From: a bacterium
GTDB taxonomy: Bacteria > Patescibacteriota > Minisyncoccia > UBA6257 > GWB1-50-10
DNA length: 52,868 bases
Direction of reading: 5' to 3'
Assembly (NCBI GenBank): GCA_027310365.1
Contig: DAIDAY010000004.1
Span: 1 to 52,868 of the forward strand
Below are positions 1-52,868 of the stretch, piece by piece (position 1 is the stretch's first letter; each line of letters starts with the position of its first letter). A program made the position numbers and the translations under genes. The notes beneath the pieces were generated by a model. That model ran no database searches. It saw only the letters and a list, made by a program, of their open reading frames with translations, and had not been told where the DNA came from.

Positions 1-576
1 GGAGATGAGAACTCTGAGACCTGGAGCGGCTTCCTCAGCCGGTTCGCTCCACCAAAGGTGGTTGTTGCGGACGGCGAAAAGGGTGTTTCCCACTTCGTGA
101 AACGGCACTGGCCCCAAACCCGTTTCCAGCGGTGCCATTTCCATATGGTCAAATTAGTCATCCAATACCTCTCGCGGAACCCGAAGGAGGAGGCAGGGAA
201 AGAGATCCTTGATCTCGTGTACCGCCTCAAAACCGTGAAGACTGAGGCGGAGAAAGAGAAATGGATATTGCTCTTCAAGATCTGGGAGAAGCAATATGCC
301 GGGATATTCGCTGCGAAGGTCGAGGCGGGCGGTTACCGGTATCGCAAGCTCCGGAGCGTGAGGAACATCGTGCGGAGGGCCTTGCCGGACCTCTTCACGT
401 ATCTCGACGCGCCTGGATGCCCCACGACGACGAACGATGTCGAGGGGTGGATCAATGCGACGCTGGCTGAAGCGTTGCGCCGACACCGCGGCATGCGTCT
501 TTCCCAGAAGAAAACACTCGTTTCGATCATCCTCTCACATCTTACGAGAAGAAAACCGAAACGAAGATTCTCTTGA
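1..576 (+). CDS. IS256/IS1249-like (mutator-type) transposase, C-terminal part, 5' end outside window
   Basis: Frame is open from base 1 (GDENSETWSGFLSRFAPPKVVVADGEKG...); motifs QRCHFHMVKLVIQYLSRNP and PTTTNDVEGWINATLAEALRRHRGM are typical of IS1249-like transposases. Confidence 0.75.
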   Translation, partial: GDENSETWSGFLSRFAPPKVVVADGEKGVSHFVKRHWPQTRFQRCHFHMVKLVIQYLSRNPKEEAGKEILDLVYRLKTVKTEAEKEKWILLFKIWEKQYAGIFAAKVEAGGYRYRKLRSVRNIVRRALPDLFTYLDAPGCPTTTNDVEGWINATLAEALRRHRGMRLSQKKTLVSIILSHLTRRKPKRRFS

Positions 577-596
577 AAACACACACCGATTTTTCC

Positions 597-809
597 TTAA
601 CTCGAAACTATGCAGAAGCGGATAAAGGGGAGATGTTTGCGAGTGGTCTTTACGGATTTATATGGTCTCCCGGTAGCTAGAACAATGAAGATGTTCTCTG
701 CATCACACCGTCTCAGGGCGGTTATGTTAGCTTCTGGCAATTCAAGCCGCGAGTCCAATAGCGTCCCATCACTATCAATGAATATGGATTTTACGTTGAG
801 TGGATTCAA
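597..809 (-). pseudogene. HAD-superfamily (Cof-like) hydrolase, N-terminal stub
   Basis: IFIDSDGTLLDSRLELPEANITALRRC...FIVLATGRPYKSV matches the HAD motif I region; ORF ends after ~70 aa next to the transposase end. Confidence 0.7.
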
Positions 810-831
810 TTCGAGTCACCGAGGATAGGAA

Positions 832-1803
832 TCAATTTGCCCAAGGGGTCACCACTCGATCCCAACGATGTTTTCTTAACTCCTTGAACAGATCACTCGG
901 CAATCTTTTTCCATCACTTATTTTCAGATTTTCTGTCACGTGGTTTTCGTTTCTCATTCCTACGATAACCGTTGATACGATTTTATTTTGAAGAATAAAT
1001 CGCAAAGCTAATTCCGGTAAGCTTATTCCGTTCGGAAGAATCTCCTTGATCGCTTCAACCCTTTCTATGGTTTGTGGGAGATTCTCTGGACCAAAATATT
1101 TTGACCTCCAATCAGAGTCGGGAAATTTAGTTTGCAAAGACATTTTCCCACTTAGACTGCCTTCATCCAATGGAACTCTGGCAATAACTCCAATATTCAT
1201 TTTTTCACAAAGCGGAAAGAGTTCATCCTCTGGAGCTTGGTCGAAGATATTATAAATAACCTGGACGCAATCCACTATACCTGTTTCAATTGCTTTCATG
1301 CCGTTTTCCGGCTCCCATCTGTTCAAGCTTATTCCAAAATACTTGATCAGCCCTTTTTCCTTCAATGCTGCAACGGTCTCCTTGAACTCGGCTTCATGTG
1401 CCCAACTATCATCCCATACGTGATATTGAAGAAGCTCGATCGGCTGTTTGTGAACATTTTCATTAATTTTTTTTGCAACCTCAAGAACATAATCAATAGG
1501 ATAAACATCTGAAATTTTGTCTTGAGAACTACCCGGCCATTTCCAGTTCTTTGGTGGAATTTTTGAAGCGGCAATGATTTGTTTGTTCTGATTGTTAAGT
1601 ATTAACTGTCCTAGAAGTTGATCACTAGTTCCTTGACCATAGGCCCACGCTGTATCGTAGAAATTGCACCCTTTCTCTAAAGACAGCTTTAAAGATTTTT
1701 CACATTCATTTCTTTCGGCGCCGCTCCAATCACCCATTCCCCACATTCCGTGCCCAATTTCGCTTACTTGTAATCCGGTTCGACCTAAAGTTCTTTTTTC
1801 CAT
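832..1803 (-). CDS. aldo/keto reductase
   Basis: MEKRTLGRTGLQVSEIGHGMWGMG...FYDTAWAYGQGTSDQLLG; full-length 323 aa AKR fold motifs. Confidence 0.9.
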   Translation of the reverse strand: MEKRTLGRTGLQVSEIGHGMWGMGDWSGAERNECEKSLKLSLEKGCNFYDTAWAYGQGTSDQLLGQLILNNQNKQIIAASKIPPKNWKWPGSSQDKISDVYPIDYVLEVAKKINENVHKQPIELLQYHVWDDSWAHEAEFKETVAALKEKGLIKYFGISLNRWEPENGMKAIETGIVDCVQVIYNIFDQAPEDELFPLCEKMNIGVIARVPLDEGSLSGKMSLQTKFPDSDWRSKYFGPENLPQTIERVEAIKEILPNGISLPELALRFILQNKIVSTVIVGMRNENHVTENLKISDGKRLPSDLFKELRKHRWDRVVTPWAN

Positions 1804-1869
1804 GGCATTCTAAAAATTTTGTTTGATATAATCAACTACCTCGCAGCAAGCTGACGAGGTATGACGACC

Positions 1870-1962
1870 CTATGCCAGCCCCTCAAACAGCGTCTTTATC
1901 TTTTCGTTCACTTTCTCAAAAGAAAGACCCGTTGAGGTTAGTATCAAAATACCCTTATTCAT
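1870..1962 (-). pseudogene. 30-aa N-terminal stub, possibly peptidase E-like (MNKGILILTSTGLSFEKVNEKIKTLFEGLA)
   Basis: Short ORF not in the track; reads like the start of a peptidase E / class I GATase-like protein, then stops. Confidence 0.35.
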
Positions 1963-1991
1963 ATTAAGTGTTATACATTCTTTCTAGAACC

Positions 1992-2225
1992 TTAGCAAGA
2001 AAAGGCCCGCCTTGCGTGTTGCAAGTTGGTGAGACGCGGATACGGCGGCTGTAACTTGCCTGTGAAGTAGGACTTCATCGGTGCCATGCCCGAGTTGATG
2101 AACATTAGGATGGAATCGTCCTTCGGAATGATTCCCGAAAGCTCCACGAGCCGATGGTTGCGGTTGAGAAAGTGCTCCAGAAATGTCTGTCGCGCCTCCT
2201 CCGTGGTTTTGTACGGTGGGTTCAC
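1992..2225 (-). pseudogene. alanyl-tRNA synthetase N-terminal fragment
   Basis: FLEHFLNRNHRLVELSGIIPKDDSILMFINSGMAPMKSYFTGKLQPPYPRLTN is AlaRS-like; homology stops and the ORF ends after ~10 unrelated residues. Confidence 0.8.
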
Positions 2226-2557
2226 TTTTTACCTCCTTTTAAACTGTTGATGTTTTGTGTGACTTGTCCTTCCGTCGTCATGCCAATAACAACAGACATC
2301 CCGAGCTGCAACGCTTCTTTCACAAGCAGCTCGGCATAATAATGGGCAAGCAACTTACCCTGGCAAAACAGACTTCTCAAGAGAACCTCCCTTTTCATCA
2401 CAAGCAGAGATGGGAGCTGGTGAAGCACCCACCTTTGATCTGGATTGAATGGAGCTTCAATCACATCAATGTAAGGCAAGGCCTCGTCATTGATGTTTGA
2501 TGAAAAGTCGTCTGGCAGGGAGATTCCTACCCTTCGAGCCAAACCGTCATCCTTCAT
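2222..2557 (-). pseudogene. aldo/keto reductase C-terminal fragment
   Basis: IDVIEAPFNPDQRW...YYAELLVKEALQLGMSVVIGMTTEGQVTQNINSLK resembles an AKR C-terminal half; N-terminal half missing. Confidence 0.55.
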
Positions 2558-2741
2558 CCTTTACATAGGTTCGAACTTTTTATTGAAAGACAAAAAACTC
2601 AGCATTGATGTGCTGAAACCGTTCCAGCTTATCAAAAAAGCATTGAGCACCCTTCCACCGGAAAATGAAAGGTTAGAACTTCCTGAAAAGGAGATGAGAC
2701 CTAATCAATATGGGTTTCCATGGTCTCAATTTCTTGTCTGG

Positions 2742-2813
2742 TGCCCTCGGCAGGAATCGAACCTGCATTTTCTCCTTCGGAGGGAGGTGTTCTATCCATT
2801 GGACTACAAGGGC
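2742..2813 (-). tRNA. tRNA-Arg (anticodon CCG), CCA apparently encoded at 2739-2741
   Basis: GCCCTTG...CTCCGAA...GCAGGTTCGATTCCTGC CGAGGGC A CCA; acceptor and T-arms pair. Confidence 0.85.
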
Positions 2814-2884
2814 TTACACCCATGACATACCCTAAACCCTATCTCGCACATACTCCTCAAACGCGTTCCTGTTTGTTTTTTTGC

Positions 2885-3071
2885 AAAGGCGAGGCTTGCC
2901 GACACAGGCGTATCTTCATGATACGCTAAGGAGGCGTAACGAAGCAATTGCAGAAAACAAACGGAACCCGAAGGGATGCGGCAAATTTTGTCGAATTCCT
3001 GCGTTACTCCTCCTCGGTGTATCGCAGGGGATACACCTTCATCGTCGTGCCTTGGCCTCAGCAAAATTTGC
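2885..3071. repeat. Two inverted copies of a ~75-bp hairpin-containing repeat
   Basis: Copy 1 (+) 2885-~2952 contains GCGTATC-TTCAT-GATACGC then AGGAGGCGTAACG; copy 2 (-) ~2990-3071 contains GGTGTATC-N6-GATACACC then (on the minus strand) AGGAGGAGTAACG. Confidence 0.65.
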
Positions 3072-3123
3072 TCGCGTCGCGTTAGGAAGTTTGTGCGAGA
3101 GAGGGTCTTAGTCAGCCAAAACA

Positions 3124-4587
3124 TCAACTAGCCTCTTCTCTTTGGATTGCACTTACTCCCATTATTATGCCTATGGTTAACCAAAATATGAGCTGACCTT
3201 GCTCCAAATCCCAGAAAAAGTGATCTACGAGGCCGAAGAGGAGCCAGAGGAAACCGATGATAAGCGGGAAGAATACATCCAGTCCCCGCTCATTTTTTTT
3301 CTCAATCCAAAATTCTTTTGCGGCCGGCCAAAACACTTCCCAAAGGAAGAGAAGAAAAAACGCGAAACCCACCAGTCCCGTTTCGGAAGCGACCAGAAGA
3401 TAAACGTTGTGAACCGGCTGCCATTGCCAGCCGGTTTTCAATCCCTCATTCTGATAGAGGCGCGCATCAAGTCCCGCAAGGATCTGATTACCGACGCCGA
3501 CGCCAAAGAACGGCTGAGACCTCACAAGATTGAGGGCAATCAATCCATAGTTGATGCGGTACGTTACCGACGGTTCGCTGGACGAGATGGTGTCCCGCGC
3601 GGTCGACAGTTTGCCGAAGACGGTGGCGGAAAAAACGAAGAAAACGATGAGCACCGCGATGAATGCAGCGATCCGCTTTTGCAAAGGTTTCGCGGAAAGA
3701 AAAGCATAGATAATGATCGCCACGATCGATAAGCCAAAGGTGATAATCCCCGACCTCGAGAAGGTGAGAATGAGAGCCGAGAAAATCACAAACAAGGCGC
3801 CGGCGACGACACACCGACGCACTGTGCTTTGGGCGTTGGATTTTAAAAAGAAGTAACCGAGCCCGAGGAAGCCGAAAACGAGAAATGCGGCGAGGATGTT
3901 CGCGTGCGGCATGGTTCCGTAAACCCTCAAAAAACTCCCGAATTCCGTGGAAACCCTCGCAACGCCCTGCGTCAGGGGACCGAGAACCGATTCGCCGAGG
4001 ATTTTGAGGCCGATGCTTCCTTGGTTTCTGAATTGGAGGAGGGCGATGACACTCTGAGCGAGCGCCGACGCGCCGAGAACGCCGAATGTCTTTGTCAAAT
4101 CAACCGAGCCTTCTTTCAACAATGATGCCGCGATAAGCGCAAAGAGAGAGAAGAGTGTTAAGCGGGAAAGAGTGTAAAGCGACAGCCCGATGCTCGGCGC
4201 GAAGAAGAGTGATGCCAGCGCGGCGACGAGGAAGAGAAAAAGAAACCGGGAAGCCGCGCTGAGGGCGACTCTCTTTATGTTGAGGAAAACGAAAAGGAGA
4301 ATTGGGACATCGAGCACGGAGAAAAAGATTGCGCTGTATAAAATGGGGACGGCAAAGGGAAGAGGGAAGGAATAAACAAATTTCTTGGTCCCGATAGGAA
4401 CCAGAAAAACAATGAGATAAAATAACCAACGCGAAATTTTCACCCCCACACCTAAATCGTATAAGTATTTTGCCGAAGCGCTGGATATTGTGTTGTCTCT
4501 CATAAACCTTAAAAAGACCCTTCTTAGAATACTGGCAAACCAGCGAACATACGGTCTTCGCAAGACGATTGCGGCATAGAGGCGCAT
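3124..4587 (-). CDS. O-antigen ligase/polymerase family (Wzy_C) membrane protein
   Basis: Multi-TM protein with LTFSRSGIITFGL and FFGVGVGNQ...HNVYLLVASETGLVGF motifs. Confidence 0.8.
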   Translation of the reverse strand: MRLYAAIVLRRPYVRWFASILRRVFLRFMRDNTISSASAKYLYDLGVGVKISRWLFYLIVFLVPIGTKKFVYSFPLPFAVPILYSAIFFSVLDVPILLFVFLNIKRVALSAASRFLFLFLVAALASLFFAPSIGLSLYTLSRLTLFSLFALIAASLLKEGSVDLTKTFGVLGASALAQSVIALLQFRNQGSIGLKILGESVLGPLTQGVARVSTEFGSFLRVYGTMPHANILAAFLVFGFLGLGYFFLKSNAQSTVRRCVVAGALFVIFSALILTFSRSGIITFGLSIVAIIIYAFLSAKPLQKRIAAFIAVLIVFFVFSATVFGKLSTARDTISSSEPSVTYRINYGLIALNLVRSQPFFGVGVGNQILAGLDARLYQNEGLKTGWQWQPVHNVYLLVASETGLVGFAFFLLFLWEVFWPAAKEFWIEKKNERGLDVFFPLIIGFLWLLFGLVDHFFWDLEQGQLIFWLTIGIIMGVSAIQREEAS

Positions 4588-4596
4588 TCGCTCTCC

Positions 4597-4863
4597 CTAG
4601 ATCACATATACCCGGTCGCCGTCACGCACCTTCTCCCTCACCCTGACGCCGACCTCTTCCCCGGCGGCGGCCTTCTGAACGGGAACGTGATCAATCTGCA
4701 TCGATGCGATCATGTCTTCAAAGTCGGTCGTCGCTCCGACAAACTTCACCCTGTCGCCCACTTTCAGGGCGTCAGTGAGTTTGATCGCGGCAACGCCGAT
4801 AGTTCCGAAATAGTGAGAGACCAAGCCAACCTTCTTGGTTTTAACCTCCGGATTTGAGTCCAT
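4597..4863 (-). CDS. small elongation-factor domain-2-like protein
   Basis: KKVGLVSHYFGTIGVAAIKLTDALKVGDRVKFVGATTDFEDMIASMQIDH; beta-barrel domain as in EF-Tu domain 2-like stand-alone proteins. Confidence 0.7.
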   Translation of the reverse strand: MDSNPEVKTKKVGLVSHYFGTIGVAAIKLTDALKVGDRVKFVGATTDFEDMIASMQIDHVPVQKAAAGEEVGVRVREKVRDGDRVYVI

Positions 4864-4872
4864 CGCTTTTTG

Positions 4873-5520
4873 CTAAAGTACCCGACCTTTAATGCCGTCC
4901 TTTTTCTCCTCGGCTTCTATGAGTTCAAGCACTTTATCAACGAGATCCGACGGATCGTCGGAAAACACGACATGGGAAGCCCCCTTGTGAGCACCCTCCA
5001 AAATGCTCTTGATCATGTCGGCGGTGCCTCCCGTGCCGGTCAAAACGCCCATCGGCTTCCGATCCTCAAAGCCGATGGTAAATTCGTTCAAAGTCCCCAT
5101 GCGGCCGCAGATGGTGATAATGGCATCTGCAGATCTCGTGAGAAGCAGGTTGCGACCCGCGTAATCAAAGCCGGTATAGATGATGAGATCGTGATAATCG
5201 AGCGGGAGATGGTACGTTTTGACGTGAGCCACCTTCGAAACGGCCGGAGAAAGTCCAACCACGATGCCGTCGGCCTCTTTCGCTCCCTTCGCGGCCCAGT
5301 ACGGCATCCCCGTCGTCGCACCGGTCACGAGAATGAGATCGCGCTTCGCGATTTCCCGGCCGATCGCTTCGGCTTTTTCGAAAGAGTCTCTTGAACAGTG
5401 CCCCGTCTCGGCGGCGCCGGAGATGCAGATTTTATATTTCAGGTGATACGTATTCCCCCGATTGTGACTGTGGTTCTGGAACTTTTCCAAACCGTCCTTG
5501 TGATTTTTTCTGACGGGCAT
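4873..5520 (-). CDS. LOG/SLOG-family nucleotide-binding protein
   Basis: KICISGAAETGHC...LVTGATTGMPYWAAKGAKEADGIVVGLSPA...GRMGTLNEFTIGFEDRKPMGVL; start at MPVRKN supported by TATAAT 6 nt upstream. Confidence 0.75.
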   Translation of the reverse strand: MPVRKNHKDGLEKFQNHSHNRGNTYHLKYKICISGAAETGHCSRDSFEKAEAIGREIAKRDLILVTGATTGMPYWAAKGAKEADGIVVGLSPAVSKVAHVKTYHLPLDYHDLIIYTGFDYAGRNLLLTRSADAIITICGRMGTLNEFTIGFEDRKPMGVLTGTGGTADMIKSILEGAHKGASHVVFSDDPSDLVDKVLELIEAEEKKDGIKGRVL

Positions 5521-5572
5521 GACTACATTATAGTACCCTCCTTCGCATAAAGCTATGAAGAGTGAAAGGGTT

Positions 5573-6841
5573 TTAGGCTTCGTCGTTTTTGTGAAAAAAT
5601 TCCGCGAGGAGCCCGCGCACAACCTCCCGTTCATTCCACGGGATTGTTTTTCCGCGCGCAATATGAATCGATGATTCGCTTCCCTTGCCGGTCGCGACGA
5701 TCGCGTCGCCCGGCCCCGCATCCTCGATGGCTTTCCGCATCGCGTCGCGACGATCCGCCACCTTCAACAGTTTCCCTCCGTAATTCTTCATTCCCTCCCC
5801 AATCTCGTTCATAATCCGCTCCGGATCTTCGTCGTAAGGATCTTCATTGGTCAGGATAATTTCATCACAGAACTCGGCGGCAACGCTACCCATGACGCTC
5901 CGCTTCCACTTGTCCCGGCCGCCGCCCGCCGATCCCAAAACGCAAATCATTTTTCCCGGAGAAGATTTCAAGAAAGAGCTCCTCACCGAGGAGTAAACGC
6001 CTCTCAGCGAATCGGGGGTGTGTGCGTAGTCGACCATAACGAGAAATGGCTCCTTTTGGACTACCTCAAAACGGCCGGCGAGGCCCTTAAAACCGACAAT
6101 TCCTTGTTGTACCCGCTCCTCGGACAATCCGACGGCCTCCACAAACTTCGCAGCGGCCGCCGCGTTCACAATATTGAAATCGGGAATCAGCCAATCGGAA
6201 ACAGTTTTTCTCCCCTCCGTAGTTTCCAGATTCCATCCCCACGCATGTGACTTATCGACAAACTCTTTTTGAACAAAATAAAAAACTTCGGCCCCGGGGG
6301 CATCTTGGACGGCCTCCGCAAAATACTTGCCGTTTTCGTCATCGCGGTTGATGAAAAATAATTTTCTCTTTTTCTTTGATTTTAAAACATCTCCAAAAAA
6401 CCTTACTTTCGCCGCCCGATAATTCTCAAAAGAGCCGTGGGATTCGATGTGCTCCGGGTGGATGTTGGTAAAGAACGCGGCATCCCAGTGGATAAACCGG
6501 TCCCTGAACTGCGCGACGCCCTGGGAAGTAACCTCCACCAGCGCATACTCAGCGCCCGACCGGACGGCGGCCCGGAGGAATTTTTGTATGGCGAGCCGGC
6601 CCGGCATGGTGTTCCCCGATGAATTTTTCTCCACCCGGTCGCCGATCTTCCTCTGGGCGGAGGAGAGAAGCGCCGTCTTTTTACCGGCCGAAATGAGAAT
6701 CGCGTCGAGAATCGCAAGCGTCGAAGATTTCCCCTTCGTCCCCGTAACGCCCACGACGAAAATCTTCCTGCTCGGGAAGAGGTAAACAATGTTCCCGAGC
6801 CACGCGAGGAGGAAGTGGTATGGGGATTTCAGCAATTTCAT
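5573..6841 (-). CDS. murE: Mur ligase family, UDP-N-acetylmuramyl-tripeptide synthetase-like
   Basis: VVGVTGTKGKSSTLAILDAI, MVDYAHTPDSL, VLGSAGGGRDKWKR, TNEDPYDEDP, MurE-like motifs. Confidence 0.8.
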   Translation of the reverse strand: MKLLKSPYHFLLAWLGNIVYLFPSRKIFVVGVTGTKGKSSTLAILDAILISAGKKTALLSSAQRKIGDRVEKNSSGNTMPGRLAIQKFLRAAVRSGAEYALVEVTSQGVAQFRDRFIHWDAAFFTNIHPEHIESHGSFENYRAAKVRFFGDVLKSKKKRKLFFINRDDENGKYFAEAVQDAPGAEVFYFVQKEFVDKSHAWGWNLETTEGRKTVSDWLIPDFNIVNAAAAAKFVEAVGLSEERVQQGIVGFKGLAGRFEVVQKEPFLVMVDYAHTPDSLRGVYSSVRSSFLKSSPGKMICVLGSAGGGRDKWKRSVMGSVAAEFCDEIILTNEDPYDEDPERIMNEIGEGMKNYGGKLLKVADRRDAMRKAIEDAGPGDAIVATGKGSESSIHIARGKTIPWNEREVVRGLLAEFFHKNDEA

Positions 6842-7428
6842 CGTTCCTTCCGGCTCCCCAAGATTTTGAGCGCGCGTTTCAATCTCTCTTCGAGAGAATC
6901 TCCGGCGCCGTTCTTCAACTGCGAGAGAATCTCCTTAACGAGCTGCTTTTCATATCCTAATCCATGGAGCGCTTCTTCGACTTCCACGTTGATTTCGGCC
7001 GCTCCATCAAGCCCCTTCACATCCGCGGCATCGATCCTGTTCTGCAAATCCAAGATGATCCGCTCGGCGGTTTTTCTTCCGACGCCCGGCGCGCGGCTTA
7101 AAACATCAGCCTTCTTCCCCGCGATCGCGGCCATGACGTTCGGGAATGAATCCAGGTCGAGGACCGCCAAGGCAGTTTTGGGGCCCACGCCCGAAACGGA
7201 TATCAGCATTTCAAAAAATCCCAGCTCCCCCTCATCCAAAAAGCCGTAAAGCTCCATGGCGTCCTCTTTGACGTGCATATGGCAATACACATGCACCGGC
7301 TCATTCCCCTTCGGCAATTTATAAACCGTCTGCTTGTTTGAAAACACCTTGAAGCCGACACCCGAAACATCAACCACAAAAAAATTTTCCTTTCTCCCCG
7401 CGATCGCCCCGGACAGAGTGTAAATCAT
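6838..7428 (-). CDS. ruvA: Holliday junction DNA helicase RuvA
   Basis: MIYTLSGAIAGRKENFFVVDVSGVGFKV...LISVSGVGPKTALAVL...APGVGRKTAERIILDL. Confidence 0.92.
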   Translation of the reverse strand: MIYTLSGAIAGRKENFFVVDVSGVGFKVFSNKQTVYKLPKGNEPVHVYCHMHVKEDAMELYGFLDEGELGFFEMLISVSGVGPKTALAVLDLDSFPNVMAAIAGKKADVLSRAPGVGRKTAERIILDLQNRIDAADVKGLDGAAEINVEVEEALHGLGYEKQLVKEILSQLKNGAGDSLEERLKRALKILGSRKER

Positions 7429-7460
7429 TACCGATATTATAGCTCCACCACGAACATCAA

Positions 7461-7555
7461 GCGAGCCAAACATTCTCGCGAAGACTAAGACTTGGGCGCC
7501 TGCCTGCGCAGGAAGGCAGCCCCCGAGGCAGCCTGAGTGAGAGTGTTTGGCGAGC
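7461..7555. repeat. ~95-bp imperfect palindrome with nested GC-rich hairpins
   Basis: GCGAGCCAAACATTCTC (7461-7477) vs GAGAGTGTTTGGCGAGC (7539-7555); inner CTGCCT...AGGCAG hairpin. Confidence 0.55.
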
Positions 7556-7561
7556 AATTCA

Positions 7562-7590
7562 TTGACAGACCCTCTTTAAAAAGGTAGTAT
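7562..7590 (+). promoter_or_regulatory. sigma-70-type promoter for rpsT
   Basis: TTGACA (7562-7567), 17-nt spacer, TAGTAT (7585-7590). Confidence 0.75.
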
Positions 7591-7603
7591 GTCTCATACT
7601 TCT

Positions 7604-7876
7604 ATGCCCATTACCACATCAGCCAAGAAGGCCCTGAGGCAAAACACGCGGAGACATGCCTTGAATCTTTCCCGCAAGAAAGACATGCGGACCGCAATCA
7701 ATGCGTTTAAAAAGCTTGTGGAGGCCGGCAAAATCGATGAAGCGAAAAAAACTCTCCCCGCCATCTATAAAACGCTCGACAAAATGGCGAAGGTTGAATT
7801 TATCAAGAGGGGTAAAGCAAGCCGTTTGAAATCGCGCCTGACTAAACGCTTAGGTGCTTTCCAAAACAAAACCTAG
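7604..7876 (+). CDS. rpsT: 30S ribosomal protein S20
   Basis: MPITTSAKKALRQNTRRHALNLSRKKDMRTAINAFKKLV; track start at 7589 lies in the -10 box so 7604 is preferred. Confidence 0.88.
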   Translation: MPITTSAKKALRQNTRRHALNLSRKKDMRTAINAFKKLVEAGKIDEAKKTLPAIYKTLDKMAKVEFIKRGKASRLKSRLTKRLGAFQNKT

Positions 7877-8662
7877 GAGAGCCTCTGGAAAATCGAGCTT
7901 CCCGCTTTTTATCAATACATCGTAGTCCGAAAGCTTCAGAACATCCCTGCCCGTCGCGCTGAAAGCAAGGGAATTGAATATATAAGAAGGGTCCGCGCCC
8001 TGCAGGAAAAGCTTTTCCAAAATGGGGATTTTCTCGACCCATCGCGGCGCCGAAAGAATCTGTCTTGATAGCCTCCAAACTTCGTCGGACTCCGGAAAAA
8101 CGGAGATTGCAAGAAGGTCACCGACGGCAATTTCCCGCTTTCCCAGCAGGCTCGCCTTCTCGATTTCCTGGGCGGCCGTCCAACTCCTATTGCTGGCTTC
8201 GCGCGAGAGGAAGGAAAGGAAAAAACGGAGCGCTTCTCCTGAAAAGGAGATGCTCCGTTTGGCGATTTCCGCCTCCACGAAATCGGAAAGTCCGCGGCCG
8301 GCAAGTTCTTCGAACGCATGGTGTTCAGTTGGCCCTTTAAGGAGAAAGTCAAACGCCTTCACCGGCTTTGCCCTGTTCGAAATAAAAAGATAAGCGTCGT
8401 CTCTCGACGCCATTCCCCTGAGGAACGTTATCCATTCTTTTTCCTCGCATGTAGCCGCCTCCTTCACGGTGATGATCTTCGTACCGCCGAAGATTGACTG
8501 CTGATTTGCGAAATCTCTGGCATCCGACCACGCGTCCGCGTTTTCTTCCATATCTATTTCCATTTCCTCCGTCTTCGGATTTTTCAGGCGCACGACAGCG
8601 ACAAGCTCCTCGAGCTTGTTCAATCTTCTCAGCGAATCGGGGCCATAGAGATAAATAATCAT
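7850..8662 (-). CDS. holA: DNA polymerase III subunit delta
   Basis: MIIYLYGPDSLRRLNKLEELV... with HolA-like arrangement (...LEKLFLQGADPSYIFNSLA); converges with rpsT, 27-bp overlap. Confidence 0.75.
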   Translation of the reverse strand: MIIYLYGPDSLRRLNKLEELVAVVRLKNPKTEEMEIDMEENADAWSDARDFANQQSIFGGTKIITVKEAATCEEKEWITFLRGMASRDDAYLFISNRAKPVKAFDFLLKGPTEHHAFEELAGRGLSDFVEAEIAKRSISFSGEALRFFLSFLSREASNRSWTAAQEIEKASLLGKREIAVGDLLAISVFPESDEVWRLSRQILSAPRWVEKIPILEKLFLQGADPSYIFNSLAFSATGRDVLKLSDYDVLIKSGKLDFPEALLGFVLEST

Positions 8663-8742
8663 CCTTATCCGTAAGTATAGAAAAAATCGAGAGAAGAGAA
8701 AACGGCACGCACTGCGGAACAATGCGGCCGTTTAAGTCATTT

Positions 8743-9231
8743 CTATGGGGGAGTCGCCAAAATTGACATGGCTCCCCGCTCGATGGGCCCCATTGACCTA
8801 TCGATGACTCCAAGCGCTGACCTGAAGTCAGCTGCCTGAAAGGTCCACTCCCGTAAGTAGGAGTAAGACCCTCCATACCCCCCCCCGTACACATAAAAAG
8901 CAAATATTCTGGTAGCCTGCCCTATGAAACTGCCTTTCCAGAAGGCATTCGCTTTTATTACGATACTTTGGTAGTACGGAAAGTAACTACCAAAGATCGT
9001 ATAACTTCCCCCAGGAGGGAAGTTAAACAATGCCGCCTCCAGGCCAACGGGCCCGAAGGCGAGAACGTTGACGGTGTAAGGGGAATTATTCCCCAGGACC
9101 ACTCCATTAAAGGAGTCCCCGTTCTGCCCGCTGATTTCGCCCGTGGCGAAATTCACGACGAGCGGGGCGGATGAACATCCGCCAAGCGCGAGCGCTATGG
9201 TAGCGCCCAGCGTTATGCTCATTCTCTTCAT
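8743..9231 (-). CDS. predicted lipoprotein, unknown function
   Basis: MKRMSITLGATIALALGGCSS lipobox; no recognised domain. Confidence 0.7.
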   Translation of the reverse strand: MKRMSITLGATIALALGGCSSAPLVVNFATGEISGQNGDSFNGVVLGNNSPYTVNVLAFGPVGLEAALFNFPPGGSYTIFGSYFPYYQSIVIKANAFWKGSFIGQATRIFAFYVYGGGYGGSYSYLREWTFQAADFRSALGVIDRSMGPIERGAMSILATPP

Positions 9232-9247
9232 TCTTTTTTAACCTCCT

Positions 9248-9272
9248 GCCGACACAGTCGGCGGTTTTTTTT
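9248..9272. other. hairpin GCCGAC-ACA-GTCGGC abutting the Shine-Dalgarno of the lipoprotein gene (minus) and followed by T8 on plus
   Basis: Direct read of inverted repeat. Confidence 0.6.
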
Positions 9273-9289
9273 AATTTTCTTCTGGAAGA

Positions 9290-9318
9290 ATTATACATCT
9301 TTTTATTACAGAAGTCAA
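9290..9318 (-). promoter_or_regulatory. promoter for lipoprotein gene
   Basis: Minus strand TTGACT - 17 nt - TATAAT. Confidence 0.7.
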
Positions 9319-9357
9319 TAGGGTGAAAAACCCGATTTTTGCGGTATAATTCAGCTG

Positions 9358-11025
9358 ATGTTCCAATCAAAAAAAGACATCGAGGAAACTCTCTGGAAGC
9401 AGAAACGGACAGCCGAAGAAGAGGATGCGAAGCGGCGGGCGGAAAAAAATGGCCTTCCCTACCTCGACCTCATTTCATCCAAGGCGCCGACGGAAATAAA
9501 AGCGATGGAGCTTGTTCCTGAAGGTGAGGCGCGGAAGGCGCTCCTTGCGCCGCTCCAAATCGTGCGGGGAAAATTCATGGTTTCCGTTTTTGATCCCCAC
9601 CTCAAAGAAACCTCGGCGCTCCTGGAAAAACTCAGGGCAAGCCACGATGTCACGGCATACGTGAGTTCCCTGACAAGCTTAAATCATGCCTGGAGCTACT
9701 ATAAGTACGTCGTGCCGGAAAAAGAAATCAGCGGGAAGGTTGAAATCAACGAAAGAACGCTCCGCGAACTGAAAGAAAAAATAAAAAGTCTCGAAGATCT
9801 CAGCAAGCTCCTCGCGGGTTTTTCGAGCCCTTATCTTTCCCAAATACTCGAGATTATCCTCTCGGGAGCGCTGGCGCTCGGGGCATCGGACATCCATCTG
9901 GAATCCGCGGAGACCAGCGGTATTTTCCGGCTTCGCATTGACGGCCTCCTTCACACTGCATACGACCAATTCAACACCGTTACCTACAAATCGATTGTCA
10001 CGAGAATCAAGTTGCTCTCAAGACTGAAGATCAACATCACCGACGAAGCGCAGGACGGCCGGTTTACCATCGGTCTTATCGACAGGAGCATAGAAATCAG
10101 AACCTCCATCATCCCCTCCGATTACGGCGAGACGGTGGTCCTCCGTCTCCTCGACCCCACCTCACTGAAGGTGAACCTGGAAGAACTGGGGTGGCGTCCC
10201 GACGATCTGAAAATCGTTGAAGGCGAGATTAAAAAGCCGAACGGCCTCATCTTAAACACCGGCCCCACCGGCTCCGGAAAAACAACGACGCTCTATGCGT
10301 TTCTTCGTAAAGTTTTCAAGCCGGAAATCAAGATTATCACCGTCGAGGATCCGATCGAATACCATCTGCCAGGTATTTCCCAAACACAAATCAACCCCGA
10401 TGCGGGGTACACATTCGCCTCCGGCCTCCGCTCGATCTTGCGGCAAGATCCGAACATTATTTTGGTCGGCGAAATCCGCGACAAGGAAACGGCGGAAATC
10501 TCGCTGAACGCCGCCCTGACCGGACACCTTGTTTTTTCGACACTCCATACGAACGACGCCGTGGGCGCCATACCGCGCCTCGTCGACCTTCAAGTCCCGG
10601 TGAACATCTTGGGACCAGCCCTGAGCCTCGTGATCGCCCAGCGACTCGTGCGCGTCCTTTGCGTGCGGTGTAAGGCGGAAACAAAACCTGCCGAGGATCT
10701 CAAAAATAAAATCGGCGGGTTCTTAAAAAACCTGCCCGAGAGAGTCGATCGGTCTCCGTACCGAGACTATAAAATCTACGAAGCCCGGGGCTGCGACGCC
10801 TGCGGACATTTGGGATACAAAGGGAGAATATCCATCTTTGAACTCTTCGCTATCGACGAGAACATCGAGGAGGCGATTTATAAAAATCCCACCGAAATCG
10901 AACTGAAGGACTTGGCGAAAAAACAGGGAATGGTTACCATGCAGGAGGATGGCATCCTGAAAGTGCTGGGCGGCGTGACGAGCTTCGCCGAAGTCGAACG
11001 ACTCACGGGAACACTAGATCTTTAA
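9358..11025 (+). CDS. pilB: type IV pilus assembly / type II secretion ATPase PilB/GspE
   Basis: GPTGSGKTTTLYAFL Walker A, VEDPIEYHLPGISQTQINP, LRQDPNIILVGEIRDKETAEI, TLHTNDA, CxxC zinc motifs. Confidence 0.93.
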   Translation: MFQSKKDIEETLWKQKRTAEEEDAKRRAEKNGLPYLDLISSKAPTEIKAMELVPEGEARKALLAPLQIVRGKFMVSVFDPHLKETSALLEKLRASHDVTAYVSSLTSLNHAWSYYKYVVPEKEISGKVEINERTLRELKEKIKSLEDLSKLLAGFSSPYLSQILEIILSGALALGASDIHLESAETSGIFRLRIDGLLHTAYDQFNTVTYKSIVTRIKLLSRLKINITDEAQDGRFTIGLIDRSIEIRTSIIPSDYGETVVLRLLDPTSLKVNLEELGWRPDDLKIVEGEIKKPNGLILNTGPTGSGKTTTLYAFLRKVFKPEIKIITVEDPIEYHLPGISQTQINPDAGYTFASGLRSILRQDPNIILVGEIRDKETAEISLNAALTGHLVFSTLHTNDAVGAIPRLVDLQVPVNILGPALSLVIAQRLVRVLCVRCKAETKPAEDLKNKIGGFLKNLPERVDRSPYRDYKIYEARGCDACGHLGYKGRISIFELFAIDENIEEAIYKNPTEIELKDLAKKQGMVTMQEDGILKVLGGVTSFAEVERLTGTLDL

Positions 11026-11027
11026 TC

Positions 11028-11143
11028 GGAGGTCTGTGGGCATAATGCCAAGGAGAGGCTTTATGTGAGATTTTCCCGAGGAGAAGCCCAGTCGGAACCG
11101 AGCAATCCGAAATCTGAGGCAAATCTCCTGCCCACAGGCCTCC
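11028..11143 (+). ncRNA. candidate structured RNA (unknown family), 116 nt
   Basis: 15-bp terminal stem GGAGGTCTGTGGGCA / TGCCCACAGGCCTCC with one G-U only on the + strand, plus nested GGAGA/TCTCC and AGATTT/AAATCT stems and a TTTTCC-CGA-GGAGAA hairpin. Confidence 0.6.
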
Positions 11144-11197
11144 AACTAAAAGTAGGAACATATTATCATAAACGTTAATAAATGTCAATAGACACCA

Positions 11198-12184
11198 ATG
11201 GCCGCGAATAATGGGGAAAACAACCTTGAAGAACTCCTGAGGCCGGGCAACCTTGGCGAATACGTCGGACAGGAGCAGGTGAAAGCGAATCTGAAGCTCA
11301 TGATGGGGGCTGCCAAAGAGCGGCATGAAAGCTCCGATCATATTCTATTCTACGGGCAGGCGGGGCTTGGCAAAACGACGCTCGCCTATATTATAGGAAA
11401 AGAAATGGAGGCGAACGTGCGATCCACATCGGGGCCGGCGCTCGAAAAGCCCGGTGACATCGCCGCCATTCTTTCCAACCTCGAACCGAACGAGATTTTG
11501 TTCATCGACGAGATCCATCGTATCAACCGCCTCGTCGAGGAAATTTTCTACCCGGCGCTCGAATCAAGGCGGTTGCACCTCGTGATCGGCAAGGGGCCAT
11601 CGGCAAAAACGTTTTCTCTCGATTTGCCGCCGTTCACCGTCGTCGGCGCGACGACGAAAATCAACCTCCTTTCCGCTCCGCTCCGCTCGCGGTTCGGCGC
11701 AACGTTCAAATTGGATTACTATCGGAACGAAGACATTGAAAAAATCATCAGGCGCTCAGCGAAGATTTTGAAAATAAGCATCTCAGATGCGGCAGTTCGG
11801 AAACTCGCCGAGGCTTCCCGGTTCACCCCGCGGACCGCCAACCGCCTCCTGAAGCGGGTGCGAGACTATGCCCAAGTGAATAAGATCGGGGAAGTCGATG
11901 AAAAGACCGTCGCCGAGACGCTTGCCTTGATGCAGATCGATTCGATTGGCTTGGAGGAAAGCGACCGAGAGCTCCTTCGGACCATCATCGAAAAATTCGG
12001 CGGCGGACCCGTGGGTTTGAAAACGCTCGCAGCGGCGCTGAACGAGGAAATGGAGACGATAGAGGAAGTGTATGAACCCTTTCTCATGAAGATCGGCTTC
12101 CTCCGGAGGACTTCTTCGGGAAGGACCGTGACCGATCTGGCTCATCAGCACCTTTCCCCGGGGAAAGACGGGAGACTTGTTTGA
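11198..12184 (+). CDS. ruvB: Holliday junction branch migration helicase RuvB
   Basis: LRPGNLGEYVGQEQVKANL, DHILFYGQAGLGKTTLA, LFIDEIHRINRLVEE, TPRTANRLLKRVRDYAQV. Confidence 0.95.
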   Translation: MAANNGENNLEELLRPGNLGEYVGQEQVKANLKLMMGAAKERHESSDHILFYGQAGLGKTTLAYIIGKEMEANVRSTSGPALEKPGDIAAILSNLEPNEILFIDEIHRINRLVEEIFYPALESRRLHLVIGKGPSAKTFSLDLPPFTVVGATTKINLLSAPLRSRFGATFKLDYYRNEDIEKIIRRSAKILKISISDAAVRKLAEASRFTPRTANRLLKRVRDYAQVNKIGEVDEKTVAETLALMQIDSIGLEESDRELLRTIIEKFGGGPVGLKTLAAALNEEMETIEEVYEPFLMKIGFLRRTSSGRTVTDLAHQHLSPGKDGRLV

Positions 12185-12630
12185 GCATGAGGATAACGAC
12201 AACATCGAGAGCCGAAACAGCGAACCTGGCGAAGATGTTTGCCGCAACAATCATCGAAGGCCGGCTCCAGGGCCCCCTCATCATCGCTCTTGAGGGAGAA
12301 CTGGGCACCGGAAAAACGTCTTTTCTCAAGGGCTTGGCGAAGGGACTGGGATTGAAGCAAAAAATAACGAGCCCGACTTTTCTCGTCATGCGAAGATACT
12401 CCCTGCCCCGGAGGATAAAAAAATTTTCTCTCCTCTATCATGTGGATGCCTATCGGATAACAGGCAGGCGCGATGTGGACGCCGCGGGCATCACGCGAGC
12501 TCTCCATGACTCCCGGGCGATCGTCGCCATCGAATGGGCCGACACCATAAAAAAATATCTCCCGAAGGATTCCATCAAAATAAAAATGGAACACCGATCA
12601 AAAAACGAAAGAGTTCTTTCTTTCAGCTAA
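12181..12630 (+). CDS. tsaE: tRNA threonylcarbamoyladenosine biosynthesis protein TsaE
   Basis: ALEGELGTGKTSFLKGLAKGLG, ITSPTFLVMRRY, HVDAYR. Confidence 0.88.
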   Translation: MSMRITTTSRAETANLAKMFAATIIEGRLQGPLIIALEGELGTGKTSFLKGLAKGLGLKQKITSPTFLVMRRYSLPRRIKKFSLLYHVDAYRITGRRDVDAAGITRALHDSRAIVAIEWADTIKKYLPKDSIKIKMEHRSKNERVLSFS

Positions 12631-12633
12631 CCG

Positions 12634-15075
12634 ATGAAAATTCTCCTCATTGACGCCAATTCACTCATCCACCGCGCCTTCCACGCTCTGCCTCCTCTCA
12701 CGACCTCCGATGGGAGGCCTTCCGGCGCGCTCTACGGCCTCTCGAGCCTTCTCCTGAAAATCCTCCGCGAACAAAAACCGGATTACGCGGCGGCTGCTTT
12801 TGACCGGCCCGAAAAGACGTTTCGGAAAGAGCTTTTTGAAAACTATAAGGCGACCCGTCCCACGGCACCCGATGAACTCATAACTCAGATCATCGAAGCG
12901 AGAAAAACATTCGATGCCTTCGGCATACCGACATTCGAGAAAGCCGGCTACGAAGCTGACGACATCATCGGAACGCTTGCGGAGAAGTTCGGCGAAAACG
13001 CCGAATCTTCCATCATCATCTTGACCGGCGACCTCGATACGCTTCAGCTCATTCGAGGCGACAAAACGGTCGTCATGATACTCAAGAAAGGCGTCAGCGA
13101 GGTTGCGGTTTACGATGAAAACGCCGTTGTCGAACGGTATGGCCTCCACCCGCTGGAGCTTGTTGATTACAAGGGTCTCGTCGGCGACAAATCGGACAAC
13201 ATTCCCGGCGTCAAAAACATCGGCCCCAAAACGGCGGAGAAACTCATCAGTCGGCATGGGAAGCTCGAAAACCTCTTCGCTTCACCCGACCTCAAGGATC
13301 CCGCCGTCCTCAAGGCGCTCCCCCACAAAGACATTGCTCTCCTTTCCAAAAAACTCGCCACTATAGACCGGAACGTCCCCCTCGTCGTCGAGGCAAAAAA
13401 ACTCCGATGGGAAGAGCAAAAAGAAAAGCTCGAGAAGTATTTCCGGGAGTGGAATTTCGGGAGCCTCGCTCAAAGAATAGGCATAAAAACATTTCCGGAA
13501 AAACCAGGGGGAACAGAAAAAGTCAAGGAAAACACCAAAATACTCAATGCCTTCTTCGTTTCCTCGGCAACCGACCTGACCGAAACAAGACTGATAAGCA
13601 AGAATACCAAGGTCGCCTGGGAGTGGAAACCCATCATCAAGGAACTCATGAAGCAGAAGAGGGACGTCCCCGCGAATCTCTTCGATTTGTCGATCGCTGC
13701 GTGGCTCCTCGATCCGGACGGAGCCGATTTTTCTCCTTCGGCAATCGCCGAAAAATATTCCTCTTCGGAATGGTCGAATCTCTTCCCCATGACGAAGCGG
13801 AGATTGGAACAAAATGGACTCGAACATCTCTTCGAGAGCGTCGAGATGCCTCTCGTCGAGGTGCTGGCAAAAATGGAACTCACCGGAATACGCATTGACC
13901 GAGGGGCGGCGGAAGATACTCAAAAAGAGCTTCGACGGAGCCTCGAAAAACTGTCATCCGCAATCTACCGCGAGGCCGGCACGACGTTCAATATCAATTC
14001 TCCCGAGCAAGTTTCGAAAATCGTATTCGAAAAATTGAAAATCAAGCCGGGCAAGACGCGCAAAACAAAGGGGGGGCGGCTCTCCACGTCATTCGATGCG
14101 CTCTCCCGAATCAAAGACGTCGAAATCATACGGCTTCTCCTCGAATACCGGGAGGGTTTTAAAATGCTCACCACTTATCTTAAACCAATCCTGGATTTCA
14201 CCGGGGATGACGGACGGCTCCGGACGACGTTCCTGCAGACGGGGACATCAACGGGCCGGATCGCTTCGGAGAAGCCGAATCTCCAAAATATTCCCCAGGA
14301 ATCGGCTTGGTCGAAAAAAATACGGGACGCGTTCACCGCGGAGAACGGCTTCACGCTGGTTTCATTCGACTACTCACAGCTGGAACTTCGTCTCCTCGCC
14401 CACGTCTCGGATGATAACAATCTCAAGGACGCATTCCGAAAAGGGACGGATATTCACCAACTCACCGCTTCTCAGATTTTCGGCGTGCCTCTCCATTTGG
14501 TGACTAAAAAGGAACGGCGCATCGGAAAAACCTTGAATTTCGGCATCGTGTACGGCATGGGGGCGCGATCGTTGAGCGAAACAAGCGGCGTTTCATTCGC
14601 GGAAGCGGAGGCATTCATAAAAAAGTATTTCGCCGGCTTCCCATCGATTCAAGCGTGGCAGGAACAAACAAAAGCCGGGGCGGCTCAAAGAGGATTTGTC
14701 TCGGACCTCAACGGTCGCAAGCGCTGGTTCCGGGAAAGCCCCAACCCGCGAATGCAGGCGGAAAATGAACGGGCTGCCATCAACATGCCGATCCAGGGAT
14801 TGGGCGCCGACATTCTCAAGAAAGCCATGATTGCATCAAACGCGCTCGTGAAGACCGCAAACGAGATGGGTGATTCCGCAAGGCTTCTCCTTGCCATCCA
14901 CGATGAATTGCTCTTTGAAATCCGCGATGATATCCTAATGGATATCGTGCCCCGTATCGTCAATGCGATGGAGTATGCCGAAAAACTCGGCGTACCGCTC
15001 ACAGTTGACGTGAAACAGGGAAAAAGATGGGGTTCCCTGGAAACATATGAACGCACCTCGGCTACCATGGTGTAA
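12634..15075 (+). CDS. polA: DNA polymerase I
   Basis: N-terminal 5'-3' exonuclease (LIDANSLIHRAFHALPPL) and C-terminal polymerase motifs (SFDYSQLELRLLAHVSDD, RRIGKTLNFGIVYGMG, HDELLFE). Confidence 0.95.
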   Translation: MKILLIDANSLIHRAFHALPPLTTSDGRPSGALYGLSSLLLKILREQKPDYAAAAFDRPEKTFRKELFENYKATRPTAPDELITQIIEARKTFDAFGIPTFEKAGYEADDIIGTLAEKFGENAESSIIILTGDLDTLQLIRGDKTVVMILKKGVSEVAVYDENAVVERYGLHPLELVDYKGLVGDKSDNIPGVKNIGPKTAEKLISRHGKLENLFASPDLKDPAVLKALPHKDIALLSKKLATIDRNVPLVVEAKKLRWEEQKEKLEKYFREWNFGSLAQRIGIKTFPEKPGGTEKVKENTKILNAFFVSSATDLTETRLISKNTKVAWEWKPIIKELMKQKRDVPANLFDLSIAAWLLDPDGADFSPSAIAEKYSSSEWSNLFPMTKRRLEQNGLEHLFESVEMPLVEVLAKMELTGIRIDRGAAEDTQKELRRSLEKLSSAIYREAGTTFNINSPEQVSKIVFEKLKIKPGKTRKTKGGRLSTSFDALSRIKDVEIIRLLLEYREGFKMLTTYLKPILDFTGDDGRLRTTFLQTGTSTGRIASEKPNLQNIPQESAWSKKIRDAFTAENGFTLVSFDYSQLELRLLAHVSDDNNLKDAFRKGTDIHQLTASQIFGVPLHLVTKKERRIGKTLNFGIVYGMGARSLSETSGVSFAEAEAFIKKYFAGFPSIQAWQEQTKAGAAQRGFVSDLNGRKRWFRESPNPRMQAENERAAINMPIQGLGADILKKAMIASNALVKTANEMGDSARLLLAIHDELLFEIRDDILMDIVPRIVNAMEYAEKLGVPLTVDVKQGKRWGSLETYERTSATMV

Positions 15076-16336
15076 AGGCGGAAAAACCCTCGCGATTGCC
15101 CTGGTCTTTCTTGCGCTCGTTGTCCTCAATATCATTTTCGCTCCCCTCGGCCTCGCCATCTTCGACGCCATTCTTCTCTTGGGAACCGGGGCGCTGGTGA
15201 TCGGAACCGAAAACAAAGCGGAGAAAGAAGTGTTTAAAAACAAAGCCAAGGGGTCCGAACTTCGCTCCCTTATTGAAAATACCAAGGACGGCGTTGTGAT
15301 GTACGACACCAACTTCACCATCCTCGACGTCAATCAATCGGCGGAAAAGATGTTCAATGTCTCGCGGGAAGAAGTTTTGGGAAAGCAGATGCAGCCGGAG
15401 ATGGTCCGAAGCCCGCGCCTGAGGATTATGGTTCAAACCATATTCCCCTCCCTTGCCGTCTCCATGAATACCATTTCCGACGCCGGGTGGCCGAAAGTTG
15501 TCGACTTGGTTTTCGACGATCCCCGCCTCGAAGTGAGGACCATCTTGAACCAAATCACCAACGAGAAAGGCGAGGTGGTCGGCTTCATTAAAATTATTTC
15601 AAACAACACCAGGGAAAACACCATTCTCCAATCAAAGAGCGAATTTCTGACCGTTTCGGCGCACCAACTCCGGACGCCGCTTACCGCGATCAATTGGACT
15701 TTTGAGAGCCTGCGGTCTTCCCTCGGCGATGATTTCGCAAAAAAAAGGAATGAAATTTCCAACCTCGTGAATGAAGGGTGGGAACTCGCGAAGCGATCCC
15801 TGAAGATCATCGACGACCTCCTGAATGCCTCAAAAATAGAGGAGGGGAAATTTGGATTCGACTTTGGGAAAATCAATCTCGTCGACCTCATGAAAAGCCT
15901 TCAAAGCGCCGCTTCCGTTGTGGCAAAGGAGTACGGCATCACCCTCAACCTTTCCTCGGCATCTCCCGATTATGAGGTGAAGGCCGACGCCGAAAAACTG
16001 GGCATGGCAGTCACCAACATCCTCGACAACGCCGTGAAGTACAACAGCAAGAACGGCACGGTAAGCATCGCGATCGAGCCGTCGGAAGGCAATACGGTCA
16101 CCGTGAGCATTTCCGACACCGGCATCGGCATACCAAAAGAAAATCTCGGGAAGATTTTCCAGAAGTTTTACCGGAGCGAAAATGCCCAAGCCACCGAACC
16201 GAATGGCAGCGGGCTCGGTATGTACATAACGAAGAATATCATTGAGGCGCATGGAGGGAGCGTCTTCGTCGAATCGATCATCGGGCGCGGCACGACGTTT
16301 TGGTTCACACTCCCCCTGGAAACCCCGTCGTCATAA
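15047..16336 (+). CDS. PAS-domain sensor histidine kinase
   Basis: Two N-terminal TM segments, PAS region, H-box SAHQLRTPLTAINW, N-box ILDNAVKYNS, G boxes DTGIGIPKENLGKIFQKFYR, GSGLGMYI. Confidence 0.9.
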   Translation: MNAPRLPWCKGGKTLAIALVFLALVVLNIIFAPLGLAIFDAILLLGTGALVIGTENKAEKEVFKNKAKGSELRSLIENTKDGVVMYDTNFTILDVNQSAEKMFNVSREEVLGKQMQPEMVRSPRLRIMVQTIFPSLAVSMNTISDAGWPKVVDLVFDDPRLEVRTILNQITNEKGEVVGFIKIISNNTRENTILQSKSEFLTVSAHQLRTPLTAINWTFESLRSSLGDDFAKKRNEISNLVNEGWELAKRSLKIIDDLLNASKIEEGKFGFDFGKINLVDLMKSLQSAASVVAKEYGITLNLSSASPDYEVKADAEKLGMAVTNILDNAVKYNSKNGTVSIAIEPSEGNTVTVSISDTGIGIPKENLGKIFQKFYRSENAQATEPNGSGLGMYITKNIIEAHGGSVFVESIIGRGTTFWFTLPLETPSS

Positions 16337-16338
16337 CC

Positions 16339-16827
16339 ATGCCCGAACGCAGAAAGATGATCATTATGGGCATAGATCCCGGCCATGTGCGGGTCGGCTA
16401 CGGGGTCATCGAAAAAGAGGGAAATAAGTTCATTCACCGGGAGAGCGGTCTCATTCCCCTCCCGGAAAAGTCGGGGATAGGATCGCAGCTTTCCTCCCTC
16501 GAAAAAGAACTTACCAGGCTCGTCAAAAAATACCGCCCATCCATCGTGGGACTTGAAAAGCTCTTCGTCTCCAAAAACGTAAAAACCGCCATGAATGTCG
16601 CCGAGGCGCGAGGGGTAATACGAAAAGTTATTTTTGAGAGCGGCATTGATTTTACGGAACTCGCTCCGCAAACGATCAAACTTTCCGTGACGGGAAGCGG
16701 TCGGGCCGACAAAAAGGCGGTGTCAAAAATGGTCGGCCTGCTGCTTCATATGAAAACCAGGCATCTTATCGATGATGTAACCGACGCCCTCGCCATCGCA
16801 ATCGCCACAGACGGGAAAAAATTTTAA
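16339..16827 (+). CDS. ruvC: crossover junction endodeoxyribonuclease RuvC
   Basis: IIMGIDPGHVRVGYGVIE, VGLEKLF, DVTDALAIAIA. Confidence 0.9.
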   Translation: MPERRKMIIMGIDPGHVRVGYGVIEKEGNKFIHRESGLIPLPEKSGIGSQLSSLEKELTRLVKKYRPSIVGLEKLFVSKNVKTAMNVAEARGVIRKVIFESGIDFTELAPQTIKLSVTGSGRADKKAVSKMVGLLLHMKTRHLIDDVTDALAIAIATDGKKF

Positions 16828-16845
16828 CCCCTTTTCTTCTGTGGA

Positions 16846-16873
16846 TTGACAAGTCCGACATTGCGGCTATAAT
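16846..16873 (+). promoter_or_regulatory. promoter for small acidic ORF
   Basis: TTGACA - 16 nt - TATAAT. Confidence 0.75.
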
Positions 16874-16916
16874 TTCAATCTAATGAAGGGAAAGGTCGTT
16901 CCCGCAAAGGAAGAGT

Positions 16917-17105
16917 ATGAAAACATTAGCATTAAAAGCCGATATCTTCGTTTCCGCCGAGCCGACTGGCGATGATGGCGACGACGAAACCGGGGACGCT
17001 TTCGAGATTGAAGAGAAAGGCAGCAACAGCGGTGAACTCGACGGAGATATGGACGATGCAGAGTTGGATGAGAGTGAATTCATAGACGAATCCGACGAGG
17101 AGTAA
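16917..17105 (+). CDS. small highly acidic protein (62 aa), unknown function
   Basis: Near-consensus promoter, AAGGAAGAG Shine-Dalgarno, downstream terminator; sequence is rich in D/E. Confidence 0.65.
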   Translation: MKTLALKADIFVSAEPTGDDGDDETGDAFEIEEKGSNSGELDGDMDDAELDESEFIDESDEE

Positions 17106-17132
17106 GTTTTCAGCGCTGAGCTTATCCTCGCC

Positions 17133-17162
17133 CTCCCGGAGCACCCCGGGAGTTTTCGTTTC
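17133..17162 (+). terminator. intrinsic terminator
   Basis: CTCCCGG-AGCACC-CCGGGAG followed by TTTTCGTTT. Confidence 0.75.
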
Positions 17163-17196
17163 CATTTCGGGCATAAAGGCACTACAATAAGGGGGA

Positions 17197-19380
17197 ATGT
17201 TGAAAAGAAACGGGCTCCGAAACAACAAGGAACTGATTTCGACGGCCTTCCTTGTTTTTTTCTCCGTTCTTATATCCGCCATTGCGGCGGCCGTTGTTTA
17301 CGTGGTCATTATTATTAGGACGCTCCCCACCCCCGATCAGTTCTCGCTCCGCCAAACCAATCAGTCAACCAAAATATATGACCGAACCGGCGCAACACTG
17401 CTGTATGAAATCCACGGCGAGGAAAAAAGAACGATTATACCGTTCTCCGACATACCAACATACCTCAAAGAGGCGACGATCGCCCTCGAGGATGCCAATT
17501 TCTACACGAGACCCGCTTTCGATTGGGAAGGCATTCTCCGATCGTTGTGGGTGGACATCAAAGCTGGCGCTCCCGTCCAGGGAGGATCAACCATCACCCA
17601 ACAGCTTGCACGGAGTATTTTTCTTACACCGGAAAAAACGCTTTCACGCAAAGCAAAGGAATTGATCCTCGCGATAGAGCTGGAATCAAAATACTCCAAA
17701 GACCAGATCCTGAACTATTATCTAAACCAAATACCGTACGGATCGAACGCCTACGGCGTCGAAGCGGCAAGCGAGACGTACTTCGGAAAGCCGGCGAAGG
17801 ACCTCGACCTCGCGGAATCGGCGATTATCGCCAGCCTGCCGCAGGCGCCGAGCTACTACTCGCCATGGGGAGATCGCGCGAGCGACCTTCTGGCGCGCCA
17901 GAGACACGCGCTCGACAGAATGGTGGAATTTGGCTTTATCACCAAGAGCCAGGCAAGCGCCGCGAAGGCGGAACGGCTCGTCTTCGCATCGCCATCCCTG
18001 GGAACCATCAAGGCGCCGCACTTTGTGATGGCTGTCAAAAACTACCTCGTGAATAAATACGGCGAGGATGCGGTATTGAACGGCGGACTGAAAGTTGTGA
18101 CGACGCTCGATTTGAATATGCAGCAAGCTGCGGAGTCTGCCATCAAGACGGGTGTTAAAAGGAATATATCGCTCTATAACAGCAAAAACGCCGCCCTTCT
18201 TGCGGAAGATCCCAAAACGGGGCAAATCCTCGCTTTGGTGGGATCGGCCGATTACTTCAATCAGGACATCGATGGCAACTTCAATGTGCCGGTCCAGGGA
18301 CTGCGTCAGCCCGGTTCTTCTTTGAAGCCTTTCGTTTATTTGAAAGCATTCGAGAATGGTTATCCCCCAACAACCGTCGTTTTCGATGTACCGACGGAGT
18401 TTGTACCCAATAATCCTATCTGCACCCCTATCCCCGACTACAACAACACCTCGGCCGACTACAAGAATTCCTGTTTCCATCCCCAAGACTTCGAGCCGTT
18501 TCAGGGACCCATTTCTCTGGAAAACGCGCTGCCGCAATCAATCAACGTCGCAGCTGTGAAACTTCTCTATCTTACCGGCCTCCAGAACGTCCTTGGTGAA
18601 CTCCAAAACTTCGGCATCACCACCCTTAGTGAGCCGTGGAGGTATGGTTTGTCCCTTGTGTTGGGTGGTGGGGAGGTGAAAATGATCGACATGGTCAAGG
18701 CGTACGCCGTTCTTTCGCAGGAGGGTGTTGTGCGCGACCAGTCGATGGTTTTGGAGGTGGACGATGCGAGTGGCAACGTACTCGAAAAATACCGGGACAA
18801 CGCAAAGACAGTCGACAACCCGGCATCAATACGCTGGATCAATTACATCCTCTCCAACCCAACCCTCAGGCAGCCACTCTTTCAAGCGAGTTTCAACTTG
18901 ACCGTTTTCCCGGGCCGCGACGTCGCCCTCAAAACCGGGACAACGAATGATTATCGCGATGCATGGGCTTTCGGTTATACCCCCTCGCTGGTGGTCGGTG
19001 TCTGGGCCGGCAACAGCGACAATACACCCATGGAACGGCAGGGGACAAGTATTCTGGCCGCCGTACCGATCTGGAGCGATTTCCTCAACAAAGTCCTGCC
19101 GGCATACCCGCGGGAATTCTTCACCCCCCCCGATCCCCTTCTGCAATCGGATAAGCCGATGTTGAACGGCCGATACGTCAACAATTCACAAATCCACTCA
19201 ATCCTCTATTATGCCGACAAAGACAACCCAACCGGCCCCTCTCCAACAAACCCGGCCAACGACCCCCAATTCCTCAATTGGGAAGCGGGGGTGGTCAATT
19301 GGGCGTCACAGAACGCGCCGAACCTTTCCCCATACAATAAACCATCTCTGGGGGGCAACACCCCCTTCCCTAACCCCTGA
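17197..19380 (+). CDS. class A penicillin-binding protein (transglycosylase/transpeptidase, PBP1A-type)
   Basis: ALEDANFYTRPAFDWEGILRSL, GGSTITQQLARSIFL, LRQPGSSLKPFVYL, KTGTTNDYRDAWAFGY. Confidence 0.93.
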   Translation: MLKRNGLRNNKELISTAFLVFFSVLISAIAAAVVYVVIIIRTLPTPDQFSLRQTNQSTKIYDRTGATLLYEIHGEEKRTIIPFSDIPTYLKEATIALEDANFYTRPAFDWEGILRSLWVDIKAGAPVQGGSTITQQLARSIFLTPEKTLSRKAKELILAIELESKYSKDQILNYYLNQIPYGSNAYGVEAASETYFGKPAKDLDLAESAIIASLPQAPSYYSPWGDRASDLLARQRHALDRMVEFGFITKSQASAAKAERLVFASPSLGTIKAPHFVMAVKNYLVNKYGEDAVLNGGLKVVTTLDLNMQQAAESAIKTGVKRNISLYNSKNAALLAEDPKTGQILALVGSADYFNQDIDGNFNVPVQGLRQPGSSLKPFVYLKAFENGYPPTTVVFDVPTEFVPNNPICTPIPDYNNTSADYKNSCFHPQDFEPFQGPISLENALPQSINVAAVKLLYLTGLQNVLGELQNFGITTLSEPWRYGLSLVLGGGEVKMIDMVKAYAVLSQEGVVRDQSMVLEVDDASGNVLEKYRDNAKTVDNPASIRWINYILSNPTLRQPLFQASFNLTVFPGRDVALKTGTTNDYRDAWAFGYTPSLVVGVWAGNSDNTPMERQGTSILAAVPIWSDFLNKVLPAYPREFFTPPDPLLQSDKPMLNGRYVNNSQIHSILYYADKDNPTGPSPTNPANDPQFLNWEAGVVNWASQNAPNLSPYNKPSLGGNTPFPNP

Positions 19381-20476
19381 TGGGCATAACAACATAGAGA
19401 AGATTTTGCTCCCGAGAACCCCTCAGCTCCGCAGGCTTGTCGGAAGAATTGACGCCAAAAACAACTTCATCATCTCGACAAATTTTCAATCCATCAATGA
19501 GATACCTCCAGTTGAAAATGACCATAAAGTCGTCTCCTGTGATTTTTGCCGGTATCTTATACCTACTCTCGCCAAGCGCGGCATCCGAGGAAAATATCTC
19601 GAGGAATTTTCCATTATCTCCGCTTTTCAACCTGATGTCGCTCGCCTTCCCTGAAAAAGCGCTTACCAACCTCACAGCGCTCAAGAATTCTTCCCTCTGG
19701 ACAACAACTTCCGTCTTGAAGTCTTTGGGTATGATATTTTGGTAGTCTGGAAACGCGCCATCGATAATCCGCGATATGATTTTTTCATGATCACCCGCAA
19801 AGAGTATTTGATTGGAATCCGCGAAGATCGAAATCTCCTCGGAGCCAGAAAACATCTTAGCGACCTCCTGCGCCGTTCGGAGGGGGATGGTAAGAGAAAA
19901 ATCTTCCAAAGTTGACGTATACCCACCCACCCCCAACCACACCTCAGTAAGACGGAAGCTGTCCGTTCCCGCAAACGTCAAGAGATTGTTGGATTGGCTC
20001 ATGAAAACGCCGCTGATTTCCGGTCTAAGGGTGGAGTATTGGACAGAGACGAGGACATTTTTAAAAATCTCCCGCAGGTCGTCGCTTTTTATTTTGATAC
20101 ATTGTCCCGTATTGCTGATGTGGGGGATAATGGGAAATTCTTTAGGATCCTCATCTTGGATGATTCCCTCATAGTTGTCGGAACTTATGAGGATTTTATC
20201 CTTCTCCTTTTCGAGGGTAATGCGCTCCGCAGCTAAATTCCTCACAACGGAATGAAAAATAGAAAAGGGTATCGTCACCTCTCCATCCTCGATGATTTTT
20301 CCCGACATTTCACACTCAACCGCAATTTCCAAATTTGTCGAGATGAAAACAATCCTTCCTTTTAAAGCCCGCACGAGAAAGTTTTTCAAAATAGGGAGGT
20401 TGAGATTTTCCCCAACCGCGCGCTCCACACTCCCCAACGCTTCTAACAAGTTCGTTCTTAGTATTATTAACTTCAT
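19370..20476 (-). CDS. dnaN: DNA polymerase III subunit beta (sliding clamp)
   Basis: MKLIILRTNLLEALGSVERAVGENLNLPILKNFLV..., LLYVVMPIRG C-terminus. Confidence 0.93.
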   Translation of the reverse strand: MKLIILRTNLLEALGSVERAVGENLNLPILKNFLVRALKGRIVFISTNLEIAVECEMSGKIIEDGEVTIPFSIFHSVVRNLAAERITLEKEKDKILISSDNYEGIIQDEDPKEFPIIPHISNTGQCIKIKSDDLREIFKNVLVSVQYSTLRPEISGVFMSQSNNLLTFAGTDSFRLTEVWLGVGGYTSTLEDFSLTIPLRTAQEVAKMFSGSEEISIFADSNQILFAGDHEKIISRIIDGAFPDYQNIIPKDFKTEVVVQREEFLSAVRLVSAFSGKASDIRLKSGDNGKFLEIFSSDAALGESRYKIPAKITGDDFMVIFNWRYLIDGLKICRDDEVVFGVNSSDKPAELRGSREQNLLYVVMPIRG

Positions 20477-20616
20477 AGTAGTGCTAGTTGGCTTTGTGGC
20501 TTTGTGGATAAGGTGGAAACCTCATCCTTTTCTTTGTTTTTTTACCTTCCCTCTCTTTGATAATGTGTTGACAAGTGGTTGAGGCGCTGTTTATCCCCCC
20601 TCTTGTTTTTGATCTT
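20477..20616. other. candidate origin-proximal region with DnaA-box (TGTGGATAA at 20504-20512)
   Basis: dnaN/dnaA intergenic region with one good DnaA box and weaker candidates (e.g. TTTATCCCC). Confidence 0.4.
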
Positions 20617-21987
20617 TTAAAGTTTGTATAATCGTTCTCGGATGAGCATGATTTTTTGGTTGATGGCGGGATTTTGCGCTGTTTCTCGGGATATTTTTTC
20701 GCATGCGTGAATTGCCGTTGTGTGATCCCGTTTCCCCAACTTTTCCCCAATGTGCGGGAAGGAAAGTTTGAGGATATCTCTCATGAGGAACATGGCGATT
20801 TGTCTTGGTTCCACAATTTCCTGCTTCCTGCTCTTATTGGTCATATCGGAGGCGGGAATTTCGAAAAATTCGGCGACGACCCGTATAATATCCCCCGGCG
20901 TTATGTTTTTAGGAGTCGCTTGAGTTGCCTCGCCGATGATCTCATCAAGCTTTTTTGTGTCTATTTTTTGCTTTTTATACTGTTCGTAGAAAATAACTTT
21001 ATTGAGGACACCCTCCAATTCACGGATGTTTCTTTGCACTTTTGCGGCAATCTGCTCCAAAATGTTTTCGTGGATGGAAAGAGGTTGTGTTTGCGCTTTC
21101 GTCTTCAGGATGGCGAGGCGCATTTCGTAATCTGGGTACGTTACGTCGGCTATCATACCACCCTCAAACCTCGATCGAAGACGCTCTTCGAGAGTTGGTA
21201 TCGCGGACGGCGGGCGATCGGATGAGATAATAATCTGTTTATTGTTTTCATGGAGCGTGTTGAAGGTGTAGAAAAATTCCTGCTCGGTGGCCGTCTTTCC
21301 TCCAATAAACTGGATATCATCTATGATCAAAACGTCGATATCGCGATATTTTTTTTTCACATCCTCCATCCTCCTGTTGCGGATTGCCCAAACAACATCA
21401 TTGATGAATTTTTCAGATGAAATATAAAGAACCCGCGCCATGTTTTTATACCGGCTCGCAACCTCATTCCCCGCCGCCTGAAGAAGGTGGGTTTTCCCCA
21501 ATCCCACGCCGCCGTACACAAAAAGCGGATTGTATTTTTTCCCAATATCCTTTATAGCCGCCTGCGTCGCTGCCGTCGCGAGCTCGTTTGATGACCCCAC
21601 GATGAAATTTTTGAAGGTATATTTGGGATTGAGGTTGGTTTTTGGATCGATTTTTGAGTCGATGAGAGACGATTGAAGCGCCGCACCATCCTCTTTTTTG
21701 TCGTTTTTGATTTCTTCGTTTGTCGCGGAGCGGTTTTGACTCACCACCACATAATCAATATTTTTAATCGAACCCTCCATATTTCTCAGAGAGGTTAAAA
21801 TAATCTTGTGGTATCTGTTTTTCACCCACTCCTTCGCGAAATTATTCGGCAAACCAACCAAGCCGACGCCCTCTTTCTTATCCACGCTCACGAGCCGGCT
21901 ATTTTTTAACCATGTCAAAAAGTTCGGTTTTGATATTTGGAGTTCTATGTCTCCAAGGACGTTTTTCCAAATTTCTCTTTCTTCCAT
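20617..21987 (-). CDS. dnaA: chromosomal replication initiator DnaA
   Basis: NPLFVYGGVGLGKTHLLQAAGNEV, VLIIDDIQFIGGK, KRDHTTAIHACEKI; start MEEREIWKNVLGDIE preferred over the longer track ORF. Confidence 0.93.
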   Translation of the reverse strand: MEEREIWKNVLGDIELQISKPNFLTWLKNSRLVSVDKKEGVGLVGLPNNFAKEWVKNRYHKIILTSLRNMEGSIKNIDYVVVSQNRSATNEEIKNDKKEDGAALQSSLIDSKIDPKTNLNPKYTFKNFIVGSSNELATAATQAAIKDIGKKYNPLFVYGGVGLGKTHLLQAAGNEVASRYKNMARVLYISSEKFINDVVWAIRNRRMEDVKKKYRDIDVLIIDDIQFIGGKTATEQEFFYTFNTLHENNKQIIISSDRPPSAIPTLEERLRSRFEGGMIADVTYPDYEMRLAILKTKAQTQPLSIHENILEQIAAKVQRNIRELEGVLNKVIFYEQYKKQKIDTKKLDEIIGEATQATPKNITPGDIIRVVAEFFEIPASDMTNKSRKQEIVEPRQIAMFLMRDILKLSFPHIGEKLGKRDHTTAIHACEKISRETAQNPAINQKIMLIRERLYKL

Positions 21988-22206
21988 GGGTTCATGAACC
22001 AACCTCATTACCACCATCATAGACTTATTTTGAAAAGTTGCAACACTCATTTCAGGAACCTCAAGTGTCTTACTGGTGGATGAACTGTTGATAACTGTTC
22101 GAGGCGATGACCCCACTAAGACTGTCTCTGGGGTGAAGCCCAAGTCTTAACCTTCGGGGGGTGCTCGCCTCTTTCGAGAAAGTTTGGGGGGTTGTATAAT
22201 GGGGGA

Positions 22207-22335
22207 ATGTCGAGAACATACCAGCCAAAGAAAAGAAAAAGGAGCCGGACGCATGGATTTTTGAAGAGGTCTCGAAGCGGCGGAGGAATTCTGGCAAACC
22301 GACGGAGGAAGGGAAGGAAAAAACTCTCCGCATAA
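22207..22335 (+). CDS. rpmH: 50S ribosomal protein L34 (not in supplied ORF track)
   Basis: [48 protein letters not shown] 6 nt upstream. Confidence 0.93.
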
Positions 22336-22336
22336 A

Positions 22337-22576
22337 GTGGATACGGCGGTGGTCATTGCAAGGAAGAAGGGAGCGCGGAAGCCCGTTGTTGTCGTCAGTA
22401 AAAAAGTTGCCCCCAAAGCAGCAGACCGCAATTTCTTAAAAAGGAGAATTCGCGCCGTCCTGCATCCTTTGGCGGAAAGAGGGTCGCATTTTTTTATTAT
22501 TGCCAAACCCGGGGCGCTTGATTTAAGCTTTAGAGAGCTTCGGGAAGAAATAACGTTGCAGATCAGAAACCAATAA
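22337..22576 (+). CDS. rnpA: ribonuclease P protein component (short form)
   Basis: VVVVSKKVAPKAADRNFLKRRIRAVLHPL RnpA core; position between rpmH and yidC. Confidence 0.82.
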   Translation: MDTAVVIARKKGARKPVVVVSKKVAPKAADRNFLKRRIRAVLHPLAERGSHFFIIAKPGALDLSFRELREEITLQIRNQ

Positions 22577-22580
22577 CCCA

Positions 22581-23267
22581 ATGCAGTATTTCATCAATAC
22601 TTACATATCAACACCCCTCTTCGACGTTCTTATTTTTATCTATAACAATATCGCTTTTCGCGATCTCGGCCTTGCCATTATTATCCTCACTGTCCTCGTG
22701 AGGATTATTCTCCTCCCCTTCTTCTACAAAGGGGCAAAAGATCAGACGCTCATGCAGCACCTTCAGCCGAAAATTAAGGAGATACAGGATAGGCATAGAA
22801 GCGACAAGACAAAGCAGGCCGAAGCGCTCATGTCGTTGTACCGAGAGCATAAAATAAATCCTCTTTCGAGCATTCTCCTGCTCATTATCCAAATCCCGAT
22901 ATTTGTAGCGCTCTTTGATCTCTTTAGTACCAAAATTAAGACGTACGCATTCGTATCGCCGACGCTCTTCACTCTCGTGGATTTAACCTCAAAAAGCGTC
23001 GTCCTCGTCCTCCTGGCGGCCGTTCTTCAGTACTTCCAAACAAAACTCATGATGGGCCGGCAAACAACCGGCGGCGGAGCGGCCGTCCGAATGCAGAAGG
23101 CCATGCTCGGAATCGGTCCCGTGATCACCATTCTCATCTTAATCAACCTCCCGTCGGCAATCGGACTCTATTGGCTTATCTTTACCGCATTTTCCTTCTT
23201 CCAGCAGATTTTTATCAACAAGGCGATTGCCAAGGCAACTCTTACTCCCCCCGCCTCGGCGGCGTAA
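22581..23267 (+). CDS. yidC: YidC/Oxa1 family membrane insertase
   Basis: LAIIILTVLVRIILLPFFYKGAKDQTLMQHLQPKIKEIQDRHRSDKTKQAEALMSLYREHKINPLSSILLLIIQIPIFVALF. Confidence 0.93.
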   Translation: MQYFINTYISTPLFDVLIFIYNNIAFRDLGLAIIILTVLVRIILLPFFYKGAKDQTLMQHLQPKIKEIQDRHRSDKTKQAEALMSLYREHKINPLSSILLLIIQIPIFVALFDLFSTKIKTYAFVSPTLFTLVDLTSKSVVLVLLAAVLQYFQTKLMMGRQTTGGGAAVRMQKAMLGIGPVITILILINLPSAIGLYWLIFTAFSFFQQIFINKAIAKATLTPPASAA

Positions 23268-23427
23268 GCTTTTAACAAAGCGCAGAGGCTGAGTTGTGCC
23301 CCGACAGTTTCAACTGGCGACGCGGTTTTTGTTCTGGGGAAGGTTACCACGACGTCAGTCGCGCAATACCACCGAGGGGGTTGAAAAAGAACTTCCGATA
23401 AGCGATAATGAGCACTTGAAGCGTCCT

Positions 23428-23859
23428 ATGGACACGGAAGAATATATAAAAAAATTTTTTGCCCTGATGGGCTTCGACCGAGTTGAGGTGAACGTCGACG
23501 AGGATTTGAGAAAAATATCGGTTGTTGTGGACGATGAGTTTTTTCGTTCGCAAATCCCAACCGTCCTGCAGCCCCTCGAACATCTCCTGAATCTCGCTTT
23601 GGAGCGGGACGACAATCATTCCTATATCATCGACATCAACTACTACCGCCGGGAACGGGAGCGGCTCATTGTGGAACTTGCGAAAGCTGGCGCCAAAAAA
23701 GCGAAGATGTCGAAGGGCGAGGTTGCCCTTCCGCCCATGAATTCGTACGAGCGGCGTCTCGTCCACATGGAAATTGCGTCCAATCCGGATTTAAAAACGG
23801 AAAGCGTCGGCGTCGGCAAAGAACGCCACATCGTCATCACGCCGATCGCAGGCGCCTAA
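23428..23859 (+). CDS. jag: Jag/KhpB-like R3H domain RNA-binding protein
   Basis: Follows yidC; PMNSYERRLVHMEIASNPDLKTESVGVGKERHIVI is an R3H domain. Confidence 0.85.
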   Translation: MDTEEYIKKFFALMGFDRVEVNVDEDLRKISVVVDDEFFRSQIPTVLQPLEHLLNLALERDDNHSYIIDINYYRRERERLIVELAKAGAKKAKMSKGEVALPPMNSYERRLVHMEIASNPDLKTESVGVGKERHIVITPIAGA

Positions 23860-23902
23860 AACCCACTTCATGGACGAGAGCGGGAAAAGGTGCTGGTGAT
23901 TT

Positions 23903-25087
23903 TTAATCGCCTGACGAAGGAAGTGCGAGCTGGTACAGCGCATTGTCGTACCGGTTCACGAAGTAAACATTGTTGCCGAAGGACGCGACATCGGTTGCGT
24001 CGATGAGGGGAATGCCGGGCGCCCCGCTCAGGATGACCGTTTTGGTATTCCGCGTTCCGAAGCTGTAATGGTAAAGGATGTCTATCGAGTAAAACGCTCT
24101 CTCGAGATAGTCGTCCGGCAGAACGATGTTTTGCGGCATATTCTCGGGATAGAAGCAGTAGACGGCGGACGAGGATGCATTGACCGACGAATCACATTTA
24201 TTGGGGAGCGTCTGGAAAGGAAGCGGTGTCGGGGTTATCGTGCTCAACTTCACGATATTGGTCGTCCCTCCGGCGGAAGATATGATCATGGAACCGTCGC
24301 TCGACGGCTCGGCGTACAAACCGCTTTGCGGCTGAAAAATCAGGTTGAGGGCCAAAGTCTTGAGATTGAGCTCCCACACGCTCGCTTGGTAGTACAAAGA
24401 GGGTTTTTCCGTGATCAGGAGAGTATTGGGAGCGTAAAATTTAAACCGGACGTCGCTCATGAAAAAATTATTCAGAATGGTTTTATACGAGGGTGGGTTT
24501 TTAGCGAGATCGATGAAGGAGAGCGAGAAGGCGTTCGCGTTTCTCACAATACCAATGAGCTGGTTCGCGTTTGCTCCCCAGGTAGCGTTCACGATGGATT
24601 GGGGAAGCGCGTGCCACGTTTTGTCCGCGGAACTGTAGATCGCCCACTGCGGAGAGCGGGGGTCGCCGAAGGCAGTCAGGACGTTTTGGCCGTTCTGGTC
24701 GACATCGATCGTATTGATAGCGTTCACCGGCTGCTGCGACTCGAAAACATCCCCCCCTTTTTCCCTTGCACCCCACACGTTTCCCGTTGGGTCGATGTAA
24801 TGCACGTCGCCCGTCTGCCGGTCGATCCAGTAGCCAAGGACGCTGCGACTCGAAATTTTTGAGAGCACCGGGACCGCCGGGGCGGTCGAGGTTGTGGATG
24901 TTTCTGCGTTTCCGTTTCCCCCCGCGAATCCCCCCGTCGTTCCTCCGGGAAGCGCCCCCCCCGTCGTTCCCGTTTGGTTTGTCGCCGGCGGGATCGGCTT
25001 TGGAACGAAAAACGTCCACACGAGATAGATGGCGGCGCCGATCACGATAATTATCACGAGGTATATGAATATTTTCCTTATTTTCAT
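23903..25087 (-). CDS. membrane-anchored extracytoplasmic protein, T4SS-associated, unknown
   Basis: Single N-terminal TM then long repetitive beta-type domain; start MKIRKIFIYLVII chosen. Confidence 0.65.
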   Translation of the reverse strand: MKIRKIFIYLVIIIVIGAAIYLVWTFFVPKPIPPATNQTGTTGGALPGGTTGGFAGGNGNAETSTTSTAPAVPVLSKISSRSVLGYWIDRQTGDVHYIDPTGNVWGAREKGGDVFESQQPVNAINTIDVDQNGQNVLTAFGDPRSPQWAIYSSADKTWHALPQSIVNATWGANANQLIGIVRNANAFSLSFIDLAKNPPSYKTILNNFFMSDVRFKFYAPNTLLITEKPSLYYQASVWELNLKTLALNLIFQPQSGLYAEPSSDGSMIISSAGGTTNIVKLSTITPTPLPFQTLPNKCDSSVNASSSAVYCFYPENMPQNIVLPDDYLERAFYSIDILYHYSFGTRNTKTVILSGAPGIPLIDATDVASFGNNVYFVNRYDNALYQLALPSSGD

Positions 25088-25944
25088 TGCTTTATACTCA
25101 CATGTATGTTGCTTCCCGTCGTATCTTGCGTCTTCGTGCCGGTGCATGGCGCCGGCGCTTTGAAATATTCGTTGAAGGGAGATAAACCCTGATCTTTGAT
25201 GTCCTGGATGAGCGTGTTTAATATTTGACAATCAGGCGAATCGTCTCGAAGTCTGATGGCGATGTCCGCACAAGTGCCGTTCTCGTGGCATGCCGACTGG
25301 TGGTCTAATGCCGGCGGATACGCTTCGGTTATCGCGATTGTTTTTTCCGGAAAAGTGTTTTGGAAATTGCGGGCCGCCACCTTCAGGAGATTCCACAGCG
25401 TCGTATTCAGCTGGCAATTCCCCGCAGTTTTGCACTGAACCTCGGTTATAGATGTTGTTACCGATATGGCGCTACAGTCTTCGCACGTCTGTGAAGCAGA
25501 GCTTTGATCGACCGGCGGAGGAGCTGTCGGCGGGGTCAGAGTCGTTAAGTTTGGATTGAGGGTTTTTAGTATGAGGAACGCTCCCAAGAGAATAACCAAG
25601 CCGAGGAGCGCCGAAGTGATGAAACTCCTTCCCTCGCGCTCTTTGTCGACGCTCCCCGAGATGGAGATGTAAATCGATCCGGCGACGATCATGCCGACCG
25701 CTAGAATGCCGCCGATGGCAAGCGCAAACTGGTAGAAAACCTGGATGTATCCCTGGAGAGTTGTTTGGTTGTATTGGCAGTTGCCGTTGGCGTCGAGAGT
25801 GAGGCAAGGCGGCGAAGAATTCAGCGTCAAGTCAAGACCGGCGCCGTTTGTTTTCGGCGCGAGGATGATGAGGGCGGCGAAGAGAACCGCCAGCGCCGTT
25901 TTTTTATTGAACAGAGAGGGTTGTATTGGAGGATACCGCTTCAT
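25084..25944 (-). CDS. VirB2/TrbC-like two-TM domain fused to M15-peptidase-like domain
   Basis: Signal peptide, two TM helices (FYQFALAIGGILAVGMIVAGSIYI..., FITSALLGLVILLGAFLIL), then SACHENGTCADIAI (HxxxxxxD) and C-terminal IHVSIKQ. Confidence 0.6.
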   Translation of the reverse strand: MKRYPPIQPSLFNKKTALAVLFAALIILAPKTNGAGLDLTLNSSPPCLTLDANGNCQYNQTTLQGYIQVFYQFALAIGGILAVGMIVAGSIYISISGSVDKEREGRSFITSALLGLVILLGAFLILKTLNPNLTTLTPPTAPPPVDQSSASQTCEDCSAISVTTSITEVQCKTAGNCQLNTTLWNLLKVAARNFQNTFPEKTIAITEAYPPALDHQSACHENGTCADIAIRLRDDSPDCQILNTLIQDIKDQGLSPFNEYFKAPAPCTGTKTQDTTGSNIHVSIKQ

Positions 25945-26590
25945 ACTGGTTCCGGTTGTTTTGAATCGACCCCTTGATGCCGATACCCTGACCGCTCGGC
26001 TGGTTTCCGATATTCAGCGAGAGGATATTATCGGAGTTGCTTGCAGTTTGTTGTGTTCCGTTGATATCCCACGAAAATGACAAGTCGCCGAAAGAAGATA
26101 TGTTGAAAAAGTAAGGTATAAGGGACAGGTTTATCGTCGAGTTATTTGCGACGGTGTTGCTGGGGTAAGGAGCATCGATGACCGCCTTGTAGGAAACGAT
26201 CGGTATATTCTCCGCCGCCGATACGGTCTGATCCGGCAGCTGTATGCGGACGTTCACGAAATGCGATCCGCCAGCCGTCTGGGTTACCTTGAAACTCGCC
26301 TGCTGCTGTCCGATCCCTCCGTCGAGGAAATCTTGGTCAAGATACCACAAAATGGGGCTTTGCGACACGTCGGCAACCTTCCCATTATTGAGAACGATCG
26401 CCGAAAGCACAATCGAAGAGCCATTCGTCGCCAGATGTTTCCCTGCGAAATTGGAGGGGCTGTAGCTGGTGGAAGACCACGTGATAGTTGCCGAGTAGGA
26501 GTTGGCCGGCGTTGCTTGCGCCCCCGCGCCCCCGCCGTTCAACAGAATGGCAGCCGCCGTGAAAACAACAAGGAGTCTCTTGCGTGTCAT
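25904..26590 (-). CDS. secreted protein, unknown (T4SS-locus associated)
   Basis: Signal peptide MTRKRLLVVFTAAAILLNGGGAGAQA; Ig-like composition. Confidence 0.6.
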   Translation of the reverse strand: MTRKRLLVVFTAAAILLNGGGAGAQATPANSYSATITWSSTSYSPSNFAGKHLATNGSSIVLSAIVLNNGKVADVSQSPILWYLDQDFLDGGIGQQQASFKVTQTAGGSHFVNVRIQLPDQTVSAAENIPIVSYKAVIDAPYPSNTVANNSTINLSLIPYFFNISSFGDLSFSWDINGTQQTASNSDNILSLNIGNQPSGQGIGIKGSIQNNRNQYEAVSSNTTLSVQ

Positions 26591-26973
26591 AGGGTTTTTG
26601 ATAGAGCGCCAGCGGCCTTTCCGATGCCTGTTTTGTCGGCAATCCCCGCTATCTTCTTGTTGCTGTTCATGACGTCGGTGATCGCGAACCCGACGCTTTT
26701 CAGAGAGAAGATGCCCACGAGCGGCAGGGAGCCGACCAGGCCGGTGATGAGGAAGGCATAATTCTTGATGTGTTTCAAAAACAGGAAAAATTGAACGAAG
26801 AACGTTACCACCAGACTTACGCCGGCAAACAGGAGATATATCGGAATGCCGACGCCGGGAACCGCTTGTATAAATCCTCCGATCAGTTCGACGAAATCGA
26901 CGAGCAAAAGAAGGGGGTAGATGAGCATTCGTTCTCCCCAGCCGATTTTCGGTTGTTGTTTGCTTTCATCCAT
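26587..26973 (-). CDS. small integral membrane protein, T4SS-locus associated
   Basis: Multiple hydrophobic segments, ATGA-type overlap with neighbours. Confidence 0.6.
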   Translation of the reverse strand: MDESKQQPKIGWGERMLIYPLLLLVDFVELIGGFIQAVPGVGIPIYLLFAGVSLVVTFFVQFFLFLKHIKNYAFLITGLVGSLPLVGIFSLKSVGFAITDVMNSNKKIAGIADKTGIGKAAGALSKTL

Positions 26974-28726
26974 TTTTTTCTCCTATGCCCTTTGTTTCGA
27001 GAATCTGTTCCGGGTTCGTGGTGACGATTTGGTCTTCGGTATATGACGCGATAATTTTGATGGCCGCATGTTTCAAGCCGGCAAAAACCAACCCTTCGCC
27101 GACTGCCGCTTCAAGGAGAAGCGCTGATTCGCCGTCGGTCAGATTGAACGCTTTCGTCAACGAGTCGATGCTCGTCGGAGACTGTTTGAGGAGGAGCTGT
27201 ATGGCCGAGTTCGTGATGATCGGCCTCCCGTATTCCGATTTCAAGAAGTCGTCGACATCCTGGGTGATGGTAGTGACGCCGAGGTAGTATTTTCTCGCTC
27301 TCTTCACGAGACCGAAGAGGAATGAAGCGCTGTCTTTGTATTTCATCATTGACCACGCCTCGTCGATCACGAGGAGCCGCTGTTTCAGCTGAGCCCGGAT
27401 GAGGTTCCAGACGAAGTTGAGGACGATGTACATGGCGATCGGCCGGAGCTCTTCTTCGAGGTCGCGGATGGAAAAAACAATGAGCCGATTCTTGATATCG
27501 ATGTTCGTCGGCGCATTGGTGAAGCCGGCGTAGGAGCCATAAGTATATTTATCGAGCCGCTCCGCGATACCCCTCCCCCCCTCCGTGCTCTGGAGGATGG
27601 TTTGGAGATCTTCGAGGAGGGGCGGATTCAGCTCCTTCAGCGTGCCGAAATTCTCCGCCGTGATGTCGCGCGACGAGTAGGTTTCGGTCAGCGCCCGATC
27701 GAGAAGCGCCTCTTCTTCAGGAGTGATTTCGCCGAGCATCAGTTTCACGAGGCCGGTGAGGTTTAGGATGTGCGACTTGAAAACGTCGGCGGGTTCTTCC
27801 CCCTCCGGTATGATGGGAATGTCGAAAGGGTTCACGTGATTCTTTGACGTGAGGGAAATTTTGAAGTAGCTCCCCCCGATGGAATCGGCGAGGTTTTGGT
27901 ATTCATTCTCCGGATCGATGACGATGACGTCGGTTCCGACCATGAGCGACCGGAGGATCTGGAGTTTTGTGGCGTATGATTTCCCGGAGCCGGATTTTGC
28001 GAAGACGACCATGTTGGCATTTTCCAGGGAAAAGCGGTCGAAAATAATGAGCGTGTTGTTCTGCATGTTGATGCCGTAGAGAATGCCGTTGTCGGACGTG
28101 AGATCAGCCGACGTGAAGGGAAAAACAGACGATGCGGGGCCGCTGTTCAGGGGGGTTCTTACGCCGAGCTTGTCGCTTGAAAGGGGGAGGACGGAGTTGA
28201 ATCCTTCCGTCTGCCTGAAGAGGGCCGGTTTTGCGTAGACCAGCCGGCTCTCGAGGGAATTCATGGCCTGGTCCTCGATCTTCGTAAGTTCCTCGAGCGT
28301 CGAGGCATAAATGGTGAAGTAAATGCCGACCTCAAAAAGTTTTTCCCGCGCCTGCTGGAGCGAATCCCGCAGACTTTCTATGTCTTGATAGGCGGTTTCA
28401 AGGACGGGATCCCGCACGACACCCCTTTCTTGCTTCTCACTGATCTCGGCTTCTACTTGCGCAACTTTCTTCCTGAGATTCCGGAGCGCAAGGGCGGTGT
28501 CCATGGGGTGGACGAAGATGGCAATGTCCATCATGGTCGGCATGTTGATGATGGGGGAAAACCAGCCAGTCGAGATGTACCGGGGATAGGTAAATATAAA
28601 AAATGTTTTGGCGTAGTAGTCGCCTATCTTCAGGTGGTTTGCGTTGATTTCCACGCCCGAGGGCGCGATGACGTTGAATAAATCCTCTTCCCCCGGTTTG
28701 TATGCTTTAGGTATCTCGATTTTCAT
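26966..28726 (-). CDS. VirB4/TraC-like type IV secretion ATPase
   Basis: VFAKSGSGKSYATKLQILRSL Walker A, VIVIDPENEYQNLA, LLVIDEAWSMMKYKDSASFL Walker B, TTITQDVDDFL. Confidence 0.9.
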   Translation of the reverse strand: MKIEIPKAYKPGEEDLFNVIAPSGVEINANHLKIGDYYAKTFFIFTYPRYISTGWFSPIINMPTMMDIAIFVHPMDTALALRNLRKKVAQVEAEISEKQERGVVRDPVLETAYQDIESLRDSLQQAREKLFEVGIYFTIYASTLEELTKIEDQAMNSLESRLVYAKPALFRQTEGFNSVLPLSSDKLGVRTPLNSGPASSVFPFTSADLTSDNGILYGINMQNNTLIIFDRFSLENANMVVFAKSGSGKSYATKLQILRSLMVGTDVIVIDPENEYQNLADSIGGSYFKISLTSKNHVNPFDIPIIPEGEEPADVFKSHILNLTGLVKLMLGEITPEEEALLDRALTETYSSRDITAENFGTLKELNPPLLEDLQTILQSTEGGRGIAERLDKYTYGSYAGFTNAPTNIDIKNRLIVFSIRDLEEELRPIAMYIVLNFVWNLIRAQLKQRLLVIDEAWSMMKYKDSASFLFGLVKRARKYYLGVTTITQDVDDFLKSEYGRPIITNSAIQLLLKQSPTSIDSLTKAFNLTDGESALLLEAAVGEGLVFAGLKHAAIKIIASYTEDQIVTTNPEQILETKGIGEKNG

Positions 28727-28727
28727 C

Positions 28728-28838
28728 TCATGAGAAGCAAAACGCCTTTTGCGTAAGCGATTGCCTGTTATGTGCCGTCGGATCGACTTTTTTGGTGGTT
28801 ACCTTTTTCATGAGTTTGTGGTTTTTCACGGGATTCAT
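28728..28838 (-). CDS. 36-aa small ORF translationally coupled to VirB4 (not in track)
   Basis: MNPVKNHKLMKKVTTKKVDPTAHNRQSLTQKAFCFS, stop TGA then G then ATG of VirB4; C-terminal part homologous to the 40253-40354 element. Confidence 0.55.
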   Translation of the reverse strand: MNPVKNHKLMKKVTTKKVDPTAHNRQSLTQKAFCFS

Positions 28839-28843
28839 CGTGG

Positions 28844-29491
28844 TTATTGAGCTATCGCCATACCCTCCTTTTCCACAAGCTGCGGATTATAGAGGTTGTA
28901 GAAAAGCTCCGTGAGCTCCTCGTCTTCCAGGGGTATCGCCTTCAGCTCCATTTGGTTCAATCCCGCAATAACGCTCCCTGCGCGATTCCTCAATTGTTCG
29001 AGATTTTCCTGGGTCGTCGTCGCTTCGGCCTGCTTCTCGGCCGCTGTTTTTTGTTTTTTCCAGAGGCTGAAAATCCCAGAGGCGCTGGATGCCACCTCCG
29101 GTGTCGGGTTGTAGGGGACGACGACAAAAAAATTTTTGCTGATGATGGCATTTTGTTCTATGAAAGATTTTATGAAATTGGCGTACTCGTCGATTTGAAT
29201 CTTCAAGAGTTCGTTCTGTTCGTTCTTTTTCCGCTCGGCCATGCTCGCGAGGTACTTTTGGATATTCACCTTCCTTGAGTGGATGAAGAACTGAACCCTG
29301 AAATCCAGCGAATTCAGGAATTTCTGAAAGCTGCCGATGATGCTTGCCTGCTCATCTTCGGACTTCAGATCAAAATTGACGCCAGAGACGGCAATGATTT
29401 GCACGAAGCTGCCGTCCTTGAGATAGACGACGTCATCTTTTATTTTTTTCACTTCCACCAGGCTTTGAGTTGGCAATGTGGTTTGCGCCAT
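28844..29491 (-). CDS. TraC/VirB4 N-terminal domain-like protein (separate ORF)
   Basis: SLVEVKKIKDDVVYLKDGSFVQIIAVSGVNFDLKSEDEQASIIGSFQKFLNSLDFRVQFFIHSRKV. Confidence 0.7.
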   Translation of the reverse strand: MAQTTLPTQSLVEVKKIKDDVVYLKDGSFVQIIAVSGVNFDLKSEDEQASIIGSFQKFLNSLDFRVQFFIHSRKVNIQKYLASMAERKKNEQNELLKIQIDEYANFIKSFIEQNAIISKNFFVVVPYNPTPEVASSASGIFSLWKKQKTAAEKQAEATTTQENLEQLRNRAGSVIAGLNQMELKAIPLEDEELTELFYNLYNPQLVEKEGMAIAQ

Positions 29492-29518
29492 AGCTTCATT
29501 TTACCCTAAAAGGGATGT

Positions 29519-30013
29519 TTAGTAATCTATTCTTTTTGCAACCTTTTGCTCGCCGGTAAGATAGGTTACCACCTGATACTTCCCTCCGTTTTCCTCCCCA
29601 GCGGCCGGCGCACTCTTGGTGAAAATTCTCCCGAAGGAGATCTTGAGGGTCAAGGATTTGAGCTTGCTCTGGACCCCCATGCTTTTCCTGATGCTGGCTA
29701 GGTCCTCGTCGCTCAGTTCCAGTGTGGTTTTCGCGGTCTGCCGCTGCCACGTATACATTTTTTGATTCAAGAAATACCGGAAAAGGGATCCGGCGGTTTT
29801 TATCATGTCCTGGCCGTTGATTTTCACGAATGCGAGAGCGACGGCGATGCCACCCGCAACGATGGTTACGATGATCCAGAGGAAAATGGGCAAGGCGTTG
29901 TAGGCGACGAAACTGATCGCCCCGGCCCCGGCGATGTAGAAAAACTGGGCGATGGTAAGCGGCCCCACGATCTTCGCTTTCTGTTCTATGAATTGAGGTA
30001 CTTGGAACTCCAT
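29519..30013 (-). CDS. PrgI family protein
   Basis: MEFQVPQFIEQKAKIVGPLTIAQFFYIAGAGAISFVAYNALPIFLWI. Confidence 0.8.
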   Translation of the reverse strand: MEFQVPQFIEQKAKIVGPLTIAQFFYIAGAGAISFVAYNALPIFLWIIVTIVAGGIAVALAFVKINGQDMIKTAGSLFRYFLNQKMYTWQRQTAKTTLELSDEDLASIRKSMGVQSKLKSLTLKISFGRIFTKSAPAAGEENGGKYQVVTYLTGEQKVAKRIDY

Positions 30014-30138
30014 AGTTGGTTATCGATGCTTCATAAACTCCATTGTTCTCATTGAATACCAATGACTTATTTTAGAAATTGAAGAAGCGTGGGACATTTT
30101 ATCGGGGTCAATGAGGATGCTGGGATCAATGAGAAATT

Positions 30139-31017
30139 TCATAATCGTAGATCTATGGTGTTTCCTTCTATTTTAGCCCCCCCTTCCGCGGACTTCCCTT
30201 CCTCTTGAACGTCGTTCTGAACCAGTTCAGGTTTGATTATGGTTTTGGTCATCGGCGCAATGGGCGTAGCGATCTCTTCCGTTTTCAAGAATTCACCCCC
30301 CTGTTCGAAGGGAGAGAGGGTGGATCGATCTTCCGTATAATGGACAACCCTCTTTGTCTCGGCGGGAGTTTGCACCTCGGCCGTTACCGCCTTCAGCGGT
30401 GCGGGCTCGGTCGATCTCTTTGATTTGAAGAAGCCGAAGGAAAGAGAGGGAATGCTCCGCCCCCCGATTCCCTTGGGAGCGCGGTCTTCTTTCGGCTTCT
30501 CCTGGAGGATGAAGGGTTTGCCTTGCGCCGTATCGAGGGGGCTCGGCGTTCCTTCCGGTTTCGGCGCTAGTGCCGGTTTGGCAGGAATTGTGGCGCTTTT
30601 AATAATGGGGATGGTTTCCGCTTCAGGCTCTTCAAATGCTTCGAGGGGAATGGTTTTCTCTTCCTCTTTTTTCAAATCGTCTTCCAGTCCCAAATTCTCC
30701 ACGTCCTCGGCGTCATTTACTTTTATCTCGCTGATGTCTATCCCCCACCGGAAGAGCGGGTACCGTTCCGATTCCAGGATTCGTTCTTTTATCGCTTTGG
30801 CGACGGAAGCGGCTAATTTTTCTCCTATCCCCGTTTCGGCGAGTGTCTGGACGAAATAATGGGGCGGCACTTCTTTGCTGATGAGATTGTAGTAAGCGTT
30901 GGGGATAAGACTCGTACGAGAAATGCAGGCCCTGTCCCTCAACTCGTCGAGGATTCTATCCACTCTTTCGGAAAACAAACTCCCTCTTAAGTTTTGCGGT
31001 ATCTCTTCGAATTGCAT
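30139..31017 (-). CDS. T4SS-locus protein of unknown function, Pro/Glu-rich C-terminus
   Basis: ORF consistent with the operon; start MQFEEIPQNLRG chosen. Confidence 0.6.
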   Translation of the reverse strand: MQFEEIPQNLRGSLFSERVDRILDELRDRACISRTSLIPNAYYNLISKEVPPHYFVQTLAETGIGEKLAASVAKAIKERILESERYPLFRWGIDISEIKVNDAEDVENLGLEDDLKKEEEKTIPLEAFEEPEAETIPIIKSATIPAKPALAPKPEGTPSPLDTAQGKPFILQEKPKEDRAPKGIGGRSIPSLSFGFFKSKRSTEPAPLKAVTAEVQTPAETKRVVHYTEDRSTLSPFEQGGEFLKTEEIATPIAPMTKTIIKPELVQNDVQEEGKSAEGGAKIEGNTIDLRL

Positions 31018-31019
31018 GC

Positions 31020-33368
31020 TTATGTCCCCTCCTCGCTGGGTCTTCTCGATGTGTACAGTCCGGCGCCTTGCCAAGAGGATTGTTTGGAGGCAGCGACGTT
31101 GTTATCGATGGCCGTTTTCCGCGCATTGGTGTTATTGATTGTTCTTTCTTCCCCTCTTTCATTCGCGATTTTCTCGACCGGCGAGTCTATCGTTATCGTC
31201 TTCGCGACCGTTTCTTGCGGCTGTCCGCTCGCCCCCACCAAATTACTCGTTCTTTTCACCTCATACGTGCCGCCTTCGGTCAATGTCTTTCTTATGTCGT
31301 CGATCTTTTTTTGTATTTCCTCTCTTTTCCCCTGAAGGTTTTTCATCTGATCCTTCTCGCCCAAATCTTTGGCGTCTTTATACGCTTTGAGCGTCGAATC
31401 AAGTGCCGCCGTTTGTTTGTCCAGTTCGTCGAATATGTCTTGTACCGCTTGAATCTTCGCTGGATCGTTTTTGAATTTTTCCTGGACAAAAGCGCTTTTG
31501 ATGCCTTCAATGAAAGTCTCTTTTTGTTCTTTTGTTCCTTTATTGCCCAAGTCTCTTATTTGCTGCTGCCTCAGGTACGGCGCTATGTCTTTTATGGCGT
31601 CTTTATCCAACTTGGAAACGTCGTCGATTTTACCCACGTACTTTTCCAAACGTTCGCTCCTGGTCTTGTTCAAATCTCCAGCATCGGCGGCCAGCGCTGG
31701 ATCGTATTGAGCGAATTTGTCCTGCGTGCCGGTTTTTCTTATCATATTCGCAATCTTGGCCCTCTTGTTGGGATCCAAGTCCGCCGACTTGCCGCCTTTT
31801 TCAAGGAAAGCCAGCACCGTGCCCAAATCTTCCTGGGATGTCGTAAAGAGTTGCCGATTGATCTTGTTTTGCAGGGCGTCTTTGTTGTGTTTCTTGTCTT
31901 CTTGGTAGCTCTTGTCCATGGTGTCCTGCATCTTTCGTTTGGCATTTTTTGATGCCCCAGCCATGCCGCTCAAAGCGGCGCCGAGAAAAGGCATTGTGGA
32001 GAGTTTCCCCTCCGCTTTTCTTTCGAGCCACGATTTCCCTTCTTTGTCCTTTTTGGATCCGGCGGCCAAGAGATTGTTCCAGCCTTTTTGAATGCCGCTG
32101 CCTGCTCTCCCGGCGGTGTTTCGTTGCGCAAACCCCTTCACTTTCTCTCCTGTCTTTTGCGCGACGCCGATGAGCGCGTGACCGCCCCAGGCTCCCATGC
32201 TGTTCGCCGCCAAGAGCCCGCCGACGAGGAATCCGCCCAAAACAAGCGCATTGGTAGCTTGGATAAGGAAGCCGCTGATGAGGGTGAATTGAGCGTCCGG
32301 ATTAGCGGCGAAGCTTTTCGAAAGATCATTGACCATCGTCGCCGTTCGGAGCGTGAGGTAAAGAAAGAAAGAAAGAAACGGCGCAACGAACGCCCATTGC
32401 ATGAATTTCTGCCACCATTGCTTCCCGAGGTTTTGGAGACTTGGTATCGGCAGAATTCCGAAAAGCCAGGGAAGCGGCGCGACAGCCAGGAGGATGGCAA
32501 GCCATACAAACCGCGCGATGAGCATGAGGCCGTTCGCGAGAAGAATGAGTGCCATAAGGAGCGTGAAGGCGACGATAATGAACAAGCTGGCGAGGCTCAT
32601 CAGGTCTGCCGAGAATGATTGAGTATTTTGGCTGGGGTTGGAGTTGTTGTAAGCGTCCTGTATCGCCGAGGTGTCGGCAACGAGAAACCGCTGGGGATTC
32701 AAGGCGCCGGCTATCGCCGAGCCCACATCCTTGGACTGCGCGAACGTTCCATTTCCCAACGAATTATCAACGAAGAATTTTGTCACTACGTTGGTAAAGT
32801 CGAGAATCGCTCCGCCGATGGTCAAACTGAAGTTGACGACGATGGCCGCGGCGATGAGCTTCGGAAGCAATTTCTGCGCGTTGTACTGGTTGACCCGAAG
32901 GATGGTCATGAAAGCCATGATGATGAGCGCGAGAACGAAGCCGAGATTTGCGATGTCTCGCGACACCGCCCAGCCGGAAATGACAATGGGAAGAGTGATG
33001 ATGGAGGTGTTGAACTGGAAGAGAAAGGTAATCAGTTTCGCTCCCAGGTACAGTACGACCCCAGCGATGTATTGTAATGTCCTAAGAACAAAGTTGAGTA
33101 CGGTGCTCGCTATGTCAGCCCAAAAAGAATCGCTATTACTGGGAGATACACCGTTATTTCGAAGTATTGTATTTCCTTGGTCTTGTGTTATTTGCCCTGA
33201 TTGTTCAGCCTCATTAATTTTTGTTTTCAGCGCTTGGTTATAGGAGGGACCGCCGAGGGAACTTGCGTTGGCTACTATGGAGTACGAAAACGGCGAGAAT
33301 AAAATCAAAAAAGCGATTGCGGTAGCGAGGATGGCGGTTGCCAGTTTGTGATAATGTTTTGCTGTCAT
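31020..33368 (-). CDS. VirB6/TrbL-like polytopic membrane protein with long cytoplasmic tail
   Basis: Several long TM segments (e.g. DLMSLASLFIIVAFTLLMALILLANGLMLIARFVWLAILLAVAPLPWLF) then charged coiled-coil tail. Confidence 0.75.
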   Translation of the reverse strand: MTAKHYHKLATAILATAIAFLILFSPFSYSIVANASSLGGPSYNQALKTKINEAEQSGQITQDQGNTILRNNGVSPSNSDSFWADIASTVLNFVLRTLQYIAGVVLYLGAKLITFLFQFNTSIITLPIVISGWAVSRDIANLGFVLALIIMAFMTILRVNQYNAQKLLPKLIAAAIVVNFSLTIGGAILDFTNVVTKFFVDNSLGNGTFAQSKDVGSAIAGALNPQRFLVADTSAIQDAYNNSNPSQNTQSFSADLMSLASLFIIVAFTLLMALILLANGLMLIARFVWLAILLAVAPLPWLFGILPIPSLQNLGKQWWQKFMQWAFVAPFLSFFLYLTLRTATMVNDLSKSFAANPDAQFTLISGFLIQATNALVLGGFLVGGLLAANSMGAWGGHALIGVAQKTGEKVKGFAQRNTAGRAGSGIQKGWNNLLAAGSKKDKEGKSWLERKAEGKLSTMPFLGAALSGMAGASKNAKRKMQDTMDKSYQEDKKHNKDALQNKINRQLFTTSQEDLGTVLAFLEKGGKSADLDPNKRAKIANMIRKTGTQDKFAQYDPALAADAGDLNKTRSERLEKYVGKIDDVSKLDKDAIKDIAPYLRQQQIRDLGNKGTKEQKETFIEGIKSAFVQEKFKNDPAKIQAVQDIFDELDKQTAALDSTLKAYKDAKDLGEKDQMKNLQGKREEIQKKIDDIRKTLTEGGTYEVKRTSNLVGASGQPQETVAKTITIDSPVEKIANERGEERTINNTNARKTAIDNNVAASKQSSWQGAGLYTSRRPSEEGT

Positions 33369-33372
33369 TATG

Positions 33373-35364
33373 CTATTTTAGTAAGTTGTTAGTCCAAGCC
33401 GGGAGTTCACCTAAAACCCCCTTGAGGCCGTTGATGCCAACTTTGGTTATTTTGTTGATGATGGCATTTTGGATGACGGTGTCGATGTTCGTGAGGTCCT
33501 GGGCGTTGATGATGGCATTGATGTCGGCTTGCGTCGACTGCTGCGCCAATCCAGCCGCTACATTGGAGGGTTGGACAATCTGACTGTCGAGGCAGGTATA
33601 GAAAAAGCTGTGATCGCTTTTACTGGGAAAGACTTTGTCGCCTACAACGTTGGCTTGCGCGGGGTCCTTTATGTAAGTTGACGCATCAGTCGGAACGCCG
33701 GTGTCGTTATCCGCGTCGACTGGGCCGAGATTTTCATAGCAGGCGTTTTCCGAAGAAGCCCAGACGAGCGACTTCGGATTGTTGGGATTGAAAGAGCAAT
33801 TAGTGACATTGGTGATGACGTTTCCATTGGCATCTTTGGCGTATTGATATTTCAGCCACTGCGTGCACTGATACTTGTTCTTGTAGCCGTTGCTTTGATT
33901 CACTTCGTTCTGCCGCTGCTGGGTTGCCGCCGCAGCGATCTGAGCGGCTTGCTGCTGGGCCAACGCCGATGCGCCGTAGTAGTTGTTTGGGGGCAGCAAT
34001 ATCTCCCGGTACCCGAGCCAGCTGCCCTGCCGGAAGTTGTTGTAAAATCCCTGGATGTTCTGAACTACCCGGTTCAGCGTACAGCTCGTCGGCTGGTAAT
34101 ACGGGTTCGTCTGCCGGGCAGTGCTCGGGATTTGGAGCGTGACGGATAGTCTGAAGGGCTGGCAGAGCTGCGGCGCGACGTTCGAAAGAAAGCGGTCGAC
34201 GGCGCCAAGCCCCGCCTGTTCCAGGGATTTCCACGGCTTCTCGAAGTACTGGGGTGCATTGATGGTTATTTTACCGTCGGAACTTATTTGTATCCCCCCG
34301 CCCTGGATCCAGTTGACGGTTTCGTTCGTGAACTGATAGAGCAGCGAGCTTTTTATCGACTGGACGGTTTGGGTGAATATGGTACGGCACTGGGTTCTGG
34401 TTTTTGCGGTTATTTCCTGCTTTCTTTGTTCAAGGAGGATGTTTTGAAGCGTAACGCCGTTGGCTTTCGTTTGACTTTGCGTCCCCGCGTCGTTCACCGG
34501 GACGGGGTTTGTCAGTATGCCGGTGGGCACCCCGACCTTCAGGATGTCGGCAGCCTGCTTCGTGAGATCGCCCACCAGGCTTTGTATTTGTTTTTTCGCT
34601 TCTGCCATCGCCTCGTCGGTCGTGGTTTTTACCGCATCCTTGAATTTGTTGTCAACGCCCAGAGCGTTGATAATGGCCGTAGGATTTCCGCTCCCGACAG
34701 CTTTTGCCAGCGTGCCGAGCGAGGTATCTCCGCCGAACGTGCTGGTTCCGAAGAGTTTGCTGAGGCTGATGTCCCCGACTACTTTCTGAAACTGGTTTTC
34801 CAGAGAACTGAATGTCTTTTGCAGCAACTGAGTCCTGATTTTTTCCTCGATGCCCCCGATCGAGGTGTTGAGAGCCGTATATGCGCCGTATTTAGCGGCC
34901 ATCTGGGCCGCAGCTACGCATTCTTCCGTCCCATCGGGACCACCCTTTAACCCCGTGCCCGCTACCGCCTGGTTGGCGCAGAACCACCCGATGTCTCCAT
35001 CGGAGTACGTCGAGCTGGCCGTATTGATGACGGCGCCCAGCGCGCTCCACGATGTCAGCGTCGGGGGCGTCGACGAGGTGGATCCTTTGTCTCCCGCGCT
35101 TACCGTAATGACGGTGGGATCGGGGAACGCCGTGAAATTAGTCGCCGAGCCGGTATCCACCGAGACGTAGGTGGTTGCCGTGGCGCCGTTGCCGCCCTTG
35201 AGCCACGTTGCGGCCCACGTCGCGCATCCCGCCGCCGCGGCTCCATTGTCTGTCGTGGCTTGCGCTTGTGCGGCGGGCGCGAAGCGGATGGACGAGAACG
35301 CCAAAAAGACGATTACCACCGAAGCTACGAATTGCAGATTTCTCGCGTTAGATGAGTTTTTCAT
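33373..35364 (-). CDS. large secreted protein, T4SS-locus associated, unknown
   Basis: Signal peptide ending APAAQAQA; 663 aa. Confidence 0.65.
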   Translation of the reverse strand: MKNSSNARNLQFVASVVIVFLAFSSIRFAPAAQAQATTDNGAAAAGCATWAATWLKGGNGATATTYVSVDTGSATNFTAFPDPTVITVSAGDKGSTSSTPPTLTSWSALGAVINTASSTYSDGDIGWFCANQAVAGTGLKGGPDGTEECVAAAQMAAKYGAYTALNTSIGGIEEKIRTQLLQKTFSSLENQFQKVVGDISLSKLFGTSTFGGDTSLGTLAKAVGSGNPTAIINALGVDNKFKDAVKTTTDEAMAEAKKQIQSLVGDLTKQAADILKVGVPTGILTNPVPVNDAGTQSQTKANGVTLQNILLEQRKQEITAKTRTQCRTIFTQTVQSIKSSLLYQFTNETVNWIQGGGIQISSDGKITINAPQYFEKPWKSLEQAGLGAVDRFLSNVAPQLCQPFRLSVTLQIPSTARQTNPYYQPTSCTLNRVVQNIQGFYNNFRQGSWLGYREILLPPNNYYGASALAQQQAAQIAAAATQQRQNEVNQSNGYKNKYQCTQWLKYQYAKDANGNVITNVTNCSFNPNNPKSLVWASSENACYENLGPVDADNDTGVPTDASTYIKDPAQANVVGDKVFPSKSDHSFFYTCLDSQIVQPSNVAAGLAQQSTQADINAIINAQDLTNIDTVIQNAIINKITKVGINGLKGVLGELPAWTNNLLK

Positions 35365-36097
35365 CCTGGACTTTTTTGGTTATTTCCTCTTGTATGGTTG
35401 CCATGCCTTGCGTGAAAGGGTCTTGCCGGTTCGCATAAAGGGCGATGAGGAACCGCAGGGGGTCGTCGCCGCTTTTCGCAAGATCGGTAAAAAGATTTCT
35501 CTGGTGTATGACGAGCGATAAAATTTGGTAGTGGATGGGAATCCACGGCTTCGGCACGCGCACGGCCTTGAGAAGGGTTGCGGCTTCGCTAAAGTTGTCG
35601 GCCGCGGTCGAAAAGATCGATTGCGGCGCGGCGTCCGACGTTATGCTGAACGTCGGGATTTTCGCAAGAACCTGGTCGACGTAGAGGAGATACAGCCGCT
35701 GCATTTGGGGCGAATCGTCGTCATTCACGATGATGTCGGAACTCGTCACAACCTCGGCCGAAAATTCGCTGTCGATGATTTGCGCGATCGTCTTTTGGAC
35801 AGCGGAGGAGTTGGGGGGGATGATGCTCGCTCTTCCTTTGGTCTGGTAGAGGTTGCTGTCGATCGCGTTCTGGAACGTTTTATTGGCGAAGTTGAGCGTC
35901 AGATTTTCGGGCGGGGCAGACTGGTAGGAAAGAAGCGGATTCGCCGTGGAACTGCCGTTGGTTTCGACTATGGTGATGCCTGGTGTTGCATTTTGAGGGC
36001 TGCCGGGAGCGAAGATGAGGTAAGAACTGACGAGGATGGATGCGCCGAGGATCACAAAGCTTATGAACTTTTTCTTTTTTTTGAAACCAAGCTTCAT
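35348..36097 (-). CDS. membrane-anchored protein, T4SS-locus associated, unknown
   Basis: N-terminal TM FISFVILGASILVSSYLIF; overlaps next gene as in an operon. Confidence 0.6.
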   Translation of the reverse strand: MKLGFKKKKKFISFVILGASILVSSYLIFAPGSPQNATPGITIVETNGSSTANPLLSYQSAPPENLTLNFANKTFQNAIDSNLYQTKGRASIIPPNSSAVQKTIAQIIDSEFSAEVVTSSDIIVNDDDSPQMQRLYLLYVDQVLAKIPTFSITSDAAPQSIFSTAADNFSEAATLLKAVRVPKPWIPIHYQILSLVIHQRNLFTDLAKSGDDPLRFLIALYANRQDPFTQGMATIQEEITKKVQDEKLI

Positions 36098-36104
36098 TTC
36101 GTAT

Positions 36105-36381
36105 CCCTCACCCTTAAAGCATTAAGGAATTTTTAATTCGACTTTTTAATGAAGAAAACCCTTTTGCGAAGTTTTAAGCGTTTTTCTCTCATTAAGGCAT
36201 CTTTTTTTCGATTCGTAATAAATAAGGTCGAGGGGTCTTATGTTTTTTGTTGATGGGACAAGCCCGTTGAGGTGTTTTTGCATCCTGGCTCTGAGGTCTG
36301 GGGCAAATTCTATATGTAAGCTTGAGTCTCTCATTGATTTTAGGACGTAAACATAAAACATGATTGCTTTAAGGGTGAGGG
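36105..36381. mobile_element. mini-element: perfect 17-bp terminal inverted repeats around a GIY-YIG ORF
   Basis: CCCTCACCCTTAAAGCA (36105-36121) and TGCTTTAAGGGTGAGGG (36365-36381). Confidence 0.55.
36146..36361 (-). pseudogene. GIY-YIG nuclease domain, shortened
   Basis: MFYVYVLKSMRDSSLHIEFAPDLRARMQKHLNGLVPSTKNIRPLDLIYYESKKRCLNERKTLKTSQKGFLH; degraded second motif (LHIEFAP instead of LYIGxT). Confidence 0.7.
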
Positions 36382-36432
36382 AAAAACGCAGGTGGAATAA
36401 CTCCTGATGGTAATTATACACTACTTTAATTG

Positions 36433-36960
36433 TTATTTTGAGCCTCCGAGGCCGTTCTGGCTTGTGCTCGGCCCAATTCCCGTGCCGATTTGGCGCACCA
36501 CCTCCGTAATCGAGCAAGTTTTTTGCAAAGTCTCGGTAATGGTCTTGCATACCGTGCCACCGACCATCTTGCCCAGCGCTCCGTCGCAAAGTCCGTCGAC
36601 ACTCCATGCGTCCCCCAAAACCCAGGTCTGGGGAGTGGGGTAATTGTAATAGGAATAGAGTCTGGTGAGGCCAAGGAGAATCATGATCGGTATGGGTATG
36701 CCGAAAACGTTGATATTGAGGAATCCCAGCGTTCTTTGTTGCCGGTTTGTGCTATCAATGATTGTCAGCTTGTCCACCGTGGCCGTAATGGTTCCCAGCG
36801 TCAGCGTCGCTAGTGCCGTTGTCAGCTGAGTGCATCCCACGGCGGGGATGTAGACGGCGATCTTTCCGCCGAATGGCGAAGCGAGAAGAGCGGCTTGGCT
36901 CACGTACGGAAGAAGCGCTATCGCCAGCGCCGTCGCGGCAGCTGTCTTGATACCTTTCAT
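36433..36960 (-). CDS. small secreted/membrane protein, T4SS-locus associated
   Basis: Signal peptide MKGIKTAAATALAIALLPYVSQA; hydrophobic FGIPIPIMILLGLTRLYSYY. Confidence 0.6.
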   Translation of the reverse strand: MKGIKTAAATALAIALLPYVSQAALLASPFGGKIAVYIPAVGCTQLTTALATLTLGTITATVDKLTIIDSTNRQQRTLGFLNINVFGIPIPIMILLGLTRLYSYYNYPTPQTWVLGDAWSVDGLCDGALGKMVGGTVCKTITETLQKTCSITEVVRQIGTGIGPSTSQNGLGGSK

Positions 36961-37739
36961 TTGTTCTGATTATACAACGCCAGAAAGAGATTGTGTATTT
37001 GTTCGGATGATAAATTTTGCGCCCGGTCGCCCGGGTTGATGCCGACACTGTTTAATTTCTCGGCCCATTTGTCTTTCATCATCAACAATTTTTCATTTGT
37101 CATGAGGTTGTTTCCTATTGTTTTCCGGGGCTGTTTGAAGAGCGTGTGGATAAATTCAAAATAGCGAGGGTCTGGGATGCGGGGTTGGGGGTTCAGGACG
37201 ATGATGGCCGAGTCAATCTTCGGGGGCGGGGAAAAATCCCCCTTCCCCACCCGGGCGATGATTTTTGGTTCCGCCCATGATTGCGTGATCGCCGCCAGGA
37301 GATTCATTTTCGGCGGCTCCGCGCACATTCTCTCCGCGACCTCTTTCTGGATGAGAAGCGCTATTCTTTCCGGTTTGTGTTCCAGTTCACTCAGAATTCT
37401 CAAAAGGTGCCCGGTGATGTAGTAAGGGATATTGCCGACTATTTTGCAGTCGGAGTTTTTTACCACCGAGGGGAGTTTCTTCAATGCATCGCCAGCCAAA
37501 ATTTCCACATTTTTATTGTTTTTAAATTCGCTTTTCAGCCGTTGTGCGAGTTGAATATCTTTTTCTATCGCAGTTACCTTTATCGCCGTTTTATCATTAT
37601 TCATTACTAATTGTCTCGTCAGTTCTCCGTGCCCCGGGCCGATCTCGATGATGGCGTCGCCGCTCTTTATGTCGAGGGCGGCGGCTATTTGCCTCAATAC
37701 TTGTTTGTTTTTCAGGAAATGTTGCCCCAAACGCTGCAT
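36957..37739 (-). CDS. rsmA: 16S rRNA (adenine1518/1519-N6)-dimethyltransferase
   Basis: LGQHFLKNKQVLRQIAAAL...DAIIEIGPGHGELTRQL, KIVGNIPYYITGHLL. Confidence 0.93.
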   Translation of the reverse strand: MQRLGQHFLKNKQVLRQIAAALDIKSGDAIIEIGPGHGELTRQLVMNNDKTAIKVTAIEKDIQLAQRLKSEFKNNKNVEILAGDALKKLPSVVKNSDCKIVGNIPYYITGHLLRILSELEHKPERIALLIQKEVAERMCAEPPKMNLLAAITQSWAEPKIIARVGKGDFSPPPKIDSAIIVLNPQPRIPDPRYFEFIHTLFKQPRKTIGNNLMTNEKLLMMKDKWAEKLNSVGINPGDRAQNLSSEQIHNLFLALYNQNK

Positions 37740-37789
37740 GGTGCTATCATTCTACCATTACGAGGTGGTCTCTATATATAAAGGCCGCG

Positions 37790-38221
37790 ATGCGGTCTTG
37801 TTTGAAATCCGCGCTCTTCTGGGCGGCGTTCTTGTTTGTTTTGTCGAGCGTCCTTGCCGTTCTCGGCACCGGCCGAACGGCCGAAGGTTTCAGCGGCAGC
37901 GTTTTTCGGAGTACAGACTCGGGGGCGCATTTTGATTCATATGTCCAGGCGGGTGTCGGGGAAGCCGGGTCGTATGAAGATGCGAATGTGGAAAACGGAT
38001 TCATCGGGGATTCGGCGGTTCTCGGCAGCCGGCATTCCGTCACCGACCTTGGGTTCGGCGCAGGGGGGTCATTGCAGTACAAAACCAGGGGGGGAGACGG
38101 CATCCAGACGCTGGCTGCGCAATTCGGCGTTTCTTCTTCCTCCTTGATGGGGAAAAATTCCGGCCTCCGATCGGCGAAAACGATCAAGCCTGGAACAATG
38201 ATTACCATCCCCGCCCGTTAG
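37790..38221 (+). CDS. exported LysM-domain-like protein
   Basis: N-terminal TM; C-terminal GDGIQTLAAQFGVSSSSLMGKNSGLRSAKTIKPGTMITIP. Confidence 0.75.
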   Translation: MRSCLKSALFWAAFLFVLSSVLAVLGTGRTAEGFSGSVFRSTDSGAHFDSYVQAGVGEAGSYEDANVENGFIGDSAVLGSRHSVTDLGFGAGGSLQYKTRGGDGIQTLAAQFGVSSSSLMGKNSGLRSAKTIKPGTMITIPAR

Positions 38222-38358
38222 TTCTCTCCCGCACCGAACGACAGCGAGCTTCAGCGGAGTGTTGGCCGGGGATGAACCGGCGATTTTCCGTTTTACAGGA
38301 GTGCCGAAGATTATCCTTGGCGTCGAATGCGCAAACTTCACTCGATGCGGGTGGAAGC

Positions 38359-39894
38359 CTACTCTTCCTTCGCGCGATACTGGAACGCTTCCGCGAGATG
38401 GTTCTTTGTTATCAGGGGCGCATTTTCAAGATCAGCTATCGTTTGGCCGACCTTCAGGATGCGATAGTATCCCCTGCCCGACAGAAAACTCTTATCCATA
38501 ACCTCTTTTAAAAACCGTTCAGCTTCGTTTTCCAGTTTCACCGCGACGCCAACCTGTTTGGCGCTCATTTCTGCGTTGGTGCATATCTTGAAACCGAGAT
38601 TTCCGAATCTCACTTTTTGGATTTCCCGCGCGGAAACCACTTGTTCGCGGTGCGCATTCGCATCCCCGAGAGATTGATCCGACATCAACTCTTCCGTTGT
38701 TGTCCTTGGCACGTTGACGTGAATATCCATACGGTCGAGGAGAGGTCCCGAAATTTTCTTTCGATACCTCATTACTTCGTTTGCGGTGCAAACGCATTCT
38801 TTTTCAGGATCGCCGAAGTATCCGCAGGGGCAGGGATTTTTCGCCGCGATGAGGACGAACCGCGCGGGGAATTCAAGAGAAGCGCGGGCGCGCGAAACGG
38901 TAATGCGTCCGCTTTCGATGGGTTGGCGCAAAGCCTCAAGGACGTCCTTCCGAAATTCCGGCAGTTCGTCGAGGAACAATACTCCGCGATGCGCCAAGCT
39001 GATTTCTCCCGGCCGTGGATTTTGACCGCCGCCCACAATGGATATCAATGAAGCGGTGTGATGCGGCGAGCGAAACGGCCGCGTGTTTACAAAGCCGGTT
39101 TCCGGGGAAAGAAAACCGGCTGCGCTCCAAATCTCGGTTATCTCGATCATCTCGTCGTATGATGGGGCGGGAAGGATGGAAGGAAAAGCCTCCGCGAGCA
39201 TTGTTTTTCCCGTACCCGGGGGACCGGAAAAGACAACGTGGTGGCCGCCGGCCGCAGCGACAACCAAAGCCCGTTTCGCCGCTTCCTGGCCCTTGACGTC
39301 CGAGAATGTCGCGGCGTAGGCTGGATTGCTGTTTTCGATGGTGGTCGGATTTTCAGCGGCAAGCGGCTTTGTTCCCTCGAGGTGCTCCAGTATCTCGATG
39401 AGGTTCCGGACGGGAATAACCTTGATGCCTTTTACCAGCGCCGCTTCCCTGGCGTTTTCCCGCGGGAGGAAGAACTCTTCGAATCCTTTCCGTTGGGCGA
39501 GCATTGCCATATTCAGCGCGCCGGCAATCGGGCGGAGCATCCCATCAAGCGCCAATTCTCCGGCGAAGATTTTTTTTGAGGCGTCGAAAATACGGAGCTG
39601 TTCGCTCGCCAGGAGATAGCTGAGGGCGATGGGGAGATCGAAGTGGGAGCCGATCTTTTTCACGTCTGCCGGCGCGAGATTCACCGTTATTTTCCGGTTC
39701 TCTTTGGCCGGCGGCTTGATGCCGGAATTTTTGAGGGCCGAGTTGACCCGTTCCTTTGCTTCCGAGACGGCTTTGTCGGCAAGCCCCACGATGGTAAAAG
39801 CATGAAGGCCGACGTTCAAATCGGCTTCCACTTCGATCAACTGGGCATTGATTCCTTCAAGCTCCGCTCCGTAGAGCTTTTGCACGGTGCGCAT
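38359..39894 (-). CDS. comM: YifB/ComM-like Mg-chelatase family AAA+ ATPase
   Basis: GLADKAVSEAKERVNSALKNSG, FSGPPGTGKTMLAEAFPSILP, NPCPCGYFGDPEKECVCT. Confidence 0.93.
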   Translation of the reverse strand: MRTVQKLYGAELEGINAQLIEVEADLNVGLHAFTIVGLADKAVSEAKERVNSALKNSGIKPPAKENRKITVNLAPADVKKIGSHFDLPIALSYLLASEQLRIFDASKKIFAGELALDGMLRPIAGALNMAMLAQRKGFEEFFLPRENAREAALVKGIKVIPVRNLIEILEHLEGTKPLAAENPTTIENSNPAYAATFSDVKGQEAAKRALVVAAAGGHHVVFSGPPGTGKTMLAEAFPSILPAPSYDEMIEITEIWSAAGFLSPETGFVNTRPFRSPHHTASLISIVGGGQNPRPGEISLAHRGVLFLDELPEFRKDVLEALRQPIESGRITVSRARASLEFPARFVLIAAKNPCPCGYFGDPEKECVCTANEVMRYRKKISGPLLDRMDIHVNVPRTTTEELMSDQSLGDANAHREQVVSAREIQKVRFGNLGFKICTNAEMSAKQVGVAVKLENEAERFLKEVMDKSFLSGRGYYRILKVGQTIADLENAPLITKNHLAEAFQYRAKEE

Positions 39895-39909
39895 AGACCC
39901 CCCCGTTTC

Positions 39910-40251
39910 TTACCGTTTTCGTTCTTTCATCTTGCAGCTTTTGCACAGGAGCGATTCTGGGTCGATGTTCAGAATTTCCTTTTCGATGCTCTTGCCGCAT
40001 TCTGCGCAGGCGCCAAAAGTGCCGTTTTTGATTCGCTCGAGAGCGCTGTCGATCTGCTCCAGGCGCTTATCTTGGCTTTGTTTGACGCTCAGGAAATTTG
40101 CCGTTTCCTCGGCTTCATCGGCTTCCTCCTCTCCGTGATCGGTGTCGTCTCCGAAATCAAGTTCCGACGCGAACCGCCGCATGCTCTCCGCGATGCGTTC
40201 ACGTTCCGCAACGAGCTTTTCCTTTAAGCGTTCTATTTCTTTTTTATCCAT
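39910..40251 (-). CDS. TraR/DksA family zinc-finger protein
   Basis: ALERIKNGTFGACAECGKSIEKEILNIDPESLLCKSCKMK. Confidence 0.88.
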   Translation of the reverse strand: MDKKEIERLKEKLVAERERIAESMRRFASELDFGDDTDHGEEEADEAEETANFLSVKQSQDKRLEQIDSALERIKNGTFGACAECGKSIEKEILNIDPESLLCKSCKMKERKR

Positions 40252-40252
40252 C

Positions 40253-40354
40253 CTATTGGAAACAAAACGCCTTTTTCATAAGCGACAATCCATGATGCGT
40301 GATTACCTCGATTCCTTTGGCGACGATCCTTGTCATAAGTTTGCGGTTTCTCGC
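40253..40354 (-). other. homologue of the 28728-28838 small ORF, stop codon 1 nt before the DksA-like start
   Basis: ARNRKLMTRIVAKGIEVITHHGLSLMKKAFCFQ* followed by G then ATG; ungapped alignment to the upstream-of-VirB4 ORF; clear ATG only at the internal M (27-aa form). Confidence 0.5.
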
Positions 40355-40424
40355 GTGATCCCTGGAATAAGCAGGCGCGCGAATTTTTTATTATCGCTGG
40401 GATAAAATAAGCGACTTCCGTTTT

Positions 40425-41468
40425 TTATTGCAAACTCCGAACCGCCAATTTATACCCGTCGTATGATGCGGCGACAATGAGCGTATTGTTGCTCCAGCCG
40501 TAATCGATAGCGTAGCCGCTCTTGCTGAACGAAACGTACCGGTTGGCCGTCGCAGGCTCGCCGTTCTTCCAGGCCCCCTCCGTTCCCGGATTCTGGGCGA
40601 AGAAATTTTTGAGGTTGGTGTTCGATTCGAAAATTTGCGCAAACGACGCTTTCTCGTCGACGAGCGCCGAAGCGGAAGAAAGTTGCGCGGCAAAACCGAT
40701 CCACTGCGTTCCGCTGGCATCGACGTACAAGAAGGCTGATGTGCGAGTCGGGTCGAAGGCTGTATTCAAGCCGGATTGGGTTAAGTCTGCCGATATGAGC
40801 GACCGCAGCATATCGGAGAAAGAAACCGGATTGCCGTTCTGATCCTGCGGCACCACTTCAACGAAGGCGGGTCCCTTGGACACCCCGGCGTTCACATTGA
40901 TGAGATCGGCGGCGGCCAGCGGCCAGCTCGAGGTCACAGAGGCATCGGCAGTTTTGAAAAGAGAGGAATGAATGATTGCGGAGGGAATGGCGGAAGGCGC
41001 CGACGTCGTTGCCGTGGATGTTTCTGTTGCGGTTTCCGTCGTCGCAGCCGGCGTTGTCTCGGTCGCCGGCGCGCCGGCGTTTGTTTCGGAGGTTTGGCTT
41101 GCCGGCGGCTGTGCGTTGTTGTTCCCCGCGAACATCGGATAAATCACAAAGTAGCCCAGCGCTCCCAAGGCGATCACGACGAGAAATGCGATGACGCCGG
41201 TTACGGCTCCCCTCCCTTTCTTGGGGGGTTTCACCGAGTTGGGAAGCGAGTCGGTCGGAATGGTGCCGGCGGGGTTCGCCGTCGGCACGTCGGGTATTTT
41301 AAAACTGAAATCCTCCGGAACCGGCGCAACAGGCGCCGCGGGAGGCGTCGCCGCCTCGGGTGTGTACGGTTTCGGCGTTCCGCTCGTTTGCACCGAATTC
41401 ATATCGGAGTTCATTGTCCGAAGATCGACGTTGGGGTTTTGCCCCTGATTAAAATTTTGGTCTGCCAT
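40425..41468 (-). CDS. single-TM protein with Pro-rich N-terminus, unknown
   Basis: MADQNFNQGQNPNVDL..., TM GAVTGVIAFLVVIALGALGYFVIYPMF; start 41468 preferred because TATAAT overlaps the track start. Confidence 0.65.
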   Translation of the reverse strand: MADQNFNQGQNPNVDLRTMNSDMNSVQTSGTPKPYTPEAATPPAAPVAPVPEDFSFKIPDVPTANPAGTIPTDSLPNSVKPPKKGRGAVTGVIAFLVVIALGALGYFVIYPMFAGNNNAQPPASQTSETNAGAPATETTPAATTETATETSTATTSAPSAIPSAIIHSSLFKTADASVTSSWPLAAADLINVNAGVSKGPAFVEVVPQDQNGNPVSFSDMLRSLISADLTQSGLNTAFDPTRTSAFLYVDASGTQWIGFAAQLSSASALVDEKASFAQIFESNTNLKNFFAQNPGTEGAWKNGEPATANRYVSFSKSGYAIDYGWSNNTLIVAASYDGYKLAVRSLQ

Positions 41469-41521
41469 TGTCTCCATTATAGCACAATGGGAGTCGCGAG
41501 TTCACCCTGCGTACGGAAACA

Positions 41522-43579
41522 CTACTGCTGCGGCGCCTGGCTTGGTGCGAGGTTCAGCTGCTTGATCGAGAGACCGATCTTGCCGTTGTCCACCCTGATG
41601 ATTTTCGCCTTGACCCGGTCGCCAAGCTTCACCACGTCTTCCACTTTTTTCACGAAGCCGTTTTTGAGCTCCGAAACGTGAATCATGCCGTCTTGACCGC
41701 CGCCTAAGTCGACGATCGCGCCGAATTCGAGGATCCGGACCACCGGACCTTCAACAATTTCGCCCGCGCGGTATTCGTGAACCACCTCCCGTATCAGCTG
41801 AAGGGCTTTGGCGACGGCGTCGTCTTCGTACCCCGCGACGTAAACCTTCCCGTCTTCTTCTATATCTATCGTCACCTTGTTTGCGGTTGCATCGAGAATG
41901 CCGTTGATCACCTTGCCGCCCGGGCCGATGAGTTCGCCGATTTTTTCTTTCGGTATCTCGACGATCGTGATCTTCGGCGCGTACGGCGAAAGTTCTTTTC
42001 GCGGTGCGCCGATGGTCTTGTCCATGAAATCCAGTATCTGGAACCGAGCCTTCTTTGCCGCGGCAAGCGCCTCGCCGAAGATTTTCGCCGTGATGCCGCC
42101 GATCTTCACATCCATCTGGATGGCATTGATGCCGTCCCGCGTTCCCGAGACTTTGAAATCCATGTCGCCGTAGTGATCTTCCGGCCCCTGGATGTCGGTC
42201 AAGAGTTGGTACTCGTCATCCTTGTCGCCGGTCATGAGGCCGATGGAAATCCCGGCAACCTGTTTTTTGACGGGAACGCCGGCATCCATAAGAGAAAGCG
42301 ACGCGGCGCAGGTTGACGCCATCGACGACGATCCGTTCGAGGAAAGCGTTTCCGCGACGATCCGTATCGTATAGGGAAATTCTTCCATCGACGGAAGGAC
42401 CGCGCTGATGCCCTTTTGAGCTAAATTGCCGTGGCCGATTTCGCGCCTTCCGGGGCCGCGCGATCGCGAAGTCTCGCCGACTGAAAAGCCAGGGAAATTG
42501 TAGTGGAGCATAAACCGCTTCTTGCCGGTCGTCTCCATCGTCTCGACGATTTGTTCCGCTCCCGGCGCGGCCAAAGTTGTTATCGCGAGGACTTGCGTTT
42601 CGCCTCGCATGAAAAGCGCCGATCCGTGCGTGCGCTTGAAGAGTCCGACCTCGCTCCAGAGGTCGCGTATCTCGTCGAATTTCCGTCCATCAGCCCGCTT
42701 GCCGCGTTTCAGGGCGAGATCGTGAACAAATTTGTCCACCTCGTCCTCGAAGACCGCCTCGGCGGCTTTGAGTGATTCCTCGGTTTCGCCGGATTCCTTG
42801 AGATGGTCGAAAAGTTTTGACTTCAGTTCTTCTGTCTTTTTTTCCTTGAGCGCCGTCTCGACGTCGTTGGCGATAAACTTGCCGATTTTATTTTTGAGGC
42901 TTGGGTCGCCGGCCGCGAGAATAACATTCGCCTTCGGCTTGCCGATTTCTTTGATGATGCTTCTTTGAAACGCGACGAGCTGTTTGATATTTTCATGCGC
43001 CCTTTCAAAAATTTCTTGGGCGTCGGATTCTCGTTCTTCCTTTCCCCCGAATTCGATCATATTCACCTTTGTTTCCGTCCCCGCGAAAAATCCCGAGATG
43101 TTTTCGCCTCTCGTGACCTTGACGCCCGCAACGGGCCCTTCCCACGGTATGTCGGAAATGGCAAGCGCGGTCGAGGATGCGAGGAGCGCGATTTCATCGG
43201 GGTCGTTCTTCTCGTCGTACGCGAGGACGGTTACCACCACCTGAATCTCCCGCCTGAGGCGCGGATCGAAAAGCGGCCGAACCGTCCGATCAATGAGACG
43301 CGATGAAAGAATTGCTTCGTCGGAAGGCCTCCCCTCCCTTCTGATAAAGCGGCTGCCGATGATTTTCCCGGCGGCATAGAAACGTTCCTCGTAGTCGACG
43401 GTCAGGGGGAAAAAATCCCCCGGCTTATCGATGTCGCTCATGACGACGGTTGCAAGAACCGCCGTCTCCCCCGACTTTCCGATGACTGCCCCGTTCGCCT
43501 GTCCCGCGATTTTTGAGATCTCGAGGGAAAAGTCCCTGCCGTCGACGGTCGTTTGGTATGTTTTTTTATCAAGATCCAT
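41522..43579 (-). CDS. pnp: polyribonucleotide nucleotidyltransferase
   Basis: Two RNase PH domains, KH (IVEIPKEKIGELIGPGGKVINGI) and S1 (EIVEGPVVRILEFGAIVDLGGGQDGMIHVSEL). Confidence 0.96.
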   Translation of the reverse strand: MDLDKKTYQTTVDGRDFSLEISKIAGQANGAVIGKSGETAVLATVVMSDIDKPGDFFPLTVDYEERFYAAGKIIGSRFIRREGRPSDEAILSSRLIDRTVRPLFDPRLRREIQVVVTVLAYDEKNDPDEIALLASSTALAISDIPWEGPVAGVKVTRGENISGFFAGTETKVNMIEFGGKEERESDAQEIFERAHENIKQLVAFQRSIIKEIGKPKANVILAAGDPSLKNKIGKFIANDVETALKEKKTEELKSKLFDHLKESGETEESLKAAEAVFEDEVDKFVHDLALKRGKRADGRKFDEIRDLWSEVGLFKRTHGSALFMRGETQVLAITTLAAPGAEQIVETMETTGKKRFMLHYNFPGFSVGETSRSRGPGRREIGHGNLAQKGISAVLPSMEEFPYTIRIVAETLSSNGSSSMASTCAASLSLMDAGVPVKKQVAGISIGLMTGDKDDEYQLLTDIQGPEDHYGDMDFKVSGTRDGINAIQMDVKIGGITAKIFGEALAAAKKARFQILDFMDKTIGAPRKELSPYAPKITIVEIPKEKIGELIGPGGKVINGILDATANKVTIDIEEDGKVYVAGYEDDAVAKALQLIREVVHEYRAGEIVEGPVVRILEFGAIVDLGGGQDGMIHVSELKNGFVKKVEDVVKLGDRVKAKIIRVDNGKIGLSIKQLNLAPSQAPQQ

Positions 43580-43642
43580 TTTCCTTCATGTATATAACGC
43601 GAAATGACCACTAAAGCATGCCGGCCCTCCGAAAATAGTCTC

Positions 43643-44203
43643 TTATCCCATCCTCCTCCTCTGCCTCGACCCCATTCTCTCGCTTGCCCGTTCGCCGATT
43701 TTCAGAAGCACCCGCGGTATTTTTTCCATATCCATAAACCGGTCAGCCGCCTCCTTGAGCTTCGCGGATGTCGTGTGCCCGAAACCGACGACCTCAACCT
43801 CTTTTCCGAAACCCCACCGAAGGTATTGGACAAGCGGGATGAAATCGCCGTCGCCCGTCACGAGAACGACAGCATCAAGATCGGCAGCGCTCCTGACCGC
43901 GTCGATCGCCATGCCGACGTCCCAATCGCCTTTCTTGGTGCCGTCGGGATACACTTGGAGGTCTTTCGAGCGGAGTTCGAGACCGGTTTTCCGAAGCGCT
44001 TCAAAAAAGGATTCTTCGCCGGTCGTCGGGTCGCTCTTCACGACGTACGCGTACGCCTTGACGAGCTGGCGGCGCCCCACGACGTATTTCAGAAGTTCGT
44101 CAAAATTCACCCTCGCTTGGAAAAGGTTCTTCGCCGAGTGGTAAACGTTTTGGACGTCGATGAAGATCCCAACCCGCTGACTTGCGTTCGTGTTTGACAT
44201 CAC
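43643..44203 (-). CDS. NYN domain (LabA/DUF88-like) putative RNase
   Basis: RVGIFIDVQNVYHSAKNLF...DVGMAIDAVRSAADLDAVVLVTGDGDFIPLVQYLRWGFGKEVEVVGF. Confidence 0.85.
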   Translation of the reverse strand: MMSNTNASQRVGIFIDVQNVYHSAKNLFQARVNFDELLKYVVGRRQLVKAYAYVVKSDPTTGEESFFEALRKTGLELRSKDLQVYPDGTKKGDWDVGMAIDAVRSAADLDAVVLVTGDGDFIPLVQYLRWGFGKEVEVVGFGHTTSAKLKEAADRFMDMEKIPRVLLKIGERASERMGSRQRRRMG

Positions 44204-44466
44204 GCTTCTCTTTCCAATTTCTTGGCGATTTTGGAATAGCTTTTTTCGTCGCTCTCCTTCAGGTACTGGAGAAGGCGCCTTCTCTTTCCCACCATCATCA
44301 AAAGCCCCCGGCGGGACGTGAAATCCTTGGGGTTTTTTTTCAAGTGGTCGGCCAGGAGTTTGATCCTTTTTGACAGAAGAGAGATTTGAACCTCGCTGGA
44401 ACCCGTGTCCTTTTCATGACGCGAGGACTCTTTCATGACGTTCTGTTTTTGCCGTTTGGTAAGCAT
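44200..44466 (-). CDS. rpsO: 30S ribosomal protein S15
   Basis: HEKDTGSSEVQISLLSKRIKLLADHLKKNPKDFTSRRGLLMMVGKRRRLLQYLKE. Confidence 0.95.
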   Translation of the reverse strand: MLTKRQKQNVMKESSRHEKDTGSSEVQISLLSKRIKLLADHLKKNPKDFTSRRGLLMMVGKRRRLLQYLKESDEKSYSKIAKKLEREA

Positions 44467-44473
44467 TGGCTTT

Positions 44474-44502
44474 ATATTATCACGTCATTTCAGATGTGTC
44501 AA
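44474..44502 (-). promoter_or_regulatory. promoter for rpsO
   Basis: Minus strand TTGACA - 17 nt - TAATAT, 7 nt before ATG. Confidence 0.75.
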
Positions 44503-44512
44503 AGTTTTGGAA

Positions 44513-44546
44513 ACAAAAACCCCCGCTTCAATGAAGCGTGCGGGGG
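44513..44546 (-). terminator. intrinsic terminator overlapping the stop codon of tmk
   Basis: Minus strand CCCCCGC...GCGGGGG followed by TTTTTG; nested GCTTC/GAAGC. Confidence 0.7.
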
Positions 44547-45082
44547 AGATTACGCAAAGCAGTTTCCAGTACTTCCTCGGGAGTAAGGGAGTCGGTCTTT
44601 ATCTCGGTGGCGTTTTGAGAGAGTGCGAGAAGTTTGTGGTACTCGATTCTTACGAGACTCTGTTTTTCCCAGTCCCTTTTGTCGCACGCGGACATCGCTC
44701 TCTTCAAGCGGCGTTCTTCTTGAACTTCGGGAGAAACGTCGAAATAGATAGTCCAATCGGGTAAGACGATGTTCCCGAAGTCCTTCAATTTCGCGTCAAC
44801 GCCCGACGCTCGATGATATGCGACGGTCGTCATCCAGTAACGGTCGAGAATGATCATCCCCCTTGATGAGACGATCAATGCAATTTCACGCGACGCCGTT
44901 TTCACTCCTTCAAGATAAAACTGGTAATGCTCTTCGTTGGTCGCATGTTGATCAATGAGATTTCTCTTTGCCATGTACGATGGCGGAGGGGTTCTGTAGA
45001 GCAGGGCTCCGAGACGTTCGGTCATCCCTTCGCAGGCGGTCGATTTGCCCGCATAGTCCAATCCTTCAGCAGCGATGATCAT
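44528..45082 (-). CDS. tmk: thymidylate kinase-like
   Basis: MIIAAEGLDYAGKSTACEGMTERLG (P-loop), ILDRYWMTTVAYHRASG. Confidence 0.82.
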   Translation of the reverse strand: MIIAAEGLDYAGKSTACEGMTERLGALLYRTPPPSYMAKRNLIDQHATNEEHYQFYLEGVKTASREIALIVSSRGMIILDRYWMTTVAYHRASGVDAKLKDFGNIVLPDWTIYFDVSPEVQEERRLKRAMSACDKRDWEKQSLVRIEYHKLLALSQNATEIKTDSLTPEEVLETALRNLPRTLH

Positions 45083-45140
45083 ATGAACCTCGTCGATTTG
45101 TGGGAAAAGCTGCTTTCAGATTAGCCACTTTCTTCGACTC

Positions 45141-46976
45141 ATGTCAATGCCCCTTGACGAGGTCTGGAGAACCCCGTGCCATTGGAAGTATAGGCGCCAT
45201 GGCGCCATAGCATCAAAAACCATGTATCGTTCCACCTTTCTCGCCTCGCAAACAGCAGAACGCATCCTCCGGGAGGGTCGCATGATTGATCCGAACGAGA
45301 CGCCGACTCGCATGGTTGAACGGGTCGTCGAATCCGTCGTTTCGGTTGAACGAAAATTCGGCGCTGCCCGGAGCGCGGTGGAGAAGTTTGCGGACGAGTT
45401 CGGGTCGCACTTGGACAAAAAAGACTGCGTTATGAGCACCCCCATCATCAATAATGCCGGCCGCTACGCGGGGAGGCCTCTCTCTGCATGCACCGTTCCC
45501 CCGGTGGATTTGAATCAAGACATCTCGCGCATCAAGAAGATAGTCGATCGGCTGCATGCCGACGCAATGGGGACCGGCTTTAATTTGGACAGTTCCCGCG
45601 ATCCAATCGGGGTTCTGAAGGCCTTGAATGCCATCGCCGTCTCCGGCGCGCGGAGCGGGCGGGAAGATCGGCCGGTCGGGAACATGGCAATTCTCTCGTC
45701 GGGGCACCGGGATATTTTGGACTTCATCGATGTAAAGGTGGGCGGGGACAAGAAGGGGGAAGAGTGGAAATTCAACCTGTCGGTCAACGCATCGGACGAA
45801 TTCATGGAAGCGGCTAAAAGAGGCGCGCCGTACCGAACGTCCGGCGGCAAGATTTTGAATGCGCAGGACGTCCTCCATCGCATCGTCTCGTCGGCTCACG
45901 CATGCGGGGATCCGGGTCTCGTCTTTCTCCATCGGATGGAAGCCGACAATCCGACACCCGGCGTCGGTCACTACGTGAGCACCGCGCCGTGCGGCGAGGT
46001 CGGTCTTGCACCGGGGGAAACGTGCCAGTTCGGCTATGTGAATCTCGGCAACTTCGTGGTTCGGAATCCCAGCGGGGTGCCGAAAGTCGACTTTGGAAAA
46101 TTGGAACGCGTCGCCCGGCTTTTGACGCACGTTTTGGACAACGCGCTTGAGTTAAGCATCGAGCGGTACGGGGAAAAGGAGAGCCGTTCGATCATGAGCG
46201 CGAAGAGGAAAATCGGCGTCGGGGTTTGCGGATTGGCCGATCTTTTGGTGAAGCTCAAGATTCCTTATGCGAGTCGGGAAGGAAGAGAACTGGCCCGCAA
46301 CATCGTTGCGTTCGTCAATTACTATTCGAAAATCGAGTCTTTTGAATTAGCGAAAAAGCGCGGTTCGTTCGGCGCCATGCGCCTTCCGGCGGGGTGCCGC
46401 TACAACGAGTTGCCGGGGTTCATAGAAACCAAGTATGGCAACCTTGAGACGCCGGAAATATCGGGGAAAGACTGGATTAGTTTGGGGGAGAAAATACGGG
46501 AAACAAAACTGCTCCGGAACGCTTCCACGACCGCCCTCCCGCCGACGGGACGATCGGCACTCGTCATCGACGCAACGCCAGGAATCGAACCGCTTTTTCC
46601 CTTGAATGATTACGGCGGAGTGGTCAATCGGAATTTAATGGACGACTTACGCGCGCGCCGTCTCGATACACCGGAAACGCTCCGGGCGATAGCGCGCTCG
46701 GGGAAAATAGGCGACATTTTAGGGATCGACTCCGATGTGAAGAGCATTTACTCGACGGCGCTTGAAATCGCGCCGGAAGATCATTTGAAAATGGTTCATG
46801 TCTTGCAACGGGCGGTCGACGAGTCCATTTCGAAGACGGTGAACATACCGGAGGCAACCACGCCGGAAGAAATCATGAAGACGTACCTTGCGGCATACGA
46901 CCTCGGCTTGAAAGGAATTACGGTTTTTAGGACCGGCAGCCGCACAATTCAGCCACGCGAGCTCGCAAAGCCGTGA
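45141..46976 (+). CDS. adenosylcobalamin-dependent (class II) ribonucleotide reductase, divergent
   Basis: MSTPIINNAGR...LSACTVPP, GTGFNLDSSRDP, STAPCGEVGLAPGETCQFGYVNLGNF, GVCGLADLLVKLKIPYAS, LPPTGRSALVIDATPGIEPLF, GLKGITVFRTGSR. Confidence 0.85.
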   Translation: MSMPLDEVWRTPCHWKYRRHGAIASKTMYRSTFLASQTAERILREGRMIDPNETPTRMVERVVESVVSVERKFGAARSAVEKFADEFGSHLDKKDCVMSTPIINNAGRYAGRPLSACTVPPVDLNQDISRIKKIVDRLHADAMGTGFNLDSSRDPIGVLKALNAIAVSGARSGREDRPVGNMAILSSGHRDILDFIDVKVGGDKKGEEWKFNLSVNASDEFMEAAKRGAPYRTSGGKILNAQDVLHRIVSSAHACGDPGLVFLHRMEADNPTPGVGHYVSTAPCGEVGLAPGETCQFGYVNLGNFVVRNPSGVPKVDFGKLERVARLLTHVLDNALELSIERYGEKESRSIMSAKRKIGVGVCGLADLLVKLKIPYASREGRELARNIVAFVNYYSKIESFELAKKRGSFGAMRLPAGCRYNELPGFIETKYGNLETPEISGKDWISLGEKIRETKLLRNASTTALPPTGRSALVIDATPGIEPLFPLNDYGGVVNRNLMDDLRARRLDTPETLRAIARSGKIGDILGIDSDVKSIYSTALEIAPEDHLKMVHVLQRAVDESISKTVNIPEATTPEEIMKTYLAAYDLGLKGITVFRTGSRTIQPRELAKP

Positions 46977-46982
46977 AGCGAT

Positions 46983-47594
46983 TCAAAAAGACGACTTTTC
47001 CCTCATGAGGATGTTCGTGACGCTTTTCGGCACAACGTGGTTCGGTTTGATGCCGAGGCTTGCGAGGAAATTCCGGATGTCGGTTTTTGCCGCCTCTCCT
47101 TTTTCTTTTGTTGTCATGATTTCGACCTCGATGACGGGGCCGAAGTCCTTGATCTTCTCCAAAAAAACATTGAATTTTCCGATTGCGAAAGGATAGCGAT
47201 CCTTTTCAAGGGAAAAGAACTTTTTGAAGCCGATGGCTTTCAAGATGGCTTCGGCTTCTCCGACGTCGCTCACTTCTATTTCCCGCTCTTCCCATGAATT
47301 GTGATCTCCGCGCGTCGTGATTTTCTTGAGGTTCAGCTGCGAGTTCGTTTTTGCGCCGACCGATTCCGAGCGCAACCGCAAGCTGTAGGAGCCCACGCGA
47401 TCCATCTCTATTTCTTTGAACGATTGAACCTCTCGGGGACAAAAATAAGCATCGGTGAGCTTTCCGGCGGGCAATTGTTTCGTCGTTTGCTTCCGGAAGA
47501 GAGCGGACAACCGTTTCCATTGCGGTGCGGAGAGGAGGGCTCTCACCTCAACTTCTTGATACTGTTTTTTTGTTTTCCGTCCGCTTTGGGCCAT
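46983..47594 (-). CDS. CYTH-domain (CyaB/thiamine triphosphatase-like) protein
   Basis: YQEVEVRALLSAPQWKRL...LTDAYFC...SYSLRLRSES...WEEREIEVSDVGEAEAILKAIGFKKFFSLEKDRYPF. Confidence 0.75.
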   Translation of the reverse strand: MAQSGRKTKKQYQEVEVRALLSAPQWKRLSALFRKQTTKQLPAGKLTDAYFCPREVQSFKEIEMDRVGSYSLRLRSESVGAKTNSQLNLKKITTRGDHNSWEEREIEVSDVGEAEAILKAIGFKKFFSLEKDRYPFAIGKFNVFLEKIKDFGPVIEVEIMTTKEKGEAAKTDIRNFLASLGIKPNHVVPKSVTNILMREKSSF

Positions 47595-47644
47595 TGTGAG
47601 TGCGCAAATTGAAAGAGTATAATTAAAATATACGGTATCACTCC

Positions 47645-48211
47645 ATGCTCGCAAAATCAAATGTGAAAACGTACGTCGTCTTCTCGAATAGTGCGTATCG
47701 GAAAAACCCCGACTTTTACCGGGCATTTGTCCGCGCAGTCGAATCGGTAAGGGGGGTGCAGATCAAAGATCGGTGGTTTGAGCGTCAAGAAAAAGAGCTG
47801 CCGAGAAAGATATACCTCGAGACGCTCCGGGCGATTCGCGACTCCAACGTGGTGATTGCGGAAACATCCGCAAAATCCACGGGAGTGGGCCAGCAAATCG
47901 CCTACGCTATTGCGCAGAAGAAGCAAACATTCATTTGCATGAGCAAGAAATCGCATCCTTCGGGGAATAACGTCTTTTTGCACGGGACGATATCTCCTTT
48001 TTCCCACAACTTATACTACGGTAATTTCCAGGAGCTTGAACGGCTTTTATCGCAAGGAATTTCGAAGATGTCGAATCAAAGATTGGAAAAGTTTAACTTT
48101 ATTGCAAGCCGTCATACCAAAGAAATCCTCCGCCGCGAGAGCGCGAAGCACGGCATATCGCAGTCTGAGCTCCTCCGGCGGATTATCGAAGAGTGGGCTG
48201 AAAAAAATTAA
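47645..48211 (+). CDS. nucleoside 2-deoxyribosyltransferase-like domain fused to a ribbon-helix-helix-like C-terminus
   Basis: VKTYVVFSNSAYRKNPDFYRAFVRAVES...IRDSNVVIAETSAKSTGVGQQIAYAIAQKKQTFICM; C-terminal ISQSELLRRIIEEWAEK. Confidence 0.6.
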   Translation: MLAKSNVKTYVVFSNSAYRKNPDFYRAFVRAVESVRGVQIKDRWFERQEKELPRKIYLETLRAIRDSNVVIAETSAKSTGVGQQIAYAIAQKKQTFICMSKKSHPSGNNVFLHGTISPFSHNLYYGNFQELERLLSQGISKMSNQRLEKFNFIASRHTKEILRRESAKHGISQSELLRRIIEEWAEKN

Positions 48212-48251
48212 AATGGCGCAGGGGTCACCTACGCCAAAATGGTACTACATA

Positions 48252-48725
48252 CTACACTACCTCAATCTTCTTCACCTCGACCTCTTGAATGAGAGGGCCG
48301 ATTCTTCCGGTACGGACATCGCCGACCGATGCGCCCATAATAAGCTTTGCAAGGGGCGCCCGGTATGATACGTACTCCCGAGGATTTTCCCGGAAGTTCA
48401 TGTAGCTTCCGACCTTGAACTTCATTTCTTTTCCTTCCGTCCTGTTGAAGACGGTTACCGTGCATCCGATCGCGACGCGTGACGGATTCGGCTTCGAAGT
48501 TATGAGGACGGCGTCGTTTTGAACCTTCAGGAGCTCCAGAACCCGTTTCGTCCACATGATGGCCTGCCGCTGCCCTTCCTCAAAGGCGAAATTGTCGTGC
48601 CACGTGTCGGCGCCTTCCGTCGCGCTTTCACCGGCCGCCTTCATGTTGGTTTCAACGAGTTTTTTCGCTTGATCGATGGCTTTCTTGAGGTCCTCGAAAT
48701 CCTCGGGGAGGAAGTAATATTTCAT
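48252..48725 (-). CDS. GreA/GreB-like transcript cleavage factor family protein
   Basis: N-terminal coiled coil; C-terminal SRVAIGCTVTVFNRTEGKEMKFKVGSY...YRAPLAKLIMGASVGDV. Confidence 0.65.
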   Translation of the reverse strand: MKYYFLPEDFEDLKKAIDQAKKLVETNMKAAGESATEGADTWHDNFAFEEGQRQAIMWTKRVLELLKVQNDAVLITSKPNPSRVAIGCTVTVFNRTEGKEMKFKVGSYMNFRENPREYVSYRAPLAKLIMGASVGDVRTGRIGPLIQEVEVKKIEVV

Positions 48726-49231
48726 CCTCTCCTCCTTTCTTTCGTTTTTGCGATGATTTCTCCTTTTAAGGCTTGGATGACGTTTTCCCACGATCCCGTG
48801 ACGAGAGGAAGACCGAGCTTTTGTGCCAAGGTATTTCCCCAGATTCCTTCTTCGTCGGGCAAAATGCGGACGACGGCCGGTACGCCTTTCGCTTGTGCGG
48901 CGACCGCGACGAGGATGCCGAGGGGCTCTCTCCGCACGGTGACGAATGAATCGGAAATCGTGAGCTCCGTTATGATACCAAAGCGAGAACCGAATTCCCG
49001 TCTGGTTTCTTCGAGGAGTGAAGCGTTGCCGCTCACACCTTCCAGAATTTCATGGTGCGAAGCGAACTTTTCGCCGAAGAACAACGAAGCGCTCTCCAGT
49101 GAGTTGAATGTGTCGACAACCACGTTCTGGGGATTATCGCGGTGCAGCGCATCTTCGAAATCTTTTTCTCCTGCCGCATCCCCTTCAAAGAGGGCGACGG
49201 CAATGGCGGCCTTCTTGGATAATTCACTCAT
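48722..49231 (-). CDS. hypothetical protein, coupled to GreA-like gene
   Basis: Overlaps the next start by 4 nt; no recognised domain. Confidence 0.6.
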   Translation of the reverse strand: MSELSKKAAIAVALFEGDAAGEKDFEDALHRDNPQNVVVDTFNSLESASLFFGEKFASHHEILEGVSGNASLLEETRREFGSRFGIITELTISDSFVTVRREPLGILVAVAAQAKGVPAVVRILPDEEGIWGNTLAQKLGLPLVTGSWENVIQALKGEIIAKTKERRRG

Positions 49232-49356
49232 ACCTTCACCTTCTTTCTTTCAGCTTTTACGACGATTGTTAAGTTCCAACTTGGTGCCACTACTGTACGA
49301 TAAGAAGCAGGACGTGTCAAACCAACGGAGGGAGGGAGTGATGGTACAATGAAGGT

Positions 49357-50172
49357 ATGAAGCCGGAAGAAGCCGATAGTCTTTATAAGCCGAACCTGCC
49401 GGAAAAGAAAGAATACTTGCACGCCATTGAATCTCTCATTGAACGTAAGCCCCCGCTCGAAAAAATAAAGTTTGAGAACTTGAATCGCGTGCTTTCCTTG
49501 GCGGGTATGAGCGAAGATCCGTACCGCTTTGTTGGAAAGGAAAAAATAAACGCCGATGAAGCGCGGGCAGTCGCTGAAAAAGCGTTTCTCGCCGTAAATG
49601 CCGGGAAACGAAGCGAAGATCTCGAGCAAGCGCTTCGGGAGCTTTGGGATTATCTCGCGGAAGAAGACAAGCTCGAGCCTGCCGATTTGATATTCGTTTT
49701 CGGCGGCGGCCAGAATGAAACTCGGGCGAACGAAGCAGTCCGGTTATATCGGGAAAAATTCGGGCCGAAGATCCTGTTCACGGGAGCGCACGCGTCATCC
49801 CTCCCGGAGGGAAGTTGGTCGGAGGCCGAGTACTACCGGAAAGTCGCCGTTGCGAGCGGCGTTCCGGAGCGGGATATCATCGTGGAAACAAAGGCAAAAA
49901 ACACGCCGGAGAACGCCGTGAATTCCGTGAAGATTCTCAAGGAATCTAATTTTACTCCCAGGAAAATGATCATTGTGACGGCGCCTTATCATATGAAGCG
50001 ATGTTCCCTGAACCTGCGTTCGGTCGCCGATTGGAAGCCCCAGATCATAAGACACGATCTTCCCGACCAAGCGCATACGGACGCCAGTTATTTTACCGAT
50101 AAAGATGTGTGGTCGTCCGTCTTTTTTGAATACTTGAAACTCTACAACGCCCGCTTAATGGAACACTTTTAG
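49357..50172 (+). CDS. YdcF/DUF218 family protein
   Basis: LIFVFGGGQNETRANEAVRLYREKFGPKILFTG...TKAKNTPENAVNSVKIL...IIVTAPYHMKRCSL. Confidence 0.85.
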   Translation: MKPEEADSLYKPNLPEKKEYLHAIESLIERKPPLEKIKFENLNRVLSLAGMSEDPYRFVGKEKINADEARAVAEKAFLAVNAGKRSEDLEQALRELWDYLAEEDKLEPADLIFVFGGGQNETRANEAVRLYREKFGPKILFTGAHASSLPEGSWSEAEYYRKVAVASGVPERDIIVETKAKNTPENAVNSVKILKESNFTPRKMIIVTAPYHMKRCSLNLRSVADWKPQIIRHDLPDQAHTDASYFTDKDVWSSVFFEYLKLYNARLMEHF

Positions 50173-50190
50173 TGGTACAATGAGAGCGGG

Positions 50191-51075
50191 ATGACGGAAA
50201 TTGAAAAGTATCTCAAGGAATATTTGGATTACCTTGAAGTAGAAAAAAATCGGTCGCGGAAAACGCGCGAAAACTACGCACGATACTTGAAGTTATTCGT
50301 AAAACAAACGGGCGTTCAATCTCCCTTTGCCATCGACGACGATATCGTCCGGAGCTTCCGACTCGACTTGAATCGTCGGGGAATCAAAAAAATCACGCAA
50401 GGGTATTACGTGATTGCGCTCAGGAATTTCTTGAAGTACTTGATCAAGAGGAAGCTGAAGGTCCTCCCTCCCGACACCATCGAACTTCCCCGCGTGAGCC
50501 GGGCGGACATTGAAGTTTTGGGATACGAGGAACTTGAACGGCTTCTCTCCGCCCCGAAGGGCGGCGATCTCCGGTCGCTCCGCGACAAAGCGATTTTGGA
50601 AACCCTCTTTTCGACGGGCGTGAGGCTCTCGGAACTTTGCAATCTTTCGCGGTTCGTTGATTTGAAGCGCGGCGAGATTTCTGTGCGCGGAAAGGGAGAC
50701 AAAATACGCGTCGTTTTTCTTTCGAATACGGCAAAAGACGCCATACGCGATTATATGAAGAGGCGGCAGGATGCCTGGGAGCCGCTTTTTGTAAGTTTGG
50801 ATAAGAAGGGAAGGGTTATGGGAAGAATTACGCCCCGGAGCGTCGAGCGCTTGGTTTCGTTCTATGCCCGGAAAGCCGGCATACCGAAGAAGGTGCACCC
50901 TCATGAATTGCGCCATTCGTTCGCGACCGATCTCCTGGTGAATGGCGCCGACCTCCGTTCGGTCCAGGCGCTCTTGGGTCACGCGAATATCTCGACGACG
51001 CAAATCTATACCCACCTCACCAACAAGGAGTTGCGCGAGGTGCACGAAGCCTTCCACGGCAAACGAAGGAGATGA
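50191..51075 (+). CDS. tyrosine recombinase XerC/XerD-like
   Basis: LFSTGVRLSELCNL, VRGKGDKIRVV, HPHELRHSFATDLLVNGADLRSVQALLGHANISTTQIYTHLTNKELREV. Confidence 0.95.
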   Translation: MTEIEKYLKEYLDYLEVEKNRSRKTRENYARYLKLFVKQTGVQSPFAIDDDIVRSFRLDLNRRGIKKITQGYYVIALRNFLKYLIKRKLKVLPPDTIELPRVSRADIEVLGYEELERLLSAPKGGDLRSLRDKAILETLFSTGVRLSELCNLSRFVDLKRGEISVRGKGDKIRVVFLSNTAKDAIRDYMKRRQDAWEPLFVSLDKKGRVMGRITPRSVERLVSFYARKAGIPKKVHPHELRHSFATDLLVNGADLRSVQALLGHANISTTQIYTHLTNKELREVHEAFHGKRRR

Positions 51076-51094
51076 GAGTAAGAATTTTCCTCGG

Positions 51095-51140
51095 GCACAA
51101 GAAGAACTATGATAACTAGACGATCGTCTAGAAAATGTAA
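51095..51140. repeat. left copy of ~45-bp palindromic direct repeat flanking the Cas2/PaaX-like gene
   Basis: GCACAAGAAGAACTATGATAACTAGACGATCGTCTAGAAAATGTAA; core CTAGACGATCGTCTAG (51116-51131) is a perfect 16-bp palindrome. Confidence 0.7.
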
Positions 51141-51184
51141 GTTTTGTGGCATAGGGTGTATAATAGTGGTGTATCTACGAAAAA

Positions 51185-51790
51185 ATGGCGAGGGGGAACA
51201 TTTCGTTGAGTATTTTAGAGGTGTTAAAAGACGCAGCCGTTGGCAGTCTCGATCTTTTTGAGGCTTTTCTGGCTGCTGGCTACGGTGCTTCGCCGCGCAG
51301 GGTAGGTTACGAACTGTCGAAGATAGAAGAAAAAAGATTATCCAGGGAACAGAGAGCGAGATTGAGGCAAAAATACTGCAATCTTATTTCTCAGTTAAAG
51401 AGAGATGGGCTTATTCAAGTGAAGGAAAACAGCCGTTCGAAAATTTTTGCTCTCACCCCCAGAGGGAAGAAGAAGATGAAGGAGTTAAGATTAAAAATCG
51501 AGCGGGAAGCGCCTCGACCGGATGGATATCAAAAAGAGAAAGGAAATCTTACCATCGTCGCCTTTGATGTGCCAGAAAAGCATAAAACAAAAAGAAACTG
51601 GATAAGAGAGGTTTTGAAAAATCTGGATTTCAAAATGATCCAAAAAAGTGTTTGGTTCGGCAGAGTGAAAATCCCGCGGCAATTCATCGATGATTTAGGA
51701 AGATTTGATATGATCGACTTTGTTGAAGTATTTGAAATAAGCAAAGCTGGTAGCCTGAAACGGGTTGGCCAGCAATTCCACATTATCTAA
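51185..51790 (+). CDS. winged-helix + Cas2/PaaX-C-like ferredoxin-fold protein
   Basis: N-terminal wHTH (YCNLISQLKRDGLIQVKENSRSKIFALTPRGKKKM); C-terminal GNLTIVAFDVPEKHKTKRNWIREVLKNLDFKMIQKSVWFGRVKIP. Confidence 0.75.
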   Translation: MARGNISLSILEVLKDAAVGSLDLFEAFLAAGYGASPRRVGYELSKIEEKRLSREQRARLRQKYCNLISQLKRDGLIQVKENSRSKIFALTPRGKKKMKELRLKIEREAPRPDGYQKEKGNLTIVAFDVPEKHKTKRNWIREVLKNLDFKMIQKSVWFGRVKIPRQFIDDLGRFDMIDFVEVFEISKAGSLKRVGQQFHII

Positions 51791-51794
51791 ATAA

Positions 51795-51839
51795 GCGCGA
51801 GGAAACTACGTTAAGTAAACGATCGCATAGTTAATGTAA
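51795..51839. repeat. right copy of ~45-bp palindromic direct repeat
   Basis: GCGCGAGGAAACTACGTTAAGTAAACGATCGCATAGTTAATGTAA; shares ACGATCG..TAG...ATGTAA and the upstream GC.C.AG.A..ACTA pattern with the left copy. Confidence 0.65.
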
Positions 51840-51841
51840 AT

Positions 51842-52252
51842 TCACGATTGCTTGTTCAATATGCTGGTGTGGTATTTTTCCGGCTCATGAGGTTCGAGCC
51901 TGACCACATTCGGTACCGGATTGAATTCGCGGAGGCATGACGACAGACTTACGCCGAGATCCTTCTGGTCGTATCCGAGTGCGATGACATCGGGGCGCTC
52001 GCTTTTCGCCGATTGCCACGTTCCCAGAATCTCGTCCCCCGCGATAACTTTGTTCACGTAATCTTCTTTTTCAAGGCGATTCTTTCGTTCTTCAAAATCG
52101 AGCCGGGGCTTCCGGCTCTTCAGTTTTTCTACGGTTACATCCCGCGCCAAAACGATCACCAGTTCGTCGCCGAGTTGCTTCGCTTGCTTCAAAAACTCGC
52201 GATGCCCTTCATGGACCCCGTCGAAGACCCCAAAAACCAAAACTTTTTTCAT
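51842..52252 (-). CDS. cytidylyltransferase-like (nucleotidyltransferase, FAD synthase/TagD type)
   Basis: MKKVLVFGVFDGVHEGHREFLKQAKQLGDELVIVLARD...RPDVIALGYDQ. Confidence 0.85.
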   Translation of the reverse strand: MKKVLVFGVFDGVHEGHREFLKQAKQLGDELVIVLARDVTVEKLKSRKPRLDFEERKNRLEKEDYVNKVIAGDEILGTWQSAKSERPDVIALGYDQKDLGVSLSSCLREFNPVPNVVRLEPHEPEKYHTSILNKQS

Positions 52253-52269
52253 ATCGTTCAAATTTCCTG

Positions 52270-52352
52270 TGGGCAGGGAGGGATTTGAACCCTCACGCCT
52301 TTGCGGCGCGGGCTCCTAAAGCCCGTGCGTCTGCCGGTTTCGCCACCTGCCC
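52270..52352 (-). tRNA. tRNA-Leu (anticodon UAG)
   Basis: GGGCAGG TGGCGAAACCGGCAGACGCA CGGGC TTTAGGA GCCCG CGCCGCAAAGGCGT GAGGG TTCAAAT CCCTC CCTGCCC A; long variable arm. Confidence 0.93.
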
Positions 52353-52382
52353 ATAGCCCACATTTTACCAGATATTTTGTAT

Positions 52383-52411
52383 TTGACAAATAGATAAAAA
52401 TGTTGTAGTAT
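52383..52411 (+). promoter_or_regulatory. promoter
   Basis: TTGACA - 17 nt - TAGTAT. Confidence 0.7.
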
Positions 52412-52508
52412 TTGCTTAGATTTACTGTCAAAAAGCTCTCTGTTCTGAGAGCTCATACCGGGCAAAAGAGTTTTCTGAACAATCAATAAAATAGAAAGGA
52501 GAAGTAAG

Positions 52509-52868
52509 ATGCTTCTCAAAAACAAGGGAAAGAAAGCCGTCGAAGAAGATCTTGGCGATCTGCTTGGTGGCTTAAATCCAGAACTTCAAAAGTTTGCTGA
52601 TCTGTTGGCGAGTTTCATGCCAGCCGACAGCTTCCTCAGAAGTGAAGGTGCAGATAGGTTGTGGGGAATACTCAGTGATTCCGTTGAACGACGGGCCGAT
52701 TCACTACCGTTTCCATGGAGTAGAGTCATAGAAAAAGGTAGTGATCTTATCGAATTTCTCTCTAGGAGTTTACGAGAAGGCAAAAGTACATCTTCTACGC
52801 TCTCAAGGCTCAACTGGCAAGAGAATTTCTTTAAGCAGGCTCAAGATCGGCTAGCTAAAGCTCAAGAT
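52509..52868 (+). CDS. unknown protein, 5' portion, runs off window end (not in track)
   Basis: AAAGGAGAAG Shine-Dalgarno; MLLKNKGKKAVEEDLGDLLGGLNPELQKFADLLASFMPADSFLRSEGADRLWG... open through base 52868. Confidence 0.65.
   Translation, partial: MLLKNKGKKAVEEDLGDLLGGLNPELQKFADLLASFMPADSFLRSEGADRLWGILSDSVERRADSLPFPWSRVIEKGSDLIEFLSRSLREGKSTSSTLSRLNWQENFFKQAQDRLAKAQD

What the first reader, a model, noticed from the sequence alone, without database searches (positions are those of the whole stretch)
51095..51839. Solo Cas2/PaaX-like gene bracketed by two palindromic ~45-bp direct repeats, next to a XerC/D recombinase
Left copy GCACAAGAAGAACTATGATAACTAGACGATCGTCTAGAAAATGTAA and right copy GCGCGAGGAAACTACGTTAAGTAAACGATCGCATAGTTAATGTAA align over their full length and both centre on CGATCG. 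The left core CTAGACGATCGTCTAG is a perfect palindrome; the right copy has outer arms TACGTTAA/TTAATGTA. The left copy sits just upstream of a TATAAT, the right copy starts 5 nt after the stop codon. Inference: either an autoregulatory operator pair or the ends of a small mobile/recombination unit, possibly dif-like sites used by the adjacent tyrosine recombinase. No CRISPR array or cas1 is present.
Basis: partly seen in the sequence, partly recalled or inferred. Interest (0 to 1): 0.72.

Follow-up and report, generated by a model that had tools for sequence, protein, structure and literature searches.

The report
Palindrome-ended, Cas2-like gene: REP-like element
The gene is one worn copy of a large, apparently undescribed family of one-gene units in tiny symbiotic-type bacteria (Patescibacteria): a DNA-binding protein with a Cas2-like domain that sits between two copies of its own hairpin-forming palindrome, with extra gene-less copies of that palindrome scattered in some of the same genomes, as if a CRISPR-related protein fold had been used to run a minimal mobile element.

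Summary
The window gene (51185-51790) encodes a winged-helix protein with a Cas2/PaaX_M-like domain and lies between two degenerate palindromes that match each other (27/35; 0 of 1000 shuffles reach the pair score). Relatives show what this is. Of 114 homologs from one order of Patescibacteria, 91 pass a strict test for two 36-44 bp near-perfect palindromes, one in the promoter and one just after the stop. The arms are alike within a unit and differ between units. In a complete 984-kb genome the two Cas2-like genes are the two most palindrome-flanked of 652 genes. Some genomes also carry gene-less copies of exactly their own unit's palindrome (up to 6), absent at the matching sites of sister species. 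Units lie at different sites and in both orientations; in-genome pairs are homologous only from palindrome to palindrome; one sister species has a single palindrome where another has palindrome-gene-palindrome. Units and REP/RAYT elements occupy the same intergenic sites. It works like a REP/RAYT system built on a Cas2-like protein. The Xer/dif link is not supported (xerC is a core gene beside 11 of 114 units). Movement as a unit is well supported; that the Cas2-like protein performs it is inferred.

The parts
51106..51140 (.). Upstream (promoter-side) terminal palindrome, degenerate in this copy; perfect core CTAGACGATCGTCTAG at 51116-51131 centred on CGATCG
   Evidence: pair score, null; only two copies in the genome; homologous position to the palindromes of 91 of 114 homologs
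51159..51164 (+). TATAAT, probable -10 box of the gene; in many relatives the -10 lies inside or just beyond the right arm of the palindrome
   Evidence: exact TATAAT within 50 nt right of the upstream palindrome in 25/91 units versus 3/91 for the downstream palindrome
51185..51790 (+). Single gene of the unit: 201-aa winged-helix plus Cas2-like (PaaX_M-like) protein; intact ORF with all family-invariant residues (G94, D128, E131, R137, S155)
51335..51505 (+). PadR/MarR-type winged helix (residues about 51-107), presumed palindrome-reading part
   Evidence: AlphaFold2 model pLDDT 84.7; Foldseek and HMM matches to PadR/MarR proteins, weak E-values
51536..51763 (+). Cas2-like domain (residues about 118-193) with FD[IV]PE ... 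R..R ... QKSVW motif; the Cas2-type aspartate D128 is invariant in 98 sequences
51805..51839 (.).
   Evidence: same position in relatives (median 52 nt from stop to palindrome centre)

Best explanation
The window holds an old, partly decayed copy of a one-gene element that works like a REP/RAYT system. A winged-helix/Cas2-like protein recognises the outer arms of its own long palindrome. Bound at the upstream copy it probably shuts off its own promoter. The palindrome-gene-palindrome unit, and the palindrome alone, have spread to new intergenic sites. Recombination between the two palindromes can delete the gene and leave a solo palindrome, and because the ends are symmetrical a unit can sit in either orientation. 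Shown by sequence: the unit and its ends, co-variation of the two ends, occurrence at different sites, both orientations, solo copies and their absence in sisters. Inferred: binding, autorepression, and that the Cas2-like protein (possibly cutting an extruded hairpin at the central CGRYCG) does the moving.
For: (1) 91 of 114 distinct homologs have matched palindromes on both sides under a strict test; mean identity of the two ends within a unit 33.2/38 versus 16.7/38 between units. (2) In a complete 984,447-bp contig (G227) the two Cas2-like genes score 74 and 69, first and second of 652 genes, and are the only ones with high palindromicity on both sides; its 7 long CGRYCG palindromes fall into exactly two families, one per Cas2 gene, with 1 and 2 solo copies; a Markov-resampled genome gives none. 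(3) Solo copies: 6 of 8 in G177, 5 of 7 in G178, none of either in six other related genomes; all intergenic, in convergent, tandem and divergent gaps; absent at matching sites of sisters. (4) Within-genome copies: G039 72% over 779 bp and G209 80% over 676 bp, homology bounded by the palindromes while flanks are unrelated. (5) Single palindrome at the xerC-tRNA-Leu site in G024, palindromes with the same outer arms around the gene there in G025. (6) Both orientations at five shared intergenic sites. (7) G229 has the unit where G228 and G227 have a Y1 (RAYT-type) transposase with its own palindromes; solo copies sit beside REP-type palindromes. (8) Changes between the two ends are compensated within each palindrome 77 times versus about 9 expected, pointing to pairing as hairpin or cruciform. 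(9) D128, E131 and S155 invariant in 98 sequences.
Against: No exact before/after insertion pair at high identity was obtained: sister species differ by 10-25%, so target-site duplication and exact ends are unresolved. No very recent (over 95%) copies of a unit at two sites were seen. Many units stay at the same site across genera, so movement is not frequent. Cas2-fold proteins are not known transposases. Compensated changes could also come from template switching in palindromes. The gene's closest named family (PaaX) is a transcription regulator. 23 of 114 homologs failed the strict pair test, about five of them because a flank was cut short.
Confidence: 0.62

Rival explanations
1. A PaaX-like autorepressor with operators. 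The protein is only a transcription regulator; the upstream palindrome is its operator, and the downstream and dispersed copies are further operators of a small regulon or nucleoid-binding sites.
For: The upstream copy overlaps the promoter; wHTH plus PaaX_M domains; weak structural resemblance to E. coli PaaX 8a39; one solo copy lies just upstream of the rnpB promoter in G177 and some lie in divergent gaps.
Against: A second copy behind the gene in nearly all homologs is not needed for repression; solo copies also lie between convergent genes and after terminators, are identical over 38 bp and are missing at the same sites in sisters; units occur at unrelated sites with homology ending at the palindromes; up to 12 units per genome.
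Confidence: 0.22
2. A passive unit moved by host functions. The gene and its palindromes are mobilised by another enzyme (for example co-resident RAYT/Y1 transposases) or by homologous recombination; the Cas2-like protein only regulates or protects the palindromes.
For: RAYT elements with their own palindromes occupy the same site in sister genomes and lie beside solo copies; 40-bp identical ends may be enough for host recombination (inference).
Against: Palindrome families match one-to-one with the Cas2-like genes in the complete genome; RAYT palindromes differ in length, sequence and centre; the Cas2-type residues are invariant, which suggests more than DNA binding.
Confidence: 0.13
3. dif-like sites used by the neighbouring Xer recombinase.
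For: The gene adjoins xerC in the window and in 10 other units; palindromic sites about dif-sized.
Against: 103 of 114 units are not beside xerC; xerC is a core gene also where no unit exists; arm sequences differ completely between units, even two in one genome.
Confidence: 0.02
4. Solo CRISPR adaptation gene left from a lost CRISPR-Cas locus.
For: Cas2 profile matches.
Against: N-terminal winged helix absent from Cas2, better match to PaaX_M than to Cas2, no array or cas1 in the neighbourhood examined, multi-copy palindrome-flanked arrangement in about half of the genomes of the order.
Confidence: 0.01

Closest known systems
REP sequences and RAYTs (TnpA-REP, Y1 tyrosine transposases; REPINs/REPtrons)
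   Same: A single gene flanked by palindromes; dispersed gene-less copies of the palindrome in intergenic spaces; one gene to one palindrome family; the same intergenic sites.
   Different: Protein is wHTH plus Cas2-like, with no Y1_Tnp/HUH domain; palindromes are 36-44 bp, near-perfect, centred on CGRYCG (or other C....G centres), without the GTAG or CGTC end tag described in PMC3733652; few solo copies (1-6).
PaaX family transcription regulators
   Same: wHTH followed by a Cas2-like middle domain (PF20803).
   Different: About 200 aa versus 279 (TIGR02277) to 305 (8a39); TIGR02277 score 17 against a cut-off of 265; no catabolic operon; terminal palindromes, multi-copy and solo copies.
Cas2 (CRISPR adaptation)
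   Same: Ferredoxin-like domain with FD.P ... R..R ... QKSVW motif and the Cas2-type aspartate.
   Different: Fused to a winged helix; no cas1 or array nearby; a one-gene unit with palindromic ends.
IS200/IS605 family
   Same: Single-gene element with hairpin-forming ends.
   Different: No HUH transposase; ends are symmetric and not strand-specific.
dif/Xer-exploiting elements (IMEX)
   Same: Palindromic site at the ends of a small element, next to xerC in some genomes.
   Different: Arms are unit-specific, several unrelated kinds coexist in one genome, and most units lie away from xerC.

Membership tests
REP/RAYT | Y1 (HUH) tyrosine transposase domain | tested here: not met
   Window protein matches PaaX_M and Cas2, not Y1_Tnp; the RAYT at the equivalent site in G228 does match Y1_Tnp (1e-9)
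REP/RAYT | Gene flanked by palindromes | tested here: met
   91/114 homologs; degenerate but significant in the window
REP/RAYT | Dispersed gene-less copies of the same palindrome | tested here: met
   G177, G178, G227, G229, G176; not in the window's own genome
REP/RAYT | GTAG or CGTC tag at one end of the repeat | tested here: not met
   Palindromes are symmetric with central CGRYCG (181 of 182 cores); definition from PMC3733652
PaaX regulator | Full-length PaaX (wHTH, Cas2-like middle, C-terminal domain) | tested here: not met
   201 aa; TIGR02277 17 bits against cut-off 265
PaaX regulator | Binds an operator and represses | not testable with these tools
   Promoter overlap only
CRISPR Cas2 | Encoded with cas1 and an array | tested here: not met
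   Neighbours are xerC, DUF218 protein, nucleotidyltransferase, tRNA-Leu; no array in 50500-52868
CRISPR Cas2 | Cas2 fold with conserved aspartate | tested here: met
   (fold match weak: E 0.13, probability 0.95)
dif / Xer site | Common sequence recognised by the host Xer enzyme | tested here: not met
   Arms differ between units and within one genome
Transposable element | Same unit at unrelated sites, boundaries at the ends | tested here: met
   G039 and G209 pairs
Transposable element | Exact empty site or target duplication | tested here: inconclusive
   Sites empty or single-palindrome in sisters, but divergence hides exact junctions

The most novel reading that the evidence does not exclude
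The winged-helix/Cas2-like protein is itself a new kind of DNA-mobilising enzyme that acts on palindromic DNA folded as a hairpin or cruciform (cutting at the central CGRYCG), making this a transposase class unrelated to all known ones, and a plausible cellular or mobile-element source for the Cas2 of CRISPR adaptation.
Probability: 0.3. Interest if true: 0.96.

Novelty: categorically new. Interest (0 to 1): 0.86.

Why it matters
If right, Patescibacteria carry a widespread class of minimal mobile elements (129 of 244 genomes of one order at E<=1e-12, up to 12 copies, with related palindrome-flanked genes elsewhere in the phylum) that has been hidden behind the annotation 'Cas2' or 'PaaX regulator'. 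It would add a second, unrelated protein solution to the REP/RAYT way of life, give a testable setting for what a Cas2 fold does outside CRISPR, and bear on where Cas2 came from. The one-protein-to-one-palindrome pairing in a single genome is also a natural set of orthogonal DNA-binding specificities.

Tried and rejected
Orphan copies in the window's own genome: none; the BLAST hits on contigs C7 and C20 are a chance terminator and a coding stretch. Link to XerC: rejected. Solo palindromes as a promoter regulon: disfavoured by convergent and terminator-side positions. Exact insertion sites from sister species: flanks align but intergenic junctions have diverged too far. Literature: no paper found on PaaX plus Cas2 plus palindromes, nor on such elements in CPR; the library is open-access PMC only.

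Full report
WHAT IS IN THE WINDOW. The window is contig C44 of a 747-kb Patescibacteria assembly; the closest named relative is a Candidatus Wolfebacteria contig (L038, 51% protein identity). The ORF at 51185-51790 has a winged helix and a Cas2-like domain (PaaX_M 5e-10, CRISPR_Cas2 1e-6). The two repeats are real: 27/35 identical, each a degenerate palindrome centred on CGATCG, pair score 52 against a maximum of 44 in 1000 resamplings. They are the only two such sequences in the assembly at up to 3 mismatches.

THE SAME ARCHITECTURE IN RELATIVES. A family-wide search gave 36 matches in 21 of 42 genomes, with 0 to 6 copies per genome at E<=1e-10. Their flanks show long near-perfect palindromes before and after nearly every gene, for example L010 CAAATTCGCTCCTAACTCACGATCGTGAGTTAGGAGCGAATTTG and TTTCGCTCCTAACTCACGATCGTGAGTTAGGAGCGAAA. 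Order-wide, 129 of 244 genomes have homologs, up to 12 copies each. Of 114 distinct homologs collected, 91 pass a strict matched-pair test; about five of the failures have a truncated flank, others have one clear palindrome. Within a unit the two ends share 33.2 of 38 positions on average; between units 16.7. The central six bases are CGATCG, CGGTCG, CGGCCG or CGACCG in 181 of 182 cases. More distant relatives elsewhere in the phylum (51 of 380 sampled genomes at E<=1e-20, a stricter threshold than the order-wide search), and further paralogs including the two in the window's own genome (L002, L003), mostly also have matched palindromes, some with other centres such as CCATGG, CTATAG, CATATG, CAATTG; I count 43 of about 59 scoring at least 52, where the maximum of 150 unrelated pairings is 47.

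CONTROL. In the complete 984-kb contig of G227, the same pair score was computed for 652 genes. The two Cas2-like genes rank first and second (74 and 69) and are the only ones with high palindromicity on both sides; other high scorers are plain direct repeats.

SOLO PALINDROMES. The G227 contig holds seven long CGRYCG-centred palindromes (besides one terminator-like hairpin with a different centre). They form two families, one per Cas2-like gene: two flanking plus one solo, and two flanking plus two solo; a Markov-resampled genome of that size gives none above threshold. G177 has eight copies of its unit's palindrome, six of them without a gene, and G178 seven, five without a gene; neither family occurs in the six other related genomes searched. 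G229 has two solo copies of its second unit's palindrome. All solos in G177 and G178 are intergenic; several follow terminators, some lie between convergent genes, one lies just upstream of the rnpB promoter. At the syntenic places of sister species they are missing (G178/G179, G176/G175). One G175/G176 solo is shared.

MOVEMENT. In G039 two units at unrelated places are 72% identical over 779 bp, from the first palindrome to the last, with unrelated flanks; in G209 two units are 80% identical over 676 bp beginning at the upstream palindrome; in G078 another pair is 80% identical over the gene. Five intergenic sites, including xerC/tRNA-Leu and a recurrent site between neighbour clusters c3 and c1, hold units in both orientations in different genomes. 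At the xerC/tRNA-Leu site G005, G037, G003 and G004 have no unit. There G024 has one palindrome, ACTAACTTATCTGACGATCGTCAGATAAGTTAGT, whereas its sister G025 has palindromes with the same outer arms on the contig ends that carry xerC and the gene. At the place of the second G229 unit, G226 has a Cas2-like unit while G228 and G227 have a Y1 transposase ORF of RAYT type (PF01797, 1e-9) flanked by its own shorter palindromes. Solo copies in G229 sit next to a solo of the other Cas2 family and next to a REP-type palindrome. The two kinds of system therefore share the same niches. Movement is not rapid: no pair above 95% was seen, and many units are in the same place in related species.

WHAT THE PALINDROMES SAY ABOUT MECHANISM. 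Comparing the two ends of each unit, positions 2-3 from the centre never vary, positions 9 and 11-16 rarely vary, and positions 4-8 and 10 often do. Where both arms change, pairing is kept in 77 cases, against about 9 expected if arms changed independently. Positions that tolerate change but stay paired are what a functional hairpin or cruciform would show; template switching during replication could give the same picture. The stable outer positions are the natural specificity determinants. The upstream palindrome overlaps the promoter: an exact TATAAT lies within 50 nt to its right in 25 of 91 units, against 3 of 91 for the downstream copy; autorepression is the simple inference. The protein model has a winged helix and a Cas2-like domain (pLDDT 84.7); structure matches are to PadR proteins, E. 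coli PaaX (8a39) and Cas2 (6jhz), all with weak E-values. The Cas2-type aspartate D128, R137 and S155 are invariant in 98 sequences.

INTERPRETATION. Best supported is a one-gene element whose protein reads its own palindrome, with solo palindromes as its non-autonomous or left-over copies, i.e. the way of life of REP/RAYT with an unrelated protein. Shown: unit, boundaries, spread, solos, both orientations. Inferred: binding, repression, and catalysis by the Cas2-like protein. The chief rival is a plain regulator with operators; it does not explain the copy behind the gene, the identical 38-bp solos in convergent gaps, their absence in sisters, or units bounded at the palindromes. The Xer/dif idea fails because most units are far from xerC and arms are unit-specific.

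MEMBERSHIP. It is not a RAYT (no Y1 domain, no GTAG or CGTC end tag; PMC3733652), not a full PaaX regulator, not a CRISPR adaptation gene, and not a dif element. The window copy itself is decayed at its ends, has no solo companions and may now be immobile or retained only as a regulator, although its ORF is intact.

LIMITS. The label 'categorically new' rests on the failed membership tests and on not finding a description in that library; the enzymology is untested.

Noticed in passing
L282 (G228:C1 about 301600-302700) and G227:C1 about 102600-104300: RAYT-type Y1 transposase flanked by palindromes ATGTACGTCATCAGATGACGTACAT, at the same site where G229 and G226 carry the Cas2-like unit; RAYT/REP systems in Patescibacteria seem little described.
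   Followed up: partly
L103 about 7380-7640 (G229), also L101 9180-9350 (G227): A tRNA-Leu gene appears interrupted by an insertion that itself carries a second tRNA-Leu-like gene, next to the Cas2-like unit.
   Followed up: no
L044 (G025:C54 end): The contig folds back into its own reverse complement for about 40 bp beyond the palindrome, probably an assembly artefact at the long palindrome; such units may break or corrupt MAG contigs.
   Followed up: no
L002 (G000:C2:2983-3291) and L003 (G000:C22:455-754): The window's genome has two more distant PaaX_M/Cas2-like genes, also with matched palindromic repeats but other centres (CCATGG; an asymmetric centre in L002).
   Followed up: partly
L191 (G177:C3:30138-30175): A solo palindrome lies directly upstream of the -35 box of the apparent RNase P RNA gene.
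   Followed up: no
L362 9402 and L363 3072 (G228:C1 about 9402 and 23072): Two palindromes share outer arms (TGTCCAAA) with the G228 unit but have different, still paired inner arms (AGGACGATCGTCCT), a further case of compensated change.
   Followed up: no
L126 1340, L111 1027, L147 7182 and other loci: Other long perfect palindromes with non-CGRYCG centres (CTGCAG, GTTAAC, CTTAAG) occur near units and may belong to other palindrome families.
   Followed up: no
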